Below, one piece after another: positions 1 through 64,000 of a stretch of DNA of 64,000 nt; within the stretch, counting starts at the first letter, position 1, and each line of letters starts with the position of its first letter. A program made the position numbers and the translations under genes. The DNA comes from Frigoriglobus tundricola. Its GTDB lineage: Bacteria; Planctomycetota; Planctomycetia; Gemmatales; Gemmataceae. The stretch covers positions 4,464,001-4,528,000 of the forward strand of contig NZ_CP053452.2 of NCBI RefSeq assembly GCF_013128195.2, in the 5' to 3' direction. The notes under the pieces were generated by a model. The model saw only the letters and a list, made by a program, of their open reading frames with translations. It searched no databases and had not been told where the DNA came from.

Positions 1-132
1 GACCGGATGCGCAAGGACGTGGAGAAGGCGGTGAAGCACTCGCGCATCACCGCGGCCGAGGCCCGGCAGTTCCTCCGGTTCTACGAGAACGGCCTGGAGG
101 GTTACACGTACCTGGAAGAACCGAGCGCGTAA
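1..132 (+). CDS. speA: C-terminal end of a probable biosynthetic arginine decarboxylase (partial)
   Basis: The window opens inside a reading frame of 43 codons ending in TAA at 130-132. The last residues, FYENGLEGYTYLEEPSA, resemble the conserved C-terminus of biosynthetic arginine decarboxylases (SpeA, fold III PLP enzymes that make agmatine for polyamine synthesis), which typically end with a GYTYLE-like motif. Only this tail is visible, so neither the PLP-binding lysine nor other catalytic residues can be checked. The assignment rests on resemblance of a short motif and is tentative. The next gene starts 17 bases downstream on the same strand. Confidence 0.5.
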   Translation, partial: DRMRKDVEKAVKHSRITAAEARQFLRFYENGLEGYTYLEEPSA

Positions 133-149
133 TTTAGAGGTACTTCAGA

Positions 150-623
150 ATGCATCAGGCGTACAGCTCGATCCTGTTTCTGCTCGGGGTTATGGCTCTG
201 TCCGGGTGCGGAAAGAAATCGACCGAGACGGTCGGCCCTCCGAATTCGGGTGAAAATGCGCCCGGCCCTTCTGGCAGTAGCCCAAAGGAGTCACCTGCCG
301 GGCGGTCGGCGTTCCTCGATAAGACCAAGCAAGTGCCGCCCCGACTGGAATGGAACACGGACATCACTTCTAATAAGGGTGGTGAGGTGACGTTCCGCGT
401 CAGTTGTGCGGCCCCAGTCGGGATCACTGTCGTCACCGATAAAGGGTATAAGGCGGTAACGGGCAAGGGGAAAATCAACAAATCCGACGTGCTTTTAACC
501 GTGGATGCCAAGCCGCCGAGTTACGAGGGCCGGGTCGTCGTACCCGCCGGAACGTCGTGGTTCATCATCGAAAACCAATCTGGTGCCGCGGCATCGATCC
601 GACTGGAATGTTTTGCGAAATAG
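150..623 (+). CDS. Small secreted lipoprotein of unknown function
   Basis: A 157-residue protein with an N-terminal hydrophobic stretch followed by a lipobox (LSGC, Cys at about residue 20), so it is predicted to be lipid-anchored after signal peptidase II cleavage. A Gly/Ser/Pro-rich linker (residues 29-50) leads to a compact region of about 100 residues rich in beta-forming residues with two cysteines (VSCAAP and RLECFAK) that could form a disulfide. No family is recognised. It lies between the probable speA tail and a small membrane protein on the same strand, and could be co-transcribed with either. Confidence 0.75.
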   Translation: MHQAYSSILFLLGVMALSGCGKKSTETVGPPNSGENAPGPSGSSPKESPAGRSAFLDKTKQVPPRLEWNTDITSNKGGEVTFRVSCAAPVGITVVTDKGYKAVTGKGKINKSDVLLTVDAKPPSYEGRVVVPAGTSWFIIENQSGAAASIRLECFAK

Positions 624-649
624 GAGCGACCGCGCCTGGAGGCGCACGC

Positions 650-1108
650 GTGTCTCCCTTCCACCTCCGATTCACGCTCACGCGCCGGCAGCGGCTCGAC
701 GTCGAACTCGTGCCGTGGGCGCCGGCGATCGCCGCGGCGCTCGGCTTCTCGGTCGGGATCGCGTTCCTGACCGTCAACGTGTCCGTGTGGTTCCTCCCGT
801 TCCTGCTCCTCCCGCCGGTCGTGTACCGGAGCCTGATCGCGTTCCTGTTCGACATCGTCGTCCGCGGCAGACGAACGGTGGAGCTCGTCGCGGACGACGT
901 GGGCCTGACGGTGCGATCCGAGGGGACCGCGAAGTGGTTGCCGCTCGACGGCGTTTTCCAGGTGTTCCGCTCGGGTGATGCCTGGACCGTCCTCCACCTC
1001 GACGGGTCCGTGATCACCGTTCCCACCGGCGCGATCACCGCCGAACAAATCGAGTACCTGAAGACCTTCGTCCGCCGCGCCGCGGCGGCACGGTCGGCGG
1101 GGATATGA
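650..1108 (+). CDS. Small two-helix membrane protein, hypothetical
   Basis: GTG start at 650 chosen because GGAGG (638-642) lies 7 bases upstream; an in-frame ATG at 608 lies inside the preceding gene and has no comparable site. The 152-residue product has two adjacent hydrophobic segments (about residues 23-42 and 44-65) and then a soluble C-terminal domain of about 80 residues. The arrangement (short N-terminus, two helices, PH-like beta-rich tail with VELVADDVGLTVR and GDAWTVLHLDGS) resembles small bacterial membrane proteins with a PH-like or YcxB-like domain, but no family is firmly recognised. The frame begins 27 bases after the upstream lipoprotein stop, so an operon is plausible. Confidence 0.7.
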   Translation: MSPFHLRFTLTRRQRLDVELVPWAPAIAAALGFSVGIAFLTVNVSVWFLPFLLLPPVVYRSLIAFLFDIVVRGRRTVELVADDVGLTVRSEGTAKWLPLDGVFQVFRSGDAWTVLHLDGSVITVPTGAITAEQIEYLKTFVRRAAAARSAGI

Positions 1109-1273
1109 ACGGATAAGACGAGAGTTGTTACAGGGCAGAGGGTAGTGGGACATCGGGTCGTTTGCGGCTGCTCCACGCGGCTTCCATTCCGGCCGACCAC
1201 CCAACACGCGCACAACCCGTCCTCTTTCGGTACACTGTTCGCAACCCGCCTTCCGCTCCCGCCTGGAACCCCG

Positions 1274-2086
1274 ATGGAACTCACCGATCTCGCGTGGCCG
1301 GCGGTCGCCGCGCTGCCGAAGACGACGCCCGTCGTCTTCCCCATTGCCGCGCTCGAACAGCACGGCCGGCACATGCCCGTGTTCACCGACTCGCTCCTGC
1401 TCGGCGAGGTGATCCGCCGCGTGAAGCTCGCTCCCGTTGCCGAGAAGTGTCTGTTCGCGCCGCTCCAGTGGCTCGGCAACTCGCACCACCACCTGGATTT
1501 TCCCGGCACGCTCTCCGCGTCGCCCCGCGTGTACCTCGATCTGCTCAAGGACCTCGCGGCGTGCTTCCTGGCGCACGGTTTCACGCGGATCGTCTTCGTC
1601 AACGGCCACGGCGGGAACATCACCCCGTACCAGCAGGCGCTTTTCGAGCTGAAGCAGGAGCGCCGCGACCGCCGCGACCTCCTCCTGCTCGCGCTGACCT
1701 ACTGGGACGCGGCCGGGAACCCAGCAGAGGCACTCGGTCCTCGCGACCCGGCGCCCGCAGAGCCGGGCTTCACGGCCGCTCCAATTCCCGGCCTCGTGCA
1801 ACGGCGGATGGGGCACGCGTGCGAGTGGGAAACGTCGATGGTGTTGCGGCTGAACCCGAAGCTCGTCGTGGGCGAACTGGCAGCCGTGCCGGAGGTGCCG
1901 CACGGTCGCGAGTTCACCCCCGGCTACCGCGCGTGGGTGATGCCCGACCGCAGCGAGCCGGGGCACGTCGGCACGCCGGCGGCCGCGACCCCCGAAAAGG
2001 GCGAAGCCCTTTTCGCGCACTTCGCCACCGGCGTGGCCGCGTACCTAGAACGCGTGGTCGCGTGGGACGGAAGCTGGGATAGCTAA
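1274..2086 (+). CDS. Creatininase-family amidohydrolase
   Basis: A 270-residue protein of about the usual length for the creatininase / creatinine amidohydrolase family (PF02633), metal-dependent hydrolases of cyclic amides and related substrates. Family motifs visible are ALEQHGRHMP near residue 25 (Glu/His metal ligands), FTDSLL, the SHHHLDFPGTLS segment and VNGHGGN near residue 113. A Glu in HACEWETS is a further candidate ligand. The ATG at 1274 starts the family core (MELTDLAWP); upstream in-frame codons are not needed. The physiological substrate cannot be told from sequence. It precedes an MFS transporter by 63 bases on the same strand, so the pair may handle one substrate (inference). 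Confidence 0.85.
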   Translation: MELTDLAWPAVAALPKTTPVVFPIAALEQHGRHMPVFTDSLLLGEVIRRVKLAPVAEKCLFAPLQWLGNSHHHLDFPGTLSASPRVYLDLLKDLAACFLAHGFTRIVFVNGHGGNITPYQQALFELKQERRDRRDLLLLALTYWDAAGNPAEALGPRDPAPAEPGFTAAPIPGLVQRRMGHACEWETSMVLRLNPKLVVGELAAVPEVPHGREFTPGYRAWVMPDRSEPGHVGTPAAATPEKGEALFAHFATGVAAYLERVVAWDGSWDS

Positions 2087-2149
2087 AAGCGACGAGACGC
2101 ATCAAGAACGTAGCCCGCCACAATCTCAAACGCAGTTCGGTGGATCACC

Positions 2150-3472
2150 GTGCCTACCCGTCACTCAGCACCCATCGCTCATGACGCTCCGCCCCCCTGG
2201 CGCTGGTGGGTGTGCGGGGCGATGATGCTCGCCACGCTGCTGAACTACATGGACCGGCAGGTGCTGCCGCAGATCGCGACCGAACTGAAGGACGACTACG
2301 GTCTCAACGATGCCCGGTACGGTCAGGTCGCGGGGAACTTCGCGCTCGCGTTCGCGGCCGGGTCGATTTTCTTCGGCTTCATCGCCGACCGTATCGGCCC
2401 GCGCTTGCTGTACCCCGTCGTACTGATCGGCTGGTCGGCCGCCGGGCTGGCGACGCCGCTGATGCGCGACCCCACGTTTGCCGCGCAGTTCGAAACGCCG
2501 GACGAACCGGGTAGCGGGCCGTACCAGTGGCTGCTCCTCTGCCGCACCCTCCTCGGGTTCTTCGAGGCCGGGCACTGGCCCTGCGCGCTGCTGACCGCGC
2601 GGCAGATCCTCACGGCGACGGACCGGCCCCTGGGAAACGGCTTGCTCCAGAGCGGGGCGGCGGCGGGCGCGATCCTGGTTCCGCTCTACGTGCTGGCCGT
2701 GCGGACCCTCGGGGGCGGGTGGGAGATCGCGTTCTGGACGATCGGTGCTGCGGGCCTGCTCTGGGTGCCGGTCTGGCTCGCGCTGGTCCGCCGCGGCGAT
2801 CTGGACCACGTGCCGCCGGTCGATGTGCCGGCCGGGGCCGGGGGCCGACCGACGCCACAACCGCCGTTCACGTGGGACCCGTTCGTTCGCGCGTACGTCA
2901 CCCTGTTCGCGATCAATCTCGGCATCAATGTGAGCTGGCAGTTCATCCGCGAGTGGCTGCCGAAATACCTGAAGGAATCGCAAAGGTTCTCTGCGAACGC
3001 GACCGACGTGATCGTGCCGTTCTACTACATCTCGGGGGAACTGGGCTGCTTTGCGGCGGGCGTGCTCGTGCGGTGGCTGGTGGCGCGCGGGCGCGCGGTG
3101 CATTCCGCGCGCGTGAGCGGGTACGCGCTGTTCGCCGCGGTCACGGCGGCGGCGGCGCTGGCCCCGTTCGTCGGCGGCGGGTGGCCCGGCGTGGCGCTGC
3201 TCGTCCTCGCGGGGGCCGGCATTTTGGGCCTGCACCCGCTCTACTACGCGCTGAGCCAGGAACTCCCCGCGAAGCACATGGCGCTCTTGTCGGGCGTACT
3301 CACCGCGGCCGGGTGGTCCGTGGTGAGCGAGGTGCAGAAGGGGATGGGCCGACACATCCGGGCGACGGGCAGCTACGAGATCGGGTTCGTCATCGCGGGA
3401 CTGGCGCCGATCGCGGGGCTGGTCGCGCTCCTCGTGTTATGGAAGCCGGCGGCGTCGAGTCAAAGGGCGTAA
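2150..3472 (+). CDS. MFS transporter, ACS (organic anion) type
   Basis: A 440-residue integral membrane protein with about 12 hydrophobic segments. Helix 1 carries NYMDRQVLPQI, the signature position of the anion:cation symporter branch of the major facilitator superfamily (hexuronate, sialic acid and phthalate-type transporters). GFIADRIGPR matches the loop 2-3 motif A, and the CRTLLGFFEAGHWP segment is also typical of the ACS family. The start is a GTG at 2150. The substrate is unknown; the creatininase-family hydrolase immediately upstream suggests a shared pathway. It converges with the TIGR03000 gene, with only 79 bases between stops. Confidence 0.85.
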   Translation: MPTRHSAPIAHDAPPPWRWWVCGAMMLATLLNYMDRQVLPQIATELKDDYGLNDARYGQVAGNFALAFAAGSIFFGFIADRIGPRLLYPVVLIGWSAAGLATPLMRDPTFAAQFETPDEPGSGPYQWLLLCRTLLGFFEAGHWPCALLTARQILTATDRPLGNGLLQSGAAAGAILVPLYVLAVRTLGGGWEIAFWTIGAAGLLWVPVWLALVRRGDLDHVPPVDVPAGAGGRPTPQPPFTWDPFVRAYVTLFAINLGINVSWQFIREWLPKYLKESQRFSANATDVIVPFYYISGELGCFAAGVLVRWLVARGRAVHSARVSGYALFAAVTAAAALAPFVGGGWPGVALLVLAGAGILGLHPLYYALSQELPAKHMALLSGVLTAAGWSVVSEVQKGMGRHIRATGSYEIGFVIAGLAPIAGLVALLVLWKPAASSQRA

Positions 3473-3551
3473 CGTCAGAGCCCCAATCCTGGCGGTCTGC
3501 GACCTTGGTGTGGCACCCGCGTGTTCGGCGGGTGCCGCCTCCGGCGTGTAA

Positions 3552-4781
3552 TCACTTGCCCAGTGAGGTGAAGTCCACCACCACGCGCTCGCCCGCCCGG
3601 AACGGCACCTTCTGGGTGAGCGTTTCCGGCTGCCCGTTGCGGATCACTTCCGCCTTGATGAGGTACGCGAATTCGCGCCCGGCCGGCAGCGGCGGGGTCG
3701 CGAACGAGCGCACCGGTTCCTGCGACGGGCTCTTGCGGTCGTCCACATACAGCGTTGCGCCGGGCGGCAGTTTCACGGTGATCGTCGCGCGGTCCGCGCC
3801 GGGCAGGGCCGGCGTATCGGCCGCAGGGGCCGACCGGATCGGCGGCTCCGCCTTGACCGGTTCCTGCGCGGTCGGCTTCGCCGGGGTCTGGCCCTTGTCG
3901 CTCTTGTCCAGCCCGGTCGCGGTCGCGGTTCCCGGTCCGCCGGACCGAGCGGTCGTCAGGTCGGTGAACTCGACCGCCACCGCGAACCCGGGCCGCACCG
4001 ATACCTTCTTCGTCACGCTGACGGTCTCACCGTCCCGCTCGTACTCGGCTTTGAACCGGTAGACGAACTCCTGGCCGGTCGGCAGTTCGGGGCTGACGAA
4101 CTTCCGCTCCGCGCCGGTCAGGTTCAGCGCGCGGTTGTCGGCGAAGAGGCGGGCGTCGGCCGGCAGCTTGACCACCACCGTGGCCCGCGCGGTCGGCCCG
4201 TTCGAGACGAGCGCGGTGCCCGTGTGAGCGGCGGGGCGGAGGCCGGTAGAGCCCGGAGCGGGTTCGATTGGCGCGTAGGGGATGGACGGCGCCCCCGGCG
4301 CCGGGCTCATGGGGTATGTGTCGAACGCCGGCGGCGGGGCCGAATACGGCAGCCCGCCCTGGCACGACAACCCGCCGTTGAACACCGGCGTATAGTACAC
4401 CGCCGGCCCGCCGAAGCACGAATACGCGGAGCCCGAGCAGGAGTACCCCGAGCAGGAGTACCCCGAGCCCGTGCAGCCGTAACTGTAGCTCCCGCCGCAG
4501 CACCCGGTGCCGGCCGGGGTGTGCTCGAACCAGCTCCGCATGCGGCTGCCCAGACCGAGACCGAACACGCCCCCACAGCACGACGACCCGCAGCACCCGG
4601 AACACGACGCGGGATAAGCGGACGCGCCCGAACAGCCCCCGGAGCAACTGTACCGCGTCGCGCCCGAACACCCGTTGCACCCGTTGCAACTGTTGCCACT
4701 GAACAGGTCGCGGAAGTAGCCGTTGAATTGCGCCGCGTCCGGCGCGCCCGTCATGGCGGTCATCATCACAAGGCTGTACAT
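3552..4781 (-). CDS. Cys/Gly-rich protein with two TIGR03000 domains
   Basis: A 409-residue protein. Residues about 20-120 form a low-complexity Cys/Gly/Ser/Tyr region with many CSG, CNGC and GCCGS repeats. A Pro-rich linker follows, then two copies of the planctomycete-specific TIGR03000 domain (each of the form A-VVVKLPADARLFADNR...ERKFVSPELPTGQEFVYRF...VSVRPG..VAVEF), separated by a Thr/Pro/Lys linker. The start at 4781 (MYSLVMM) is the first Met before the Cys-rich region; upstream in-frame codons extend through non-conserved sequence. The Cys-rich stretch may be metal-binding or disulfide-crosslinked, but that is inference. Function is unknown. It is divergent from the S41 protease gene. 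Confidence 0.85.
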   Translation of the reverse strand: MYSLVMMTAMTGAPDAAQFNGYFRDLFSGNSCNGCNGCSGATRYSCSGGCSGASAYPASCSGCCGSSCCGGVFGLGLGSRMRSWFEHTPAGTGCCGGSYSYGCTGSGYSCSGYSCSGSAYSCFGGPAVYYTPVFNGGLSCQGGLPYSAPPPAFDTYPMSPAPGAPSIPYAPIEPAPGSTGLRPAAHTGTALVSNGPTARATVVVKLPADARLFADNRALNLTGAERKFVSPELPTGQEFVYRFKAEYERDGETVSVTKKVSVRPGFAVAVEFTDLTTARSGGPGTATATGLDKSDKGQTPAKPTAQEPVKAEPPIRSAPAADTPALPGADRATITVKLPPGATLYVDDRKSPSQEPVRSFATPPLPAGREFAYLIKAEVIRNGQPETLTQKVPFRAGERVVVDFTSLGK

Positions 4782-5036
4782 GGCCGGTGTCTCGCGGGAG
4801 GCGCGTGTCAGTTTGGAGACTCTGGAGAGCCTATAGCGCGAGGATAACCGGCGCCGAATAGGCGGGCAAACCGACTTGACGTAATCTTTACAACGCCCGC
4901 CGGCCCGAGATGTCGGCTCCCGCGGAACGGGAGCAGCGGGTATAATCGGTAAAACCCGGCGGCTCGCGTCCCGCGCACCCGCGCGCGGCGCGGGACGCCC
5001 CGCGGGTCCCGAACGCCAATTGCTCCTGGAGAACCC

Positions 5037-6518
5037 ATGCCCCTTCGGAACCTGGCCTGGCTGCTGATCGTGCCCGCGCTGGTCGCCCTGGGGCTGGCGA
5101 TCAGCTACAGCGCGCCGCCGCCGGACAAGGACTACAACCGCGTCCGGCAGATCGTGGACGTGCTGGCCGAGGTGGACGCGCACTTCTACCGCAAGCTGGA
5201 CGACAAGGAACAGCAGCAGCTCGTCGAAGACATGATCAACGGCGGGCTGCACAAGCTCGACCCGCACTCCGAGTACCTGAACCCGGCGCAGCTCAAACAG
5301 TTCGAGTCCGACAGCGAGGGCAGCTTCGGCGGCGTGGGCATCATCCTGGCCATCGATTCATCCACGAAGTTCCTGAAGGTCGATCACCCGATGCCCGGCA
5401 CGCCGGCGTACGAGGCCGGGGTGCTCGCGGGCGACCTCATCGTCAAGGTGGACGGCAAGTCCACCGAGGGCCTCACCGTGCCGGAGGCGCGCAAGCTGAT
5501 CACCGGCGAGCAGGGCAGCAAGGTGCTCGTCACCATCCGCCGCGCCGGCCGCAACCCCGCGGACGAGGAGGTGGAGCTGACCCGCGGGCGCATCACGCAG
5601 CACCCGGTCACCGGCGTGCGGCGCCGGGCCGACGACCCGAACCGGTGGGAGTGGTTCGTGGACCGGCCCAACGGGATCGCGCTGGTCCGCGTGTCCGGGT
5701 TCAACGAGCAGACCACCAAGGAGCTGAAGGCCGCGCTCGCGGAGATCGAGGGCGAGGGCGGAAAGGCGCTGATCCTCGACCTCCGCGACAACCCCGGCGG
5801 GCTGCTCAACCAGGCCATCGACGTGGCGAACCTGTTCCTCCCCGAGGGCGCGCCGATCGTGAGCACCCGCGGCCGCGACGCCGAGCGGGAGCGGGCGTTC
5901 AAGGCCGAGAAGGACCGCGAGGTGTTCAAGCCCGCCGACCGGCACCCGGTCGTGGTGCTGGTCAACGACGGCAGCGCCAGCGCCAGCGAGATCGTCGCCT
6001 CGGCGCTCCAGGACAACAAGCGGGCGGTGGTGATGGGCGAGCGGTCCTACGGCAAGGGGAGCGTGCAGAAGCTCCTGCGGCTCCAGGTCGCCGGCGACAA
6101 GGCCGCGGTGAAGCTGACCACCGAAACGTACTGGCGGCCGAACGGGGAGAACATGGACAAGCGGCTCGCCCCGAAGGACAAGCCGGACGAGTGGGGGGTG
6201 AAGCCCAACATCGTGGTCCCGATGACGTACGAGGAGCGGGAGCGCGCGGCCTGGGACTACTACCGCTCGACGTGGGTCGCGGGCAAGCCGTCGGCGCTCG
6301 GCCCCAACCCGCCGGCCGCGCCCGCACCGCCCGCCCCGGGCTCGCTGGCCCTCGCCCTCCGCACGCAGATTTCGCCCACCGCCCCCCCGATGCCCGACAC
6401 CAAGGTCGTCGAGGACAAGCAACTAAAGGCGGCGGTCGAAGAGTTGAAGAAGAAGCTCGGCGGGGTCGGCACGGCACCGCGCCAGCCGGCACGCGCCCCC
6501 GAGCTGATCGTCGGCTGA
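5037..6518 (+). CDS. ctpA: S41-family C-terminal processing protease (CtpA/Prc type)
   Basis: A 493-residue periplasmic serine protease. It has an N-terminal membrane anchor/signal (residues 7-25), a helical N-domain with LDPHSEYLNP, a PDZ domain (about 95-170) containing GIILAID and AGVLAGDLIVKVDG, and the S41 catalytic domain. The Ser/Lys dyad lies in NDGSASASEIV (likely Ser315) and SYGKGSVQ (Lys340). LDLRDNPGGLL is the conserved strand before it. The C-terminal 100 residues are Pro/Ala-rich with a predicted helix. Such proteases trim or degrade envelope proteins from the C-terminus. The gene has its own upstream region of about 250 bases, shared with the divergent TIGR03000 gene. Confidence 0.93.
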   Translation: MPLRNLAWLLIVPALVALGLAISYSAPPPDKDYNRVRQIVDVLAEVDAHFYRKLDDKEQQQLVEDMINGGLHKLDPHSEYLNPAQLKQFESDSEGSFGGVGIILAIDSSTKFLKVDHPMPGTPAYEAGVLAGDLIVKVDGKSTEGLTVPEARKLITGEQGSKVLVTIRRAGRNPADEEVELTRGRITQHPVTGVRRRADDPNRWEWFVDRPNGIALVRVSGFNEQTTKELKAALAEIEGEGGKALILDLRDNPGGLLNQAIDVANLFLPEGAPIVSTRGRDAERERAFKAEKDREVFKPADRHPVVVLVNDGSASASEIVASALQDNKRAVVMGERSYGKGSVQKLLRLQVAGDKAAVKLTTETYWRPNGENMDKRLAPKDKPDEWGVKPNIVVPMTYEERERAAWDYYRSTWVAGKPSALGPNPPAAPAPPAPGSLALALRTQISPTAPPMPDTKVVEDKQLKAAVEELKKKLGGVGTAPRQPARAPELIVG

Positions 6519-6535
6519 CTGAGGGAGCGGGCATT

Positions 6536-6573
6536 GGGCAGTGAAGAGTGGGCAGTGAAGAGTGGGCAGTGGG
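6536..6573. repeat. GGGCAGT-type short repeat, left arm
   Basis: Imperfect tandem copies of GGGCAGTGAAGAGT and GGGCAGTG between the protease stop and the pseudouridine synthase start. It is the inverted counterpart of the CCCACTG repeats at 6668-6700, and the same words recur at 54890-54947, so it is a dispersed repeat family in this genome. Confidence 0.8.
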
Positions 6574-6587
6574 TAGAAAGAGACATC

Positions 6588-7400
6588 GTGAACACATCGG
6601 ATGCGCGACCGACCCCGACCGACGAGACACCGGCTAACGGTGCGGGGGAGGGCTCGGCCGCTCACCGCCCACTGCCCACTGCCCACTGCCCACTGTCTGC
6701 TGCTCACGTTCTCTACGAGGATCATCACCTCCTGATCGTGAACAAACCCGCGCCGCTCCTCACCCAGGCGCCGCCGACCGTGCCGAGCTTAGAGGCCCGG
6801 GTCAAGGAGTACATCAAGGCGAAGTACGCGAAGCCGGCGGGCGTGTACCTCGGGGTGCCGCACCGGCTCGACCGGCCCGTGAGCGGCGCCATCTGTTTCG
6901 CCCGCAATACCAAGGCCGCGCAGCGCGTTCACGCGCAGTTCGCCGAACACAAGGTGCGCAAGGTGTACTGGGCGCTCGTTGAAGGGACCGTGGCACCCGG
7001 CGCCGGCACCTGGGACGACTGGATTCGTAAAGTGGAAGAAGAACCGCGTGTCGAGCGGGCACAGGAAAGCGAGCCCGGCGCGAAGCTCGGGCTGCTCGAA
7101 TACCGCGTTCTGCGAACGGACGCCGCCGCGTCGCTCGTGGAACTGACCCCGCTCACCGGGCGGATGCACCAGCTCCGCGTGCAGTCCGCGTGGCGCGGGC
7201 ACCCGGTATTGGGCGACACGCAGTACGGAAGCACGCGGCCCTTCGGCCCCGCGGCGGATCTGCCGCGCGACCGCGTGATCGCCCTCCACGCCCGGCGGCT
7301 CACGCTCACGCACCCCTTCACCAAGCAAGAACTGACCGTCGAGGCTCCGGTGCCGGATTACTGGCCGGCGCTCGACGGAATGGCCCCGGTATCGGGGTGA
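6588..7400 (+). CDS. RluA-family RNA pseudouridine synthase
   Basis: A 270-residue protein. After an atypical N-terminus, the catalytic domain starts at VLYEDHHLLIVNKPA and carries GVPHRLDRPVSG, with the catalytic Asp in HRLD, followed by TGRMHQLRVQ and GHPVLGDTQYG; all are RluA-family hallmarks. The enzyme isomerises uridine in rRNA or tRNA. No S4 domain is seen. The GTG at 6588 is preferred because an earlier TTG (6534) lies wholly inside a GGGCAGT repeat. Residues about 27-37 (RPLPTAHCPLS) are encoded by the opposite-orientation CCCACTG repeat, so a dispersed repeat has become part of the N-terminal extension. The start is uncertain. Confidence 0.85.
   Translation: MNTSDARPTPTDETPANGAGEGSAAHRPLPTAHCPLSAAHVLYEDHHLLIVNKPAPLLTQAPPTVPSLEARVKEYIKAKYAKPAGVYLGVPHRLDRPVSGAICFARNTKAAQRVHAQFAEHKVRKVYWALVEGTVAPGAGTWDDWIRKVEEEPRVERAQESEPGAKLGLLEYRVLRTDAAASLVELTPLTGRMHQLRVQSAWRGHPVLGDTQYGSTRPFGPAADLPRDRVIALHARRLTLTHPFTKQELTVEAPVPDYWPALDGMAPVSG
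6668..6700. repeat. CCCACTG tandem repeat translated in frame
   Basis: Four consecutive CCCACTG heptamers, lying inside the pseudouridine synthase reading frame and encoding PLPTAHCPL. With the copy at 6536-6573 it forms an inverted-repeat pair around the likely start codon. A third copy lies at 54890-54947. Confidence 0.85.
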
Positions 7401-7414
7401 TCGAACGCGTTCCG

Positions 7415-8275
7415 CTACTTCTTCCGGCTCGCGAAGAACTCGGCGATCAGGCGCTTCGACGCGTCGGACCCGGCCAGGCGCATGAACGCCTCGGTTTCGA
7501 GCTGGATAGCGTCGGCGAGCGGGAGGGCCGCACCCTCGACCATCACGCGAACGGCTTCGGCTGCGGCACCGGTGACGGCTTGGAGGGGTTGGAACCGCTC
7601 CCATTCTCCCCTTGGAACGGGGTTCCGCTTCCGTTCGCGGCGCTCATTCCCATCAACGCGAAGGACGTAGTCAACCGCCTGGTCGACGAGGGCGACCGAG
7701 TCAACGGCCACATCGACCAATTCGTGCGCCCGCGCCTCCTGGTGGCTCAACATCTGCGCGGTTATCAGCAGATTGCTCGCGACGTGCATCCGATTCCTGT
7801 CCAGAATCCGCGGCAACCGCTGCGTGCCGCCCCAACCGGGGATCAGCCCCAGTTTCACCTCGGGCAGCCCGAGTTGCACTTTCGGGTTCGTGCCGCAGAC
7901 GCGGTAGTCGCACGCGAGCGCGACTTCCAGCCCGCCACCGAGGGCCGCACCGTCGATCGCGGCGCACGTCGGGAACGGGAGCGCCTCCAGTTGCTCCAGC
8001 ACGCGTAAGCCCTGCTCGATGAACGCCCGCACTTCGGGATCGTTCGGGCCGGGCGCGTTCGCCAGTAACTTCAGGTCCGCGCCGGCGATGAAGGTGCCCG
8101 GCTTCGCGCTCGCCAGCACCAGCCCTTTCAGATCCGTTTGCGGCGCGAGGCCCGCGAGCGCCTCGCCGAACTCGGTCCACAGGTCGCGGGTCAGCACGTT
8201 GGCCTTGCTGCCGGGCTGGTCGAACGTGAGCACCGCGACGCCGTCAGGCCGCGTGGTAACTGTGATGGCGGACAT
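7415..8275 (-). CDS. Enoyl-CoA hydratase/isomerase (crotonase) family protein
   Basis: A 286-residue crotonase-fold protein. The core starts at MSAITVTTRPDGVAVLTFDQPGS (ATG at 8275). FIAGADLK is the oxyanion-hole segment, AAIDGAALGGGLEVALACDYRV carries the second oxyanion glycine and the acidic position typical of hydratases, and LGLPEVKLGLIPGWGGTQRLPR is the classic C-terminal signature. The sequence resembles the N-terminal half of multifunctional FadB/FadJ proteins, but no hydroxyacyl-CoA dehydrogenase half follows. It probably hydrates 2-enoyl-CoA in fatty-acid or amino-acid breakdown; substrate chain length cannot be deduced. It converges with the pseudouridine synthase gene (14 bases between stops). 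Confidence 0.88.
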   Translation of the reverse strand: MSAITVTTRPDGVAVLTFDQPGSKANVLTRDLWTEFGEALAGLAPQTDLKGLVLASAKPGTFIAGADLKLLANAPGPNDPEVRAFIEQGLRVLEQLEALPFPTCAAIDGAALGGGLEVALACDYRVCGTNPKVQLGLPEVKLGLIPGWGGTQRLPRILDRNRMHVASNLLITAQMLSHQEARAHELVDVAVDSVALVDQAVDYVLRVDGNERRERKRNPVPRGEWERFQPLQAVTGAAAEAVRVMVEGAALPLADAIQLETEAFMRLAGSDASKRLIAEFFASRKK

Positions 8276-8333
8276 GGGGCACCCGGGTACGGGGAGCGAT
8301 TCGGGTATTGTACCGCACGCCGCAAATATGAAG

Positions 8334-8370
8334 CGGCACCGCCCCGTGACTTCGTCACGGGGCGGTGCCG
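8334..8370 (-). terminator. 17-bp perfect hairpin, probable intrinsic terminator
   Basis: Perfect stem 8334-8350 / 8354-8370 with a TTC loop. On the minus strand it lies about 120 bases after the stop of the candidate selenoprotein gene and is followed by CTTCATATTTG, a weak T-rich tract. It probably ends that transcript upstream of the crotonase gene. Confidence 0.65.
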
Positions 8371-8492
8371 GCCGATTCGGGTGGATCGCTGCCTCCGACA
8401 GCGACCGCGATGGGGGCCGGTTACCTCTGCGAGAACCGAGTCCCGCTACCTCGGGTGCCACCACCGACTGTCGGAGACCGTCGGCCGCCCGA

Positions 8493-9449
8493 TTACTTGG
8501 AAGCGCCCGGCGGGAGCGGCTTGAGGCGGTTGCCGTCCCGGTCCACCCAGGTGAACGGTTTCACCACGTCCACCGGTTTGGTCGAGATCTTCTCACCGAG
8601 AACGTTCTCGAACACGGTCCCGTAAACGCGGTCGATGGGGGCCATCGCGTGCGCGGCCAGGATCTGGTGAACGAGGCTCTGGTTGGTGACCACCACCCGC
8701 CGCCCCTTGCAGTCGGCGGCGATGCGGTTGCCCGGCGCGGCGCCCGCCGCCTTCTGCATCGCCTCGAACTTGCCGGCGGTGAGGGACACGTCCGGGCCGT
8801 CGAGCGGCGGGGGCGGCAGCTTCGGCGCGAGCGGCCGGCCGGTCGGGTCGCGGTAGGTGAGCGCGTCCTTCGGGTCCATCGCCTCCGGCGGGTCGTAGGT
8901 CACCGCCTCGACCACGATGCCGAACTCCTGGCGCAACTTCTCGGCGTGGGCCTTGCGGAACAGCTCCTTGAACTTGGCCCCGTCGTTCTTGCTCTCCTTC
9001 ATGCACGTCTTGGTCGTCTCGACGACCCACTTCGCCTCCCGGAGGAACGTTGGCGCGTCCACCGGACCGGCGACGCAGTGCAGCACGCGGCCGTCCGGCG
9101 CGCAGAAGTACGCCGCGACGTTCCCGCCCTGCTTGGCACCGTTGACGATCTTGAACGTGGCGACCTTCTGAAATGACGAGACGAAGTACTCGTTGCAGAA
9201 CTTGCCGACTTCCGCGTTGTTCAGGGCGCCCGCACGGAGCGCTTCGGCGTTGTTTCAGGTGAGGCCGGGGTCTTCAAAGTGCCCGGACACGTGGAGCACG
9301 AGTACGAGCTTCTGCTCCTTCTTCGCGATCGCGGCGGCCCCTTTCGGGCTGTCCACGAAGTCGAGCTTCGTGCCGAACCCGCACGTTTCGGCCGCCCCGA
9401 GCGGCGGCGCCAGCAGGCCGACCGCTGCGGCGAAAAGAACATATCGCAT
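8493..9449 (-). CDS. Candidate selenoprotein: secreted thioredoxin-like protein with in-frame UGA (Sec65)
   Basis: From the ATG at 9449 (GGAGG Shine-Dalgarno 10 bases upstream) the frame runs through a signal peptide (MRYVLFAAAVGLLAPPLGAA) and a thioredoxin-like beta strand (KLVLVLHVSGHFEDPGLT) to a single TGA at 9257-9255. It then continues without interruption for 253 codons (NNAEALRAGALNNAEVGKF...). Both sides read as one protein, giving 318 residues with residue 65 encoded by UGA. The UGA sits about where a redox Cys would follow the first thioredoxin strand, and a hairpin with bacterial SECIS geometry begins 12 bases after it. Reading UGA as selenocysteine is therefore favoured, but a nonsense mutation or sequencing error is possible. 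The rest of the protein (FCAPDGRVLHCVAGPVDA) looks like a planctomycete secreted thioredoxin-fold family. No selA, selB or selD gene lies in the window. Confidence 0.65.
9226..9257 (-). promoter_or_regulatory. UGA codon with SECIS-like hairpin
   Basis: On the minus strand the UGA (9257-9255) is followed by 12 bases, then GCGCTC (9242-9237), a five-base loop CGTGC (9236-9232) and GGGCGC (9231-9226). The stem is 6 bp, five Watson-Crick pairs and one G-U. Bacterial SECIS models ask for a short stem with a G among the first two apical-loop bases, 16-37 bases after the UGA. Here the G is the second loop base, with 19 bases between it and the UGA. Confidence 0.55.
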
Positions 9450-9541
9450 GACCCACCTCCGGGGAGGGCACGGGCGAACGAGTTGTTCGCCTTGGTGCCA
9501 CCGGAAGTAGGACGAGGCCGCCCGGGGAACGGATTGGGCCG

Positions 9542-10378
9542 TTACACGCGCGTTACCGCCGGGCGCGTCAGGGCCGCGGCCGGCGCGGGCGGTTTCGATT
9601 CGCGGACGTGCCGGAACAGCACCGGCATGACGGCCAGCATGGTGATGAGCCCGAGCGCGCCGGCGAAGACGACGGCGTGGCCCAGCGAGAACCGCAGCAC
9701 GGGCCAGATCGCCACGAGCCACACCGCCATCAGCATGAAGTTCAGCAACAGGGCCAGCACGACCGTGCCCGTGCTGGGAACGACCAGCGTGCCCATCTGG
9801 TGGGCGTCCACGTACCGGCTCCCCTTTTCCTCCTCGAACTTCGAATCCGGCTTGTACGTCTTGGTCTTCGTCCTGGGGTCCTCTTTGAGGGTCACCTTGT
9901 ACCGCACCGGTTCGGGGTCGTCGGCCGCCTTCACGCGGATCGCGCCGGTCATGTACTGCGTGCCGCTCGTGGTGCTGCCGTTGAGTTTGAACGGCTCGCC
10001 GGTCCCCGCTTCCAGGAACGGGCCGCTCTTCCCGCCGACCGCCCGCTTGAACTTGACGGTCGTTTCCACCGGGTTGCCGCCGGCGTCGAGCTTGAGTTTG
10101 TCCCCGGCCCCGGTCCACCGCACGGCCTCGAACTCCTGGAACTCGACCGTCGAACTCGGGGTGAAGTTGAAGAACGTGTCGTAGCGCCCGGGGGCGCGCT
10201 GGTCGATCCGCACCCACAGCGTCATGAACCCGGCGACCAGTACCGCGGCGGCCAGCGCCCGGAGCGGCATCCGCTCGGCCGGGTTCTGGTACAGGTACCC
10301 CTGGGCCACCAGCCCGCCGCCCAAAAACAGGGCGAAGAGCGCGAGCATCAGCATCAGGAACACGAGGAACAGGACCAC
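9542..10378 (-). CDS. Four-helix membrane protein with an extracytoplasmic domain, hypothetical
   Basis: A 278-residue protein. Two N-terminal hydrophobic segments (VVLFLVFLMLMLALFALFLGG and MPLRALAAAVLVAGFMTLWV) flank a short loop. A domain of about 130 residues with many Lys/Thr/Glu residues (WTGAGDKLKLDAGGNPVETTVKFKR...) follows, then two C-terminal hydrophobic segments. The GTG at 10378 is preferred: GAGG lies 7 bases upstream and the hydrophobic start follows directly. No family is recognised. It is divergent from the frameshifted redoxin gene and lies 92 bases upstream, same strand, of the candidate selenoprotein. Confidence 0.7.
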   Translation of the reverse strand: MVLFLVFLMLMLALFALFLGGGLVAQGYLYQNPAERMPLRALAAAVLVAGFMTLWVRIDQRAPGRYDTFFNFTPSSTVEFQEFEAVRWTGAGDKLKLDAGGNPVETTVKFKRAVGGKSGPFLEAGTGEPFKLNGSTTSGTQYMTGAIRVKAADDPEPVRYKVTLKEDPRTKTKTYKPDSKFEEEKGSRYVDAHQMGTLVVPSTGTVVLALLLNFMLMAVWLVAIWPVLRFSLGHAVVFAGALGLITMLAVMPVLFRHVRESKPPAPAAALTRPAVTRV

Positions 10379-10551
10379 GGCACGGCCTCGTCTGAAATGA
10401 GGGACCGGCCGGGCGTGCGGGCGCGCCCGACCAACGACGAACACGGTATCTGCGCGGGATGCGCCGGGCAAGGGGGTTGGCGTTGCATCGCCCGCGCGGG
10501 CCGCTATAGTCCGCCGGTCGAACGGTTCGCCCCTCCACCCCCGAGGTGCCC

Positions 10552-12089
10552 GTGAACAGCGGTTTCCTCGCACTCGCCCTGCTCGGCCCGGCCGCCCCCA
10601 CCGAGGGGCTGCAAAAGGGCGACGAGTTGAAGTTCGTCGGAACGGTGGAAGAGGCCGTGGACCGGCCCGGCAACCGGTTCCGCCGGTCCCAGGCGCTCGT
10701 CGTCCGCGTGCTCGTGCTGGAGCGGACGGACGCGTGGACCGACGTGGCCGTCCTCACGCTCCTCACCCGCACCGACGACGCGGTGACCGGGGCCGTGGCC
10801 GCCGTCACCGGCGGCGCGCCCGAAAAGGCGCACCCGCCCGGCGTCCGGCTCGATCTGGTGCGCGCCCACGCCGACGGCACGGCTCATGTGCTCCTCCCGG
10901 TCGGGGCGCCGCCCCTCGCGCTCGACGCCAAAACGCCCGCGCGCACGCTCCCCGTCCCCCGCTCGACTCCTTCGCCCCGTTCGAGTTCGGCATGTTCCCG
11001 CCCCGGCCGCCGAAGACCGCCGCGGACAAGCCGTGGGCGGTCGCGTCCGCCGACACGGGCCGGCCGGCCGAAACGTGGCAGGCGCAGGGCACCGACCTGG
11101 TGACCGCCGAGCGGTGCGCGCTGATCGTGATGAACCAGGCCCACGCGAACTGGGCGGCCCCCGTGGGCGGCAAGCTCGCCTGGCACCGCGCCGACGCCGC
11201 CTGGGTGGCCCGCGACGGGATCGCGCACAAGGTCCACCGCGTCATCAAACACCGCGACGGGCTGGCGCGCGAACTCGCCGCGTGGGTCGAGGTGAAGTAC
11301 GAGCTGACGAGCCAGACCTGCGTCAACGGCCGCCTGTTCGACCGCTACCGGCGCGACGTGGAGTTCGCGTTCGCGGCGGCCGCCGACGTGGCCCCGCTCC
11401 TCCCGGACGCCCGGCTGCACGCGGCCCGCTTCGAAAAAGAGCTGAAGAAACTCGACCTCTACCTCGCCGACGCGGACAACTCCAGCCCGTACCGCGAGGC
11501 GGTGCTGGCCGTGCGCCGCCAGATCGATGCCGCGCGGCGGGGCGAAGCCGTGTCCCCATTCGCGCCGGCCGGCTGGCTCTCCTCCGCCACCGTCCCGAAG
11601 CGCGCCGCGTGGCCGGAACCGGGGCGCCTGGCGCCCGACTTCACGGCCGGCCCGTTCCGGCTCGCCGACGCCCGCGGGAGGCCGGTGGTACTGGTGTTCT
11701 TTAAACCCGGCAGCGAGACCACCGACCTCACGCTCGCCGTCGCCGACGCCCTGCACCAGAAGTACGGCACCCGGTCGGATGTTGTGCCGCTGGCGGTCTG
11801 GGGCGACGCGGCGGCGGGGGTGAAGGACCGGGACCGGCGCAAGCTGACCGTCCCGATTTACGACGGCACGCAGGCGGAGACGGCGTTCGGCGTGGATTCC
11901 GTCCCCCGGTTCGTGGTACTCGATGGCGGCGGCGTGGTGCAGTGGACGTTCTCTGGGGTCGGCGCCGAAACCGGCCATTCCGCCCGGGAGCAACTGGAAC
12001 GCCTCCTCCCCGCAGTCGCCCCCGGCGCCCCGGACGGAACAATCCACACACCCGCACCCGGAACCGCGGCCCCCGCCCGGCGGCCGTGA
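10552..12089 (+). CDS. Redoxin-domain protein interrupted by a one-base frameshift
   Basis: The N-terminal part starts at the GTG at 10552 (GAGG at 10543-10546): a signal-like segment and EGLQKGDELKFVGTVEEAVDRPGNRF. It reads sensibly to about 10965 and then degenerates. The frame one base earlier continues with PLDSFAPFEFGMFPPRPPK and runs to 12089. The break lies in a run of C (about 10961-10967), consistent with one missing base. Restored, the product is about 510 residues and ends in a peroxiredoxin/TlpA-like domain (LAPDFTAGPFRLADARGRP, VVLVFFKPGSETTDL...VPRFVVLDGGGVVQWTFSG). The usual CxxC is absent (PGSETTD in its place), so redox activity is doubtful. It could be a decayed gene or a sequencing error. 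Confidence 0.65.
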
Positions 12090-12239
12090 TTGTTCCGCGG
12101 ACCGCTCGCGGGGTACGATGCATCAGACGAGTTGAGGGCCGGTCACTCGCTCGGCGAGAGGCGCCGGCCCGCGACTCGAATTATGGAGAGGGTACGACTC
12201 GCGGAGCGAGTCGCCGACTTTTCCGGCAAGGCGGCCCGA

Positions 12240-12731
12240 ATGACCGATTACGACATCCAGGGACCCGCGCGCGTCTGTGCCGTCACCGGGCGGGAGCTGA
12301 AACCGGGCGATCGGTTCTTCGCGGCCCTGACGGAGGACGCGGGCCGGATGGTCCGCACCGACTACGCGGCCGACGCCTGGCCCGGTCCGCCGCAAGGGGC
12401 CGTTGCGTACTGGGCGGGCAAGGTGCCGGCGGCCGACAACAAACCCCGGAAGCCGGTGGTCAACGACGACCTGCTCCTCGACTGCTTCGACCGGTTGAAG
12501 GGAAGTGCCGATCCGGACGGGTTGAACTTCCGGTACGTCGCGGCGCTGCTCCTGATGCGCCGGAAGCGGTTCAAGTTCGAGGACGCGGCCCGCGACGACC
12601 AGGGCCGCGATGTCATGATCGTGCGCGACGCGCGCGGCGGCGCGGTCCACCATGTGATCGACCCGCGGCTGACCGACGACCAGATCGCCGCCGTGCAGAC
12701 CGAAGTGTTCCGCGTGCTGGGCTGGGAGTGA
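12240..12731 (+). CDS. Conserved hypothetical protein with CAVTGRELKPGDRF motif
   Basis: A 163-residue soluble protein starting at the ATG at 12240 (MTDYDIQGPARVCAVTGRELKPGDRFFAALTEDAG). The first 60 residues, with a single Cys and a WPGPP segment, look like a strand-rich domain that I believe recurs in planctomycetes without an assigned function. The second half is helical and includes YVAALLLMRRKRFKFED. There is no signal peptide or membrane segment. Upstream in-frame sequence (12090-12239) lacks conservation-like features and was not used. It is followed after 47 bases by a lipoprotein gene on the same strand. Confidence 0.75.
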   Translation: MTDYDIQGPARVCAVTGRELKPGDRFFAALTEDAGRMVRTDYAADAWPGPPQGAVAYWAGKVPAADNKPRKPVVNDDLLLDCFDRLKGSADPDGLNFRYVAALLLMRRKRFKFEDAARDDQGRDVMIVRDARGGAVHHVIDPRLTDDQIAAVQTEVFRVLGWE

Positions 12732-12778
12732 GACGGCTCGCCAATTACACGAAGCGCCTAATACCAACCACGCATCCC

Positions 12779-13774
12779 ATGAAGACCTTCGGACTGACCC
12801 TCGCCGCCGCCGTCCTCCTCCCACTCGCCGGGTGCGCGTGGCTCAAAGAGCACATGGGAAAGGACACGAACGCGGATCGAACCGGCAAGGGCCTGTTGCC
12901 CAAGGACGTCCAACCCGAGAAGTTCGTGTCGTACCTGAACGAGCACGCCGCGCGGCTCCGGTCGATCGCCTTTGCCGACGTGCGGGTGACGGCCCAGGAC
13001 CGGAGCGGGGTGGTGCCCTCGCCGCCGATCACCTTGAGCACCGGCGACCTGTTTGCCAGCCAGCCGCGGAACTTCTGCCTCCGCGCCCGCAGCGGCGGGA
13101 TTATCGACGCCAAAGTCCTTCTCGGGTCCAACAACGAGGAGTTCTGGGTGTACGCGAAGGTGCCGACAGTCGATCCGATGTACTACTTCGCGTCGCACAC
13201 CGACTTCGCGGAGGGCCGGGCGAAGCTCCCCGGTGGCATCCCCTTCGAGCCGGAGTGGGTGCTGCAGACGCTCGGCATGATCACCCTTCCCCTGTCGGAC
13301 GGCCAGCCCGAACTGCCCCCGGGGGCGCCGACAGTGGCGCCGGCAAACCGTTACAGCCTCAAACTCGACAAGCACACCTACACGCTCAGTTGGCCAGCGG
13401 TCACGCCCGGTGGCACAGCCGTCATCAAGGAGATTGTGTTCGAAGGCGAACCGGCTACCGGCAGCAAGCCGCAGGTGAAGAAACACGTCATTCGCGACGC
13501 GAAGAGTAACAAGATCATATGCTTCGCTGAGATCAAGACAGCGAAAACCGTACCGATCGGCGCCGACCCGCGGAGCGGCGCACTCTCGGTCCAGTACCCC
13601 ACGAAAATGCTGCTGAGGTGGGAGGAGCAGAAGTTCGAAATGGAACTGGAACTCGCGAACGCGAAGATCAACCAGCCGCTCGCGCCGGAGGAGGCCCGGC
13701 GGCTCTACACCCGCCCGAATATTCAGGATGTGAGGCAGATCAACTTGGCCGGGGGCGAGTTGCCCTTTAAGTGA
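12779..13774 (+). CDS. Conserved lipoprotein, hypothetical
   Basis: A 331-residue protein with a signal sequence and lipobox (LPLAGCAWL, Cys about residue 19). The mature part contains FVSYLNEHAARLRSIAFADVRV, a segment with CLRARSGGIIDAKVLLGSNNEEFWVYAKV, and EPEWVLQTLGMI, a pattern of planctomycete outer lipoproteins that loosely recalls LolA/LolB-type beta-barrel lipid carriers (strand-rich, with ...WVYAKV...). That comparison is weak. It may act in the envelope. It ends just before a strong hairpin shared with convergent leuD. Confidence 0.75.
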   Translation: MKTFGLTLAAAVLLPLAGCAWLKEHMGKDTNADRTGKGLLPKDVQPEKFVSYLNEHAARLRSIAFADVRVTAQDRSGVVPSPPITLSTGDLFASQPRNFCLRARSGGIIDAKVLLGSNNEEFWVYAKVPTVDPMYYFASHTDFAEGRAKLPGGIPFEPEWVLQTLGMITLPLSDGQPELPPGAPTVAPANRYSLKLDKHTYTLSWPAVTPGGTAVIKEIVFEGEPATGSKPQVKKHVIRDAKSNKIICFAEIKTAKTVPIGADPRSGALSVQYPTKMLLRWEEQKFEMELELANAKINQPLAPEEARRLYTRPNIQDVRQINLAGGELPFK

Positions 13775-13780
13775 TCGCGA

Positions 13781-13810
13781 GCGAGCGGCCGGCTCGCGCC
13801 GGCCGCTCGC
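13781..13810. terminator. Bidirectional hairpin terminator
   Basis: Perfect 12-bp stem (13781-13792 / 13799-13810) with a six-base loop between two convergent stop codons (13774 and 13816). It can serve both transcripts, although neither side has a strong T tract. Confidence 0.6.
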
Positions 13811-13815
13811 CGAGT

Positions 13816-14385
13816 TCACACGCCGAGCATTCCCACCTTTTTCGCATACGAGAACAGCCCGCCGGCTTCGATGATCGGGGCCACCTCGCCCAGCGGCAGC
13901 AGCGCGAAGGATTCGCCGCTCGTCGTGTTGGTGAGCGTCCCGGCGACGATGTCGATGGCGAGTTCGTCCCCCGTGCAGATGCGGTCGATCAACCGCTCCT
14001 TGCTCTCCAGCGGAACCAGGTAGCCCCCGTTCACGCTGTTCCGGTAGAAAATCCGGGCGTAAAATTCGGCGACCACCGCCACCACGCCGGCCGCGGCCAG
14101 CGCGATCGGGGCGTGTTCGCGGCTGGACCCGCAGCCGAAGTTCTTTCCGCCGATCACGATCGTGTACGGCGAAACGAACTCGTCCCCGCCGGGCGAGTGG
14201 AACGGTACGTGCCCCTTGGGAAGCCCCGCCGCGTCGTCGGGCACGCCGGACAGGGCGTACTTGCCGAACATCTTGTACTCGGCCGGGATCGACGGGTTGA
14301 ACGTCAGGTAGTGGGCCGGGATGATCTGATCGGTGTCGATGTTGTCGCCCAGGACGTAAGCGACGCCTTCGATGCGGGTCTGCAT
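13816..14385 (-). CDS. leuD: 3-isopropylmalate dehydratase small subunit
   Basis: A 189-residue aconitase-superfamily swivel-domain protein. It starts MQTRIEGVAYVLGDNIDTDQIIPAHYL; the GDNIDTDQIIP segment and GGKNFGCGSSREHAP are the family signatures for substrate binding. The length fits the small subunit (LeuD) of isopropylmalate isomerase in leucine synthesis. A homologous 2,3-dimethylmalate or methylthioalkylmalate dehydratase subunit is the alternative, since the large subunit (leuC) is not adjacent. An in-frame Met 11 codons upstream adds non-conserved residues and was not used. Confidence 0.88.
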   Translation of the reverse strand: MQTRIEGVAYVLGDNIDTDQIIPAHYLTFNPSIPAEYKMFGKYALSGVPDDAAGLPKGHVPFHSPGGDEFVSPYTIVIGGKNFGCGSSREHAPIALAAAGVVAVVAEFYARIFYRNSVNGGYLVPLESKERLIDRICTGDELAIDIVAGTLTNTTSGESFALLPLGEVAPIIEAGGLFSYAKKVGMLGV

Positions 14386-14748
14386 GTCGGATCTCGTTTC
14401 GGCGAACCCAGAGCGCAAACGCCAGTACTCTCATTCACCTTACGCCAATAGCCGAGCGGCGGTAACCCCGCCCGGGGCGTAACATGACGTGAATCCGCTC
14501 CGAGCCGCGGCCGCGGAGGCCCGGCGCCCGGGGCGCGGGCCGGTGCGTATACTGCGTCGGGCGGCGCTCCGATCGCCCTAACCTGTTGAAGAATCAAAGA
14601 ATTCGGGAACCCCGCAGTGGGGCTACCGGAATGCGAATTGCGTGCTAAAGTTTTCCGTAGCGAACGGTTGATCCGGTGGCCGCCGCGAGCCGTACTTCGT
14701 CCAATCGCGATGTCGCCCGGCGGCGGCCCGGGTGGAGAGCCTCTACCG

Positions 14749-16722
14749 ATGCGCGCGCGACTCACCCTCGAAGGCGGCGACTGCGTCCCGTCGTCGCTCG
14801 ACCTGTCCCCAACCGGGCAGCCGGTCACCCTCGGCCGCAGTCGCGATAACACCATCGTGTTGCGCGACGAACTCGCCAGCCGCTTGCACGCCAAGATTTA
14901 CTTTGAAGACGGCCGCTGGCACGTCCGCGACTTCGGCCTCAACGGCACCCGCGTGGACGGCCAGCGCGTGAACGGCTCGATCGAACTGGCCGACGGCCAG
15001 CGCGTCCGGATCGGCGAGGTGGTGCTGAAAATCGTTCTGGAGCCCAAGACGCCGCCCCGGCCCGTCAAAGACGCGCCGGCGACGATGCCCGTGAACGCGA
15101 AGACCGAAGGCCCGCACAACGCCACGAAAGTTCACGAGATCCCGCCGGAGCGGCAGGCGCCGGGCGACCCCCCGCCGGAACAGGCCGCCAAGCAGCTCCG
15201 CGTCGATGAGCTCACCGCCCTGTGCAAGTTCATGACCGGGGCGGTCGAAGCCAAGACGCCGCACGACCTGACCACTTTCGCCCTCCGGGCCATCCTCAAC
15301 CAGACCGCGGCCAAACTGGCCGGCTACCTGAGCCTCGACCCCGAGGACCCCGGCCCCAAGATCGTGATGCCGGAGTCCGCGGCCATCGACGTGCCCCTCA
15401 GCCGCCGCCTGACCGTTCAGGCCCAGGCCCAGGGGAAGACGATCTGGCTGTTTCCCGAACTCAGCGCCTCCCACCCGCCCACCGACTCGCTCTCCGCGTT
15501 CGCGGACGCCATCTGCATCCCGCTGAAGGCCTCCGGGGAGCCGTTCGCGACGCTGCACGTGTACCGCTCCGGGCGGGCGTTCTCGGAACGTGACGTGCGG
15601 TTCATCGAGGCCGTCGCCGGGTTCCTCGCGCACGGCCTGGAGATCCTCCGCACCCGGCGCACCCTCGAGGCCGAGAACTCGCGGCTCCGCACCCACACGC
15701 CCGCGGCCGACGACATCATCGGCGGCAGCAACGCCGTCATCCTGCTCCGCCAGCAGATCCTCCGGGCCGCCCCGCAGCCGTTCACGGTCCTCGTCCAGGG
15801 CGAGAGCGGGTCCGGCAAGGAGCTCGTCGCGCTCGCCCTGCACCGCAACAGCCGCCGGACCGAGGGGCCGCTGGTCGTCGTCAACTGCGCGGCCATCGCC
15901 CCCACGCTGCTCGAGGCCGAACTGTTCGGGTACAAGAAGGGCGCCTTCAGCGGGGCCGACCGCGACCACCCCGGCCTGTTCCAGCAGGCGGACGAGGGCA
16001 CCCTGTTCCTCGACGAAGTGGGCGAGCTGTCGCTGGAGTGCCAGGCCAAGCTCCTGCGGGTGATCGAGGGCAAGGCGTTCCGCCCGGTCGGCGCCACCGG
16101 GGACATGAAGGTGGACGTGCGGATCGTCGCCGCCACGCACCGCGACCTGGACAAGGACGCCAAGTCCGGGCGGTTCCGGCAGGACCTCCTGTTCCGGCTG
16201 AAGGTGATCCAGATCCGCGTGCCGCCGCTGCGCGAGCACCCCGAAGACATTCCCGAACTGGCGGCCTTCTTCCTGGCGAAGGTGTCCAGCGAGTGCCGGC
16301 GGAACTTCAAGCTCACCGCGGCGGCGATGCGGAAGCTCCAGGCGCACACGTGGCCGGGCAACGTGCGCCAGCTCCGCGCGGCCATCGAGAGCGCGGCGGT
16401 GATGAGCGAGAGCGACACCCTCGACGCCGACGCGCTGCCGCTGACCGGCGTGACCGAACTCCAGACCCCGGTCGCCGTGCCGGCGGTGTCGGTCGATCTG
16501 CCGCCGAGCCTCGACATCGTCGAGATCGAGAAGTGGGCCATCTGCCGGGCGATGCGCCAAACCGGCGGGAACGTGAGCCACGCGGCCAAGCTACTCAACA
16601 TGAGCCGCGACACGCTCCACAACAAGCTCAAGAAGCTGAAAGAAGAAGGCATCGACCGCGCGATGCTGACCAACACCCCGGCCCCGCTCGGCGTGCCCGA
16701 ACCGGTCAGCACCGACGCGTGA
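14749..16722 (+). CDS. FHA-GAF-AAA+ sigma-54-dependent transcription activator
   Basis: From the ATG at 14749 (GGAG 11 bases upstream) the protein has 657 residues; an ATG at 14710 is also possible. Order: FHA domain (1-98: VTLGRSRDNTIVLRDELASRLHAKI, for phosphothreonine peptide binding), a GAF-like sensor region (about 155-300), a sigma-54 AAA+ domain (about 320-550) and a Fis-type helix-turn-helix at the end. Walker A is GESGSGKE (351-358), Walker B is TLFLDEVGEL, and the sigma-54 contact loop reads GAFSGA where GAFTGA is usual. It should activate sigma-54 promoters in response to Ser/Thr kinase signalling through the FHA domain. A strong terminator follows. Confidence 0.92.
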   Translation: MRARLTLEGGDCVPSSLDLSPTGQPVTLGRSRDNTIVLRDELASRLHAKIYFEDGRWHVRDFGLNGTRVDGQRVNGSIELADGQRVRIGEVVLKIVLEPKTPPRPVKDAPATMPVNAKTEGPHNATKVHEIPPERQAPGDPPPEQAAKQLRVDELTALCKFMTGAVEAKTPHDLTTFALRAILNQTAAKLAGYLSLDPEDPGPKIVMPESAAIDVPLSRRLTVQAQAQGKTIWLFPELSASHPPTDSLSAFADAICIPLKASGEPFATLHVYRSGRAFSERDVRFIEAVAGFLAHGLEILRTRRTLEAENSRLRTHTPAADDIIGGSNAVILLRQQILRAAPQPFTVLVQGESGSGKELVALALHRNSRRTEGPLVVVNCAAIAPTLLEAELFGYKKGAFSGADRDHPGLFQQADEGTLFLDEVGELSLECQAKLLRVIEGKAFRPVGATGDMKVDVRIVAATHRDLDKDAKSGRFRQDLLFRLKVIQIRVPPLREHPEDIPELAAFFLAKVSSECRRNFKLTAAAMRKLQAHTWPGNVRQLRAAIESAAVMSESDTLDADALPLTGVTELQTPVAVPAVSVDLPPSLDIVEIEKWAICRAMRQTGGNVSHAAKLLNMSRDTLHNKLKKLKEEGIDRAMLTNTPAPLGVPEPVSTDA

Positions 16723-16738
16723 CGGCACGGGGGGTCCG

Positions 16739-16771
16739 GCGAGCGGGGGCGGTTTCGCCCGCTCGCTTTTT
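16739..16771 (+). terminator. Intrinsic terminator
   Basis: Stem GCGAGCGGG / CCCGCTCGC (16739-16747 / 16758-16766) followed by TTTTT, 17 bases after the activator stop codon. A classical rho-independent terminator. Confidence 0.85.
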
Positions 16772-17050
16772 GTCACGCCCGTCACGAGCGTCTGAACCCG
16801 AACGCACTCGCTCAACAACGGATCACGGACCACGTCGGCGCAATTCCGTTCTGTGTCTCGCAGTCACCGAAGGACCGCACAGCAATAATGCGGACATCCA
16901 ACGGCCGCCGCGGGCTCGGTCCGTGCGTGCCCGTTTGGCCCCGCCCGGTCAGCGCCGTTGCGTTACGCACTCACCAACGCGCCGGGCGCCTCACGCCGCG
17001 GCCACGCCGGTCGGCGGCGACCGGCGTTTCAGGAAGAGGCCGTTGGCCCA
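16772..17050. other. Non-coding gap between convergent genes
   Basis: No credible gene on either strand. Near its right end (17004-17013 / 17018-17027) a perfect 10-bp hairpin with a four-base GCGG loop lies about 25 bases after the stop of the minus-strand sigma-thioredoxin gene and could end its transcript. Confidence 0.55.
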
Positions 17051-19216
17051 CTACTTGTCTTTCGGCTCCTCGTCGAGAAGTTTTCCCACCGTTGCCTTGA
17101 GATCTTGCGGGTTGATTGCCCGTAAGACCCCCTTCCGGTCGAGCACCAGGACCAGCGGAATGCTCTCCGTCCCGACCGCCGTCAGCCACAGCTCCCGGCC
17201 CGCTTCGTCGTCCGGAACGAGCACCTGGGGCCACTCCACGCCCAGGCGCCGGGACGCCTTTGTGGCCGTCTCGGGGTCGCGGTCCAGGTTGACTCCGACC
17301 ACTTCCAAACCCTCGCCCCGCCGCTTTTCGTAGAGGTTCTTGACTTCGGGGAGGAGCCGCACGCACGGCCCGCACCAGCTCGCCCACCAGTCGATCACCA
17401 CCACCTTGCCCTTGAGGTCCTTTGACGCGACCGTCTTCCCGTCGGACGTTTTGACCGCGAACACGTACGCCTTCCCGACCTCGGGGTAGGGGAACACCTC
17501 GACCCCGCGCTTCCGGGCGCGCTCCTCGGCGTCTCGCGCGGCGGCCCGGTGGGCCTCGGCGGTCAGCTGCTCGACGCCCACCCGTGCGACCTTGTCGGCC
17601 GGGAGCACCTTCGGATCCATCCGCCAGCGGTACAGCACGACCGTCGCCCCGTCCCGCCGGCCACTCGAGCTCCCACCGGTGACCACCACCGGGACGAACC
17701 GCTGCTGCTTCGCGTCGAACAGCACCGGCCGGTACTCCGGGGCTCGGGACTGCGGGTCGGTGGCGGCCGCAGCGGCCAGAGTCAGGATCGCTGCCCCGTC
17801 GGCGTCCTTCTCGTACAGCAGGACGAAGCCGTTCGTGGAAAACGAAGTCAGACGGGCCGGGGGGAGCATCCAGAAGCACCCGGGGGCGTTAGCGAAGCGC
17901 TGAGCGACGGACTTGGGTTCCGCACTCACCCTCTTCAGATCCCGTTCGATGAGGCCGAAGGGGCGAACCGCGCCCTCCGCCGGGACTTCGGCCGGTCGGG
18001 ACCCACCGCGGGCTCCGTTGTAGACAATCCGGAGGCGCTCGCCGTCGAGGCGGTAGACACCCGGGAAGGCCCCAAGCGTCTGGCTGGTCAGGTCGATGCC
18101 CGCGGGGCTCGCGGTCGGGTCCAGCTTGTAGGTCATCTCATCCTCAACAAACCCCTCGTCGTCGAGTACCTTGATTCGGTCGTCCGTAATCACAAACGTG
18201 ATCGTCCGCTCCTTGGGGGGCTGTGGTTTCCCGCCGACGGTGACCTCGTCGATAACGGTCTGGGTCCAGGTCCCCCGGAGGGTCGCACTCCCTTTATCTG
18301 GCGCCGCGGCCGGCCGGGGCGATTTCCCGTCCTCGCCCGTTCGCCCCGGTGCGAGGCCGAATGCCCCGCCAACGAGCACGAACACGGCCAGGACCGATGC
18401 GGCGACGATCTTGAGCTTTGTCAGGTACATAACTTGAATTACCCTTTCTGCGAGTTGACACGCGTACGGTGACGCCACGACCGACGATCGGCCCTCCGAC
18501 GCCGAGGCTTTCGCGGCGCGGGCCGTCAGGTGAACGAATTCGGATTCGGCCCCACGGGCGGATCCCCAGGGGAAGAGGGCAAGGGCGGCCGCGGGCAATC
18601 CGACCCCGCGGCGGGTGAGGCGGGCCTGTAGCTGGGCTTTGGCTTTGGCGAGTCGCGCCGAGAGGGTACCGACCGGCACGGCGAGCCGATCGGCCGCCTG
18701 CCGGTAGGTCATCCCTTCGAGGTAACACAGCACCAGCGGCTCCCGGTGCTTCCGGGGCAGCCCGGCGATCTCGTTGTCGAGGATGGTCAACAAGCCAGGT
18801 GGGACGAGGTCCGGCGCGTCAGCCCCCCGGTCCGGGACGGTCGATAGGTCCACCCCGGGGCGCTCGCGCGACGCCCGGCGGGAGGCCGCCGCGCGAGCGG
18901 CGCGGGCCACCCGTGCGGCCACCGTGTGCAGCCAGCCGGCCAGGCTCTCACCCCGTCCGACGGTCCCGGCCTTGCGAGCGAGCACGAGGAAGGTGGCCTG
19001 GAAGGCGTCCTCGGCGTCCTGCTCGTGCCGCAGGGCACGCCGGCAAACCCCGAGGATCAACCGCCGGTGGCGCCAGACCAGCAGTTCAAAAGCGGATTCG
19101 TCCCGGAACCGGACGAACCGGTCCAGCAGGTCGGCGTCGGTCGCCCCACCGCCCGCCAGAGCGGCCCTCGCCGCCCGGAGGCAGTGTGCAGCCGTTTCGC
19201 TCGCCGTGCGATCCAT
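17051..19216 (-). CDS. ECF sigma factor fused to a membrane-anchored thioredoxin (sigma-TM-TIGR03067-TlpA)
   Basis: One uninterrupted 721-residue frame. Residues 1-200 are an ECF sigma-70 protein: region 2 (LLDRFVRFRDESAFELLVWRH...DAEDAFQATFLVLARKA) and region 4 (LPRKHREPLVLCYLEGMTYRQAADRL). Residues about 266-288 form a transmembrane helix. A TIGR03067-like domain follows (DEMTYKLDPTASPAGIDL), and the last 115 residues are a TlpA-type thioredoxin with WASWCGPC (CxxC about 615-618). Planctomycete ECF families with membrane-spanning C-terminal extensions are known. The topology puts sigma in the cytoplasm and thioredoxin outside, suggesting redox-sensing control of transcription (inference). 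The start at 19216 has AGAGGG upstream; an ATG at 19237 is an alternative. Confidence 0.88.
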   Translation of the reverse strand: MDRTASETAAHCLRAARAALAGGGATDADLLDRFVRFRDESAFELLVWRHRRLILGVCRRALRHEQDAEDAFQATFLVLARKAGTVGRGESLAGWLHTVAARVARAARAAASRRASRERPGVDLSTVPDRGADAPDLVPPGLLTILDNEIAGLPRKHREPLVLCYLEGMTYRQAADRLAVPVGTLSARLAKAKAQLQARLTRRGVGLPAAALALFPWGSARGAESEFVHLTARAAKASASEGRSSVVASPYACQLAERVIQVMYLTKLKIVAASVLAVFVLVGGAFGLAPGRTGEDGKSPRPAAAPDKGSATLRGTWTQTVIDEVTVGGKPQPPKERTITFVITDDRIKVLDDEGFVEDEMTYKLDPTASPAGIDLTSQTLGAFPGVYRLDGERLRIVYNGARGGSRPAEVPAEGAVRPFGLIERDLKRVSAEPKSVAQRFANAPGCFWMLPPARLTSFSTNGFVLLYEKDADGAAILTLAAAAATDPQSRAPEYRPVLFDAKQQRFVPVVVTGGSSSGRRDGATVVLYRWRMDPKVLPADKVARVGVEQLTAEAHRAAARDAEERARKRGVEVFPYPEVGKAYVFAVKTSDGKTVASKDLKGKVVVIDWWASWCGPCVRLLPEVKNLYEKRRGEGLEVVGVNLDRDPETATKASRRLGVEWPQVLVPDDEAGRELWLTAVGTESIPLVLVLDRKGVLRAINPQDLKATVGKLLDEEPKDK

Positions 19217-19588
19217 ACTGGCTTGCCCTCTCGCCATGACAACATAGAGGGCGACCGGCCCCCGGCGCGCGAACAAATCCGGTCGGGACCGGACGGGCGC
19301 GAGCGAAGAGGCGCAGTGCGTGTTGATGTTCGTACTGGAAGCGTACCGTCGCCGCGCGCACTCGGTAGTCGGTCCCGACAACGGCCACGTCTTTTCCAAA
19401 CGCCCCATTTCCCCGGCCCGAACTTCGCCTTTTCCGGGGCGGCGCCCGGTGCTACACCTTCCCCGCCAGCGGCGCCGGCTCTGTTTCGACTCGGGCACTC
19501 AAAGCCCGTTCGCCCGCGCAAGTTCCGCCGTCCGCCTTGTTCGCTTTCCGATCGCCCGCCCCGCCTTCTGTTGCCCCTGGAGACCGCC
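19217..19588. other. Divergent promoter region
   Basis: A 372-base region between the minus-strand sigma fusion and the plus-strand WXXGXW protein. No convincing gene is seen; open frames across it are extensions of the neighbours. It must hold both promoters, but no clear -35/-10 pair could be picked. Confidence 0.5.
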
Positions 19589-21433
19589 ATGCCCGAACGA
19601 CTACGGAAGGTGCTGCCCCTCTGTGCGATCGGTTCGTTGCTCGCGATTCTGGTCGCGGGGTTCGGCGCGGCACAAGAGCCGATCCCCCTGAAGCAGCCGG
19701 ACCCGGTTCCGGCCCCGCTGCCGGTTCCGGGGCAGCCGGCTCAAGGGGACGGCCCCGAGGTGCTGGCGAAGGGGCCGGTCCACGAGGCGTTTGCGGCGAC
19801 CGCCGAAGCGCCGGCCGCGACGCCGATCGTGGCGAAGCAGCCGCCCGATCCGATCGAGGAGCTGCCCCCGGACCAGAAGCCCGAGGGCGACAACGTGCAG
19901 TGGATTCCGGGGTACTGGCACTGGGACGAGGAGAGCAGCCGGTTCATCTGGATCAGCGGGTTCTGGCGCCAGCCGCCGCCGGGGCGCGTGTGGGTGCCGG
20001 GCTCGTGGCGCGAGGCGCGGGGCGGGTGGCAGTGGGTGCCCGGGTTCTGGCAGCCGGTGGCCGCCCCGAAGCCCCAGCAGCCGCAGCAACAGCCCGAGAT
20101 CGAGTACCTGAACGAACCGCCGGTGAGCGTCGAAGTCGGACCGACGGTGGCCGCGCCGACCGCGACCTGCTTCTACGTGCCCGGCTCCTGGGTGTGGCGG
20201 GGCCGGTACGTGTGGCGGCCGGGCGTCTGGGTCGAGTACCGGCCGACGTGGGTGTGGGTGCCGGCGCGGTTCCAGTGGACGCCCGCGGGGTACGTGTTCG
20301 TCGAGGGCTACTGGGACTACCCGCTCGGCACCCGCGGCGTGATGTTCGCCCCGGTCGCGTTCCCGCAGGCGGTGTACGCCCAGCCCGGGTTCGTCTACAC
20401 GCCGGTGTACGTGGTGAGCGAGCCGTGCATGGTGGGCGCGCTGTTCGTGCGCCGCGGCCACGCGTGCTACTACTTCGGCGACTACTACGACGGCGCGTAC
20501 GCGACGGCCGGGTACACCGCGTGGTGCGGCACGTACACCCGCACCGGGTTCACCATCGGGTTCGGGGTCGGCCGCAGTTGGGGCTACGACCCGCTGTGGA
20601 GCTACTACTCGGTGACGTACCGCGACACGCCGGGGTGGCACCGCGGCGTGGGCGACCTGTACGGCGGCCGCTACCGCGGGGAGATCGCCCGCCCGCCGGT
20701 CACGCTCGTGCAGCAGAACACGACCATCAACAACATCACAAAAACGACCGTGGTCAACGTGACGAACAACGTCACGGTGGTGAACGGGGCCACGATCGTG
20801 AACAACAAGGACGTGTCGCACGTCGCGATGGTGGCCCCGCTGAAGGTGGCGCCGGACCTCCAGCGCACGAAGTACCAACCGGTGACCGTCGAGGCCCGCC
20901 GCGCCGCGGCCGTGACGGCCAAGCAGTTCAACGAGGTGTCGGTCCAGCGGAGCCGACAGGAGACGGCCCTGGTGGCCCAGGCCGCGGCGCGGCCGATGGG
21001 GCTGGTGGGGCCGGCGGCGCCGGTTCAGCCCCGGACCGTCAAGCTGGACGTGCCCAGAACGGCCGTGACCCAGGCCCATGTGATCGATGAGAGGAAGGCC
21101 CCGCCGCCGGCCCCGCACCAGGCGGGCTCCGCTGCTCACCCGAAGGTGGATCTGCCCCACACGGAGGTGCCGCGTGTCGATAGGGGGCAGGTCGTTCTGC
21201 CGAGATCGGACCCGCACACGACCTTTCCGAAGGTCGATCCGAAGGGGCCGGTCGTTCTGCCGAAATCGGACCCGCGCCCAGATCCGGCAAAGATCGATCC
21301 GAAGGGGCCGCCCACCACGTTCCCGAAGATCGACCCGAAGGGGCCGCTGCCGAAGCTACCGGCACCGTTGCCCAAGGGGCCACAGGCACTGCCGCCGAAG
21401 GAGCACTCGAAGTCCGAGCCGTCGAAGCCGTGA
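19589..21433 (+). CDS. Secreted WXXGXW-repeat (YXWGXW-type) surface protein
   Basis: A 614-residue protein with a signal peptide (LCAIGSLLAILVAGFGAAQ), a Pro-rich stretch, then many aromatic repeats of the form WIPGYWHW, WISGFWRQ, WVPGSWRE, WVPGFWQP and VPGSWVWRGRYVWRPGVWV, characteristic of WXXGXW-repeat proteins. A Tyr/Gly-rich middle (CYYFGDYYDGAYATAGYTAWCG) is followed by an Asn/Thr/Val-rich segment with NNITKTTVVNVTNNVTVVNG. The tail (about 530-614) is repetitive Pro/Lys/Asp: DPKGPVVLPKSDPR, DPKGPPTTFPKI. GGAG precedes the ATG. It probably acts in the cell envelope; the role is unknown. The next two genes also encode small secreted His/Tyr-rich proteins. Confidence 0.85.
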   Translation: MPERLRKVLPLCAIGSLLAILVAGFGAAQEPIPLKQPDPVPAPLPVPGQPAQGDGPEVLAKGPVHEAFAATAEAPAATPIVAKQPPDPIEELPPDQKPEGDNVQWIPGYWHWDEESSRFIWISGFWRQPPPGRVWVPGSWREARGGWQWVPGFWQPVAAPKPQQPQQQPEIEYLNEPPVSVEVGPTVAAPTATCFYVPGSWVWRGRYVWRPGVWVEYRPTWVWVPARFQWTPAGYVFVEGYWDYPLGTRGVMFAPVAFPQAVYAQPGFVYTPVYVVSEPCMVGALFVRRGHACYYFGDYYDGAYATAGYTAWCGTYTRTGFTIGFGVGRSWGYDPLWSYYSVTYRDTPGWHRGVGDLYGGRYRGEIARPPVTLVQQNTTINNITKTTVVNVTNNVTVVNGATIVNNKDVSHVAMVAPLKVAPDLQRTKYQPVTVEARRAAAVTAKQFNEVSVQRSRQETALVAQAAARPMGLVGPAAPVQPRTVKLDVPRTAVTQAHVIDERKAPPPAPHQAGSAAHPKVDLPHTEVPRVDRGQVVLPRSDPHTTFPKVDPKGPVVLPKSDPRPDPAKIDPKGPPTTFPKIDPKGPLPKLPAPLPKGPQALPPKEHSKSEPSKP

Positions 21434-21492
21434 TGTGCGGCGGTGAGCCCGCCTCGACCACGGTCGACAAACAGACCCCGCCAGCGAGGAGC

Positions 21493-21747
21493 TTATTCGC
21501 CACACACGGCTCGTAAGCTCCACGTCGGTCCGAACGGGCGAACGCCCCAGCCGCGGTAGCCGTGCCAGTACGGCGGGTAGTTGTAACTGCGGTAGTAGCC
21601 CGGGTGGCCCCAGTCCCCGTGGCGGTGGTAGGCGCCGTGGTAAACGGCGTGGCCCCCGCCGCGGTGCGCGGGCGGACGGGCGTCGGCCGAACCGGCGGAC
21701 ACGGCCAGCGCGGCGGCAGCGGCCAGGGACAGAAGTGCGGTCCTCAT
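21493..21747 (-). CDS. Small secreted His/Tyr/Gly-rich protein
   Basis: An 84-residue protein: signal peptide (MRTALLSLAAAAALAVSAGSADA) and a mature part rich in His, Tyr, Gly and Pro (HRGGGHAVYHGAYHRHGDW, YRSYNYPPYWHGYRGW). Histidine clusters could bind metal, but no family is recognised. It converges with the WXXGXW protein gene and resembles the next minus-strand gene in composition. Confidence 0.7.
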   Translation of the reverse strand: MRTALLSLAAAAALAVSAGSADARPPAHRGGGHAVYHGAYHRHGDWGHPGYYRSYNYPPYWHGYRGWGVRPFGPTWSLRAVCGE

Positions 21748-21900
21748 GATGCGGCTCCATGATGTGGTGCGCTTGACGGGCGATGTGAGCCAAGAAGGCA
21801 GTGGGCGATCCGTTCAATTCACGCGACCGGCCACCGGGGGTGCGCCCGGCGGCCGGCGGCTCACTCGGCTCTCACGACACACTCGGCCCGGGTCGCAAAA

Positions 21901-21939
21901 CGCCTCCGGCCGTCGGACTTGATCCGACGGCCGGAGGCG
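21901..21939 (-). terminator. 17-bp hairpin with T tract, intrinsic terminator
   Basis: Perfect stem 21901-21917 / 21923-21939 with a CTTGA loop. On the minus strand it lies 25 bases after the stop of the gene at 21965-22276 and is followed by TTTTGCG. Confidence 0.85.
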
Positions 21940-21964
21940 TCACGCGTAACTCACATTCGTGCGC

Positions 21965-22276
21965 TTAGCGGTGGTAACCGTGGTGGTAGTAGCCACCGTG
22001 ATAGTACGGGCGCCCGTAGAAGCCGTAAGGGTATCCGACGACCACCGGCCGAACGACCGGGAGGATCGGCGGGGCGACGACCACGAGCGGCCGCGGCGCG
22101 ACGACGACCGGAGGAGCGGCGACGACCACCGGAGGTTGGCTGATAACCACCGGCGGTTGGTTGACGACCACCGGAGGGAGGCCCGGCGAGACGGGGTAGA
22201 CCGGCTGTTGCGCCGAAGCGGCGGACGCCGAAACCACGAGCCCGAGAACGGCAGCGGAGAGGGTACCGAGTTTCAT
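21965..22276 (-). CDS. Small secreted Pro/Val-rich protein with His/Tyr tail
   Basis: A 103-residue protein. The start at 22276 has AGGAGA 6 bases upstream. A signal peptide (MKLGTLSAAVLGLVVSASAASA) is followed by PPVV repeats (PPVVVNQPPVVISQPPVVVA...), then a C-terminal Gly/Tyr/His-rich tail (YGFYGRPYYHGGYYHHGYHR). Probably an envelope or spacer protein; no family is recognised. It lies 217 bases from the similar small gene at 21493-21747. Confidence 0.75.
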   Translation of the reverse strand: MKLGTLSAAVLGLVVSASAASAQQPVYPVSPGLPPVVVNQPPVVISQPPVVVAAPPVVVAPRPLVVVAPPILPVVRPVVVGYPYGFYGRPYYHGGYYHHGYHR

Positions 22277-22437
22277 GACGTGTCTCCTGAGGGGCTTGGC
22301 AAGAGGCCTGTGCTTGATTCTTCCTGCAAGAAACGTGCTGGGCCACACTTCTTGCGCGAGCGAACGATGAACTCGCCCGCCCGCGGCGAGCGGAAATACC
22401 GAGTGTGATGACTGGAGAAAATGGCAGGTGGAAAAGC

Positions 22438-22465
22438 GACAGGGCCGGCGATTGCCGGCCCTGTC
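22438..22465 (-). terminator. Intrinsic terminator hairpin
   Basis: Perfect 12-bp stem GACAGGGCCGGC / GCCGGCCCTGTC with a GATT loop, about 30 bases after the minus-strand stop at 22495, followed on that strand by GCTTTTCC. Confidence 0.75.
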
Positions 22466-22494
22466 CCGACAGGAACTCTCGGTCCGGAGCCGCG

Positions 22495-23094
22495 TTACGC
22501 GACACCGAAGGTGTGTTGGAGCTTCTTGATAGCTTTGTACTTTTCGTCGCTGACGCGTTCGACCGTCGTGCCCAGTTCGGCGGCGATGTCCGGCACCGCC
22601 CACCCGTCGGCGGTCAGTTCGAGCACCCGGCGCTGCCGCGGGCTGAGGTGTTCGGCGGCGGCCTTCGCCACGGCCTCGCGGTCGTCGCGGGTCACGTTAT
22701 TGACCGGACGCCGCTCGGCGAGTTCGGGCGACAGCGTCGCGAACTTGCGGGCGCGCTGGGTGCGCTTCTTTACGGCGTCGATGGCCCGGAGGAACTCGCG
22801 GCGCTCGGCCGTCTCGCTGTCCACCAGCACGGTGCCCCACTTCTCCGCTTCCACTCGCTCCAGAAGGCGAACGAACACGGCCTGGGTGCAGTCCTGCCAC
22901 CGGTCGGCCGGTAGCCGGGCGTTCCGCCAGCACGTCTGGCAGTACTTGCTGATGTCGGTGACGGCCTTCGAACCGGGAGCCGCTGCGGCAGTCGAAGCCG
23001 AAGCCTTCGCGGACGAGGCGGCCAGCGCGGTGCCTAACACCATCGCCACCATCACGTTGCGCGAAGACCGTTTCGAGGGCAAATATTGGGTCAT
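22495..23094 (-). CDS. Sigma-70-like regulator with C-terminal HTH
   Basis: A 199-residue protein from the ATG at 23094. The middle (DISKYCQTCWRNARLPADRWQDCTQAVFVRLLERV) resembles an ECF sigma region 2, and the end (LSPRQRRVLELTADGWAVPDIAAELGTTVERVSDEKYKAIKKL) is a region 4 / LuxR-like helix-turn-helix. The N-terminus contains an Ala-rich hydrophobic stretch (NVMVAMVLGTALAASSAKASA), unusual for a sigma factor; a later start such as Met27 is possible. No anti-sigma factor or kinase is adjacent. It probably acts as a non-canonical ECF sigma or DNA-binding regulator. Confidence 0.7.
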   Translation of the reverse strand: MTQYLPSKRSSRNVMVAMVLGTALAASSAKASASTAAAAPGSKAVTDISKYCQTCWRNARLPADRWQDCTQAVFVRLLERVEAEKWGTVLVDSETAERREFLRAIDAVKKRTQRARKFATLSPELAERRPVNNVTRDDREAVAKAAAEHLSPRQRRVLELTADGWAVPDIAAELGTTVERVSDEKYKAIKKLQHTFGVA

Positions 23095-23231
23095 ACGGTC
23101 GCGTCCCAAAGACCTGTTGCGTGGCTCTCCTCGATTATACCGACAGCGAGGAGGCCCGTTCTCGCCGCAACAGTGGAAAAAAACTCGAAGTCGAGGGCCG
23201 GCGCTTGGGGTAAGCTGTTGCCGAAGCGACC

Positions 23232-23312
23232 CACCGCCGGCCCCTCCCTGAAGGGAGGGGAGTAGAGACTCGCTCTTTCTTCCCTCCCTTCAGGGAGGGG
23301 CCGGGGGTGGGT
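23232..23312. repeat. Palindromic CCCTCCCTGAAGGGAGGG repeat pair
   Basis: Two copies of CCCTCCCT-GAAGGGAGGG (about 23242-23262 and 23281-23302), each itself palindromic, arranged as a larger inverted repeat with flanking CCACC/GGTGG. It sits just before the esterase/SMP-30 gene. A related copy is translated inside the aldehyde dehydrogenase (27966-28072). Confidence 0.85.
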
Positions 23313-23339
23313 TCTTCTTCCTTCCAGGACTGCCACACC

Positions 23340-25052
23340 ATGTGCCGCCTGCTCTCTCTTCTCTTCGTTCTCCCCGCCGTGGCATTTGCGCCGGCCGAGG
23401 AACCGAAGCAGCCCGATACCCCCAAGGGGACCACGTTTACCTTCACCTTCGCCAAGAGCAAGGTGTTTCCGGGCACGACGCGGAACGTGACCGTCTACGT
23501 TCCGGCCCAGTACGACGGCAAGACGCCCGCGTGCGTCTACGTGAACCAGGACGGCCTGCCGGGGTACGTTCCGCCCACCTTCGACAAGCTCATCGCGGCG
23601 AAGGAGATGCCGGTGACCGTCGCCATCGGCGTCACGCCGGGTGAGGTGCCGGCCGCGAACAAGGACGCGCTCCCGCGCTTCAACCGGAGCTACGAGTACG
23701 ACGGCCTCGGTGACGCCTACGCGCGCATGTTGCTCAACGAGCTGCTACCGGAAGTCGAAACGAAGACCGCGAGTGGCGACCGCGCCATCGTGCTTTCCAA
23801 AAGGGGCACCGACCGGGCCATCGGCGGTGCGAGCAGCGGGGCCATCGCGGCGTTCACGGCCGCGTGGGAGCGCCCGGACGCGTTCAGCCGCGTGTTCAGC
23901 ACCATCGGCACGTATGTGAGCCTCCGCGGCGGTGACGTGTACCCCGGGCTGATCCGCAAGTTCGAGCCGAAACCGATCCGCGTGTACCTCCAGGACGGCA
24001 GCAAGGACCTCAACATCTACGGCGGCGACTGGTGGATGGCGAACCAGACGATGGACCGGGCGTTACTCTTCGCCGGCTACGAGGTGAAGCACTCGTGGAA
24101 CGAGGGCGGGCACAACGGCGGGCTCGCGGCGGAGGTGTTTCCCGAAGCGACAAGGTGGCTATGGAAGGACTGGCCCGAGCTGCCCAAGGCCGGTCAGGGG
24201 TCGTCGCAGTTGAAGGAGATTCTGATTCCGGGCGAGGACTGGAAGCTCGTCGGCGAGGGGTACAAGTTCACCGAGGGGCCGGCGACGGACGCGAAGGGTG
24301 ATGTGTTCTTCAACGACGTCGGCGCGAGCAAGACCTACAAGGTCGTGGGCGGCAAGCCGGTGGAGTGGCTCGCGGACAGCAAGCGCGGCGACGGCCAGCG
24401 GTTCGGCCCGGACGGGAAGCTGTACGCGAACGCGTCGGGTGAAAGCAAGGTGCTCGCCTGGGACGCGGAGGGCCGATCGACCGTCTTCGCCGGCGGCTTC
24501 AAGGGGAACGACCTCGTGGTGCTGCACTCGGGCGCGATCTACGACACGGCCCCGTTCGACACGCCGAACAACAGCAAGATCTATTACATCTCGCCGAAGG
24601 GCGAAAAGAAGGTCGTGGACACCGGGCTGAAGTTCGCCAACGGTATCACGACTTCGCCCGACCAGACGCTTCTGTACGTCTCGGACAGCAACACGCACTG
24701 GGTGTACAGCTACTCGATCCAGACCGACGGCACACTGGCGAACAAGCAGAAGTACTACCACCTGTACGCGCGCGACCAGGACGACAACAGTGGCGCGGAC
24801 GGCCTCCGCTGCGACCGCGACGGCCGCCTCTGGGTCGCGACACGGGCCGGGTTGCAGGTGTGCGACCAGGCGGGTCGCGTGAACGCCATCATCCCGACGC
24901 CGAACGGGAACGTCTCGAACCTGACGTTCGGCGGCGCGGACATGGACGTGCTCTACGCGACCTGCGGGGACAAGGTGTACAGCCGCAAGGTGAAGGTGAA
25001 GGGCGCGAACGCGTTCGAGAAGCCGATCAAGCCCCGGAGGCCGAATCTGTGA
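23340..25052 (+). CDS. Esterase (Fes/EsterD-like) fused to an SMP-30/gluconolactonase beta-propeller
   Basis: A 570-residue secreted protein. After a signal peptide (MCRLLSLLFVLPAVAFAPA), residues about 25-285 form an alpha/beta-hydrolase of the putative esterase family (VTVYVPAQYDGKTPACVYVNQDG; nucleophile elbow GGASSG; catalytic-His-like segment WNEGGHNGGLAAEVFP). Residues about 295-570 form an SMP-30/gluconolaconase/LRE-like propeller (EGPATDAKGDVFFNDVGASKTY, FANGITTSPDQTLLYVSDSNTHWVY, GADGLRCDRDGRLWVATRAGLQV). The two halves suggest coupled ester/lactone hydrolysis outside the cytoplasm, perhaps on sugar derivatives (inference). In other planctomycetes the two are known as separate enzymes or fusions. 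Confidence 0.88.
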   Translation: MCRLLSLLFVLPAVAFAPAEEPKQPDTPKGTTFTFTFAKSKVFPGTTRNVTVYVPAQYDGKTPACVYVNQDGLPGYVPPTFDKLIAAKEMPVTVAIGVTPGEVPAANKDALPRFNRSYEYDGLGDAYARMLLNELLPEVETKTASGDRAIVLSKRGTDRAIGGASSGAIAAFTAAWERPDAFSRVFSTIGTYVSLRGGDVYPGLIRKFEPKPIRVYLQDGSKDLNIYGGDWWMANQTMDRALLFAGYEVKHSWNEGGHNGGLAAEVFPEATRWLWKDWPELPKAGQGSSQLKEILIPGEDWKLVGEGYKFTEGPATDAKGDVFFNDVGASKTYKVVGGKPVEWLADSKRGDGQRFGPDGKLYANASGESKVLAWDAEGRSTVFAGGFKGNDLVVLHSGAIYDTAPFDTPNNSKIYYISPKGEKKVVDTGLKFANGITTSPDQTLLYVSDSNTHWVYSYSIQTDGTLANKQKYYHLYARDQDDNSGADGLRCDRDGRLWVATRAGLQVCDQAGRVNAIIPTPNGNVSNLTFGGADMDVLYATCGDKVYSRKVKVKGANAFEKPIKPRRPNL

Positions 25053-25358
25053 GCGGACGAGCCGGGCGCCCAGGGAAACAACGCCGCTGCCCGGCGAGAG
25101 GGTGGCGTAAGCCCCCCGAGGAAACGAGGAGCTGTGAAGACGCGGGAGTCACAGACGCCCGGTAAGCCCCCCGAGGAAACGAAGAGCAAATAAACGAATA
25201 GAAACGCGAAACAATCGCAAAGCAAACGCGAAGCAAACACAAAGCAAGCGAATGCGTGCTATTCGTTGTGAGTATTTGATTGTGCTCTTGAGTTAATTGA
25301 TTCCTCGGGGTCTTACGCCCCCGTTCGCCGAAGCAACTGAAACCCACGGAGCCCTTCC
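25053..25358. other. 306-base gap with a 21-bp direct repeat and A-rich low-complexity tract
   Basis: No gene is seen. A 21-bp word beginning GTAAGCCCCCCGAGG occurs at 25107-25127 and 25162-25182 (55-base spacing), and a degenerate inverted copy (TTCCTCGGGGTCTTAC) at 25301-25316. Between them (about 25183-25250) is an unusually A-rich stretch of GAAACGC/CAAAGCAAACGC words in an otherwise GC-rich region. The repeats look like one more dispersed family; the A-rich tract may belong to the promoter of the following gene. Confidence 0.6.
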
Positions 25359-26303
25359 ATGCACCTGATTCGCTTCTTCTCGTTCGGGTTCGTTTTTGTG
25401 GCGGTCGTTGCGGGGTGCAACCAGAAGTCGGTCACCAACCCCGACGGCAAGACCTCGCTCGCGGAGGCGCGGAAGGGGCACACGACCAAGCTGGCGAAAC
25501 AGCACAAGGCCAACGAACCCGTGCCGGACCCGCCGGCGAAAGTGTTCCGCAAGGTGAAGTACGAGTCGCCCGCCGGTAAGCTCGCGGCATACGTAACGCC
25601 CGACCCGAAGGGCGGCAAGAAGCACCCCGCCATCGTCTGGATCACCGGCGGCGACTGTAACACCATCGGCGACGTCTGGTCGCCCGCCAAAGCGAGCAAC
25701 GATCAGTCCGCCCGCCAGTACCGGGAGGCCGGCATCGTGATGATGTTCCCGTCGCTCCGCGGCGGGAACGATAACCCCGGCGCCCAGGAGAACTTTTACG
25801 GCGAGGTCGATGACGTGCTGGCCGCCGCGGAGTACCTCGCGAAGCAAGAGTACGTCGATGCCAGCCGCATCTACCTGGGCGGGCACAGCACCGGCGGCAC
25901 GCTCGCGCTGCTCGTCGCCGAGGTGCCGAACAAGTTCCGCGCGGTGTTTTCGTTCGGCCCGGTCGAGGACATCAAGGGGTACGGCGGTCAGTTCACAGAA
26001 GCGGTCAAAACGTCCGACGCGCGCGAGGTCGAACTCCGCTCGCCGGGCTACTGGCTGAACTCCGTCCAGTGCCCGACGTTCGTTTTCGAGGGCGACCAGC
26101 AGGGCAACCTGAGTTCACTTCAGGCCATGGCAAAGGCTTCGACCAGCCCGAAGGTGAAGTTCTACCCCGTGAAGCGGGCGACGCACTTCAGCATCCTCGC
26201 TCCGGTCAACACGCTCATCGCGCAGAAGATTCTTGCCGACACGGAAAAGGAGACAAAGCTGTCCTTTACTGAGGCGGAACTGAACAAACCGTTCGGGGGG
26301 TGA
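25359..26303 (+). CDS. Lipoprotein alpha/beta hydrolase (dienelactone hydrolase/prolyl oligopeptidase type)
   Basis: A 314-residue protein with a lipobox (VVAGCNQ, Cys about 20). The hydrolase core has HPAIVWITGGDC after the first strand, the nucleophile motif GGHSTGGTLA, and an acid/His pair plausibly in FEGDQQGN and RATHFSIL. It is similar to S9-like and dienelactone-hydrolase-like peptidase/esterase proteins. The substrate is not predictable. It is separated from the upstream esterase fusion by the repeat-bearing gap. Confidence 0.85.
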   Translation: MHLIRFFSFGFVFVAVVAGCNQKSVTNPDGKTSLAEARKGHTTKLAKQHKANEPVPDPPAKVFRKVKYESPAGKLAAYVTPDPKGGKKHPAIVWITGGDCNTIGDVWSPAKASNDQSARQYREAGIVMMFPSLRGGNDNPGAQENFYGEVDDVLAAAEYLAKQEYVDASRIYLGGHSTGGTLALLVAEVPNKFRAVFSFGPVEDIKGYGGQFTEAVKTSDAREVELRSPGYWLNSVQCPTFVFEGDQQGNLSSLQAMAKASTSPKVKFYPVKRATHFSILAPVNTLIAQKILADTEKETKLSFTEAELNKPFGG

Positions 26304-26474
26304 GTGCCCTCTCACGTTTCCGCCCGGCTCTCAACTCGCAGTTCATGCCCCTGTAAAAAGCCCGCCCGGCGGTTGCGGAGCGGGTGGGGTGAACTAAGGT
26401 TGTCGCGGCGGCCGAATTTCGTCAGTCCCCACCCATCCGCGTTTCAGCGCCCGAGCCGCGTGCGACAACCGAGC

Positions 26475-27377
26475 ATGACCACCGCCGACGACCCACTGCC
26501 CGCACTGATCCGCGAGCTGCGCAGCCAAAGCCCGGCCGACCGGACGCGCGCCGCCAAGGATCTGGGGCGCCTCGGCTGGCTGGCCCGCGAGGCGCTCCCC
26601 GCACTCGTCGGCGCGCTCCAGGACGACGACGCCAAGGTGCGCGAGTCCGCCGCACACGCCGTCGGCCTCATGGGGCCGGAGGCGCTGCCCGCTCTCGTCG
26701 AAATGCTCGGCCACGACGACAAATACGTCCGCCGCAACGCGGTCTGGGCGCTGGGCAAACTCGGCCCGCTCGCCCGGCCGGCGCTCAACGACCTTTGCCT
26801 GGCCCTCAAGGACGCCGACCCGCGGACCGCCTCCGGCGCGGCGCAGGCGCTCGGCGGGCTCGGCGCCGACGGGGCCGACGCCGTCCCGCCCCTGGCCGAA
26901 GCCATGCGCGGTACGAACATCGTCCTGTGCCGGCTCGCGGCCAAGGCGCTCTCCCAGATCGGGCCGCCGGCGCTCGCCACCCTCATCGCGCACTTGCAAC
27001 ACGCCGACCCGTTCATCCGCGGCGAATCGGCGCTGGCGATCGGGTGGATGGGCGGCACGGCCCGCTCGGCGGTGCCGTTCCTCGCGCGCGTCGTCCGCGG
27101 CCCGGAATCGGCCCTGGTCCGCACCCCCGGCCCGCTCTCGAAGACGCCCACGGCCATCGTACCGCCCGACAGCGACACCACCACCCCGCCGCAGATCAAC
27201 GACTCGGGGGACGCGTCCGCCGACGTGAACTGTCGCGTCTACGCCGCACAGGCGCTCGGGCGCATCGGCCCGGCCGCCATCGGCGCGCTGGCCGACCTCC
27301 GCGACGCCAGCCTTGGCGCGCCCGAGTCCGTCCGTCAGGCCGCCGAACAAGCCATTCGCCACATCCAGGGGTTGTGA
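26475..27377 (+). CDS. HEAT-repeat (PBS lyase-like) protein
   Basis: A 300-residue soluble protein built of about seven helical repeats of 35-38 residues (LPALVGALQDDDAKVRESAAHAVGLMG; LPALVEMLGHDDKYVRRNAVWALGKLG; TLIAHLQHADPFIRGESALAIGWMGG), the HEAT / phycobilin-lyase-like type used as a protein-protein scaffold. A Ser/Thr/Pro linker (about 218-245) interrupts the array before the last repeat. No catalytic motif is present. The start at 26475 fits the first repeat; upstream in-frame codons overlap the intergenic region. Confidence 0.85.
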   Translation: MTTADDPLPALIRELRSQSPADRTRAAKDLGRLGWLAREALPALVGALQDDDAKVRESAAHAVGLMGPEALPALVEMLGHDDKYVRRNAVWALGKLGPLARPALNDLCLALKDADPRTASGAAQALGGLGADGADAVPPLAEAMRGTNIVLCRLAAKALSQIGPPALATLIAHLQHADPFIRGESALAIGWMGGTARSAVPFLARVVRGPESALVRTPGPLSKTPTAIVPPDSDTTTPPQINDSGDASADVNCRVYAAQALGRIGPAAIGALADLRDASLGAPESVRQAAEQAIRHIQGL

Positions 27378-27406
27378 CGCTCGCGGCCCGTAGTCCCGCA
27401 CCGGGA

Positions 27407-29020
27407 TCACCGGGCGGAACCGGTGCTGTCTGATGCGGTCGGCTGTGCGTCGCTGCCGGCGGCCTTCCGCCGCGCCGTTCGCCCGATCCCTTTCATCATT
27501 TGCCACAGCCCGCGCACCTGCTCGCTCAACCCGCGGGCATGGGTCCACCGGATCAGTCCGTGAACGATTTGCTCGGTCGCCGGGTCGGGGTTCACCGCTT
27601 CGTCGAAGTGCGGGCGGAACGTCCCGCCCCGGACCGTAACCACCTGCGGAACGGTCATCGCGAGTAGCCCCTCCGCGCCCTGCGTCACGCCCCACCCGCT
27701 CGCCCCGCGACCGCCGAACGGGGTGGCCGGGTGCGCCGTCGGCGCGAGAACGTCGTTCACGACCACGCTCCCGGACGGGATCGAAGCCGCGAGTTCCCGC
27801 GCTTTCGCCACATCGGCCGTAAAAATCGACGCGGACAGCCCGAACGGGCTTTGCTTCGCCATCTCGACCGCTGTTTCCAGAACATCGAACGGGATCACCG
27901 CGGCAACCGGCGCGAAACACGCCTCGCGGCAGATTGCGGCGTCGGGGGCGGCGTTGAGGAGGAAGGTGGGGGAGTGGGAGGAACTCACCCCCCGGTTCCC
28001 TTCGCTTTGAAGGGGAGAACAAGGCGCGGTGGGTTGCTCCCCCTCCCTGAAGGGAGGTGGTTGGGGGGTGGGGGCGCCAGCGACACGCGCCCCTTCACCG
28101 TTGCGGTTCGCCAGTTCCGTCGCCCCACGCTTCACCGCGTCCTCGATCAGCCGGCCCGCCTGCTCGTGCTGCCCCGGCGTCACCAGTCCCATCGGCTCCC
28201 GACGGGCGAGCGACGCCAGCGCGGCGCCGAACGCGGTCCACTTTTCTCGTGAGACGAAAATCCGGCGCACCGCGATGCAGGTTTGCCCGCGGTTCAGCGT
28301 CAGCCCGAACCACGCCGCTTTGGCGGCCAGTTCGACGTTCGCATCGGCCAGTACGAACATGGCGTCGCAGCCGGAGAGTTCCAGCGTCGAGGGTACGAGG
28401 CGCTCACCGAGGCGGGCGGCGAGTTTGCGGCCGACGGCGTCCGAGCCGGTGAAGACGACGTGATCCACGTCCGTTTCGGCCAGGAGCGGCCCGGCCTCGC
28501 GGGTCGCGGGGAGCGTTTGGAGCAGGCCCTCCGGGAACCCCGCCGCACGGAACAACTCGTCCGTGAGTTCCGCCGTGCGCGGCACGTTCTCGCTCGGCTT
28601 CCACAGCACGGCGTTGCCCGCGACCAGCGCTTGCGCGATCTGCCCGACGTTGAGGTACACCGGGTAGTTCCATGTGCCGATGACGCCGACCACGCCCCAC
28701 GGGCGGTGGTGGATCGTGTCCCGGCAGCCGGCCAGCCACGTCGGCTGGTCCCACCACGACACGCGCTCCGGGGCCAGCACGCGCGCGGCCCGTTTCTCCA
28801 GATACTTGAGGGCCGCAGCAGCGGGAAGCACTTCGGTGGCAAGCACCTCTGCGCGCGGGCGGGCGATGTCGGCGCGCACCGCGGCGCAGATGTCGGCGGC
28901 CCGCTCGACGAGGAGCGCGCGGAGGGCGCGGACGGGCCGGAGGCGGTCGGCTACGGCGCACCGCGCCCACGCCGCCTGGACGGCGCGTGCGGTGGTCAGT
29001 TCGGATCGGAATGCTGCCAT
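27407..29020 (-). CDS. Aldehyde dehydrogenase with a repeat-derived insertion
   Basis: A 537-residue ALDH-superfamily enzyme. NAD-binding and catalytic parts are intact: GVVGVIGTWNYPVYL, ALVAGNAVLWKPSE, VFTGSDAVGRK, the Glu in LELSGCDAMFV and the nucleophile Cys in NRGQTCIAVRRI. The class resembles NAD-dependent coniferyl/fatty-aldehyde (type III-like) dehydrogenases, with a hydrophobic/basic C-terminal tail (about 480-537). Between VAGA and PTFLLNAAPDAAICREACFAPVAAV, where ALDHs have a short loop, a stretch of about 35 residues is encoded by a palindromic dispersed repeat (27966-28072). The ATG at 29020 begins the conserved region. Confidence 0.9.
   Translation of the reverse strand: MAAFRSELTTARAVQAAWARCAVADRLRPVRALRALLVERAADICAAVRADIARPRAEVLATEVLPAAAALKYLEKRAARVLAPERVSWWDQPTWLAGCRDTIHHRPWGVVGVIGTWNYPVYLNVGQIAQALVAGNAVLWKPSENVPRTAELTDELFRAAGFPEGLLQTLPATREAGPLLAETDVDHVVFTGSDAVGRKLAARLGERLVPSTLELSGCDAMFVLADANVELAAKAAWFGLTLNRGQTCIAVRRIFVSREKWTAFGAALASLARREPMGLVTPGQHEQAGRLIEDAVKRGATELANRNGEGARVAGAPTPQPPPFREGEQPTAPCSPLQSEGNRGVSSSHSPTFLLNAAPDAAICREACFAPVAAVIPFDVLETAVEMAKQSPFGLSASIFTADVAKARELAASIPSGSVVVNDVLAPTAHPATPFGGRGASGWGVTQGAEGLLAMTVPQVVTVRGGTFRPHFDEAVNPDPATEQIVHGLIRWTHARGLSEQVRGLWQMMKGIGRTARRKAAGSDAQPTASDSTGSAR
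27966..28072. repeat. CCTCCCTGAAGGGAGG-type repeat inside the aldehyde dehydrogenase
   Basis: About 107 bases containing CCCTCCCTGAAGGGAGG and CCCTTCGCTTTGAAGGGG, the same words as the intergenic repeat at 23232-23312. On the minus strand it is read in frame as a Pro/Ser/Glu-rich peptide (PTPQPPPFREGEQPTAPCSP...). Length and phase keep the ALDH frame open. Confidence 0.8.
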
Positions 29021-29075
29021 GCAGGCTAGGATATGCCGGCCCGGCAACCGGCGTGCGAAAACCCGCCGAACCGTA

Positions 29076-30326
29076 TCACTTCTCGTCAATCGTGGGCCGG
29101 AACGGAACCGGCGGGATGGTCCCGAGGATCGGGGGGAGGGGCGTGCCGCTTGTCGGTAACGCGGGGGTCGGAACCGATGCACCGCTCACCGGCGGTGTCG
29201 GGACCAACGGGATCGGGAGGTCGGTCTTCACCACCGGTACGGGCAGGCTGAGCGGCTCGCGGATCGGCGGGAGAACGTTCCTCGGCTCGCCGGACGGGAC
29301 CGGAAGCGGAATCACCTTTGTGTCCGGTGCCGGCAGCGGCGGGCTCGGTAGCGGGAACCGCCCCGGATCGGTCGGCACCGGCAGAGGGACGAGTTTTTCA
29401 GCCCCCGACAGGTCGGGATTGAACGGCGGGATGATCGGCAGCTCCGGTTTCGGCAGCGGCGGGACGGTCCGTCCCGACTCGGTCGGTGTGCGCGGAGCGG
29501 CCGAACTCGTCTGCGGCGCGGTTCGAGCCGATTCGGTTGCGGGGCGTGAAGAACCCACATTCGCCGGCGGCTGGTCGGCCCCCTTCGGAGCCCGGGTGGG
29601 CAGCGGGAATGTATTCCACTGCGTCACGGCCGGCGTGTTGAAGTTCGGATGCGTGTCCGGCGCCGGGTTCTTCACGACCGGCGCGGAAGGGCCTGAATCC
29701 GTACTCGGCTTGCTCACGCTCACCGCGGGCGGGGCCGCGTTCACCGAATCCGTACTCCGAACGTCCACGGTCGCGGCGGGCGGGGAGAGCGTCGAATCTG
29801 GGCTCGGCTTGCTCACCGTGACAGCGGCCGGGAGCTTCGCGGGTACCGTCGCCGCCGAATCCGGACCCGGCTTGCCCGCGCTGGCCGCGGGCGCAGCTTT
29901 CGCGGGTGACGCGGAGGCCACGGAATCCCCACTCCTCTTGCCCACCATCGCCGCATAAACGCCGTACCGGAAGCCGTGGTGGTAGTCGCTGACGAGGTCG
30001 TCGCTCCCCGGCGCTGGGGGCTTCTTGGACGCGGTGTAACTACTGGGCGGGGTCGGCGGCAGGGCCGCCGGTCCGCGGTTCAGGTAGTCGGTGTAGCCGG
30101 CCAGGAAGCCCTCATGAAACTCGTTGGAGGACGGCTGCGGTTGTCGTTCGTGAAAGGTGTCCCATGCGGTGTTTGCAATCGGGTTCACTTCCGGGCGCGG
30201 GGCGGGTGCGGGGGCGTTAGCGGTCGGCCCCGTGGCGGTGTCCGTACCGGTCAGGTGGCGCAAGGACCCGCAGCCGGTCAGGACCGGGAGCAGACACCCC
30301 GCACACACGACTGACATCCGGATCAT
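29076..30326 (-). CDS. Pro-rich lipoprotein, hypothetical
   Basis: A 416-residue protein from the ATG at 30326 (GAGG 6 bases upstream) with a lipobox (PVLTGCGSL, Cys about 21). Residues about 55-135 are the only non-repetitive part (NTAWDTFHERQPQPSSNEFHEGFLAGYTDYLNRG; DDLVSDYHHGFRYGVYAAMVGKR), which looks like two related Tyr/Gly-containing motifs. The remaining 280 residues are Pro/Ser/Ala/Thr low complexity. Probably cell-wall or envelope spanning; function unknown. A signature of the planctomycete exoproteome, but no family name can be given. Confidence 0.75.
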   Translation of the reverse strand: MIRMSVVCAGCLLPVLTGCGSLRHLTGTDTATGPTANAPAPAPRPEVNPIANTAWDTFHERQPQPSSNEFHEGFLAGYTDYLNRGPAALPPTPPSSYTASKKPPAPGSDDLVSDYHHGFRYGVYAAMVGKRSGDSVASASPAKAAPAASAGKPGPDSAATVPAKLPAAVTVSKPSPDSTLSPPAATVDVRSTDSVNAAPPAVSVSKPSTDSGPSAPVVKNPAPDTHPNFNTPAVTQWNTFPLPTRAPKGADQPPANVGSSRPATESARTAPQTSSAAPRTPTESGRTVPPLPKPELPIIPPFNPDLSGAEKLVPLPVPTDPGRFPLPSPPLPAPDTKVIPLPVPSGEPRNVLPPIREPLSLPVPVVKTDLPIPLVPTPPVSGASVPTPALPTSGTPLPPILGTIPPVPFRPTIDEK

Positions 30327-30624
30327 GGCAACCTCGGCTGCGAACGTTCGGTTTACACTTATTCGGCCGAAAGCAGGGGGCGCGCTCACCGGTCGGGCGA
30401 AATTCCGCGCTTGCGCCGTTTGCGCCGCCCGCTCCATGTGCCAGAGTTGAGGCAGCGGGCGCGGCAGCACCGGTCGGCCGGGCGGGTCAGCCGGGGGGAC
30501 CGGGCAATTTCACTTGATTCGCTGCCCGCCGCTCCCGCCGCGGTCGATGACTCCGGCAACGGCGCGACCTCAGGGCGCGGTCGAACCGGTCCAATCTCCC
30601 CCAACTCAACAGGAGTTCTGCATC

Positions 30625-31002
30625 ATGGCAAAGGCGAAGAAGGCGGTCGCGGCGAAGCCGGCGACCAAGAAGGTCGCCGCGAAGCCGGCCGCCAAGAAGG
30701 TCGCGGCGAAGCCGGCCGCCAAGAAGGTCGCGGCGAAGCCGGTCGCCACGAAATCGGTCGCCACAAAGTCGGTCGCGAAGCCGGCCGCCAAGAAGGTCGC
30801 CGCGAAGCCGGTCGCGGCGAAGCCGACCACCAAGAAGGCCGCTCCGGCTGCGAGCAAGGTCACGAAGAAGCCGGCCACCAAGAAGAAGCCGGTCGCCAAG
30901 GCCCCGGCGGCTCCGGCTCCGGAACCCGCCGCCGCTCCGGCACCGGCTCCGGAACCCGCTCCGGCCGCCCCCGAAGCCCCGCCGGCCGCTCCGCCCGCGT
31001 AA
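30625..31002 (+). CDS. Histone H1-like Lys/Ala/Pro-rich DNA-binding protein
   Basis: A 125-residue protein with AGGAG 9 bases before the ATG. The first 90 residues are near-perfect repeats of AAKKVAAKP and variants (AKPATKKV, ATKSV), strongly basic; the last 35 are Ala/Pro/Glu only (APAPEPAAAPAPAPEP). The composition matches bacterial histone H1-like (HctA/AlgP-type) proteins that bind DNA non-specifically through the Lys/Ala-rich tails. A role in nucleoid compaction is likely for a Gemmata-like cell, but that is inference. The tandem codon repeats should make its length variable between strains. Confidence 0.8.
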   Translation: MAKAKKAVAAKPATKKVAAKPAAKKVAAKPAAKKVAAKPVATKSVATKSVAKPAAKKVAAKPVAAKPTTKKAAPAASKVTKKPATKKKPVAKAPAAPAPEPAAAPAPAPEPAPAAPEAPPAAPPA

Positions 31003-31118
31003 CTTCCCGCGCGCCGGTCCGGCTGGTCCGATCGAGGGTGGGGCTCCGGCCCGCCCTCGCTTCGTTTAATGGCTGCGACGGGAAATACAACGAGCGGGGT
31101 TCGCCCGCAAGGGGAACC

Positions 31119-34100
31119 CTATTTCTTCTTCAACTCCGCTCGCAGGGCGTCGATCGTTCCGGCCGCCGGGGCGGGCGGCAGGTCCCAGACCATGACGTGC
31201 CCGGTGTCGGTGCCGGCCGCGACGCGATCGCCGTCCCGTGTGGCCGCGACGTACGTGACCGGGCCGGGGTGCCGGAGCGGGGCGCCCAGCGGCAGGCCGG
31301 TGGCCGCGTCCCAGAACCGGGCCGTGCCGTCGCGGCTGCCCGTCAGCAGCACCGTGCCCCGCGCCGCCACATCCACCCCCGTCACCGCACGCGTGTGAGG
31401 CATCGGCCGGGCCGCGGTCGGCGCGCCGGTGGTCGCGTCGAGCAGCTCGGCCACGTTGTCCCGCCGGGCGACGAACACGTTCTTTCCGTCCGGCATGTAT
31501 CGGGCGTCGAGCAGCCCGTCCCCGACCCGCCACTCGCGGAGCGGTTTCAGCGTCACGGCGTCCAGAACCACCACCCGGTCCCCGAACGACACCAGCACTT
31601 CCCTTCCGTCGGGGCGCACGGACATCGTGTTCAGCACGACGCCCTCACGGACCCCCTCGATCGGCCCGCTCAGTTTGGGCGGCTCGAACGCGGCCGGATC
31701 GAACCGGCCGACCTGGGTCGCACCCATGGCGTACACGCCGGCGCTGCGGCACTCGATGCGATGAACCCGGCCCAACGTGTCCGACAGGCGGACGATGTTT
31801 GTCCGCCGAAAGTCGGGCGCCGCGAGCCACTCGACCCCGGCGCGGGTGCCCGCGAACACCCGCGCCCGCACCGGGTCGTACCGAACGACCAGCGGGGAGC
31901 GGCCGACCTTCGGTACGTATTGCAGCCGCGCGCCGGTGCGCGGATCGAACAGTTCGTACGAGCCGGAGTCGTCGGCCGCCACCAACCGGTCGCCGGTCGG
32001 TGAGAAGTCGAGCCCGCGAACGCGGAGCCCGCGGCCGGCGGAAAGGAGCGCGCCGGGCACCTCCCGCGCGCCGGACAGGTAGACGGCGGTGCCGGCGGGG
32101 ACGGCGAACTCGTCCGAGTCGGGGCGGAACCGCGGTCGCGTCACCTCGCCGGGCAGGCGCAACGGGACGCCGACCGCCTGCCCGGTGTCGAGGCGCCAGA
32201 GCCGGGCGTTACCGTCGCCGTCGGTGGCGACCAGGAGGGGCCGGTTCGGCGCGAACGCCACACCGTTACCGTAAGCGCCGGCGAGGGACAGCTCCAACAC
32301 CACGGCGCCGGTGGTCAGGTCGATCACCCACACCGTGCCGTCGGTGCCCGTGGCGGCCAGTCGCTTGCCGTCCGGCGAAACGACGACGTCCGTGATCCAC
32401 CCGCGGAGCGCCCACGACCGCACCAGGGCCACCTTCGCGCCCCAGCCCCGGAACGGCCACGTGTGGGCAACGGCGGCCGTTTCCGTGTCCCACTCGCGGA
32501 CCCGCGCGGCGCGGTCGCCGGTGTACACCCGCTTGCCGTCCCGCGAGACGGCCAGAGTCTGAACCGTGTCCCCATCAAATTTCGAGTTCGGCGCGAGCGC
32601 CGTTACCGTCGGGGCCGGTCCGGCCGCCAGGTCCCACCGCTTCAGGCCGTTCGCGCCGTCGTTCGACCACAGTACGGTGTCCGAGCTGAACCCCACCGCC
32701 CAGGCGTCTTCGTTCGACACGCGGAACGAGCGCCTCGGGACGGGCGAGCCGACGTCCCACAGGGTTACGAGCCCGTCCGAGGCGCCGGCCGCGAGCGTCC
32801 GGCCGTCCGGGCTGACCGCCACGGTCCAATAGGTGACACCAAGGGACCGGCCCAGGACGTCGATCAACCGCGAGTCCGATCGGTACGGCACCCGCTCGCC
32901 GGTGGCCGTGTTCCACAGACACAGGTCGCCGCTCCGGCCGGCGGCGACCAACCTGCCATCTGGGAGAAACGCGACGGCCCGCGGTTGGTCGGCGTGGGGA
33001 AAGGCGCGGGGCGCGGGCGGCAGTTCGTGCGGCCACGCCGCGAGGTTCACGCGGGCCACGCGGGCGAGATCGGCCTGACCGGTCTCTTCGGCGAGTTCGG
33101 CCGTGCGGAGGAACTGGGCCAGCCCGTCCCGCACGCGCCCCTCTTCACACGACCGGACCGCCCGGTCGAACTCGAGCCGCGCCTTTTGGCGCTGCACCTC
33201 GCGGAGCGATTCCGCCGCCCGTTTCGTCTCCCCGTCGGCCCGCTCCTGGGCGCGCAGCGCCTCGGTTTTGGCGTCCCGTTCGTCCCGTGCCGTTCGTTCC
33301 GCCTTCACCCAGAGGCTCGCGACCGTGACGAACGCCGCGACCAGTACAACGCCGAGGGCGGCGATCAGCCCGGCAACGACCGGGTTGCGCTTGGCCCAGA
33401 GCCACGCGCGTTCCCGGTTGGTCACCGGCCGCGCGAGGGTGGGCCGGTCGTCGAGGAACAGGCGCAGGTCGTCGGCCAGCGCTTCGGCGCTGGCGTACCG
33501 GCGGCCCGGGTCCTTCTCCAGACACTTCATGGTGACCGCGGCGAGGTCGCGGGGCACCTCCGGGCGCAGCGCCCGGACGTCCGGCGGGCGCTCGCTCACC
33601 ACCTTCAACAGCACGCTGATCGGCTCGGCCCCGGTGAACGGCGGCCGGCCGGCGAGGCACTCGTACAGGATCGCGCCCAGCGCGTAGACGTCCGCCGCCG
33701 GGCCGAGGTCCTTTCCCCCGGCGGCCTGCTCCGGGGCCATGTACTGCGGGGTGCCCACCACCTGCCCGCTCTGCGTGAGATCCGCCCCCGCGTCGCGGGT
33801 GAACTTCGCGAGCCCGAAGTCCAGCACCTTTGGGAGCGCGGAACCCGGGGCGCGGGGCGCGGAACGAGGAACGGGGCCGGCCCTCGGATTCGGTTCCGCG
33901 CTCGCCGTTCCGGGTTCCGCGCTGAACAGAATGTTCCCCGGCTTCAGGTCGCGGTGGATGACGCCCCGGAGGTGTGCGGCGTGGACGGCGCGGGCCAGTC
34001 CCTCGATCAGCTCCGCGGCGGCGCGGGGGGCGGGCCACCGCGGGCCGGGCGCGGTGTTGCGTTCGCGCAGTTTGCGGCCGAGCGACCCGCCCTCCAGCAG

Positions 34101-34649
34101 TTCCATTGCCAGATAGGGGATCGGCACCCCGCTCGGCCCCTGGTAGGTGCCCACCTCGAACACCTGCACCACCTGCGGGTGCTGGATGCGGGCCAGCACC
34201 TCGGCCTCGATCATGAACCGCTGCACGACGCGCGGGTCGGCGGCGGTGCCGGCGAGGATCATCTTCAGCGCGACCAGCCGGTTCAGCCGCCGGTGCCGGG
34301 CCCTGTACACCACGCCCATGCCGCCCCGCCCGATCTCGGCGGCCACGTCGAACCCCGGCACGGTCGGCAGCTCGGCGTGCGCGAGCGCCGCGAGCGGGTT
34401 CCGGGCGCCCAGAATCTGCGTGTCCGCGTCCGGGGACGCGGTGGCGCCGGACCGCGAATCGGGTAGCGCGCTCGGTTGGAGTTCCTTGTACCGGGCGACG
34501 GCGCCGCTCGTCTGCTCGGTCAGGCGGTCCAGCCGCGCCTGGCACCGCGGGCACCCGTCCACGTGCCCGGACACGGGCTCCAGCCGCTCGGTCGGGAGCG
34601 ACTCGTTGAGGAACCCGGCCAGTTCGGTATCGTCGGGGCAGTCGGGCAT
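31119..34649 (-). CDS. Membrane Ser/Thr protein kinase with C-terminal WD40 propeller
   Basis: A 1176-residue protein: N-terminal zinc-finger-like anti-sigma-type segment (H29-x3-C33-x2-C36), Hanks-type kinase domain (about 98-390; GRGGMG 107-112, Lys129, HRDLKPGN with Asp234, DFG 277-279, APEQ), a transmembrane helix (about 430-455), a coiled-coil-like Glu/Arg segment, then about 600 residues of WD40-like repeats (VAFLPDGRLVAAGRSGDLCLW; VAVSPDGRTLAAGASDGLVTLWD). Between HRDLKPGNILFS and KVLDFGLAK an insertion of about 30 residues is encoded by a palindromic repeat (33835-33923). The gene lies 79 bases downstream of its cognate-looking sigma factor gene, a typical planctomycete sigma/kinase pair. 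Confidence 0.92.
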   Translation of the reverse strand: MPDCPDDTELAGFLNESLPTERLEPVSGHVDGCPRCQARLDRLTEQTSGAVARYKELQPSALPDSRSGATASPDADTQILGARNPLAALAHAELPTVPGFDVAAEIGRGGMGVVYRARHRRLNRLVALKMILAGTAADPRVVQRFMIEAEVLARIQHPQVVQVFEVGTYQGPSGVPIPYLAMELLEGGSLGRKLRERNTAPGPRWPAPRAAAELIEGLARAVHAAHLRGVIHRDLKPGNILFSAEPGTASAEPNPRAGPVPRSAPRAPGSALPKVLDFGLAKFTRDAGADLTQSGQVVGTPQYMAPEQAAGGKDLGPAADVYALGAILYECLAGRPPFTGAEPISVLLKVVSERPPDVRALRPEVPRDLAAVTMKCLEKDPGRRYASAEALADDLRLFLDDRPTLARPVTNRERAWLWAKRNPVVAGLIAALGVVLVAAFVTVASLWVKAERTARDERDAKTEALRAQERADGETKRAAESLREVQRQKARLEFDRAVRSCEEGRVRDGLAQFLRTAELAEETGQADLARVARVNLAAWPHELPPAPRAFPHADQPRAVAFLPDGRLVAAGRSGDLCLWNTATGERVPYRSDSRLIDVLGRSLGVTYWTVAVSPDGRTLAAGASDGLVTLWDVGSPVPRRSFRVSNEDAWAVGFSSDTVLWSNDGANGLKRWDLAAGPAPTVTALAPNSKFDGDTVQTLAVSRDGKRVYTGDRAARVREWDTETAAVAHTWPFRGWGAKVALVRSWALRGWITDVVVSPDGKRLAATGTDGTVWVIDLTTGAVVLELSLAGAYGNGVAFAPNRPLLVATDGDGNARLWRLDTGQAVGVPLRLPGEVTRPRFRPDSDEFAVPAGTAVYLSGAREVPGALLSAGRGLRVRGLDFSPTGDRLVAADDSGSYELFDPRTGARLQYVPKVGRSPLVVRYDPVRARVFAGTRAGVEWLAAPDFRRTNIVRLSDTLGRVHRIECRSAGVYAMGATQVGRFDPAAFEPPKLSGPIEGVREGVVLNTMSVRPDGREVLVSFGDRVVVLDAVTLKPLREWRVGDGLLDARYMPDGKNVFVARRDNVAELLDATTGAPTAARPMPHTRAVTGVDVAARGTVLLTGSRDGTARFWDAATGLPLGAPLRHPGPVTYVAATRDGDRVAAGTDTGHVMVWDLPPAPAAGTIDALRAELKKK
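33835..33923. repeat. Palindromic GCGGAACCCGG repeat inside a kinase gene
   Basis: Inverted arms AGCGCGGAACCCGG (33835-33848) and CCGGGTTCCGCGCT (33910-33923), with further GCGGAAC / GTTCCGC words between. On the minus strand it encodes residues of about 243-272 of the kinase, between the catalytic HRD and the DFG motif, without breaking the frame. Confidence 0.85.
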
Positions 34650-34728
34650 CGGGGCTTTTCGGATTGCAGACTTGTGGGTGCGGGTCGGGGGGCGGCGGAT
34701 CTTCCGGGGGTGAGAGCCGCGTCAGGGG

Positions 34729-35340
34729 TCATTCCGTTGACCCGGCGCCCTCGATCGCCCGGATCTCTTCCTGTACCACCTTCTGGAGCCGGTGCTTGGC
34801 GAGGTACACCTGCGACACGCGGACGCCGAGCTGGTCGGCCGCCGCCTGCGGGCTGACGCCCTCGAGCGCGACCAGTTTGAACGCCTGCCAGGTGGTGTCC
34901 GCCACCCGCGCCTTCGCCCGCACCAGCGCCACTTCCAGAAGCTCCTTGTCGAAGGTCGCCTCCACGCGGGCCGTGAGGTCCTCGCGGGCCTCGATCGACT
35001 GGAGCTGGTCGAGGACGCTGGTGTCGCCGCTGCCGCGGGTGCGGCGCCCGGCCTCGGTCACGAAGTCGTGCCACGCGTGGTGGGTGAGCGTTTTGAGCCA
35101 CCCGCGGAAGCTCTTGTTCGGGTCGTACTGGAACTGCGGCAGCTTGGCCGTCAGCCGCAGGAGCACGTTCTGGGCCACGTCCTGCGCGTCGGCGTCCTGC
35201 AACCCCCAGTGCATCAGCCACACGCGAATGGTCGGGCCGTAGACGCGCACGAACTCGGCCCACGACAGTTGATCGTTCGGGTCCTGGTTGAGCCGGTGCA
35301 GGAGCGTCACGCGCGTGGTGTCGGCCGAGTCGGCACCCAT
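34729..35340 (-). CDS. ECF-type RNA polymerase sigma factor
   Basis: A 203-residue protein. Region 2 spans FVRVYGPTIRVWLMHWGLQDADAQDVAQNVLLRLTAKLPQFQYDPNKSFRGWLKTLTHHAWHDF, matching ECF sigma factors of the planctomycete sigma/kinase type, and the C-terminal region 4 is VALEGVSPQAAADQLGVRVSQVYLAKHRLQKVVQEEI. The kinase gene follows 79 bases downstream on the same strand. In such pairs the kinase is thought to control the sigma factor in place of an anti-sigma factor; that is family knowledge and not shown here. Confidence 0.9.
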   Translation of the reverse strand: MGADSADTTRVTLLHRLNQDPNDQLSWAEFVRVYGPTIRVWLMHWGLQDADAQDVAQNVLLRLTAKLPQFQYDPNKSFRGWLKTLTHHAWHDFVTEAGRRTRGSGDTSVLDQLQSIEAREDLTARVEATFDKELLEVALVRAKARVADTTWQAFKLVALEGVSPQAAADQLGVRVSQVYLAKHRLQKVVQEEIRAIEGAGSTE

Positions 35341-35611
35341 CCGATGCTCCTCACGGGGCGAGGGTTCCCGGTGGCAAGTGTCAGCGCCGCGTGTGCTAGC
35401 TTACCCCACGACGCGATCAGCAGAAAGGGGCCGGGGCGCGCGGATTGTCGTCTCGCCCGCGCCGGCGGGATTATCGATAACGGTAAGCCGCGCCCGCTCG
35501 GGCGCGGCGGTTCGCGCTAGCGACGCAACCGGTTCGATGATACCCTGAAGTGAGATAGAGCCCGCCGCTTCCCACCCCCGCCGATCGCTCCCCTCCCACG
35601 GGGCCTGAACC
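35341..35611. promoter_or_regulatory. Divergent promoter region (sigma factor / DUF1501)
   Basis: 271 bases between divergent genes. A strong hairpin GCCGCGCCC / GGGCGCGGC (35487-35495 / 35500-35508, loop GCTC) lies inside it. No gene is visible, and no -35/-10 pair can be assigned with confidence. Confidence 0.45.
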
Positions 35612-36988
35612 ATGCCCGCCGACCACGTCGGTTGTGACGAGTTCCGCACCACGCTCCGCCGCCCGGACCGCCGCGCGTTCGTGCGGGCCGGGGTCTTCGG
35701 TGCCGGTGCCGTCTCGTTGAACGGCCTCCTCCGCACCGAAGCCCGCGCGAGCGGGGGGAGTTCGCAAGGCCGGACAAATAACGTCATTTTGCTCTGGATG
35801 CGCGGCGGGCCGAGCCACCACGACATGTGGGACCCCAAGCCGTACGCCCCGGTCGAAGTGAGGGGCGAGTTCGGCGTCACCGACACGAACGTGCCCGGTA
35901 TCCGCCTGTCCGACATGCTGCCGCTGTCCGCAAAGATGATGGACAAGTGGGCGATCGTCCGCAGCCTGAACCACCACGACGCCGGGCACAGCACCGGCGA
36001 TCAGATCTGCTTCACCGGCTACAACGCTGGTCCCGCGCCGGACGAGAACGTGTACCCGTCAATCGGATCGGTCGTGTCGAAGCAACTCGGCCACCTCTCG
36101 ACCACGGTGCCGCCCTACGTCATGATCCCGCGGCTGCTCCCCGGCGCGGGCTCCGCGTACCTCGGCGTCGCGCACAAGCCCTTCGAGACGCAGGCCGATC
36201 CAGCGCAACCGGGACCGTTCAAGCTGCCGAACTTCAAACTCGCGGACGGCGTGAGCTTCGACCAGATCGGCGACCGCAAGGGCCTGCTGAGCCGGTTCGA
36301 CACGTTGCGTCGCGACGCGGACGCCTCCGGTCAAATGGACGCGGCCGACAAGTTCCAGCAACGGGCGTGGGACATCCTCACCTCTCGCGCGGCACGGGAC
36401 GCGTTCGACCTCGACCGGGAGCCGGCGAAGGTCCGCGAGCGGTACGGCCTCATACCCGCGTTCGACCCGAAGGCCGCCGACCGGTGCGGCGCCCCGAACT
36501 GGGCGCAGCGGATGCTGCTCGCCCGCCGGCTGGTGGAAGCCGGAGTGCGGATCGTGACGGTCGATCTGCGCTGGTGGGACACGCACGTGAAGGGCTTCGA
36601 ATCGCTGAAGCTCGGCTTCCTGCCGCGCTGGGACCGCGCGTACACGGCGCTGCTCGAAGACCTCGACAGCCGCGGGCTGCTGGAAACGACGCTGGTGCTG
36701 GCGTGGGGCGAGTTCGGTCGCACACCGAAGGTGAACGCCCAGGCCGGCCGCGACCACTACCCGAACGTGTTTAGCGCCGCCGTGGCCGGCGGGCCGGTGA
36801 AAGGCGGGCGCGTGGTCGGTGAGTCCGACAGCAACGGGGCGTTTCCGAAGGCGAACCCGAAGTCGCCGCAAGACGTGCTCGCCACCGTGTACCGCCACCT
36901 CGGCGTGGACACGGAAGCGACGTATCCGGACAACGGCCGACCGGTTCCCGTGCTGCCGCACGGCAAACCGATCGACGAACTGTGCTGA
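35612..36988 (+). CDS. DUF1501 domain protein (Tat-exported sulfatase-like)
   Basis: A 458-residue protein. The N-terminal RRPDRRAFVRAGVFGAGAVSLNGLL looks like a twin-arginine-type signal. The body has the DUF1501 landmarks: NVILLWMRGGPSHHDMWDPKP, GEFGVTDTNVPGIRLSDMLP, VRSLNHHDAGHSTGDQICFTGY, VDLRWWDTH and AWGEFGRTPKVN...GRDHYPNVFSAAVAGG. DUF1501 proteins have an alkaline-phosphatase/sulfatase-like fold and in planctomycetes are often encoded next to DUF1549/DUF1553 proteins; none is adjacent here. The substrate is unknown. Confidence 0.92.
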   Translation: MPADHVGCDEFRTTLRRPDRRAFVRAGVFGAGAVSLNGLLRTEARASGGSSQGRTNNVILLWMRGGPSHHDMWDPKPYAPVEVRGEFGVTDTNVPGIRLSDMLPLSAKMMDKWAIVRSLNHHDAGHSTGDQICFTGYNAGPAPDENVYPSIGSVVSKQLGHLSTTVPPYVMIPRLLPGAGSAYLGVAHKPFETQADPAQPGPFKLPNFKLADGVSFDQIGDRKGLLSRFDTLRRDADASGQMDAADKFQQRAWDILTSRAARDAFDLDREPAKVRERYGLIPAFDPKAADRCGAPNWAQRMLLARRLVEAGVRIVTVDLRWWDTHVKGFESLKLGFLPRWDRAYTALLEDLDSRGLLETTLVLAWGEFGRTPKVNAQAGRDHYPNVFSAAVAGGPVKGGRVVGESDSNGAFPKANPKSPQDVLATVYRHLGVDTEATYPDNGRPVPVLPHGKPIDELC

Positions 36989-37038
36989 CCGGCTTCGACA
37001 AGCGGCGTGGGCCACACCGCTCACGCAGGGATTGTGTC

Positions 37039-37098
37039 TATTGTGGTGTAGGCGTCTCGCCTGCAAAGCTAAGCAGGCGAGACGCCTGCACCACAATA
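37039..37098. repeat. 26-bp hairpin element (GCAGGCGAGACGCCTGC family)
   Basis: Arms 37039-37064 and 37073-37098 with an AAAGCTAA loop and one mismatch, between the convergent DUF1501 and transaldolase genes. The core GCAGGCGAGACGCCTGC is itself palindromic. It may terminate both transcripts, but its length and near-perfect symmetry resemble a MITE/REP-type element. Confidence 0.85.
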
Positions 37099-37120
37099 GA
37101 AGATACCGCTCGCGAAGGAA

Positions 37121-38179
37121 CTACTTCAGCGCGGCGCGCTTCTCGCCGATGAGCTTGAGGAGCGCCTTGTGCGGGTCGGCGAACTTGGACAGCCCCTCGG
37201 ACATCAGCGTCTCTTCCAGCTTCTTCATGTCCACCTTGGCGTCGATGTCGGCGAGCACATCGGCCGGCGGGAGCTGGTCCACCTGCTTGGTGAACGTCCG
37301 CCCGCTCTTGGCGACGTCGGCGTTGGTCTGCGGCGGGTTGGTCTCGATGTCCGACCCGGCCAGCGCCTCGACGTACTTCCACGCCGGGGGCGTGGTGCCG
37401 TCCTTCATCTTCTTCGTGCCGGTGCTGGCGAAGATCATTTCCTGCTTGCGGGCCAGCCCCTTGTCGGCCCAGAAGTCCTTGTTCATCTTCCAGATCCGCT
37501 TGGCGTTCACGATCCCGACCAGCCCCTGCGCGGCGGGGATCAGGGTCGGGACGTGCGTCTCGGTGTACACGTCCACGCGGCTCACGAAGATGCTGTAAAC
37601 GGTCTTCACGTTCTCCTTGTCCGTGCGCCGCTGGACCGCGCGGTACACGGCGTCGCGGGCCAGGAGGTACTGCCGCTCGCTGAAGATGAGCGTGATGTTC
37701 ACCGCCACCCCGGACGCGACCAGCTCCTCGATCGCCCCGAGGCCGCCCGGCGTGGCCGGCACCTTGATCATCCGGTTCTTGTGCCCGGCGGCCCACGTCT
37801 TGCCGAGCCGGACGTACTCGGCGGTCCGCTCCGCGGTGTTCTTCGTCTGGGCCAGGTCTTCGAGCAGCGGGTCCAGTTCGAAGCTGACCCAGCCGTCGTC
37901 GCCGCGGGTGTCGGCCCACACGTCGGCGAACACATCCTGTGCGTTCTTCACCAACTGGTTGGTCATGGCCCACGCGACGGCCTCGTCGTCGAGCCCCTGC
38001 GCGAAGAACGCCTTCATGTCGGCGTCGAACCGACCGGTCTTGAGCAGGTCCGAGATGATGATCGGGTTCGAGGTCGCTCCGGTCGCGCCCTGCTCCCGGT
38101 TCGACTTGATGAGGTCCGGGTCCACGGAATCGAGCCAGAGCTTCGTTCCGGTCGCGACGAGGGATTGCAGCGGAGTCAT
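37121..38179 (-). CDS. tal: Transaldolase family protein
   Basis: A 352-residue protein starting [24 protein letters not shown] (ATG at 38179). The Schiff-base Lys lies in [13 protein letters not shown], with [11 protein letters not shown] near residue 38 (the family TSNP motif) and [10 protein letters not shown], as expected for the beta-barrel aldolase. The length suits the TalA/TalB-like or transaldolase-like class of the pentose phosphate pathway. Alternatively it may be one of the transaldolase-family fructose-6-phosphate aldolases, but those are shorter (about 220 residues). Confidence 0.9.
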
Positions 38180-38354
38180 GTGCGGTCTCCGGGTGAGTGG
38201 GGCGGAGACAATCTTAAGGCGAACGCAATGAAGGAAGAAGGGGTGAAAGGGCGAATAGACGAACCCGAGGCGCGAACGGGCGGGGCGGGATTCGGTCCCC
38301 TGCTGGTTCGCGCCGCGGACTCGACTCACCGGCGGGTGCGCCCGGCGCCGGGTG

Positions 38355-38717
38355 TCACGGCGTCAGGTCAATATTGTGGGTCAGCCGGCCGCCGGTGTAC
38401 GCGACGGACAGCCCGCTGTTCGGCTTGGTGTACTTCACGGGGAACGCGGCCTTGCCGCCCGGCGCCGACAGTTGGATCTGGAGCGTCCCTTTGGGCGGGT
38501 TGGGGATCGTGTAGACCCCCTCGTCGTTGGTCGCCCCGCCCGACGGCTTGCCGTCGGGGCCGGTGACGGTGAGCGCGACCGACTTGACCGGCTGGCCGTT
38601 GTAGGTGATCTTGCCGGTGAGCGCGTCCGGGTGGGCCTCGAGGCCGCCGATCGCGCCGCACCCGGCGGCCAGTGCGAGGACGGGAACCAGAGCGAGCGGA
38701 AGAACGGTGCGGCGCAC
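38355..38717 (-). CDS. Small lipoprotein with carboxypeptidase-regulatory-like domain
   Basis: A 120-residue protein: lipobox (LALAAGCGA, Cys about 20) then a single beta-sandwich domain ([51 protein letters not shown]), the planctomycete carboxypeptidase-regulatory-like / transthyretin-like type. It follows the DUF1559 gene by 60 bases on the same strand; DUF1559 genes in these genomes are routinely followed by such a lipoprotein, so the two probably work together at the cell surface. Confidence 0.85.
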
Positions 38718-38777
38718 GGGGGCCTCCGGGACGGGAAACGCCCCGGCCGGGGCGGCCGGGGGCGCGGACCCGCGGGG

Positions 38778-39698
38778 TTACCAGTCGCTCCCAAGGGGGG
38801 CGCCGTCGTCCGGCTTGACGGCCCGCCAGAACGTGTCCACGGAAATGCCCGAGTTCACCGCCTTCACGCTCCCGTCCATCAGTCCGCACAGCAACGTGGC
38901 GGTGTGCCCCGAACTGGGGAACCACCGGATCAGCCCGGTCGTCTTCCCCATCTGGGACCCGGGGGCGACGAACGACCACGTGAACGAGCCGCCGGGGTAG
39001 GCGGTTTGGTAGCTGGCGAACTCCGGCCCCTGCCAGTCGTACCCGTCGGTGGTGCCCTCGGGGGACACGTCCCGGACGACGTTCACGCCCTCGGCGGTCA
39101 CGATCCGCTCGGTGAACCCGATGGTGTTCGACGTGCCGTCGGGGATGACGACCAGGCCGGCGAACTTCGGCACGGTCCAGGTCCACCCCTTCTGTGACGG
39201 ATCGGACACCGCGTTCGGGGTGCTGAACAGGCCGGAGTTGGCGTTGTAGTTCGTGGTGGCGTACGTCCCGCTTCCGGTGGCGGGCGAGGCCGTCACCTGA
39301 CCGGTGCTCGAACTCGGGTCGGACGGGCAGAGGAACGTCTTGACCGACAGCGCCGCGACCGCCTGCGTCACCCCGTTGTTCGCCTGGTGCTGACGGTACA
39401 GGTTGTCTTGCTCGACGTACGGCATCAGCGCCACCATGATGCTGCCGCGCACCCCCGTCCCGTTCCCGAGCGGGTTGCTCAGCGCCGGCAGCTTGCCGTA
39501 CGTGCTCTCGTAGTTGTGCGTGGCCAGCGCGATCTGCTTGAGGTTGTTGCTGCACGTCATGCGCGCGGCGGCCTCGCGGACCTTTTGCACGGCGGGCAGC
39601 AGCAGCCCGATGAGGATGGCGATGATCGCGATCACCACCAACAGTTCAATCAGTGTAAACGCGGACCGGTCCGACCGAGCGGAGCTTGGAGAACGCAT
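38778..39698 (-). CDS. DUF1559 protein with prepilin-type N-terminus
   Basis: A 306-residue protein. The N-terminus [36 protein letters not shown] is a type IV pilin/pseudopilin leader cleaved by PilD-type peptidase. The C-terminal DUF1559 domain includes [43 protein letters not shown] and the ending motif with [20 protein letters not shown]. It is one of the large DUF1559 paralogue families of planctomycetes; the role (pseudopilin or surface protein) is not established. Confidence 0.92.
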
Positions 39699-39792
39699 GA
39701 ACGCTTCCTCGAAATGAGAGTCACGAATAAAAGGCGTATGGGGACGTATTCCGAAATGAGACTTCGAGGAAAATAGCGCGAATTGGACACCA

Positions 39793-39808
39793 AAACGAAA
39801 TTTCGTTT
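39793..39808. other. Perfect 16-bp palindrome AAACGAAATTTCGTTT
   Basis: It lies 94 bases upstream of the DUF1559 start and 24 bases after the end of the kinase pseudogene, in a locally A/T-rich stretch. It could be an operator or the loop-less core of a terminator. Confidence 0.4.
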
Positions 39809-41229
39809 GACTGCGCGCGGCCCGGGCGCCGTTACTCCTTACCCGGTCGAAGGTTCATGCGATTCACCGTTTTGACCTTCGCCCGGTCCAAAACGGCGTC
39901 GTCGCCGCGCGCGGGGTCGGGCGTGAAGGTCAGTTCACGCACCGTGGAGCCGACGAGCGGTTCGAGGGACGCGATCGGGCACCCGTCGCAGCGGACGAAG
40001 TTGAGCCGCGGCATGGTGCGCACCGGGGCCAAGTCGCGCACGCGGCAGTTGTCCACGGCCAGCGTGTGGAGCGGCATCCCGCTGAGCGGCGCGAGGTCCT
40101 CCACCGCCGTGTCGCCGGCCTGGAAGAGAACGAGTTTCGCCCCCCGAACCGGGGACAGGTCGGCCAGATCGGGGTTCCGCCAGACGTTCAACACGGTCAG
40201 CGGCAGCCCCCGGAGCGGTCCCAGGTCGGTGAGCTTCCCCCGACCCGGTTCCGTGCCCACGGCGGTCAGACTCACCAGCCCGGTGAACGCGCGGAGGGGG
40301 CGGAGGTCGGTCACCGCGTCGGTGTGGAGGCCGAACTCGTTGATCCGCCCGGCGTGCGTGCCGTACCGGGTCACCTGCCCGTCGTAGCCGGGGTTGAGTT
40401 CCCGCAGTTTGGCGGACACGGCCGCGAGTTGCCGGTCGACCGGGAGGGCGCCGACGGCGGCGCACCACGCGGCGTCCGGGGGGCCGGCCCGGAGCGACGC
40501 CCCCTCGGGTTCGCCCGGCGGGCGCGGGTCGGCGCGGCGCGGCCCCCACGCCCACACCCCGCCCGCGGCCCCGGCGATCAGAACCGCGCCCACCACCCAG
40601 CGGCCCCGCCCGCGCCCGCGCGCGGGTGCGGGAGCGGGCAGGTCGGCGAACGGCGCCAGTGCCCGCGCGACGTCCGCCGCCGACTGGGGCCGCGCGGCCG
40701 GGTCGGGGGCGATCGCGCGGTGGATCAGATCGACCAGCGCCGGCGGGGCGCCCGGGGCGCCGGGCGCGCACCGGCGCCGGGAGCGGGTGCCCGGACGCCG
40801 GGCGCTCGATCGGAGCGGGGGAACGGCAACCGCCCGGTGAGGAGTTGGTACAGCACGACGCCGAGGGCGAACACGTCGGACCGGGCGTCGGCCGGTTCGC
40901 CCCGTGCCTGTTCCGGCGGCATGTACGCCGGCGTGCCGAGGACGCGGGCGCTGACGAGTTCTTCGCCCGCGGGCTGGGCCAGGCCGAAATCGAGGACCTT
41001 CACCCGGGCCACCGCCGGCAGCGGGGGCCGATCGGCCGGCGGCGCTTCGGCCCACCCCGGCGGCGCCTCGAGCCAGAGGTTCCCGGGCTTGATGTCGCGG
41101 TGGATCACCCCGCGGGCGTGCGCCGCGGCCAGCGCACTAGATCACGCTGGCTGAATTGGCCTTCCATCACGACGGGAATTTCGTCACCCTCGCGGGGTAT
41201 CCCAGATTGACACCCGAGCGGAGCCGGTC

Positions 41230-42473
41230 ATGCCAGGGAAGGCAGCCAAGGTGGTCATCACCGAGCGGCAGCAAGAGATCCTCCAACGGTGGGTTCGGTC
41301 TCGCTCCTGCCCGCGGGGGTTGGCCCAGCGAGCCGAGATCATCTTGCTCGCCTTCGACCGCCTGCAGAACGGACCGATCGCCAACCACCTCGGGTGCGAG
41401 CGGCACGCCGTCGGGATTTGGCGACGACGTTGGGCGGCCGCCTTCGACACCCTGGTTCGCATCGAGTGCCTCGAAGGTCTCTCGACCCTGGAGAGGGCAA
41501 TCGAAGATGTCCTGAGTGATAACCCCAGGTCCGGTTGTCCGGGGACTTTTGCTCCCGACCAGATCGCCCGGATCATCGCCGTCGCCTGTGAGCCGCCGGA
41601 GGATTCGGGCCGACCCGTGACGCACTGGACCCCGACCGCGTTGGCCGAGGAAGTGGTGGCACGCCGGATCGTCCCCTCGATCTCCGTCCGCCACGTCGGA
41701 CGCCTTTTAAAAGTGCCGAACTCCAGCCCCATCGGAGTCGGTATTGGCTGAACGCGAACCCCAAGGATCCCGAGGCATTCGCCCAACAAGTCCGGGACGT
41801 GTGCGACTGCTACCAAGCTGCTCCAACGGGGTTGAAGAGCGGGGTTCACACGGTGTGCGTGGACGAGATGACGGGGGTCCAGGCGAAGGAGCGGATCGCC
41901 CCGACCAAGCCGATGCGGCCGGGTCAGGTCGAGAAAGTTGAGTTCGAGTACAAGCGGCATGGGACGCAGTGCTTGATCGGGAACTTCGAGGTCGCAACGG
42001 GTCAGGTGATCGCCCCGACGGTTCAGGCGACGCGGGGCGAGAAGGACTTCGCCACCCACATTGAGCGAACGGTGGCGACGGACCCGCAGGCGGGTTGGAT
42101 CTTCGTGGCGGACAACCTGACGACGCACACCTCGGCGACGTTGGTGCTGTGGGTGGCGTCGCTGTGCGGGGTGGCGGCCGAGTCGCTGGGCCAGAAGGGG
42201 AAGAGCGGGGTGCTGAAGTCGGTCGCGACGCGGAAGGCGTTCCTGACGGACCCCCGTCATCGGGTGCGGTTCGTGTATGTGCCCAAGCACACGTCGTGGC
42301 TGAACCAAGTGGAGATCTGGTTCAGCGTGTTGGCGAGGCGTGTGGTGCGCCGTGGGAACTTCCGATCGGTGGCGGACCTGCGGGAGAAGATCCTGGCGTA
42401 CATCGCGTACCACAACCGGACGCGAGCCAAGCCCTACAAGTGGACGTACACCGGCCGCCCGCTCAACGTGTGA
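41230..42473 (+). CDS. IS630-family transposase, made by probable -1 frameshifting
   Basis: The first part (ATG at 41230, GGAG 6 bases upstream) is a helix-turn-helix DNA-binding region ending ...[10 protein letters not shown], and its frame stops at 41751. The -1 frame continues [27 protein letters not shown] and runs to 42473. The shift site is T TTA AAA (41706-41712) with a stem-loop downstream. The fused product (about 414 residues) has the DDE triad: [16 protein letters not shown] and SWLNQVEIW. The usual IS630 order helix-turn-helix, DDE, C-terminal tail is intact, so the element may be active. Confidence 0.88.
41706..41741 (+). promoter_or_regulatory. Programmed -1 frameshift site: slippery TTTAAAA plus stem-loop
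   Basis: The canonical X XXY YYZ heptamer T TTA AAA (41706-41712) is in the right phase to move ribosomes from the first to the second transposase frame. Three bases later a stem CCG-ACTCC / GGAGT-CGG (41716-41724 / 41734-41741, one bulged A, nine-base loop) could stimulate slippage, although the spacer is shorter than the usual 5-9 bases. Confidence 0.7.
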
Positions 42474-43197
42474 CACCAGGAAACCCTCTGCCTTGGTGGC
42501 AGCCGAATTCAGCCAACGTGATCTAGCCGCTTGCGCGCCGAGCCGGGCCGCCCACCGCGCGGGCACCCGCCCCTCCCGGCGGAGGTACTCGGCGAGGCTC
42601 TCGCCCTCGAGCAGCTCCATCGCCAGAAACGGGATCGTCCCCCCGTTCGGCCCCGGCGCCTCGCCCACCTGAAACACGGTCACGACGTTGTCGTGCTTGA
42701 GCGCGGCCACCGCGCGGGCCTCGCGTAAGAACCCGGCCCGCGCCGCCGACCGGCGGGCCAGCCGCGGGGGCAGGACCTTCACCGCGACCCGGCGGTTCAG
42801 CAGCTCGTCTTCGGCCAGGTACACCAGGCCCATCCCGCCGGCGCCGAGCAACCGGACCACGCGGTACGCGCCGAGCGGGCCGATGGTCGCCGGGTCGGCG
42901 GGGCCGGCGACGGTGTCGTCGTCGTGAGCGGACGCGCTGAGGTCGAACCCGGTCGGGGTGAACTGACTCGCCATCTCCTCGATGCGGGAGACCATGGCCG
43001 ACAGGTCGGGCGCGGGCACGGGGCCGGCGCGAAGGGCGTCGGTGAGTCGGGCGTCCACGCCCAGCCCGTCGAGGAGCCGCTGGCACGCCGCACAGCGCCG
43101 ATGTGCGCTTCGGCGGCCGCGGCCCGCGCCGCGTCGAGCTCCCCGCGCAGCATCGCCCGGTACTCGGCGACCGTGGGGCACGAATCGATCGGCATGA

Positions 43198-43770
43198 TCA
43201 ACGGCCCAGAAGGTCGCCGAGTTCTTTGGACAGGTGGGCGGAGACGCGGAGCTTGGCCTTGTACACGGCCGCGACGGACAGCCCTTCTTCCTCGGCCACC
43301 GCCGCCGCCGGCCGGCCGTCCACCACGTGCTTCCAGAAGGCCCGCCACGTGGACTCGTGGAAGTTGCCGCGCAGGGACGGGAGCACGTTCCGCAGCAGGT
43401 GCGTGTGGAACTCCCGCTCTTCGACGCTCCCGGTTTCGGTCGCGCCCGCGGCGGCCGGCAGGTCCGCCGGGTCGCGGCCGGCGTCGAGGGGGAGCTGCGC
43501 CCGCCGCTGCCGCTCGACCCAGCGCCGCCGGGTGACGGTCCAGAGCCACCCCCGGAACCGCTGGCCCTTGTCGTGGTCGAACGTGGGGAGCTTCTGCACG
43601 AGAACGGCGAACACGTCTTGCACGAGGTCCACGGCGTCGTCGTGCCGCAGCCCCATCTGCTTCGCCCAGACGTAGAGGAGCGGGGAGTACACGCGAACGA
43701 ACTGTCCCCAGGCGTCCGCGTCGGCCAGCTCTCGGACCCGGACCAAGAGAGTTGCGGATGTGGTGTGCAT
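43198..43770 (-). CDS. ECF-type RNA polymerase sigma factor
   Basis: A 190-residue protein from the ATG at 43770 (GGAGG just upstream). Region 2 (WGQFVRVYSPLLYVWAKQMGLRHDDAVDLVQDVFAVLVQKLPTFDHDKGQRFRGWLWTVTRRRWVER) and region 4 (VVDGRPAAAVAEEEGLSVAAVYKAKLRVSAHL) are complete, and the protein resembles the other sigma factor of this window at 34729. It is translationally adjacent to the kinase gene, which is now broken, so its regulation may be altered. Confidence 0.9.
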   Translation of the reverse strand: MHTTSATLLVRVRELADADAWGQFVRVYSPLLYVWAKQMGLRHDDAVDLVQDVFAVLVQKLPTFDHDKGQRFRGWLWTVTRRRWVERQRRAQLPLDAGRDPADLPAAAGATETGSVEEREFHTHLLRNVLPSLRGNFHESTWRAFWKHVVDGRPAAAVAEEEGLSVAAVYKAKLRVSAHLSKELGDLLGR

Positions 43771-43836
43771 CAACCCTCCGTTAGTGGGCACACAAGTCCG
43801 GAGATAAATGCATTCTACCACACCGCGGTGCGAATG

Positions 43837-44940
<1,104 letters not shown>

Positions 44941-44994
44941 TCGGTTAACTTACTACAGAACAGGCTTACCGCGAACTCCAGATGTGAGGTGTCG

Positions 44995-45672
44995 GTGGAC
45001 TCGGAATCCTGGGAACAGAGCCGCAACCTCCAGAAGATGATTCGATCCGTTGACCCGCGTCAGTGCGACCGCAAGTTGCGCCTGTTCGCGGTCGCCTGTT
45101 GCCGCCGGGTGTGGGACCTGATTACCGACCCCGCAGCTAAGCGGCTCGTGGAACTCACTGAACAGTTCGCAGACGGTGCAATCGATCGGGAGGCACTCCG
45201 CAACGTATGGTCGGGAGCACCCGACTATCCGCGCGCAGACGGAGCGGCGAAACAGGCAGCGGCTTTTGGCTGCGCCAGTTGGGAGGCTGCTGCCGACAGC
45301 TACACCCGCGCGGCACACGACGCCGAAGCGGCGGTTGCCGAAGCAATTGATGAGCCCGACTCGCCAGAGGTCGGGCTCCGAAAATACGAGCTGCGAGGAC
45401 GAGAGCGTGCGGCACAACTCGATCTTCTCCGTGAAGTTCTCCGGAACCCGTTTCGCTCCGTTTCGTTCTCCCCAACATGGCGCACTGAGACGGCCGTCCT
45501 GCTCGCCCGACAGATGTATGAGTCGCGCGACTTTAGCGCGATGCCGATCCTGGCCGACGCCCTCCAAGATGCGGGGTGCGACCACACGCTTGTCCTCGAC
45601 CACTGTCGTGATCCCGGCCAGATTCACGTCCGCGGGTGCTGGGTCGTCGATCTTGTGCTGGGGAAAAGTTGA
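44995..45672 (+). CDS. Tail-family protein 1 (first of three tandem paralogues)
   Basis: GTG at 44995 chosen because GAGG (44986-44989) lies 5 bases upstream; a GTG at 44989 would add two residues. A 225-residue soluble protein with CDRKLRLFAVACCRRVWDL near the start and a conserved C-terminal tail, NPFRSVSFSPTWRTETAVLLARQMYESRDFSAMPILADALQDAGC...HVRGCWVVDLVLGKS. The tail (about 80 residues) recurs in the next two genes and at the right edge of the window. Such proteins occur in large copy number in Gemmata-like genomes, often near TIGR02996 genes; no enzymatic role is known to me. Confidence 0.85.
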   Translation: MDSESWEQSRNLQKMIRSVDPRQCDRKLRLFAVACCRRVWDLITDPAAKRLVELTEQFADGAIDREALRNVWSGAPDYPRADGAAKQAAAFGCASWEAAADSYTRAAHDAEAAVAEAIDEPDSPEVGLRKYELRGRERAAQLDLLREVLRNPFRSVSFSPTWRTETAVLLARQMYESRDFSAMPILADALQDAGCDHTLVLDHCRDPGQIHVRGCWVVDLVLGKS

Positions 45673-45693
45673 AGCCGTCTCGGAGGAACAGCG

Positions 45694-46320
45694 ATGACGG
45701 AAAATACGTGGTTCACGGTCATCGCACCGGAGCACATGTTGGTTTGGATCGCGAAACAGTGCCCGGAGCGAAAGTTGCGCCTGTACGCGATTGCGTGCTG
45801 TCGGCGCCTCACACACCGCTGCAGCAATCTGCTCGCGGACGCGCTGGCCGAAGCCGAGACCCTTGCCGACCAGCCGACCAGTGGCAAAGGGAACGCATTT
45901 CGTGTCAGCCGCGCCGCGCTGCGGTGGGGCGCACGGGATGAACTGGGGCTTGTGGATGCGTTGGCCGAAAGGGATCCGTTCCGCTCGGCGCAGCTTGCCA
46001 GCGATAACGTCATCGCCGCCGTTACGGCGCGCAACAGCAGCTCCTGGGAGGAGCGCTGGTTTCAAGCACAATGCCTGCATGATCTGGTCGGGAACCCCTT
46101 CCGTTCGACCTCTTTCACGGCCGCGTGGCGCACCGAGACCGTGCAACTCGTCGCCAAGCAGATGTACGAAACGCACGAGTTCAGCGGGATGCCGGTTCTC
46201 GCCGACGCGCTTCAGGAAGCCGGGTGCGACAGCGCTGACATTCTCGACCACTGCCGCGACATGAGCCAGGCTCACGTCCGCGGGTGCTGGGTCGTCGATC
46301 TGGTTCTGGGGAAAAATTGA
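45694..46320 (+). CDS. Tail-family protein 2
   Basis: A 208-residue paralogue of the preceding gene (21-base gap). It starts MTENTWFTVIAPEHMLVWIAKQCPERKLRLYAIACCRRLTHRCSNLL, keeping the CPERKLRLYAIACCRR element, and ends with NPFRSTSFTAAWRTETVQLVAKQMYETHEFSGMPVLADALQEAGCDSADILDHCRDMSQAHVRGCWVVDLVLGKN. The last 95 bases are identical to those of the third paralogue except at the margins, indicating gene conversion or recent duplication. Function unknown. Confidence 0.85.
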   Translation: MTENTWFTVIAPEHMLVWIAKQCPERKLRLYAIACCRRLTHRCSNLLADALAEAETLADQPTSGKGNAFRVSRAALRWGARDELGLVDALAERDPFRSAQLASDNVIAAVTARNSSSWEERWFQAQCLHDLVGNPFRSTSFTAAWRTETVQLVAKQMYETHEFSGMPVLADALQEAGCDSADILDHCRDMSQAHVRGCWVVDLVLGKN

Positions 46321-46342
46321 ACCGCGATCGGGAACCGTAACG

Positions 46343-46990
46343 ATGACCGAAAGCGATTGGATCACGGGACCGGACCAAAAGGTCCGCCTGGCGATTTCGG
46401 CGCTGAGCCCGCGCCGACAGCGTCTCCTGGCTGTCGCCGCGTGCCGGGTTCTGGGGGAACGGATTGAATACCCGGTCGTCCGGGCCGCTCTCGACGCTGC
46501 GGAAACCTTCGCGGATACTGGGAAATCGAAAGCGGCGTTGCGCCGGGCGCGACAATCCCTGGTGAGCCTGCGAAACGAGATTTACGCGAGCCGGTCGCAT
46601 ACCAACGATGCGGTCGGGCTTTCACTGTTCGCGGTCCAGGTCGCCGTTTCCGAGAACGCCGTGTTCGGAGCCGTGTCCCAGGTACTGGAAGCCCTCGCGA
46701 TTGATGACGTTCCCACCGAAGTCGCCCGGCGGCGCGTGTACGGTCCGCATCGCGAAATTACCGGCCCACCCGTCCCTCCCACGTTCGCACCTGCGTGGCG
46801 CACCGATACCGCGGTTCTGCTCGCGAAGCAGATGTACGAGTCGCGCGACTTCTCCACGATGCCCATTCTGGCCGACGCGCTCCAGGACGCCGGGTGCGAC
46901 AGCGCTGACATTCTCGACCACTGCCGCGACATGAGCCAGGCTCACGTCCGCGGGTGCTGGGTCGTCGATCTGGTTCTGGGGAAGAGCTGA
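46343..46990 (+). CDS. Tail-family protein 3
   Basis: A 215-residue paralogue. N-terminus MTESDWITGPDQKVRLAISALSPRRQRLLAVAACRVLG, again with the R-L-AVA-CR element, and the shared tail AWRTDTAVLLAKQMYESRDFSTMPILADALQDAGCDSADILDHCRDMSQAHVRGCWVVDLVLGKS. It is followed by an Uma2 gene 27 bases downstream, the same order (tail-family protein then Uma2) as at the right end of the window on the other strand. Confidence 0.85.
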   Translation: MTESDWITGPDQKVRLAISALSPRRQRLLAVAACRVLGERIEYPVVRAALDAAETFADTGKSKAALRRARQSLVSLRNEIYASRSHTNDAVGLSLFAVQVAVSENAVFGAVSQVLEALAIDDVPTEVARRRVYGPHREITGPPVPPTFAPAWRTDTAVLLAKQMYESRDFSTMPILADALQDAGCDSADILDHCRDMSQAHVRGCWVVDLVLGKS

Positions 46991-47017
46991 AGGTATCTTG
47001 AGCGCCGGAGGTGAACC

Positions 47018-47632
47018 ATGTCCGCCGTAGCGAACCCGCCCGCGCCCGGATCGACCACGCCGCCCCCGGTCGGCGGCCCGCGCCCGTGGCGCTGCACCCG
47101 CGAGCAGTACACCAAACTCGGCGAAGCCGGGTTCTTCACGGAAAAGCGTTACGAACTGATCCGCGGGGAGATCATCGACATGGGTAAGGAGGGTCCGCGG
47201 CACTACACGATGTTCCTGATCGCGCTGGATGTCATCAAGGCCGCGTTCGGGCCGGGGTTCTTTGCCCGCCCAGCCGGCCCTTTGGCGTTCGACGACAGCG
47301 AACCGCAACCGGACGTGAGCGTCGTCCGCGGAACGCGAATGGACTACATGACCGAGCACCCCGCAACGGCCCTTTTCGCGCTAGAAATCTCCGAAACGTC
47401 ACTCAGCTACGATCTCACCACGAAGGCCGAACTGTACGCGACCGTCGGCATCCCCGAGTACTGGGTTCTCGACCTGGAGGAAAGGCGGCTCCACGTCTTC
47501 CGCGCCCCCCGGCCGCTCGCACCGGGCCTCGACACGACGGCATACTCGACCCATCTCACCTATTCCCCCGGCGACACGGTCACGCCGCTTCATGCCGCGA
47601 ACGCCGTGGCCGTCACCGACCTCCTCCCCTGA
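47018..47632 (+). CDS. Uma2-family (PD-(D/E)XK-like) endonuclease
   Basis: A 204-residue Uma2/DUF820 protein. After a Pro/Gly-rich N-terminus it has KRYELIRGEIIDMG, a middle with SEPQPDVSVVRGTRMDYM (PDV..V acidic motif), ALEISETSLSYDLTTKAELYATVGIPEYWVLDL (E..K catalytic pattern) and ends in ...VAVTDLLP. The fold is a restriction-endonuclease type, and these proteins are highly multiplied in cyanobacteria and planctomycetes. GGAGG precedes the ATG. A broken second copy lies at 62136-63846. Confidence 0.9.
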   Translation: MSAVANPPAPGSTTPPPVGGPRPWRCTREQYTKLGEAGFFTEKRYELIRGEIIDMGKEGPRHYTMFLIALDVIKAAFGPGFFARPAGPLAFDDSEPQPDVSVVRGTRMDYMTEHPATALFALEISETSLSYDLTTKAELYATVGIPEYWVLDLEERRLHVFRAPRPLAPGLDTTAYSTHLTYSPGDTVTPLHAANAVAVTDLLP

Positions 47633-47757
47633 TCGCGCTTTTCTGCCGAAGGGCTCCCCCGCGGCGGGGGCGGTTGCGATAATACTCCGGCGAGGCCGCC
47701 ACCGGCGCGCCCCGGAAGATCCCACCCGCCTTTCCCCTGCACCCAGGAGACGCGTTC

Positions 47758-48540
47758 GTGAGTCACTCGCTCCGCACACTCGTCGGCTGCGCCGTTCTGG
47801 CCGCCGGCCTCTGGGCCGTCACCGCTACCGCGGCCGACGTACCCGATCTGCCGAAGGACTCCTACAAGAAGGCCGCCGACGCGGACCTCACGTTCCTCAA
47901 GACGCGGCTGGGCGAACTCGCCAAGACCCAGGCCGCCGGCGAGAAGCTCCTGGACGGCCGCATCAAGCCGGCCCTCGGCGTCACCCTCCTGCTCTCCGCC
48001 TACGGCGACGCCCTCGGCGACGCTGCCCTGAAGGCCGACGCGCTCAAGGTGACCGAGGCCATTGGCAAGAAGGACTTCAAGGCCGCGAGCGAACTGGCCC
48101 AGAAGCTCGCCGTCAAGCCCGGCTCGGGCAAGGCGGGGGCGCTGCCCAAGCCGCTCAAGGACGACGAGGCGATGCTGGCCGCGATCATGTCGCCGTTCCG
48201 CGGCGGCTCGGTCGGCGGGCTGAACATCGATAAGGACATCAAGGACCTGACCAAGGCGACGGGCGGCGCCAAGATCGACCCGGCGGCCGTCGAGATCCTC
48301 GCCGTCCGCACCACCGTCATCAACGCTTACGGGTTCCACAGCCCCAACGGCAAGGCGACCGTCAACGCGGCCAACCAGAAGAAGTGGGAGAAGTACGCGA
48401 CCGAGTCGATCGATTTCGGCAAGCAGCTCACGACGGAAGCGGCCAAGGGCGCCAAGGCCGACGAGAAGAAGCTCAAAACGCTGCTCAGCAGCGTGAACGC
48501 CCGCTGCACGTCCTGCCACAACGACTTCCGCGACGACTGA
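47758..48540 (+). CDS. Secreted cytochrome c-like protein with one CxxCH
   Basis: A 260-residue protein with a signal peptide (LVGCAVLAAGLWAVTATA), a helical region of about 200 residues with many Lys/Asp/Ala residues, and a single heme-binding site CTSCH near the C-terminus (VNARCTSCHNDFRDD). The placement of CxxCH at the very end resembles cytochrome c-prime-type four-helix proteins, so a c-prime-like role is plausible. It starts with a GTG at 47758 after GGAG. Confidence 0.75.
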   Translation: MSHSLRTLVGCAVLAAGLWAVTATAADVPDLPKDSYKKAADADLTFLKTRLGELAKTQAAGEKLLDGRIKPALGVTLLLSAYGDALGDAALKADALKVTEAIGKKDFKAASELAQKLAVKPGSGKAGALPKPLKDDEAMLAAIMSPFRGGSVGGLNIDKDIKDLTKATGGAKIDPAAVEILAVRTTVINAYGFHSPNGKATVNAANQKKWEKYATESIDFGKQLTTEAAKGAKADEKKLKTLLSSVNARCTSCHNDFRDD

Positions 48541-48606
48541 TCGAAGAATGTCTCGCGGTACAACATGCGAGCGGCGCGGCGTGAGCCGTGCCGCTCGCGG
48601 CTTTCT

Positions 48607-48737
48607 TGTAGGTCGCGGTCGAGGAGGCTTTGCGACGAGGCCCGACGGCGGACCGCTTTGCAGTTCCCGCTTGCGCCGATTCGCATAGGTGAGGGCCGTC
48701 GGGCCTCGTCGCAAAGCCTCCTCGACCGCGACCTACA
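48607..48737. repeat. Inverted-repeat element GTAGGTCGCGGTCGAGG, copy A
   Basis: Arms of 43 bases (48607-48649 and 48695-48737): TGTAGGTCGCGGTCGAGGAG... and its reverse complement, around a 45-base centre. It lies between the cytochrome-like gene and the convergent phosphoesterase gene. Copies with the same arms but a different centre occur at 51732-51864 and, in part, near 52032-52074. Confidence 0.92.
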
Positions 48738-48778
48738 AATACGGCCCTTGCCCGCAGCCCACCCTCCATCGCTTCCGA

Positions 48779-50707
48779 TCACTCCTTCTTCAACGTGAAC
48801 TGGTCGAACAGCCGGCCCTCGACATCGAACGCCTTCAGGTTGAAGGTGCCGTTGTACATGGTCACGTAGCAGAAGTGGTAGTCGGACCGGAACTCCTGCT
48901 TGAAGAACGGGGGCGTCGGGGCGAAGTTCTCGAGCGAGCCGCCGCCGCCGCCGCTCGTCACGTACACCACGCCGTCCTTCTGGTCCACCTTCCCGGCGCG
49001 GATCGGCCACGTGCGCTCGTACACGTGGACGTGCCCGTTGAACACCACGTCCACCTTGTACTTCTCGTACAGCGTCACGAAGTGCCGCACCCGCACGTCG
49101 CCGTAGGTGCTCGACCCCTTCCACGTGTTGCCGTAGTCGTCGTCGTCCGAGCAGTACGCCGGGTGGTGGTGGTAGCAGAACTTCCACTTCGCGGTGGACG
49201 CGGCCAGCGCCCTCTCCAGCCACTTGTACTGCTCGCCGTCCGGCTTCAGGTTCCGCTTGGAGTTCGTGTCCAGCACGAAGAACTCGGCGTTGCCGTAGGT
49301 GTACGAGTAGTAGTACTCGGGCTTGGGGAGCGCGAAGTACTTGTAGTAGTGCGGGTGGTCCTTCTCGTGGTTGCCGATGCACGGGAACACCGCGACCCGG
49401 CCGAACAGCTCGTTGCACGGCTTGAACAGGTCGCCGGTCCACTGCGCCTTCGAGGCGCCGTCGTCCACCACGTCGCCGCAGTGCATGACGAAGTTCGGCC
49501 GCCGCTCCCACATCAGCTTCGCGACCTTCCCGGTCACCACCGGGTTCCGCTGCGTGTCGCCGATGATGGTGAAGCTGAACGCGTCGGTCGGCCCCGGCGC
49601 GGTCATGAACGTCAGCGGCTTGCTCTCCAGCTTCCGCCCCTCGGCGTCCGTGCAGACCACCCGGTAGAAGTACTTCGTGTTCGGCTCCAGACCGGTGAGC
49701 GGCACCTCGCCCATCACGTCGGGCTTCTCGACCTTGACCTGCTGCTTCGGCGGGTAGGTGTCGCCGTACTCCACGACGGCGGTGGCGGGGGCGTCGGCCT
49801 CCCACATGATCGTGATGCCGGTCCGCGTCACGTACTGGAGGTACGGCTCGACCACGAACCGCAACCCGTCGGGCATGGCCGACGGCGCCTCCGTGAGCTT
49901 CTGATCGACCTCGAAGTGGTGGAACACCTGCTCCGGCGGCACGGCGTGCGCGCACAGGAGCACTTCCTTGAGCGCGCCCTGCATGGGGTAGTCTTCGTTG
50001 TCGTCGGTGTAGCGGCCGACCACGAGCGGGGCCGTTTTGGCGTGCAGCACCGGCCCGGACTGCTCGTTGCCGGTCGCATCGAGCTGGCCGTTCACGTACA
50101 GCCGCATCTGCTTGCCGTCGTACACGGCCGCGACGTGGTACCACTTGCCGCGGGCGTATGGGGTCTTCGATTCGAGATAGGTCATCTTCTCGGTGGCCTT
50201 TGTCGCGAGCCCGAAGAAGAACGACTTCTTGTTGAAGCCGAGGACGAAGCCGTGCTTCGTCGGGGCGCTGTCCTGGAAGCAGCCGAGGATGCCGCCCCAC
50301 TCGGTCGGTTCGTCGATGCGCACCCAAGCGACCATCGACAGTGCATCTTTGGGCAAGTACGCGGCGCCGGGGCTGGTTTTCTCCTTCACCATCACGCCAT
50401 CGGCCGGACCGGTAAGATGGAGGTGGGGCGTCGGGGCGTCGGTGACGACCTTGGGCGTACCGAGGAGCGTGCCGGGCAGCTTTCCGGCGCGGTCGGCGAC
50501 CGTCTTGCCGGTCACGCCTTCTGTGTCGAAGACCCAGTGCGCGGTCGGCTTGAGGTCGGGCCTGGGGGCGGCGGACGTCGGACCGTTCCGCACTAGCGCG
50601 ACCGCCAGAACCGCGACCACGCACGCCGCCGACCCGACCACCTTCGCCCAGGCTCTCGGGCGCCCGTCCCGCGGGTTCCCCCGGTCCCCGTTCTGTGTTT
50701 TCGCCAC
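48779..50707 (-). CDS. LamG plus purple-acid-phosphatase-type metallophosphoesterase
   Basis: A 642-residue exported protein: N-terminal transmembrane/signal segment (VVGSAACVVAVLAVALV), a LamG/concanavalin-like domain (about 55-250: AHWVFDTEGVTGKTVADRAG, WVRIDEPTEWGGILGCF, WYHVAAVYDGKQMRLYVNGQLD), a purple-acid-phosphatase N-terminal FN3-like domain (LRFVVEPYLQYVTRTGITIMWE) and a calcineurin-type phosphoesterase domain with GDTQ, GDVVDDG, GNHEKDH, HHHPAY and GHVHVYERTW. It is probably a secreted phosphatase for organic phosphates, with the LamG domain binding glycans. Confidence 0.92.
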   Translation of the reverse strand: MAKTQNGDRGNPRDGRPRAWAKVVGSAACVVAVLAVALVRNGPTSAAPRPDLKPTAHWVFDTEGVTGKTVADRAGKLPGTLLGTPKVVTDAPTPHLHLTGPADGVMVKEKTSPGAAYLPKDALSMVAWVRIDEPTEWGGILGCFQDSAPTKHGFVLGFNKKSFFFGLATKATEKMTYLESKTPYARGKWYHVAAVYDGKQMRLYVNGQLDATGNEQSGPVLHAKTAPLVVGRYTDDNEDYPMQGALKEVLLCAHAVPPEQVFHHFEVDQKLTEAPSAMPDGLRFVVEPYLQYVTRTGITIMWEADAPATAVVEYGDTYPPKQQVKVEKPDVMGEVPLTGLEPNTKYFYRVVCTDAEGRKLESKPLTFMTAPGPTDAFSFTIIGDTQRNPVVTGKVAKLMWERRPNFVMHCGDVVDDGASKAQWTGDLFKPCNELFGRVAVFPCIGNHEKDHPHYYKYFALPKPEYYYSYTYGNAEFFVLDTNSKRNLKPDGEQYKWLERALAASTAKWKFCYHHHPAYCSDDDDYGNTWKGSSTYGDVRVRHFVTLYEKYKVDVVFNGHVHVYERTWPIRAGKVDQKDGVVYVTSGGGGGSLENFAPTPPFFKQEFRSDYHFCYVTMYNGTFNLKAFDVEGRLFDQFTLKKE

Positions 50708-50827
50708 GACTCACCTGTTGTGCGGAAACTGTGCTACACAGCCATGTTGGCTGTGCTGCTGAACTCACCGGCGAAAGTATACGGAACCGACGTGAGTGAT
50801 TCGCGAAGAACGTGCGAAGAGAAATCC

Positions 50828-51736
50828 ATGCCGCCAGATTGGTTGGTCGTTTCCGACGAAGTGCGCGCCGCGGTGGCCGCCGGTCGGCCGGTGGTCGCGC
50901 TCGAATCGACGCTCATCGCCCACGGGCTGCCGTGGCCGGTGAACCTCGAAACGGCCCGCGAATCGGAGTCGGCCGTCCGCGCCGCCGGCGCCGTGCCCGC
51001 GACCATCGCGGTACTACACGGCGCGCCGACCGTGGGCCTTTCCGGTGCCCAGATCGAAGACCTCGCGCGCGCAAAAGGCGTGCGGAAAGCGAGTCGCCGC
51101 GACCTCGGCGCCGCGGTCGCGCTGAAGCAGCACGCCGCAACCACCGTATCGGCGACGATGGCACTGGCGCACGCGGCCGGCATTCGCGTGTTCGGCACCG
51201 GCGGCCTGGGGGGCGCGCACCGCGACGCGGAGCCGTTCGACATCTCCGCCGACCTGACCGAACTCGCCCGCACGCCGGTGCTGGTGGCGTGCGCCGGGGC
51301 GAAGAGCATCCTGCACCTGCCGCGCACGCTGGAGATCCTGGAAACGCTCGGCGTGCCGGTGGTCGGCTACCGCACCGACGTGTTCCCGACGTTCTACGTC
51401 CGCGACCACAGCCCGCCGCTGCCGGTGTCGGCCCGCGTCGATTCGGCGCGCGAGGCCGCCGCGCTGTTCGCGGCGCACACGAGCATGGGTGGCGGCGGGG
51501 CCGTGCTGGCTCAGTCGTGCCCGGCGGACGTTGCGGTGTCGGCGGTGGAGTTCGACCGGTGGCTACACGAGGCCGAAGGCGCGGCCCGCGCGGCGAACGT
51601 GACCGGCGCGAAGGTGACGCCGTTTCTTCTGGCGCGGCTGGGCGAGTTGAGCGGCGGGCGGACCCTGGCGGCGAACCGCGTGCTGATCGTCGCGAACGCG
51701 CGCTCGCTCGCCGCCGAAGTGGCAGCCAATATGTAG
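50828..51736 (+). CDS. psuG: Pseudouridine-5'-phosphate glycosidase
   Basis: A 302-residue protein. Conserved parts: VVALESTLIAHGLPWPVNLETA at the start, GAVPATIAVLHGAPTVGL, the KASRRDLGAAVA Lys/Arg segment (catalytic Lys nearby), TVSATMALAHAAGIRVFGTGGLGGAHR and VCAGAKSILHLPRTLEILETLGVPV. These are the PsuG signatures; the enzyme splits pseudouridine 5'-phosphate into uracil and ribose 5-phosphate. The ATG at 50828 begins the conserved core. psuK (kinase) is not adjacent. Confidence 0.93.
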   Translation: MPPDWLVVSDEVRAAVAAGRPVVALESTLIAHGLPWPVNLETARESESAVRAAGAVPATIAVLHGAPTVGLSGAQIEDLARAKGVRKASRRDLGAAVALKQHAATTVSATMALAHAAGIRVFGTGGLGGAHRDAEPFDISADLTELARTPVLVACAGAKSILHLPRTLEILETLGVPVVGYRTDVFPTFYVRDHSPPLPVSARVDSAREAAALFAAHTSMGGGGAVLAQSCPADVAVSAVEFDRWLHEAEGAARAANVTGAKVTPFLLARLGELSGGRTLAANRVLIVANARSLAAEVAANM

Positions 51737-51864
51737 GTCGCGGTCGAGGAGGCTTTGCGACGAGGCCCGACGGCGGACGTGCGCGACGTATCTGCGCAAG
51801 CGATAGCCGCGTCGGTGGTTGGCCGTCGGGCCTCGTCGCAAAGCCTCCTCGACCGCGACCTACA
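51732..51864. repeat. Inverted-repeat element GTAGGTCGCGGTCGAGG, copy B
   Basis: Arms 51732-51774 and 51822-51864 with the same sequence as copy A (48607-48737) but a different centre. It begins at the psuG stop codon region and ends 13 bases before the start of the zinc-ribbon gene. Its right arm is repeated again downstream through the tandem duplication. Confidence 0.92.
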
Positions 51865-52200
51865 GAAAGCACAACGCATGATTTCGTTCCGATGCTGGTT
51901 CTGCAACCGAGGTTTCTACAAGCCGGTCGAGCTCGTCGGGCAGCGGTTCGTGTGCGGCTGCGGGCGTCGGGTGAAGGTGCCGAAGCGGATGCGCGACGTA
52001 TCTGCGCAAGCGATAGCCGCGTCGGTGGTTGGCCGTCGGGCCTCGTCGCAAAGCCTCCTCGACCGCGACCTACAGAAAGCACAACGCATGATTTCGTTCC
52101 GATGCTGGTTCTGCAACCGGGGTTTCTACAAGCCGGCCGAGTTCGCCGGGCAGCGGTTCGTGTGCGGGTGCGGGCGCCGGGTGAAGGTGCCGAAGCGGTC
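51781..52200 (+). repeat. 210-bp tandem duplication including a repeat arm and a zinc-ribbon coding unit
   Basis: The sequences 51781-51990 and 51991-52200 are near-identical (few differences), a direct tandem copy. Each holds the centre and right arm of the GTAGGTCGCGG element followed by the coding start MISFRCWFCNRGFYKP. Because 210 is divisible by three, the second copy is in frame with the first. Confidence 0.92.
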
Positions 52201-52444
52201 CGGCGGGTCGAGCAAGGCGTTCTCGCTCGGGGACTGGCTCGTGGAGTCGCTCGTCTACGGCGGGGCCGGTGCGCTGTTCGGCTTCCTGTTGTGTATCGTG
52301 ATCGTCCCGCGGGTTCCGCTCGTCCGCCGGCCCACGGAACTGACGATCGCGATGACCCTGTTCGGCCTGCTGGTGGGTGTGATCTTCGGCGAGCGCGGCA
52401 TCAACTGGATCGGCCAGAAGCTCCGCGACCGCGAGAACGGGTGA
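51878..52444 (+). CDS. Membrane protein with a tandemly duplicated zinc ribbon
   Basis: From the ATG at 51878 the frame encodes MISFRCWFCNRGFYKP...FVCGCGRRVKVPKR (zinc ribbon 1, C-x2-C and C-x-C), a 33-residue linker translated from the dispersed-repeat sequence (MRDVSAQAIAASVVGRRASSQSLLDRDLQK), then MISFRCWFCNRGFYKP...FVCGCGRRVKVPKR (ribbon 2) and two transmembrane helices (LVYGGAGALFGFLLCIVIVPR and LTIAMTLFGLLVGVIFGERG). Starting instead at the second ATG (52088) gives the presumably ancestral single-ribbon protein. Either or both starts may be used. Function unknown. The next gene begins 3 bases after the stop. Confidence 0.75.
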   Translation: MISFRCWFCNRGFYKPVELVGQRFVCGCGRRVKVPKRMRDVSAQAIAASVVGRRASSQSLLDRDLQKAQRMISFRCWFCNRGFYKPAEFAGQRFVCGCGRRVKVPKRSGGSSKAFSLGDWLVESLVYGGAGALFGFLLCIVIVPRVPLVRRPTELTIAMTLFGLLVGVIFGERGINWIGQKLRDRENG

Positions 52445-52447
52445 ACC

Positions 52448-53212
52448 ATGTCACCGGACGAAGCCGCGTTCCTGAAGGCGATCGGTGACAACCCCGCGGA
52501 CGAAACCGCGCGGCTGGTGTACGCCGACTGGCTGGCAGAACGTGGGGAAGATGAGAAAGCCACTTGGCTCCGCGAGAGCGTCGTGAACGGGTGGCCGCAA
52601 GAAGATCAACCGCTGTATCCTGTCGGACTAATCCAGACAATGTTCTCACGCGGCACACTTGGTGATGCGTGGCTACACCTCGTGCGGGGGCGAATCCCGT
52701 TATGGGACGCTTCTACTCTCCTCGCCCTTGGACGTCTCCAGGGATTTCTACTTGCGAACTCCTTTTCAAACGACAGGACGCTTGGCTTCCAAGGGCCGAA
52801 TAGCGTTCAACACGCATTCAACAAACACACGGGTGAGGCGTCTCTGCTCCCTCTTGGTATACTCGACGAACTTGTCTCCGCTCGATTCGCGGAATATCTG
52901 CCAGTGAACCTGGAGCCACTTCCAGATTGGGAGTCCTCGTTACGTTCCGTCTTCACTCGTTGGTTGTTCACCGATCCCGCAGGCGTGGTCACTTCCATTG
53001 GTGCAAGTGAAGAGGTGCGCACCGTGCGCACGGATTCCGGTCGCCGCTCTGTCGAAGAAAGTGCTCTGCGGTTGGTCCGGGCGGTCATCCGACCTGAAAG
53101 GGCTTGGCAAATCACCGTGACTAAGAGCCACTACTACGCAATGGAATCGAACGACATCGCGCTCGAAGCGGCTAACCGCGTACTGTTCCTGCACTTCAGC
53201 TTCTCGGATTGA
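52448..53212 (+). CDS. TIGR02996 domain protein
   Basis: A 254-residue protein whose N-terminus, MSPDEAAFLKAIGDNPADETARLVYADWLAERGED, is the planctomycete repeat-companion domain TIGR02996 (typically DEAAFLRAI...P.D..PRLVYADWLEE.G). The remainder shows no recognised domain. Base composition is lower in G+C from about 52640 onwards than in neighbouring genes, suggesting a different origin for the C-terminal part. It starts 3 bases after the stop of the zinc-ribbon gene (translational coupling is possible). Confidence 0.8.
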   Translation: MSPDEAAFLKAIGDNPADETARLVYADWLAERGEDEKATWLRESVVNGWPQEDQPLYPVGLIQTMFSRGTLGDAWLHLVRGRIPLWDASTLLALGRLQGFLLANSFSNDRTLGFQGPNSVQHAFNKHTGEASLLPLGILDELVSARFAEYLPVNLEPLPDWESSLRSVFTRWLFTDPAGVVTSIGASEEVRTVRTDSGRRSVEESALRLVRAVIRPERAWQITVTKSHYYAMESNDIALEAANRVLFLHFSFSD

Positions 53213-53317
53213 ATCGCTTGTCGGCCGTCGTGAACCACTGCGCGTGGTCCGTTCTCCTCCCTGTATCGCTCCGCTACAATTCCTGTTCACTTGCACTCGC
53301 ACCGGTTGGAGTCGTTC

Positions 53318-54820
53318 ATGGCCGAGCCGTACAAGATCGTCATCGGGCTGGAAATTCACGTCCAGCTCCTCACCAAAACCAAGCTGTTCTGCGGGTGCAA
53401 GAACCAGTTCGGGCTGCCTCCCAACACCGCCACTTGCCCCGTCTGCCTGGGGCTGCCCGGCTCGTTGCCCGTCATGAACCGGACGGCGTTCGACCTCGCG
53501 CTCCGCGCCGCCCTCGCCCTCAACTGCCAGATCGCCGGATTCACCAAGTGGGACCGCAAGAACTACTACTACCCGGACCTGCCCAAGAACTACCAGATCT
53601 CGCAGTACGACCTGCCGTTCAGCCACGACGGGTGGCTCGAAATTAACACCGCCAAGGACCCCAAGAAGGACTACACGCCGAAGAAGATCGGCATCATCCG
53701 CGCGCACCTCGAAGAGGACGCGGGCAAGAACCTCCACGACGAGAGCGGCAAGGGCGGCGACACCCTCGTGGACCTCAACCGCACCGGCACCCCGCTGCTG
53801 GAGATCGTTTCGCACCCCGACATGAACACGCCCGAAGAAGCGATGGCGTACCTCGAAGAGGTCCGCCTCATGTTGCGCGAGATCGGCGTGTCCGACTGCG
53901 AAATGCAAGAGGGCTCGCTCCGCTGCGACGCGAACGTGAACATCCACGTCCCGGTGATCGGCAAGGAGCACGCCGAGACCGGCAAGGAGTACCACGCGAC
54001 CCCGCTCGTGGAGATCAAGAACCTGAACAGCTTCCGTGCCGTCGGCAAGGCCATTACCTACGAGGCGAAGCGGCACTACGAGGAGTACCAGAAGGACACG
54101 CACGGCACGTTCCGCATCGGCAAGATGCTGAAAACGACCGCGGGCTGGGACGACGCGAAGGGCGTGACGGTGGTGCAGCGGCACAAGGAAGAGGCCGCCG
54201 ACTACCGCTACTTCCCCGAACCGGACCTCGTGCCGGTGGTGGTGTCCGAAGCGCAGGTCGCGGCGGCGAAAGCCGCGATGGGCGAACTGCCGCAGGCGCA
54301 GCGGAAGCGGCTGTCCGATCAGTACGGCCTCACGGCCTACGACGCCCAGGTGCTGACCGCAAAGGGCCGGGCGACGGTCGCGTACTTCGAGTCGGTGGCG
54401 CAGGCACTCAACGACGGCAAGGCCGCCGCGAACCGCATGAGCGACCTGATTTACCCCGCGCTGACCGAGCGCAAAGAGGAGATCACCGCGTTCCCGTTCG
54501 ACGCGGCCAAATTCGCGGACTTCATCCGCACCGGTCCGACGAACTCGCAGGACCGCCGCGACGTGTTCAAACTGATGCTCGACGAGGGGCTCGACCTGCC
54601 CGCGGCGAAGGCGAAGGCCGGCATCAAGGAAGTGGACGGGGACGCGCTGCGTGCGGCGGTGGTGGCGGCAATCGCGGCGAACCCGAAGGCGGTGGCCGAC
54701 TTCAGGGCCGGTAAGGACGCGGCGAAAATGTCGATCGTCGGCGCGGTGATGAAGGCGAACAAGGGCGTGCCGAACGACCTGGTGCGCCGCCTGGTGGACG
54801 AGGAACTGGCGCGGGGATAG
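53318..54820 (+). CDS. gatB: Asp-tRNA(Asn)/Glu-tRNA(Gln) amidotransferase subunit B
   Basis: A 500-residue subunit of the amidotransferase that converts Glu-tRNA(Gln) (or Asp-tRNA(Asn)) to the amide. The ATG at 53318 follows TTGGAG. Conserved: IGLEIHVQLLTKTKLFCGC with zinc ligands CGC...CPVCLG, ALNCQIAGFTKWDRKNYYYPDLPKNYQISQYD, LVDLNRTGTPLLEIVSHPD, EGSLRCDANVNI and KNLNSFRAVGKAI, then the C-terminal YqeY-like domain. gatA and gatC are not adjacent, as is common in planctomycetes. Confidence 0.97.
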   Translation: MAEPYKIVIGLEIHVQLLTKTKLFCGCKNQFGLPPNTATCPVCLGLPGSLPVMNRTAFDLALRAALALNCQIAGFTKWDRKNYYYPDLPKNYQISQYDLPFSHDGWLEINTAKDPKKDYTPKKIGIIRAHLEEDAGKNLHDESGKGGDTLVDLNRTGTPLLEIVSHPDMNTPEEAMAYLEEVRLMLREIGVSDCEMQEGSLRCDANVNIHVPVIGKEHAETGKEYHATPLVEIKNLNSFRAVGKAITYEAKRHYEEYQKDTHGTFRIGKMLKTTAGWDDAKGVTVVQRHKEEAADYRYFPEPDLVPVVVSEAQVAAAKAAMGELPQAQRKRLSDQYGLTAYDAQVLTAKGRATVAYFESVAQALNDGKAAANRMSDLIYPALTERKEEITAFPFDAAKFADFIRTGPTNSQDRRDVFKLMLDEGLDLPAAKAKAGIKEVDGDALRAAVVAAIAANPKAVADFRAGKDAAKMSIVGAVMKANKGVPNDLVRRLVDEELARG

Positions 54821-54889
54821 CACCTGCGAAGCACCGGGACCGGGGCCTCTTCCGTGCGCCCCGGTCCCGGCCTACCCCGAGCAGGTCAC

Positions 54890-54947
54890 AGTGGGCAGAA
54901 TACGGCTTTGTCCTGACTGCCCACTCTTCACTGCCCACTGCCCACTA
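54890..54947. repeat. GGGCAGT/ACTGCCC repeat at the end of the Rrf2 gene
   Basis: Contains CAGTGGGCAG and, after 20 bases, CTGCCCACTCTTCACTGCCCACTG, the same words as at 6536-6700. The last copy abuts the Rrf2 stop codon (TAG at 54947-54945 on the minus strand), so the repeat lies directly behind the reading frame, between convergent gatB and rrf2 genes. Confidence 0.8.
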
Positions 54948-55394
54948 AATCACGTACTGGAGTGGCTGGCCCGAATCGACGAGCTGGGCGAGAGTGGTCT
55001 GTTTGAGAACGGTCGCCTGGGCCTTAAGGAACTCGTCGTGGGCCACGCGGATGCGCTCCCACACGTCGTCCAGGGCGACGGCCAGCGGCGAGGCGGGCTT
55101 GCGGGGGTTGGTGCGCGTGCCGGCCTGTTCGGTGCCCTCCACCGCCGCGACCACGTCGCCCAAGGTGATGTCCGCCGGCCGCTTGGCGATGTGGTAGCCG
55201 CCGGCCGCGCCGCGGGTGCTCGTCACCAGCCCGGCCTTGTTCAACTGGATCAGGATCTGGACGAGGAACCGCGACGACGGGATGCCGTGCTTGTTGGCGA
55301 TGTCGGTCAGCGGCACCGGCTTCGGGCTGCCGTACTGAGCGGCCAGCTCCAGCATCGCGAGACAGGCGTATTCGGCGCGGGCGGAGAAAAGCAT
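54945..55394 (-). CDS. Rrf2-family transcriptional regulator
   Basis: A 149-residue winged-helix protein, MLFSARAEYACLAMLELA...PVPLTDIANKHGIPSSRFLVQILIQLNKAGLVTSTRGAAGGYHIAKRPADITLGDVVAAVEG, diagnostic of Rrf2. The C-terminal region lacks the three-Cys cluster that binds Fe-S in IscR/NsrR, so it is closer to CymR-like members, which regulate sulfur/cysteine genes. The gene lies directly downstream of cysH on the same strand (93 bases), so control of sulfate assimilation is likely (inference). Confidence 0.92.
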   Translation of the reverse strand: MLFSARAEYACLAMLELAAQYGSPKPVPLTDIANKHGIPSSRFLVQILIQLNKAGLVTSTRGAAGGYHIAKRPADITLGDVVAAVEGTEQAGTRTNPRKPASPLAVALDDVWERIRVAHDEFLKAQATVLKQTTLAQLVDSGQPLQYVI

Positions 55395-55417
55395 TTGTAA
55401 ACGTCCCGTGTCGAAGC

Positions 55418-55470
55418 GTCGGAAGTCGTCGCGCCGCGGACCAACAGACAGGGGCGGTACGACTTCCGAC
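55418..55470. promoter_or_regulatory. 12-bp inverted repeat between cysH and rrf2
   Basis: GTCGGAAGTCGT (55418-55429) and ACGACTTCCGAC (55459-55470), 29 bases apart, in the 93-base gap. Either a terminator for cysH or an operator for the Rrf2 protein; it lies upstream of the rrf2 start. Confidence 0.5.
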
Positions 55471-55487
55471 CGGATAACTTTGGTCGC

Positions 55488-56219
55488 CTAAATGCCCTCG
55501 CCGTCCTTGACCTCGATCACGTGCAGCCCGCACTCCTTCTTGACCTTGCCGGCCCAGCGCCCGGCGCGGTCGTCCTCACCGGCTCGCACGGGCCGCGTAC
55601 ACGGCCAGCAGCCGATGCTCGGGTAGTCCCGGTCGTGGAGCGGGTTGTACGGCACGTCGTTCTTGTGGACGAACCCCCACACGTCCTTCTTCGTCCAGTT
55701 GAGCAGCGGGTTCACCTTCACCAGCTCGAACTTCTGGTCCCACTCGACCACCGCGGCCCGGCCCCGGTCCGCGGTCTGGTCGCGCCGGATCGCGCTGATC
55801 CACGCTAGCGGAGCGATCCGCTCGACCGCCCGACGCAGCGGGAGCACCTTGCGGTCGTAGCAGCACTGATCGGGCCGGTGCGCGTGCAGCGGGCCGCCGT
55901 GTTCGGACTCGTACTCGGCGACCGTCAGTTCCGGACGAACGTACTCGACCTCAATACCGTAGCGCGTTTTGATCCGCTCGCGCAGGTCGAGGGTCTCCGG
56001 AAACTGGTAACCCGTGTCCAGGTTGATGACGGTCGTGGCCGGCTGGATCGCGGCGAGCATGTGAATGATGCAACAGCCTTCTGCACCGAACGCGGTCGCC
56101 ATCATCAAGTGGGGGTGGAACCGATCCGCGGCCCACCGGAGCACCTCTTCTGGCCGGGCTGTGGCGAGCCGATCGTTGGCCTCCGCGATTTCCGCAGCCG
56201 TCGCCTGCGCCCGCGCCAT
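55488..56219 (-). CDS. cysH: Phosphoadenylyl/adenylyl-sulfate reductase
   Basis: A 243-residue thiol-dependent reductase of the CysH family that makes sulfite from APS or PAPS. Motifs: MATAFGAEGCCIIHML, INLDTGYQFPETLDLRERI, and paired cysteines DQCCYDRKVLPL and SIGCWPCTRPV, with the active-site Cys in KKECGLH. The CC and CxxC pairs indicate the [4Fe-4S] form, usually an APS reductase. Rrf2 is downstream on the same strand; other assimilation genes are not in the window. Confidence 0.95.
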   Translation of the reverse strand: MARAQATAAEIAEANDRLATARPEEVLRWAADRFHPHLMMATAFGAEGCCIIHMLAAIQPATTVINLDTGYQFPETLDLRERIKTRYGIEVEYVRPELTVAEYESEHGGPLHAHRPDQCCYDRKVLPLRRAVERIAPLAWISAIRRDQTADRGRAAVVEWDQKFELVKVNPLLNWTKKDVWGFVHKNDVPYNPLHDRDYPSIGCWPCTRPVRAGEDDRAGRWAGKVKKECGLHVIEVKDGEGI

Positions 56220-56386
56220 TCCCCACTCCTGGGCGATATCGACACAACCCTTATCGGTATGGTAGGGATTCTATACTTCCGCGCCGAGTGAGGAACAGCG
56301 GAATTCGGAACGCCAGGGCATTCCAAACGTACGAAGTCCTTATCAACCTTCGAGTTTAGCCGCTTTGCGCTTCCGGAATGCAACAT

Positions 56387-56410
56387 ACCCGACTCCTGGA
56401 GGAGCCGGGT
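56387..56410 (-). terminator. Hairpin upstream of cysH
   Basis: ACCCGACTCC / GGAGCCGGGT (10 bp, one mismatch, loop TGGA) within the 279-base gap between the cysH start and the lipoprotein gene end. No T tract, so the role as a terminator is uncertain. Confidence 0.4.
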
Positions 56411-56498
56411 GCGGTGATTTCACGACATCGGTTGTGTTCCAACCGCCCGGTCGAAGCCCAATTCGTTCCTGACTTCGACTTTGCGACTTGAGACCGCG

Positions 56499-57065
56499 TT
56501 AGTAGCGGGTCAGTTCCTGCGTGATCTGCCGTTGCGTGTCCGGGTCCGAGCCGACGTACAGGTGCAGGTGATCCTTGTCGATGTAGATGACCTGGACGCG
56601 CGGCTTCTTGATGTACACCGGGAACGGGTAATCGGACTGCACCAGTTCGTCGTAATAAATCGCGCATTCCCAGTGGCAGTGGTGGAGCTGCGCCATGCCG
56701 ACGAGCGGGAAGAACCGCGGCGGATCGATCTTGTCCACGAGCCGGGTCTTGGTGATCGTGATGTTGTCGCGGAACGCTTCGTACACATACGGCACGCCGC
56801 GGGGCACGCGGGGCATGGCCCGGAGGACTTCGGCGTCGCTCGGGGCGTCTTCACAAATCGGCGGCGGGAACCCGTCGCGGATCGGCGGCATGATCGGCAC
56901 GCGGCCGTCGTTCTTGTGGTTGAGCTTCTGCTCCAGCCGCTCCGCGGTCCACGGGGGCACCGGAATGGGCGTGAGTAACCCCAAGTTCAGCGGGTTACAC
57001 CCGACAGCGCCCGCCGGCAGGAGGGCCAACGCGAATAGCAACAGATTGCGTCGAATCAAGGACAT
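56499..57065 (-). CDS. Lipoprotein, hypothetical
   Basis: A 188-residue protein from the ATG at 57065 with a lipobox (LPAGAVGCNPL, Cys about 23). The body contains many Pro and aromatic residues (PPWTAERLEQKLNHKNDGRVPIMPPIRDGFPPP; RGVPYVYEAFRDNITITKTRLVDKIDPPRFFPLVG; HHCHWECAIYYDEL) and a beta-strand-rich end (RVQVIYIDKDHLHLYVGSDPDTQ). No family is recognised; the pattern is typical of conserved planctomycete envelope lipoproteins. Confidence 0.75.
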   Translation of the reverse strand: MSLIRRNLLLFALALLPAGAVGCNPLNLGLLTPIPVPPWTAERLEQKLNHKNDGRVPIMPPIRDGFPPPICEDAPSDAEVLRAMPRVPRGVPYVYEAFRDNITITKTRLVDKIDPPRFFPLVGMAQLHHCHWECAIYYDELVQSDYPFPVYIKKPRVQVIYIDKDHLHLYVGSDPDTQRQITQELTRY

Positions 57066-57263
57066 GCTCCCGACCCTCCGTGCCTGACGGTTCTTCCGTG
57101 CGTAGCAGATGTATCGGACCGCCGACGCGGGGAGTTTAAACCAAACTTCCGAGTTCCCGCGTTTCGGGAGCGGAATCGGCCTGGGCCCCCCCACCCGACC
57201 GGGCAGAATACGTGGGGCACAGGTTGGGTGGCGGCGGGTGCTCCGCAATCGAGAATTCAAATT

Positions 57264-57839
57264 ATGGTGTTTCTCTCGCGCATTTACACGAAATCCGGCG
57301 ACGGCGGCGAGACGGGGCTGGGCGACGGGTCCCGCGTGCCGAAGGACGCGGCCCGTGTCGCCGCTTACGGCGAAGTGGACGAGTTGAACGCCGTGCTGGG
57401 GCTCGTCACCGCGAATTGCCCGGACTGTCCCGGGGGCGCGCTCCTGCGCTGCATTCAGAACGACCTCTTCGACGTGGGCGCCGACCTGTGTGTGCCCCAA
57501 GCGGACGGCGAGGAGCCGGGTAAGGGGCTCCGAGTGGTCGCGGCGCAGTACGAGCGGTTGGAGCGCGCGATCGACCGACTCAACGAGGGACTGGAACCGC
57601 TCCGGAGTTTCATTCTTCCGGGCGGCTCGCCGGCCGCGGCGTGGCTTCATCTGGCGCGGACGGTGTGCCGGCGTGCCGAGCGGTCCGTGGTGACGTTGGC
57701 GCGCGCCGAGAAGGTGAACCCGCACGCGTTGATCTACTTGAACCGCCTGAGCGACTTCTTGTTCGTGCTGTCCCGCGTCGCCAACGACGGCGGAAAGGGC
57801 GACGTGCTGTGGGTGCCGGGCGCCAACCGGGACGGGTGA
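57264..57839 (+). CDS. pduO: Cob(I)alamin adenosyltransferase (PduO/ATR type)
   Basis: A 191-residue enzyme that adenosylates corrinoids with ATP. It begins MVFLSRIYTKSGDGGETGLGDGSRVPKDAARVAAYGEVDELNAVLGL, with the TKSGDGG ATP-binding and GEVDELN segments characteristic of PduO-type transferases, then ESFILPGGS-like SFILPGGSPAAAWLHLARTVCRRAERSV and NRLSDFLFVLSR. The ATG at 57264 is the conserved start. Cobalamin-dependent enzymes are not present locally. Confidence 0.93.
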   Translation: MVFLSRIYTKSGDGGETGLGDGSRVPKDAARVAAYGEVDELNAVLGLVTANCPDCPGGALLRCIQNDLFDVGADLCVPQADGEEPGKGLRVVAAQYERLERAIDRLNEGLEPLRSFILPGGSPAAAWLHLARTVCRRAERSVVTLARAEKVNPHALIYLNRLSDFLFVLSRVANDGGKGDVLWVPGANRDG

Positions 57840-57878
57840 TACGCCACCGGGTTGAAGAGTAACGGTGGGTTTTGTTTG

Positions 57879-58032
57879 TTGCCCTCTCCCCTTGCGGGCG
57901 AGGGTGGCGAGTCTTCGAGCCGGGTGAGGGGGCGCTGGCCTCCGGTGATCCGCGAAGCGGCTTTCTGCGCCTCGCCTACCCTCACCCGGCCGGCGAAGCG
58001 CCGGTCGCCCTCTCCCGCAAGGGGAGAGGGCA
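57879..58032. repeat. Inverted-repeat element TTGCCCTCTCCC...
   Basis: Outer arms TTGCCCTCTCCCCTTGCGGG (57879-57898) and CCCGCAAGGGGAGAGGGCAA (58013-58032), with further imperfect inverted words inside (GAGCCGGGTGAGGG / CCTCACCCGGC). It lies between convergent genes and adds another dispersed repeat family. Confidence 0.9.
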
Positions 58033-58102
58033 AGACCCGATCATCGGCGCCCTCGGCCCGATCGCGTTTGACTCGTCGCTCGTCGCCCTGCGGGCGAGAT
58101 TT

Positions 58103-59545
58103 TCAGGCCGCCCGAGCGGGCGACGCACTTGGGCCGGGCAAGGTAATCGTCGGCGCATTGCGGCTTGATCGTGGAGCTGTGTAGCGCACAATTCCCCATG
58201 TGATGAGCGAGCCACCGAACACCCACCAGTAGAACGGCACGTTCCGGCCCCACCAGGGGCCGACCGCGAACGCGCTTGCGGCCAGCGGAAGCCCCCACGC
58301 CGCGAGCGCAACGAAGTCGCGCCGGAACTCCGGCCGCTCCGCTATCACCTTTGCGAGCAACCAGAAGCCCGGTGCGAGGAACGGCACGAACCACCGGACC
58401 GACACGCACCCGCCGCTGTGGTTCTTCGACAGCACGCCGTACATCAGCCAGCCGATCACGACCCACGCGCTGAGCGCGACCAGTTCCACCCGATCGCGGC
58501 CCGGGCGCCGCAGCACGAGCAAACCCGCGGGCACCGCGAGTAGCAGTTCCGGGTTGTGCGTGAGGAACCCCTTCCGCCCGAACAGCAGGTCGAGTGTGTA
58601 GGTGAACTGTGCGAACGGCCGCGGGCGGATGATGCCGGTCATGGTGGTGTCGAACGGGCTGCCGGGCCAGGCGAGGTATTCCGGGTGCATGTTGAGCGGC
58701 CGGAGCCAGTCGCCGCCGATGGCGAAGTTGATCGCGTGCCCCGCGACGACACACGGCAGCGCCGCGCCCGCACACACAACGACCGGCAGCACACGCCGAG
58801 TTCGGAACGCGACCGCGGCCAGCACGGCCGCAACCAGCGCCGGTCCGACGCCGAAATCGAGGTTGTACGCGAATCCTGCAATGAACCCTGCGGCGACGAG
58901 CGATTTCCAGGCGGTGCGGCCCCGTGCGGCGGCGTCCGCGATCCGGCCGAGCAGCGCGCACACAGCGGCGACCGCACCGAGCTGCGTGATGTGGTTGTTC
59001 GCGCTCCGCGTGTACGCCGGGGCGACCGTCGCGAGGGCGAACGCCGCGAGCCACGCGACCCGCCACGCGGGCGCAAGACCGACCCGCGTCCCGACGCGCC
59101 ACATGCACCCGACCGCGACCGCGTAACCGGTGCCGCTGAGGAGTACCGTAACCACCCAGGCGAACACGTCGGGCCGCGTGCTGGGGCTCGGCACTCCGAA
59201 CGCCATCAGCGTGCGGTACGCCGCCGCGAGCGGCACGCTCACGAGCGGCGGCTTGTCGGAGTAGTAGCGGCCGTCGATCAGGAGTTTGTCGAGCGTGCCA
59301 GAACGCAGCAGGGGACTCTCGGGGTCATAAGGCGGCGTGCCCCGATCGAAGAGTTCCGCCGGCGGTTGAAGGAAGGTGGTGCCGTCGATGCAGAACGTGT
59401 TACGTTCCACGAGGGCTTCGACCGACGCGAGCCGGCTGCCGTCGTTCCACGAGGACGCGAACGGCCGCGCACCGGCCGTCGCGATCGCGAACGCCACCGC
59501 CGCCAGAACCCACGCCACCGCCGGATGATCCGCCCACCGTCCCAT
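58103..59545 (-). CDS. Polytopic membrane protein, GT-C glycosyltransferase-like
   Basis: A 480-residue protein with about ten hydrophobic segments. The first extracytoplasmic loop has EALVERNTFCIDGTTF and LIDGRYYSDKPPLVSVPLAAAYRTLMA, resembling the acidic loop and SDKPP motif of ArnT/PMT-like (GT39/GT83) glycosyltransferases that use lipid-linked sugars. The C-terminal part has no recognised soluble domain. The ATG at 59545 is followed by the first helix (AVAWVLAAVAFAIATAG). Substrate unknown. Confidence 0.75.
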   Translation of the reverse strand: MGRWADHPAVAWVLAAVAFAIATAGARPFASSWNDGSRLASVEALVERNTFCIDGTTFLQPPAELFDRGTPPYDPESPLLRSGTLDKLLIDGRYYSDKPPLVSVPLAAAYRTLMAFGVPSPSTRPDVFAWVVTVLLSGTGYAVAVGCMWRVGTRVGLAPAWRVAWLAAFALATVAPAYTRSANNHITQLGAVAAVCALLGRIADAAARGRTAWKSLVAAGFIAGFAYNLDFGVGPALVAAVLAAVAFRTRRVLPVVVCAGAALPCVVAGHAINFAIGGDWLRPLNMHPEYLAWPGSPFDTTMTGIIRPRPFAQFTYTLDLLFGRKGFLTHNPELLLAVPAGLLVLRRPGRDRVELVALSAWVVIGWLMYGVLSKNHSGGCVSVRWFVPFLAPGFWLLAKVIAERPEFRRDFVALAAWGLPLAASAFAVGPWWGRNVPFYWWVFGGSLITWGIVRYTAPRSSRNAPTITLPGPSASPARAA

Positions 59546-59705
59546 ACGCCCCTCCACACAATCGGCGGAGGATAGCGAACCGCGGCAACGGACGCAACCG
59601 CAGGGGCCATCGCGAACTGCGAAACGCAAGCTGCCAGAACCGGATGAGGAGCGAGATTGACACCCTGCGACATACGGAGCTTCGCATCGACAGTCGAGCT
59701 TGATC

Positions 59706-59724
59706 GTATTGCAGATTGCAATAC
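59706..59724. promoter_or_regulatory. Palindromic operator of the toxin-antitoxin pair
   Basis: GTATTGCA-GAT-TGCAATAC is a perfect 8-bp inverted repeat with a 3-base spacer, 22 bases before the antitoxin ATG and overlapping the expected promoter. Ribbon-helix-helix antitoxins bind such sites, so autoregulation is likely. Confidence 0.75.
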
Positions 59725-59746
59725 ACTAATCATTGGAGGTGTTTCG

Positions 59747-60040
59747 ATGGGAAAGACAGGAGCAAGCGGCGCGGCTGGAGCCAGTCCGCTGATGGTCCGG
59801 CTCGATGCGGCGAGCAAGAGCGTGCTCGCCCGCGCGGCCGAGCTGCGCGGGATCAGCGTGAGCGACTATGTCCGGCAGGTCACGGTGGCGCAAGCGCGCA
59901 AGGAAGTTGAGGCGGCCGGATCGCAGACGATCGCCATGACACCGGCCGAACAACTCGCGTTCTGGGCGGCTCTCAACGCGCCGGTCAAACTCACCGCCGC
60001 GCAGAAGAAACTCGGCAAACTCATGCGGGGCGGGTCGTGA
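59747..60040 (+). CDS. DUF1778-type (TacA-like) antitoxin
   Basis: A 97-residue protein, GGAGGT 6 bases before the ATG. The N-terminal half (LMVRLDAASKSVLARAAELRGISVSDYVRQVTVAQARKEV) is a ribbon-helix-helix DUF1778 domain; the C-terminal part (TPAEQLAFWAALNAP) resembles the toxin-neutralising tail of TacA-type antitoxins. Stop and toxin start overlap (60037-60040), as is usual in type II modules with GNAT toxins. Confidence 0.88.
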   Translation: MGKTGASGAAGASPLMVRLDAASKSVLARAAELRGISVSDYVRQVTVAQARKEVEAAGSQTIAMTPAEQLAFWAALNAPVKLTAAQKKLGKLMRGGS

Positions 60041-60675
60041 GTGGCGTCCGGTTCCCGGACGGGTTCCGGCTCGAACGGCTGGTGAAAGCGCACCCGCGAA
60101 AAACGTTCGCGAGCGGGCAGGCCGACGTGGACGACTGGCTCAAAACGAAGGCGCTTCAGCACCAGGACAAGCACCTGTCGGTTACGAAGGTGCTACTCGA
60201 TGATTCGAGCGGCATCGCTGGCTACTTCACACTTGCGACGGGGCAGGTCGATTTCGGCGACCTACCGGCGGACGTGGCGAAGAAGTTACCGAAGCGCATG
60301 CTGCCGGTCGCGGTGCTGGCGTGGCTCGGCGTGAGCGCAGCCAAGCACGGTCAAGGTTTGGGGAAGTCGCTCCTCGCGCAGGCGCTGCGTGATTGCCACG
60401 AAGCCGGCCAGACGTTCGCGTTCATCGCGGTGATTCTCGATTGCATCGACGACAAGGCCAAGGCGTTCTACCGGCACTTCGACTTCACCGAACTCCCCGG
60501 CCACCCGTACCGGCTTTTCATTCCTGTGGCTCAACTCGAAACGAGTAGCCGTTCACAGGTGAGACGTCGGCATATCAGCGAATTGATATGCCGACGCCGT
60601 GAGGGAATTCGGATTAGGCCGGGAGCAGTGTCGGTGCCGGCTCGCCATTGCGGTGTGCGCGGATGGCGTCGGTGA
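60037..60675 (+). CDS. GNAT-type (TacT-like) toxin with an IS-derived C-terminal extension
   Basis: GTG at 60037 overlapping the antitoxin stop. Residues 1-167 are a GNAT acetyltransferase: HPRKTFASGQADVDDWLKTKALQHQ, acetyl-CoA loop VSAAKHGQGLGKSLLAQAL, YRHFDFTELPGHPYRLFIPV. Such toxins acetylate aminoacyl-tRNA. The native stop is lost: at 60545 the IS66 element begins, and the frame runs on for 43 residues (RRRHISELICRRREG...) inside the IS. The extension may alter folding or activity. Confidence 0.85.
   Translation: MSGVRFPDGFRLERLVKAHPRKTFASGQADVDDWLKTKALQHQDKHLSVTKVLLDDSSGIAGYFTLATGQVDFGDLPADVAKKLPKRMLPVAVLAWLGVSAAKHGQGLGKSLLAQALRDCHEAGQTFAFIAVILDCIDDKAKAFYRHFDFTELPGHPYRLFIPVAQLETSSRSQVRRRHISELICRRREGIRIRPGAVSVPARHCGVRGWRR
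60565..60596. terminator. 13-bp hairpin at the IS66 left end
   Basis: CGTCGGCATATCA / TGATATGCCGACG (60565-60577 / 60584-60596, loop GCGAAT), a perfect stem just downstream of the transposase stop (60614, minus strand) and inside the left IS end. It may terminate the transposase transcript or block read-through. Confidence 0.65.
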
Positions 60676-62032
60676 GGAATGCCAATACGTTGCGGTTCTG
60701 CCGGCGGCACGAGGCGAGGACCGTCAAGATGCGTTCCACGAATCGGCTCCCGCGTTCGCTGTCGGTCCCGAAGCTGGTTTTGCGCCAGCACACCGCGTGG
60801 CGCACCTCGCGCTCGGCCGCGTTGTTGGTCGGTTCCACACCGACGACCCGCGCGAACGTCCACAACGACGCCTCGACGGCCAACAGGTCGCCGCAGGTGG
60901 CGGCGGTCTTGGCGCAGCCGCACGCAGCCCCGGTCCGCAGGTGCTCGCCGATCTGGTGACGCAATTCGGGGACGTAGTTCGATCGGAATGTGGACCGCGC
61001 GAGGGTTCCGTCCCGGACCCGATACCAATGCTCGAACAAGGCGTCCGAACTCGCCAACAGAGCCGCACCGATCGCCGTCCCGGAACCGCCGCGGTCGATC
61101 ATCGCCTGGAAATCGCGACGCAGGTGCGCCCAGCACAGCTGGCGCGTGTGCTTGGAAAGGTGCGTGTACACCGGATACCGGTCGGTCGTGTGGACGGCCG
61201 TCGAGCCCGCTCGCAGATCATCGAAGGCGCTTCGGCCCCGGGTCTTTCGGATCAGGAAGGCCACCACGAACGTGGTCACGGCCACCCACAACCAGGCCCG
61301 CTTGCGGCCTTGGGTCCAGCCGGTCTCGTCCACGTTGGCCGGTTGTCCGCGGGTGTAGATCAGGGCGTCCTCGGCCACCGGCTTCAACGCCTCCGCGGTT
61401 CGGTGCTGGAGCTTGCACACCATCGCCGGGCTCAGGGGCAGGCCGAACAGGTCGGCGAACAATTGGCTCGTGCCGCGCTTGCCCAGGCGGCACGAGCCGG
61501 TGAGCACCGCGGCCACCGCCTGAGCCCGGGGTCCGTATCCGGTCGCCGCCTCGGCCGGCACCGTCGCCGCGGTCGTCGTGCCGCAGTGCGGGCACCGGAG
61601 CCGGTGGCACCGATACTCGGTGACGTGAGGCGTGATGACGGGGATCTCGTGGACCTGATGAACGGCCGGTTGTGGGTCGTCCCCGGTCAACGGGTGCGCA
61701 CAGTCCCGGCACGTGGACGGCTTAAGTGCCCGGATCTCATCGGGCGGCAGCAGGGTGCGTTCGGCTTTGGGGTGCCCCGGTTGCCCGCCTCGTCTCTTGC
61801 CCGAGGGCGGCTTGGGCGGGGCCGGTTTCACGTGCGGGGCGTCGGACGAAGGGGGCTTGGACGAGTTGGTGGAGTTCTGGTTGAGACGGGCCTCGAGTTC
61901 CGCGACGCGGGTGGTGAGCCCGGTGACCTGGGCGGTGAGTTCGGCAATCGTGGCCTCAAGAATGCGGATATACGCCACGACCTGTGGGGGCAGGTCGCTC
62001 GGGAGTTCCGGCGGTTGAGGGACAGGCGTCAT
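60614..62032 (-). CDS. IS66-family transposase (TnpC-like)
   Basis: A 472-residue protein: N-terminal coiled coil (ATIAELTAQVTGLTTRVAELEARLNQNSTNSSKPPSSD), a zinc-finger-like part (CRDCAHPL...CHRLRCPHCG), and the DDE domain of IS66 transposases (ANVDETGWTQGRKRAWLWVAVT, SFDDLRAG-like segment, VHTTDRYPVYTH, LCWAHLRRDFQAM, and PTNNAAEREVRHAVCWRKTSFGTDSERG with the catalytic Glu). It appears complete. Confidence 0.95.
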   Translation of the reverse strand: MTPVPQPPELPSDLPPQVVAYIRILEATIAELTAQVTGLTTRVAELEARLNQNSTNSSKPPSSDAPHVKPAPPKPPSGKRRGGQPGHPKAERTLLPPDEIRALKPSTCRDCAHPLTGDDPQPAVHQVHEIPVITPHVTEYRCHRLRCPHCGTTTAATVPAEAATGYGPRAQAVAAVLTGSCRLGKRGTSQLFADLFGLPLSPAMVCKLQHRTAEALKPVAEDALIYTRGQPANVDETGWTQGRKRAWLWVAVTTFVVAFLIRKTRGRSAFDDLRAGSTAVHTTDRYPVYTHLSKHTRQLCWAHLRRDFQAMIDRGGSGTAIGAALLASSDALFEHWYRVRDGTLARSTFRSNYVPELRHQIGEHLRTGAACGCAKTAATCGDLLAVEASLWTFARVVGVEPTNNAAEREVRHAVCWRKTSFGTDSERGSRFVERILTVLASCRRQNRNVLAFLTDAIRAHRNGEPAPTLLPA

Positions 62033-62170
62033 CGCGTCCGTTCAATTACGGAAGACGGGTATGTGAGGCAACCACTCACGGACCTCATGCAAAAAGCCCT
62101 GAAAAACGCAGGGCCAGTCTCCTGTGAACGGTTACCGGTGTCGTCGGGACCGAAGGTCTCGTGCGTCTGA

Positions 62171-63333
62171 TATTACTTCGGCAAGGAAGTTGCTCAAAAC
62201 TAGACGAGTCCACATTGAGGCCCTGATGGGTCTTGCCATCGTCCGATAGGTTGCTGTGTCATGGCGATCACCTTGCCGGATTCTCGTGGGCTGTCCGACG
62301 ACGTCATGCAGGCGTTGCGCGTGCGCGCGTTGCACGCGATCGAGTCCGGGTTCTCGCAAGCCGATGTGGCCCGCGTGCTGGGTGTGGCGGGTGAAACGGT
62401 GTCGCGTTGGTGGACGGCGTACACGACCGGCGGGTTGGACGCCCTGCCCCAGGATCGCACCGGGCGCCCGGTCGGAACCGGGCGCACCCTTTCCGACACA
62501 CAGTGTGCTCATCTGCAACAGCTCCTGGACACAAAGAGCCCGGCGGATCTGGGGATCGCCGCGCCGGTGTGGAACCGTCGCGCGGTTCGCGATCTGATCC
62601 TCAAGGAGTACGGGCTCCGGATGCCGATCCGCACCGTGGGGGAATACCTGCGGCGCTGGGGCTACACGGCCAAGAAGCCGTCCCGCCACGCCCGCAAACA
62701 AGACCCCGACGAAGTGCGGGAGTGGCTCGAGCAGACGTACCCGGCCATTGAGAAGCTGGCCCGGGTGGAACGGGCCACCATCTTCTGGTGCGATGAAACG
62801 GGGGTCGCCGCCGACGCGTATCCCGGTTACGGGTACGCCCGCGCGGGCGAACGGGCGACGATCCAGGTTCCCGATCCGCACATCCGGATCAACATGGTGT
62901 CCGGGATCAGCAACACGGGCGAGGTGCGGTTCATGACGTACGCGGGGACGATGACCGCCGAACGGTTCATCGCGTTCCTGAAGCAGCTGCTGGCGACCGT
63001 GCCGGGCGCGATCTTTGTGATCGTGGATAGCTTGTCGGCCCACACCACGGAGACGGTCGCCACGTGGGTACAAGAGCATGAGGAACGCGTGGCCGTGTTT
63101 TATCTGCCCCGGTACAGCCCCGAATTGAACCCCGACGAATATCTCAACAACGACCTGAAGGGGAACGTGCATGACGCCGGCTTGCCCGACACCAGCAAGA
63201 CCTTGCGATCGCGCGTCCAACGCTTCATGCACAAGCTCCTCATGCTCCCCAAACACGTGATGAGCTACTTCCTCCACCCCAAGATCAGCTATTGCTCATC
63301 AGATTAATGACAATCTTGTTTGCCGAGGTAATA
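62171..63333 (+). mobile_element. IS630-family element inserted in the Uma2 gene, TA duplicated
   Basis: Element 62173-63331 (1159 bp) with TA on each side. Inverted ends TTACTTCGGCAAGGAAG (left) and TTACCTCGGCAAACAAG (right, reverse complement), sharing most positions. Removal with one TA restores the Uma2 frame (TA-TCAGACG). Confidence 0.9.
62261..63307 (+). CDS. IS630-family transposase
   Basis: A 348-residue single-frame transposase. N-terminal helix-turn-helix (FSQADVARVLGVAGETVSRWWTAY), middle GIAAPVWNRRAVRDLILKEYG, and DDE residues: CDETGVA, VDSLSAH (D with Ser in place of the usual Asn) and ELNPDEYLNNDLKG. It differs from the IS630 at 41138 in being one continuous frame, so two distinct IS630 subtypes are present. 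Confidence 0.93.
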   Translation: MAITLPDSRGLSDDVMQALRVRALHAIESGFSQADVARVLGVAGETVSRWWTAYTTGGLDALPQDRTGRPVGTGRTLSDTQCAHLQQLLDTKSPADLGIAAPVWNRRAVRDLILKEYGLRMPIRTVGEYLRRWGYTAKKPSRHARKQDPDEVREWLEQTYPAIEKLARVERATIFWCDETGVAADAYPGYGYARAGERATIQVPDPHIRINMVSGISNTGEVRFMTYAGTMTAERFIAFLKQLLATVPGAIFVIVDSLSAHTTETVATWVQEHEERVAVFYLPRYSPELNPDEYLNNDLKGNVHDAGLPDTSKTLRSRVQRFMHKLLMLPKHVMSYFLHPKISYCSSD

Positions 63334-63874
63334 GGCCGTAGTGCCGAGCGTCGCCATGTGTTGCGGGTTGCGGAAGGCGTGAAGCGCGTGGCCGTTGAGG
63401 CCGAGCACCCAGTAGTCCGGGACGCCGGCGGTGGCGTACAGTTCGGCTTTTATTGTCGTATTCATTGGGAAATTGTGCGAATCCGAGACTTCTACGATCA
63501 GGTCTGAAGTTGTCGGGTGTTCGTGGAAGTCTCGGGGCTCGCCTCGAACGACGGAGATGTTGGGGACCGGGTCGGTGTAGACGCCGATGGGGAACGGTGA
63601 CTGTTGTCTCGTGACCCAGCCCCGGCCGAAAGCTGTCCAAATGGCATCTGCGGTCTAGCCGAGGGCGCAAGCGAACGGCGGCGTCATCTGTCCCTGTTCG
63701 AGAATTGCACCATCGATCAGGATCGGCCGGCGCCCCTCGAACAAGCCGTGTTCGCCGATGAAGTGGAACTCGGCGATCGTCCACCGCCGCGGTTGGGGCG
63801 CGCACGCCAGCAGACGCGCGGGCGGCCACGGTGCTTGGGCGGGCATACTTCACCTCCAACATATAAGGGTACCG

Positions 63875-64000
63875 TCAGCTTTTCCCTAACAGGAGGTCAA
63901 CCACCCAGCACCCGCGAACGTGCGGTTGTGTGGCGTTGCGACAGTGGTCGAGGATGTCGGCGCTGTCGCAGCCGGCGTCTTGCAGTGCATCGGCCAGAAT
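63875..64000 (-). CDS. Tail-family protein, C-terminal end (partial, continues beyond the window)
   Basis: The last 41 residues on the minus strand read ILADALQDAGCDSADILDHCR...HVRGCWVVDLLLGKS, stop TGA at 63877-63875: the same tail as the three paralogues at 44995-46990. Its start is beyond the right edge. It precedes the Uma2 gene by 28 bases. Confidence 0.88.
   Translation of the reverse strand: MLADALQDAGCDSADILDHCRNATQPHVRGCWVVDLLLGKS

What the first reader, a model, noticed from the sequence alone, without database searches (positions are those of the whole stretch)
8493..9449. Candidate selenoprotein: in-frame UGA in a secreted thioredoxin-like protein with a SECIS-like hairpin
Seen directly: one ATG-initiated, SD-preceded minus-strand frame has a single TGA (9257-9255) between FEDPGLT and NNAEALRAG, with coherent protein-like sequence on both sides and no shift. 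The position follows the first thioredoxin strand, where this fold keeps its redox Cys. Six base pairs around a five-base loop with G as the second loop base begin 12 bases after the UGA; there are 19 bases between the UGA and that G. That agrees with published bacterial SECIS geometry (family knowledge). Inference: UGA is read as selenocysteine, making this a previously undescribed secreted planctomycete selenoprotein family.
Basis: partly seen in the sequence, partly recalled or inferred. Interest (0 to 1): 0.88.

Follow-up and report, generated by a model that had tools for sequence, protein, structure and literature searches.

The report
New secreted planctomycete selenoprotein family
A gene that looks broken by a stop codon is really a selenium-containing secreted redox protein, and the same stop codon, read as the rare amino acid selenocysteine, is kept in over a hundred relatives across the Planctomycetota, forming a large family missing from the protein-family databases and catalogues I could check.

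Summary
The frame 9449-8493 (-) has one TGA (9257-9255). That TGA is conserved in 29/29 homologues in related genomes and 59/59 GTDB loci. The hairpin 12 nt after it (9242-9226) is a true RNA element: its two third-codon positions covary through all four Watson-Crick pairs (62/63 paired; 0/20,000 codon-preserving shuffles), and synonymous variation collapses only over codons 70-74. The genome has tRNA-Sec(UCA), selA, selB and selD. Of 65 TGA-bearing genomes, 64 have selA or selB; the one without either is 65% complete. The protein is a secreted thioredoxin fold of the DsbD-gamma/Thioredoxin_7 type, with Sec at the helix N-cap in T-U-N-N-A: UxxA instead of CxxC. It is one branch of a Planctomycetota-wide superfamily (TUNNA, FCUTNA, LUSAG) whose subgroups carry different hairpins after the UGA. 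One clade has Cys instead (SCANS); two copies have Ser or Ala. Nothing in Pfam, NCBIfam (June 2026) or a 2026 catalogue of 119 prokaryotic selenoprotein families matches. Selenocysteine decoding is very likely (about 0.95). The exact activity, probably an extracytoplasmic selenol peroxidase or reductase, is inferred only.

The parts
8493..9449 (-). Selenoprotein gene, 318 aa, Sec at residue 65 (TGA), signal peptide at the N terminus, thioredoxin-fold domain about residues 30-153, helical C-terminal part
   Evidence: homologues with the same in-frame TGA; fold
9255..9257 (-). TGA (UGA) codon read as selenocysteine, U65 in the motif FEDPGLT-U-NNAEALR
   Evidence: TGA in 29/29 and 59/59 homologues; 117 of 134 in the wider superfamily, with 15 Cys, 1 Ser, 1 Ala
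9226..9242 (-). bSECIS hairpin GCGCUC-CGUGC-GGGCGC, 6 bp and a 5-nt loop with G-U at loop positions 2-3; loop 9236-9232
   Evidence: Covariation and synonymous constraint; geometry matches the published model (PMC13188914)
9455..9460 (-). Shine-Dalgarno GGAGGT, 5 nt before the ATG
   Evidence: the same GGAGGT-ATG arrangement in most group I homologues
9387..9449 (-). Predicted signal peptide MRYVLFAAAVGLLAPPLGAAE (about residues 1-21)
   Evidence: Read from the sequence; hydrophobic N termini in the homologues; no signal-peptide program was run
9102..9104 (-). Codon for Cys116 (YFCAPDG), the most conserved Cys of the Sec forms
   Evidence: C in 104 of 117 Sec forms, Leu in 15 of 15 Cys forms
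8334..8370 (-). Strong 17-bp terminator-like hairpin downstream of the gene, before the enoyl-CoA hydratase gene
   Evidence: one found against 1.0 expected in shuffles, but with 14 G-C pairs

Best explanation
The gene encodes a secreted (extracytoplasmic) selenoprotein. SHOWN by comparison: UGA codon 65 is not a stop. It is followed by a bacterial SECIS hairpin under selection as RNA, in a genome with the full Sec-decoding set (tRNA-Sec UCA, SelA, SelB, SelD). INFERRED from established Sec biology: SelB binds the hairpin and delivers Sec-tRNA to the UGA. The product is predicted to fold as a thioredoxin domain of the DsbD-gamma/Thioredoxin_7 type. Its Sec sits at the N-cap of the first active-site helix, where the first Cys of CxxC normally sits, and the resolving position +3 is Ala (T-U-N-N-A). 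INFERRED: with no resolving Cys in the motif, the enzyme works as a one-selenol catalyst, a peroxidase or selenylsulfide reductase outside the cytoplasm. Its oxidised selenium is resolved by another thiol, either Cys24 or Cys116 of the same protein or an external thiol. Sec decoding about 0.95; thioredoxin fold about 0.95; one-selenol peroxidase/reductase activity about 0.45.
For: TGA in 29/29 relatives and 59/59 GTDB loci, with protein-level conservation continuing on both sides (invariant T64-U65-N66-N67-A68, R72, A75, L76). Hairpin pair 15-27 joins the third bases of codons 70 and 74 and occurs as G-C, A-U, C-G, U-A and G-U; 62/63 paired, 0 of 20,000 shuffles that keep amino acids as high. 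Tool count: 96.0% of cells paired, 13 both-side changes against 4.2 shuffled, all slid versions far lower. Synonymous entropy falls to 0-0.25 at codons 70-74 against a mean of 0.71 elsewhere; Arg72 is CGT in 56/60 against 67 of 783 Arg codons (9%) elsewhere. Other subgroups carry other hairpins with the same apical G[G/U]. tRNA-Sec 74.7 bits, anticodon TCA; selA 550 bits; selD 386 bits; selB 345 bits jointly. In a class sample of 398 genomes, 59 of 65 TGA-form genomes have selA against 149 of 333 others (Fisher p = 9e-13); five of the six exceptions have selB and the sixth is 65% complete. G219, where only the Cys form was found, has neither. Fold.
Against: No peptide or selenium measurement. 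Folding energy alone does not distinguish the hairpin. Co-occurrence with selA/selB is partly shared ancestry. In about half of the Gemmatales sequences one pair of the stem (16-26) is a C-A mismatch. By strand position Cys116 lies at the far end of its strand from where a cis-Pro would be, so a direct U65-C116 bond would need a rearrangement or a second molecule.
Confidence: 0.9

Rival explanations
1. The gene is a pseudogene or carries a sequencing error: the TGA is an ordinary premature stop.
For: TGA is the commonest stop in this genome (27 of 41 long ORFs in the window).
Against: The same TGA stands at the same column in every one of dozens of independent assemblies, with purifying selection on both sides and no other stops.
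Confidence: 0.005
2. The UGA is read through or recoded as another amino acid (near-cognate read-through, or a local UGA-Trp/Cys reading), and the hairpin is a general read-through stimulator.
For: A stimulatory hairpin downstream of a recoded stop is not unique to Sec.
Against: Only UGA is used, never UAA or UAG. All subgroups keep an apical G followed by G or U at bSECIS spacing. Cys replaces UGA in one clade. 64 of 65 genomes with the TGA form carry selA or selB. The codon lies at the catalytic position of a thioredoxin fold.
Confidence: 0.04
3. It is a selenoprotein, but its job is thiol-disulfide exchange or isomerisation (a DsbD-gamma, DsbC or AGR2-like one-thiol isomerase) rather than peroxide or selenylsulfide reduction.
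For: The best structural matches are disulfide-exchange proteins: DsbD-gamma, DsbH, AGR2/AGR3, ERp18. AGR proteins also lack the second Cys (family knowledge).
Against: Classical exchange needs CxxC. Sec gives most advantage in peroxidase-type or one-selenol chemistry (family knowledge). No cis-Pro is conserved before the last strand.
Confidence: 0.3
4. The Sec binds a metal or carries selenium/sulfur (a chaperone or sulfurtransferase role) instead of catalysing a redox reaction.
For: One group has the vicinal pair C-U (FCUTNA). No conserved redox partner lies next to the gene.
Against: Thioredoxin fold with the residue at the helix N-cap; no conserved His or Cys cluster.
Confidence: 0.15

Closest known systems
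Thioredoxin_7 (PF13899) / DsbD C-terminal (gamma) domain and DsbH (PF03190) class of thioredoxin folds
   Same: Fold and position of the active residue: Foldseek best hits 3f9u, 3ira, 7tkv, 3ph9, 1uc7, 1vrs, 2ju5. Distant group IV, V and Cys members give sub-threshold hits to PF13899 or PF03190 (E 0.001-0.02).
   Different: The window protein has no hit to any Pfam model at E up to 1. The motif is U-x-x-A, not C-x-x-C, with a long C-terminal helical part.
VPGUxxT family thioredoxin-like selenoprotein (NF041383, OS_HP5)
   Same: A thioredoxin-like family with Sec and no Cys at +3 (UxxT). The N-terminal strand-helix region matches group IV and V members weakly (E 2e-4 to 0.01).
   Different: No match to the window protein. 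No planctomycete in the relatives sample reaches its cut-off (0 of 59). The motif is different (VPGU against TUNNA).
Thiol:disulfide interchange selenoprotein (PF13098, UxxC) and Trx7/PDZ selenoprotein (NF041199, CxxU)
   Same: Sec in a thioredoxin-fold domain of the same general class (listed in PMC13188914).
   Different: Both keep a Cys three residues away; this family has Ala (108 of 117) or Gly (9 of 117) there.
Sec peroxiredoxin / glutathione peroxidase-like selenoproteins
   Same: Thioredoxin fold with one catalytic selenol at a helix N-cap and no resolving Cys in the motif (family knowledge).
   Different: Neither the TxxU (Prx) nor the UxxT (GPX) motif; no sequence match. Similarity of chemistry is only a proposal.
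Glycine reductase selenoprotein A
   Same: A family reported to lack Cys homologues (PMC12013277); the window's branch also has none (59 of 59 UGA).
   Different: Unrelated protein; the wider superfamily here does have a Cys clade.

Membership tests
Bacterial selenoprotein | In-frame UGA with conserved coding sequence on both sides in homologues | tested here: met
   29/29 and 59/59 homologues
Bacterial selenoprotein | bSECIS: 3-9 nt loop, 4-16 bp stem, G in the first two loop positions, 16-37 nt from UGA, MFE at most -7.5 | tested here: met
   5-nt loop, 6 bp, G at loop position 2, 18 nt spacing, -8.2 kcal/mol for the 17-mer; some relatives fall short on energy because of the 16-26 mismatch
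Bacterial selenoprotein | The hairpin is under selection as RNA | tested here: met
Bacterial selenoprotein | selA, selB, selC (tRNA-Sec) and selD in the genome | tested here: met
Bacterial selenoprotein | Cys in place of Sec in some homologues | tested here: met
   Only in a distant clade, SCANSRFFR, 15 loci with Cys at the column; none in the window's own branch
Bacterial selenoprotein | Selenium in the purified protein or Sec by mass spectrometry | not testable with these tools
   Needs experiment
Thioredoxin_7 / DsbD-gamma type thioredoxin fold | Fold | tested here: met
   AlphaFold2 core pLDDT above 90 with strand 48-54, helix 66-76 and so on; Foldseek E 5e-4, probability 1.00 to 3f9u, 3ira and 7tkv
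Thioredoxin_7 / DsbD-gamma type thioredoxin fold | Score above the Pfam gathering threshold | tested here: not met
   Window protein: no hit; distant members 15.7-19.4 bits against a cut-off of 27
Thioredoxin_7 / DsbD-gamma type thioredoxin fold | CxxC active site | tested here: not met
   UxxA or UxxG in all Sec forms, CxxS in the Cys clade
VPGUxxT selenoprotein family NF041383 | Score above the curated cut-off of 275 bits | tested here: not met
   No hit for the window protein; at most 21 bits for distant members
Peroxiredoxin / glutathione peroxidase | Family motif and profile match | tested here: not met
   No Pfam or NCBIfam match

The most novel reading that the evidence does not exclude
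A phylum-wide superfamily of extracytoplasmic thioredoxin-fold selenoproteins, anciently based on Sec, with Sec ancestral and one derived Cys clade (Sec to Cys, against the usual direction), at least three separately evolved SECIS hairpins, and a one-selenol active site (UxxA/UxxG) that represents a catalytic type not described before and helps keep the Sec-decoding trait in Planctomycetota.
Probability: 0.35. Interest if true: 0.78.

Novelty: new variant of a known kind. Interest (0 to 1): 0.62.

Why it matters
Standard gene finders cut these genes at the UGA. Automated selenoprotein pipelines that require Cys homologues would drop the window's branch, a limit the deep-Sep authors state themselves (PMC12013277). 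So a selenoprotein group present in 65 of 398 sampled class genomes, and in other classes of the phylum, has stayed out of Pfam, NCBIfam and the 2026 catalogue. It adds a selenoprotein superfamily with an unlisted active-site motif, gives a candidate reason why many Planctomycetota keep the Sec-decoding machinery, and offers a natural test of what Sec does better than Cys: Sec, Cys, Ser and Ala versions of one fold exist in related bacteria.

Tried and rejected
Folding energy as evidence for the hairpin: not significant (z = -0.67), and longer windows fold otherwise. The lower stem below the six pairs: pair 12-30 is not above a codon-preserving null (1563/20000). Rfam: nothing relevant. Solved structures by sequence: none. 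Conserved neighbourhood: only the enoyl-CoA hydratase downstream in 5 loci, and a serpin-like gene upstream of 9 loci, so no functional clue. NF041383 as the home family: rejected on score. A changed code (UGA = Trp) or a pseudogene: rejected. U65-C116 as the selenylsulfide pair: the coupling is suggestive (104 of 117 against 0 of 15), but the contrast is one clade, and the strand geometry argues against direct contact. The notes record the Cys clade as about 19 genomes; the residue was read in 15 loci, the rest are hits without stops that I did not read.

Full report
OBSERVATION. The minus-strand frame 9449-8493 starts with ATG behind GGAGGT, runs 318 codons to TAA and contains one TGA at 9257-9255. 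TGA is an ordinary stop here (27 of 41 long ORFs in the window), so the genetic code is standard.

THE UGA IS KEPT. A six-frame search of 59 related genomes found homologues in 24. Every alignment that covers the column has TGA there, 29 of 29, and T64-U65-N66-N67-A68 are invariant. A scan of 84,980 species genomes (GTDB r220) gave 59 loci, all Planctomycetota MAGs, 59 of 59 TGA. That scan used a pattern with Cys codons at the site, so close Cys homologues would have been seen; none were. The two sets overlap in part, as they draw on some of the same assemblies.

THE HAIRPIN IS A SELECTED RNA. Among 63 distinct sequences, pairs 13-29, 14-28, 15-27, 17-25 and 18-24 hold in 62 or 63. Pair 15-27 joins the third bases of codons 70 (Ala) and 74, both largely free to vary without changing the protein, and occurs as G-C, A-U, C-G, U-A and G-U. 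Shuffling third bases among sequences with the same first two bases never reached the observed count in 20,000 trials. An independent count on 21 sequences gave 96% paired cells and 13 both-side changes against 4.2 in shuffles, with all slid registers far lower. Synonymous entropy falls to 0-0.25 at codons 70-74 against a mean of 0.71 elsewhere; none of 218 other codons was below 0.15. Arg72 is CGT in 56 of 60 although CGT is 9% of Arg codons elsewhere in the gene. Energy alone would not have shown this. [quoted passage not shown] PMC13188914).

SEC MACHINERY. The genome holds tRNA-Sec with anticodon TCA, selA (550 bits), selD (386 bits) and selB (345 bits jointly). PMC4807772 already reported a full Sec set in Gemmata obscuriglobus. 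In a class sample of 398 genomes, 59 of 65 TGA-form genomes have selA against 149 of 333 others (Fisher p = 9e-13). Five of the six exceptions have selB; the last is 65% complete. G219, where only the Cys form was found, has neither selA nor selB. Shared ancestry explains part of this association.

THE SUPERFAMILY. The same genome has a second, membrane-anchored copy (C1:1010887-1011609, TGA). Profile searches over class and phylum found TUNNA forms in other Planctomycetia families, FCUTNA/FTUTNA forms, and LUSAG/LTUSAA forms in other parts of the phylum, nearly all with one in-frame TGA. The subgroups have different hairpins after the UGA: CGUGU loop in the window's branch, AGGU loop with Arg72 switched to AGA/AGG in the branch of other Planctomycetia families, CGUGUU loop in the FCUTNA branch. 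A single clade has Cys instead, S-C-A-N-S with TGC/TGT; two isolated copies have Ser or Ala. In the tree the Cys rows form one fully supported clade (100/100) among Sec rows. Taken with the midpoint root this means Sec was ancestral and lost three times; the root is not established, so Cys-first is not excluded.

PROTEIN AND MECHANISM. AlphaFold2 gives a thioredoxin core (block pLDDT above 90) with strand 48-54, Sec65, helix 66-76. Foldseek's best solved matches are DsbD-gamma, DsbH, AGR2/3 and related domains. Pfam gives only sub-threshold Thioredoxin_7/DsbH hits, for distant members. The Sec takes the place of the first Cys of CxxC; position +3 is Ala in 108 of 117 and Gly in 9. A signal peptide (window type) or N-terminal anchor (second type) puts it outside the cytoplasm; this is read from sequence only. 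Without a resolving Cys in the motif the simplest chemistry is a one-selenol peroxidase or reductase whose oxidised form is resolved by another thiol. Cys116 is present in 104 of 117 Sec forms and replaced by Leu in 15 of 15 Cys forms, but it lies at the far end of its strand, so Cys24 or an external thiol are equal candidates. No gene neighbourhood points to a substrate.

NOVELTY. No hit for the window protein in Pfam-A or NCBIfam release 20, weak ones for distant members, and no UxxA/TUNNA entry among the 119 families of the 2026 catalogue (PMC13188914). Paper searches for planctomycete selenoproteins found only PMC4807772, whose supplementary candidate table could not be read. deep-Sep's authors state that selenoproteins without Cys homologues may be filtered out (PMC12013277), which fits this family's absence. 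The decoding mechanism is standard; the protein superfamily and its motif appear new.

Noticed in passing
G000:C1:1010887-1011609 (L136): Second selenoprotein copy in the same genome, membrane-anchored type with the same TUNNA site and hairpin.
   Followed up: yes
L133, L134, L150-L156, L166-L178 and others: Distant branch with a vicinal Cys-Sec motif, F-C-U-T-N-A-R, and its own hairpin GAGAAC-CGUGUU-GUUCUC; also unnamed in NCBIfam.
   Followed up: partly
L201-L203, L206, L207, L209, L210, L213, L214: Branch with GLUSAGHSLRAVTL or LTUSAAHAMR motifs in other parts of Planctomycetota, one in-frame TGA each, not in NCBIfam; L211 (DCUNAGQ) is more divergent.
   Followed up: partly
L137 (G008:C1 about 4123400) and L135 (G008:C1 about 4082600): In one relative the second-type gene is split: the TGA-bearing 5' part and the 3' part lie about 41 kb apart, as after a transposition or inversion.
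   Followed up: no
L132 (G033:C201) and L138 (G316:C279): Copies in which the Sec codon has become Ser or Ala while Cys116 and the fold are kept; possible non-redox or dead versions next to intact Sec copies in the same genomes.
   Followed up: partly
window 10734-12089 (+): ORF whose C-terminal part looks like a TlpA/AhpC-type thioredoxin domain (LAPDFTAGPFRLADARGRPVVLVFFKPGSETTDLTL) lacking the redox cysteines; no Pfam hit.
   Followed up: no
window 8334-8370 (-): Perfect 17-bp G+C-rich hairpin with a weak T tail between the selenoprotein gene and the enoyl-CoA hydratase gene; a likely terminator.
   Followed up: no
window 3552-5267 (-): Cys/Gly/Ser-rich repeats (SGCSG, YSCSG) followed by two copies of a domain resembling planctomycete TIGR03000 (recalled, not tested).
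   Followed up: no
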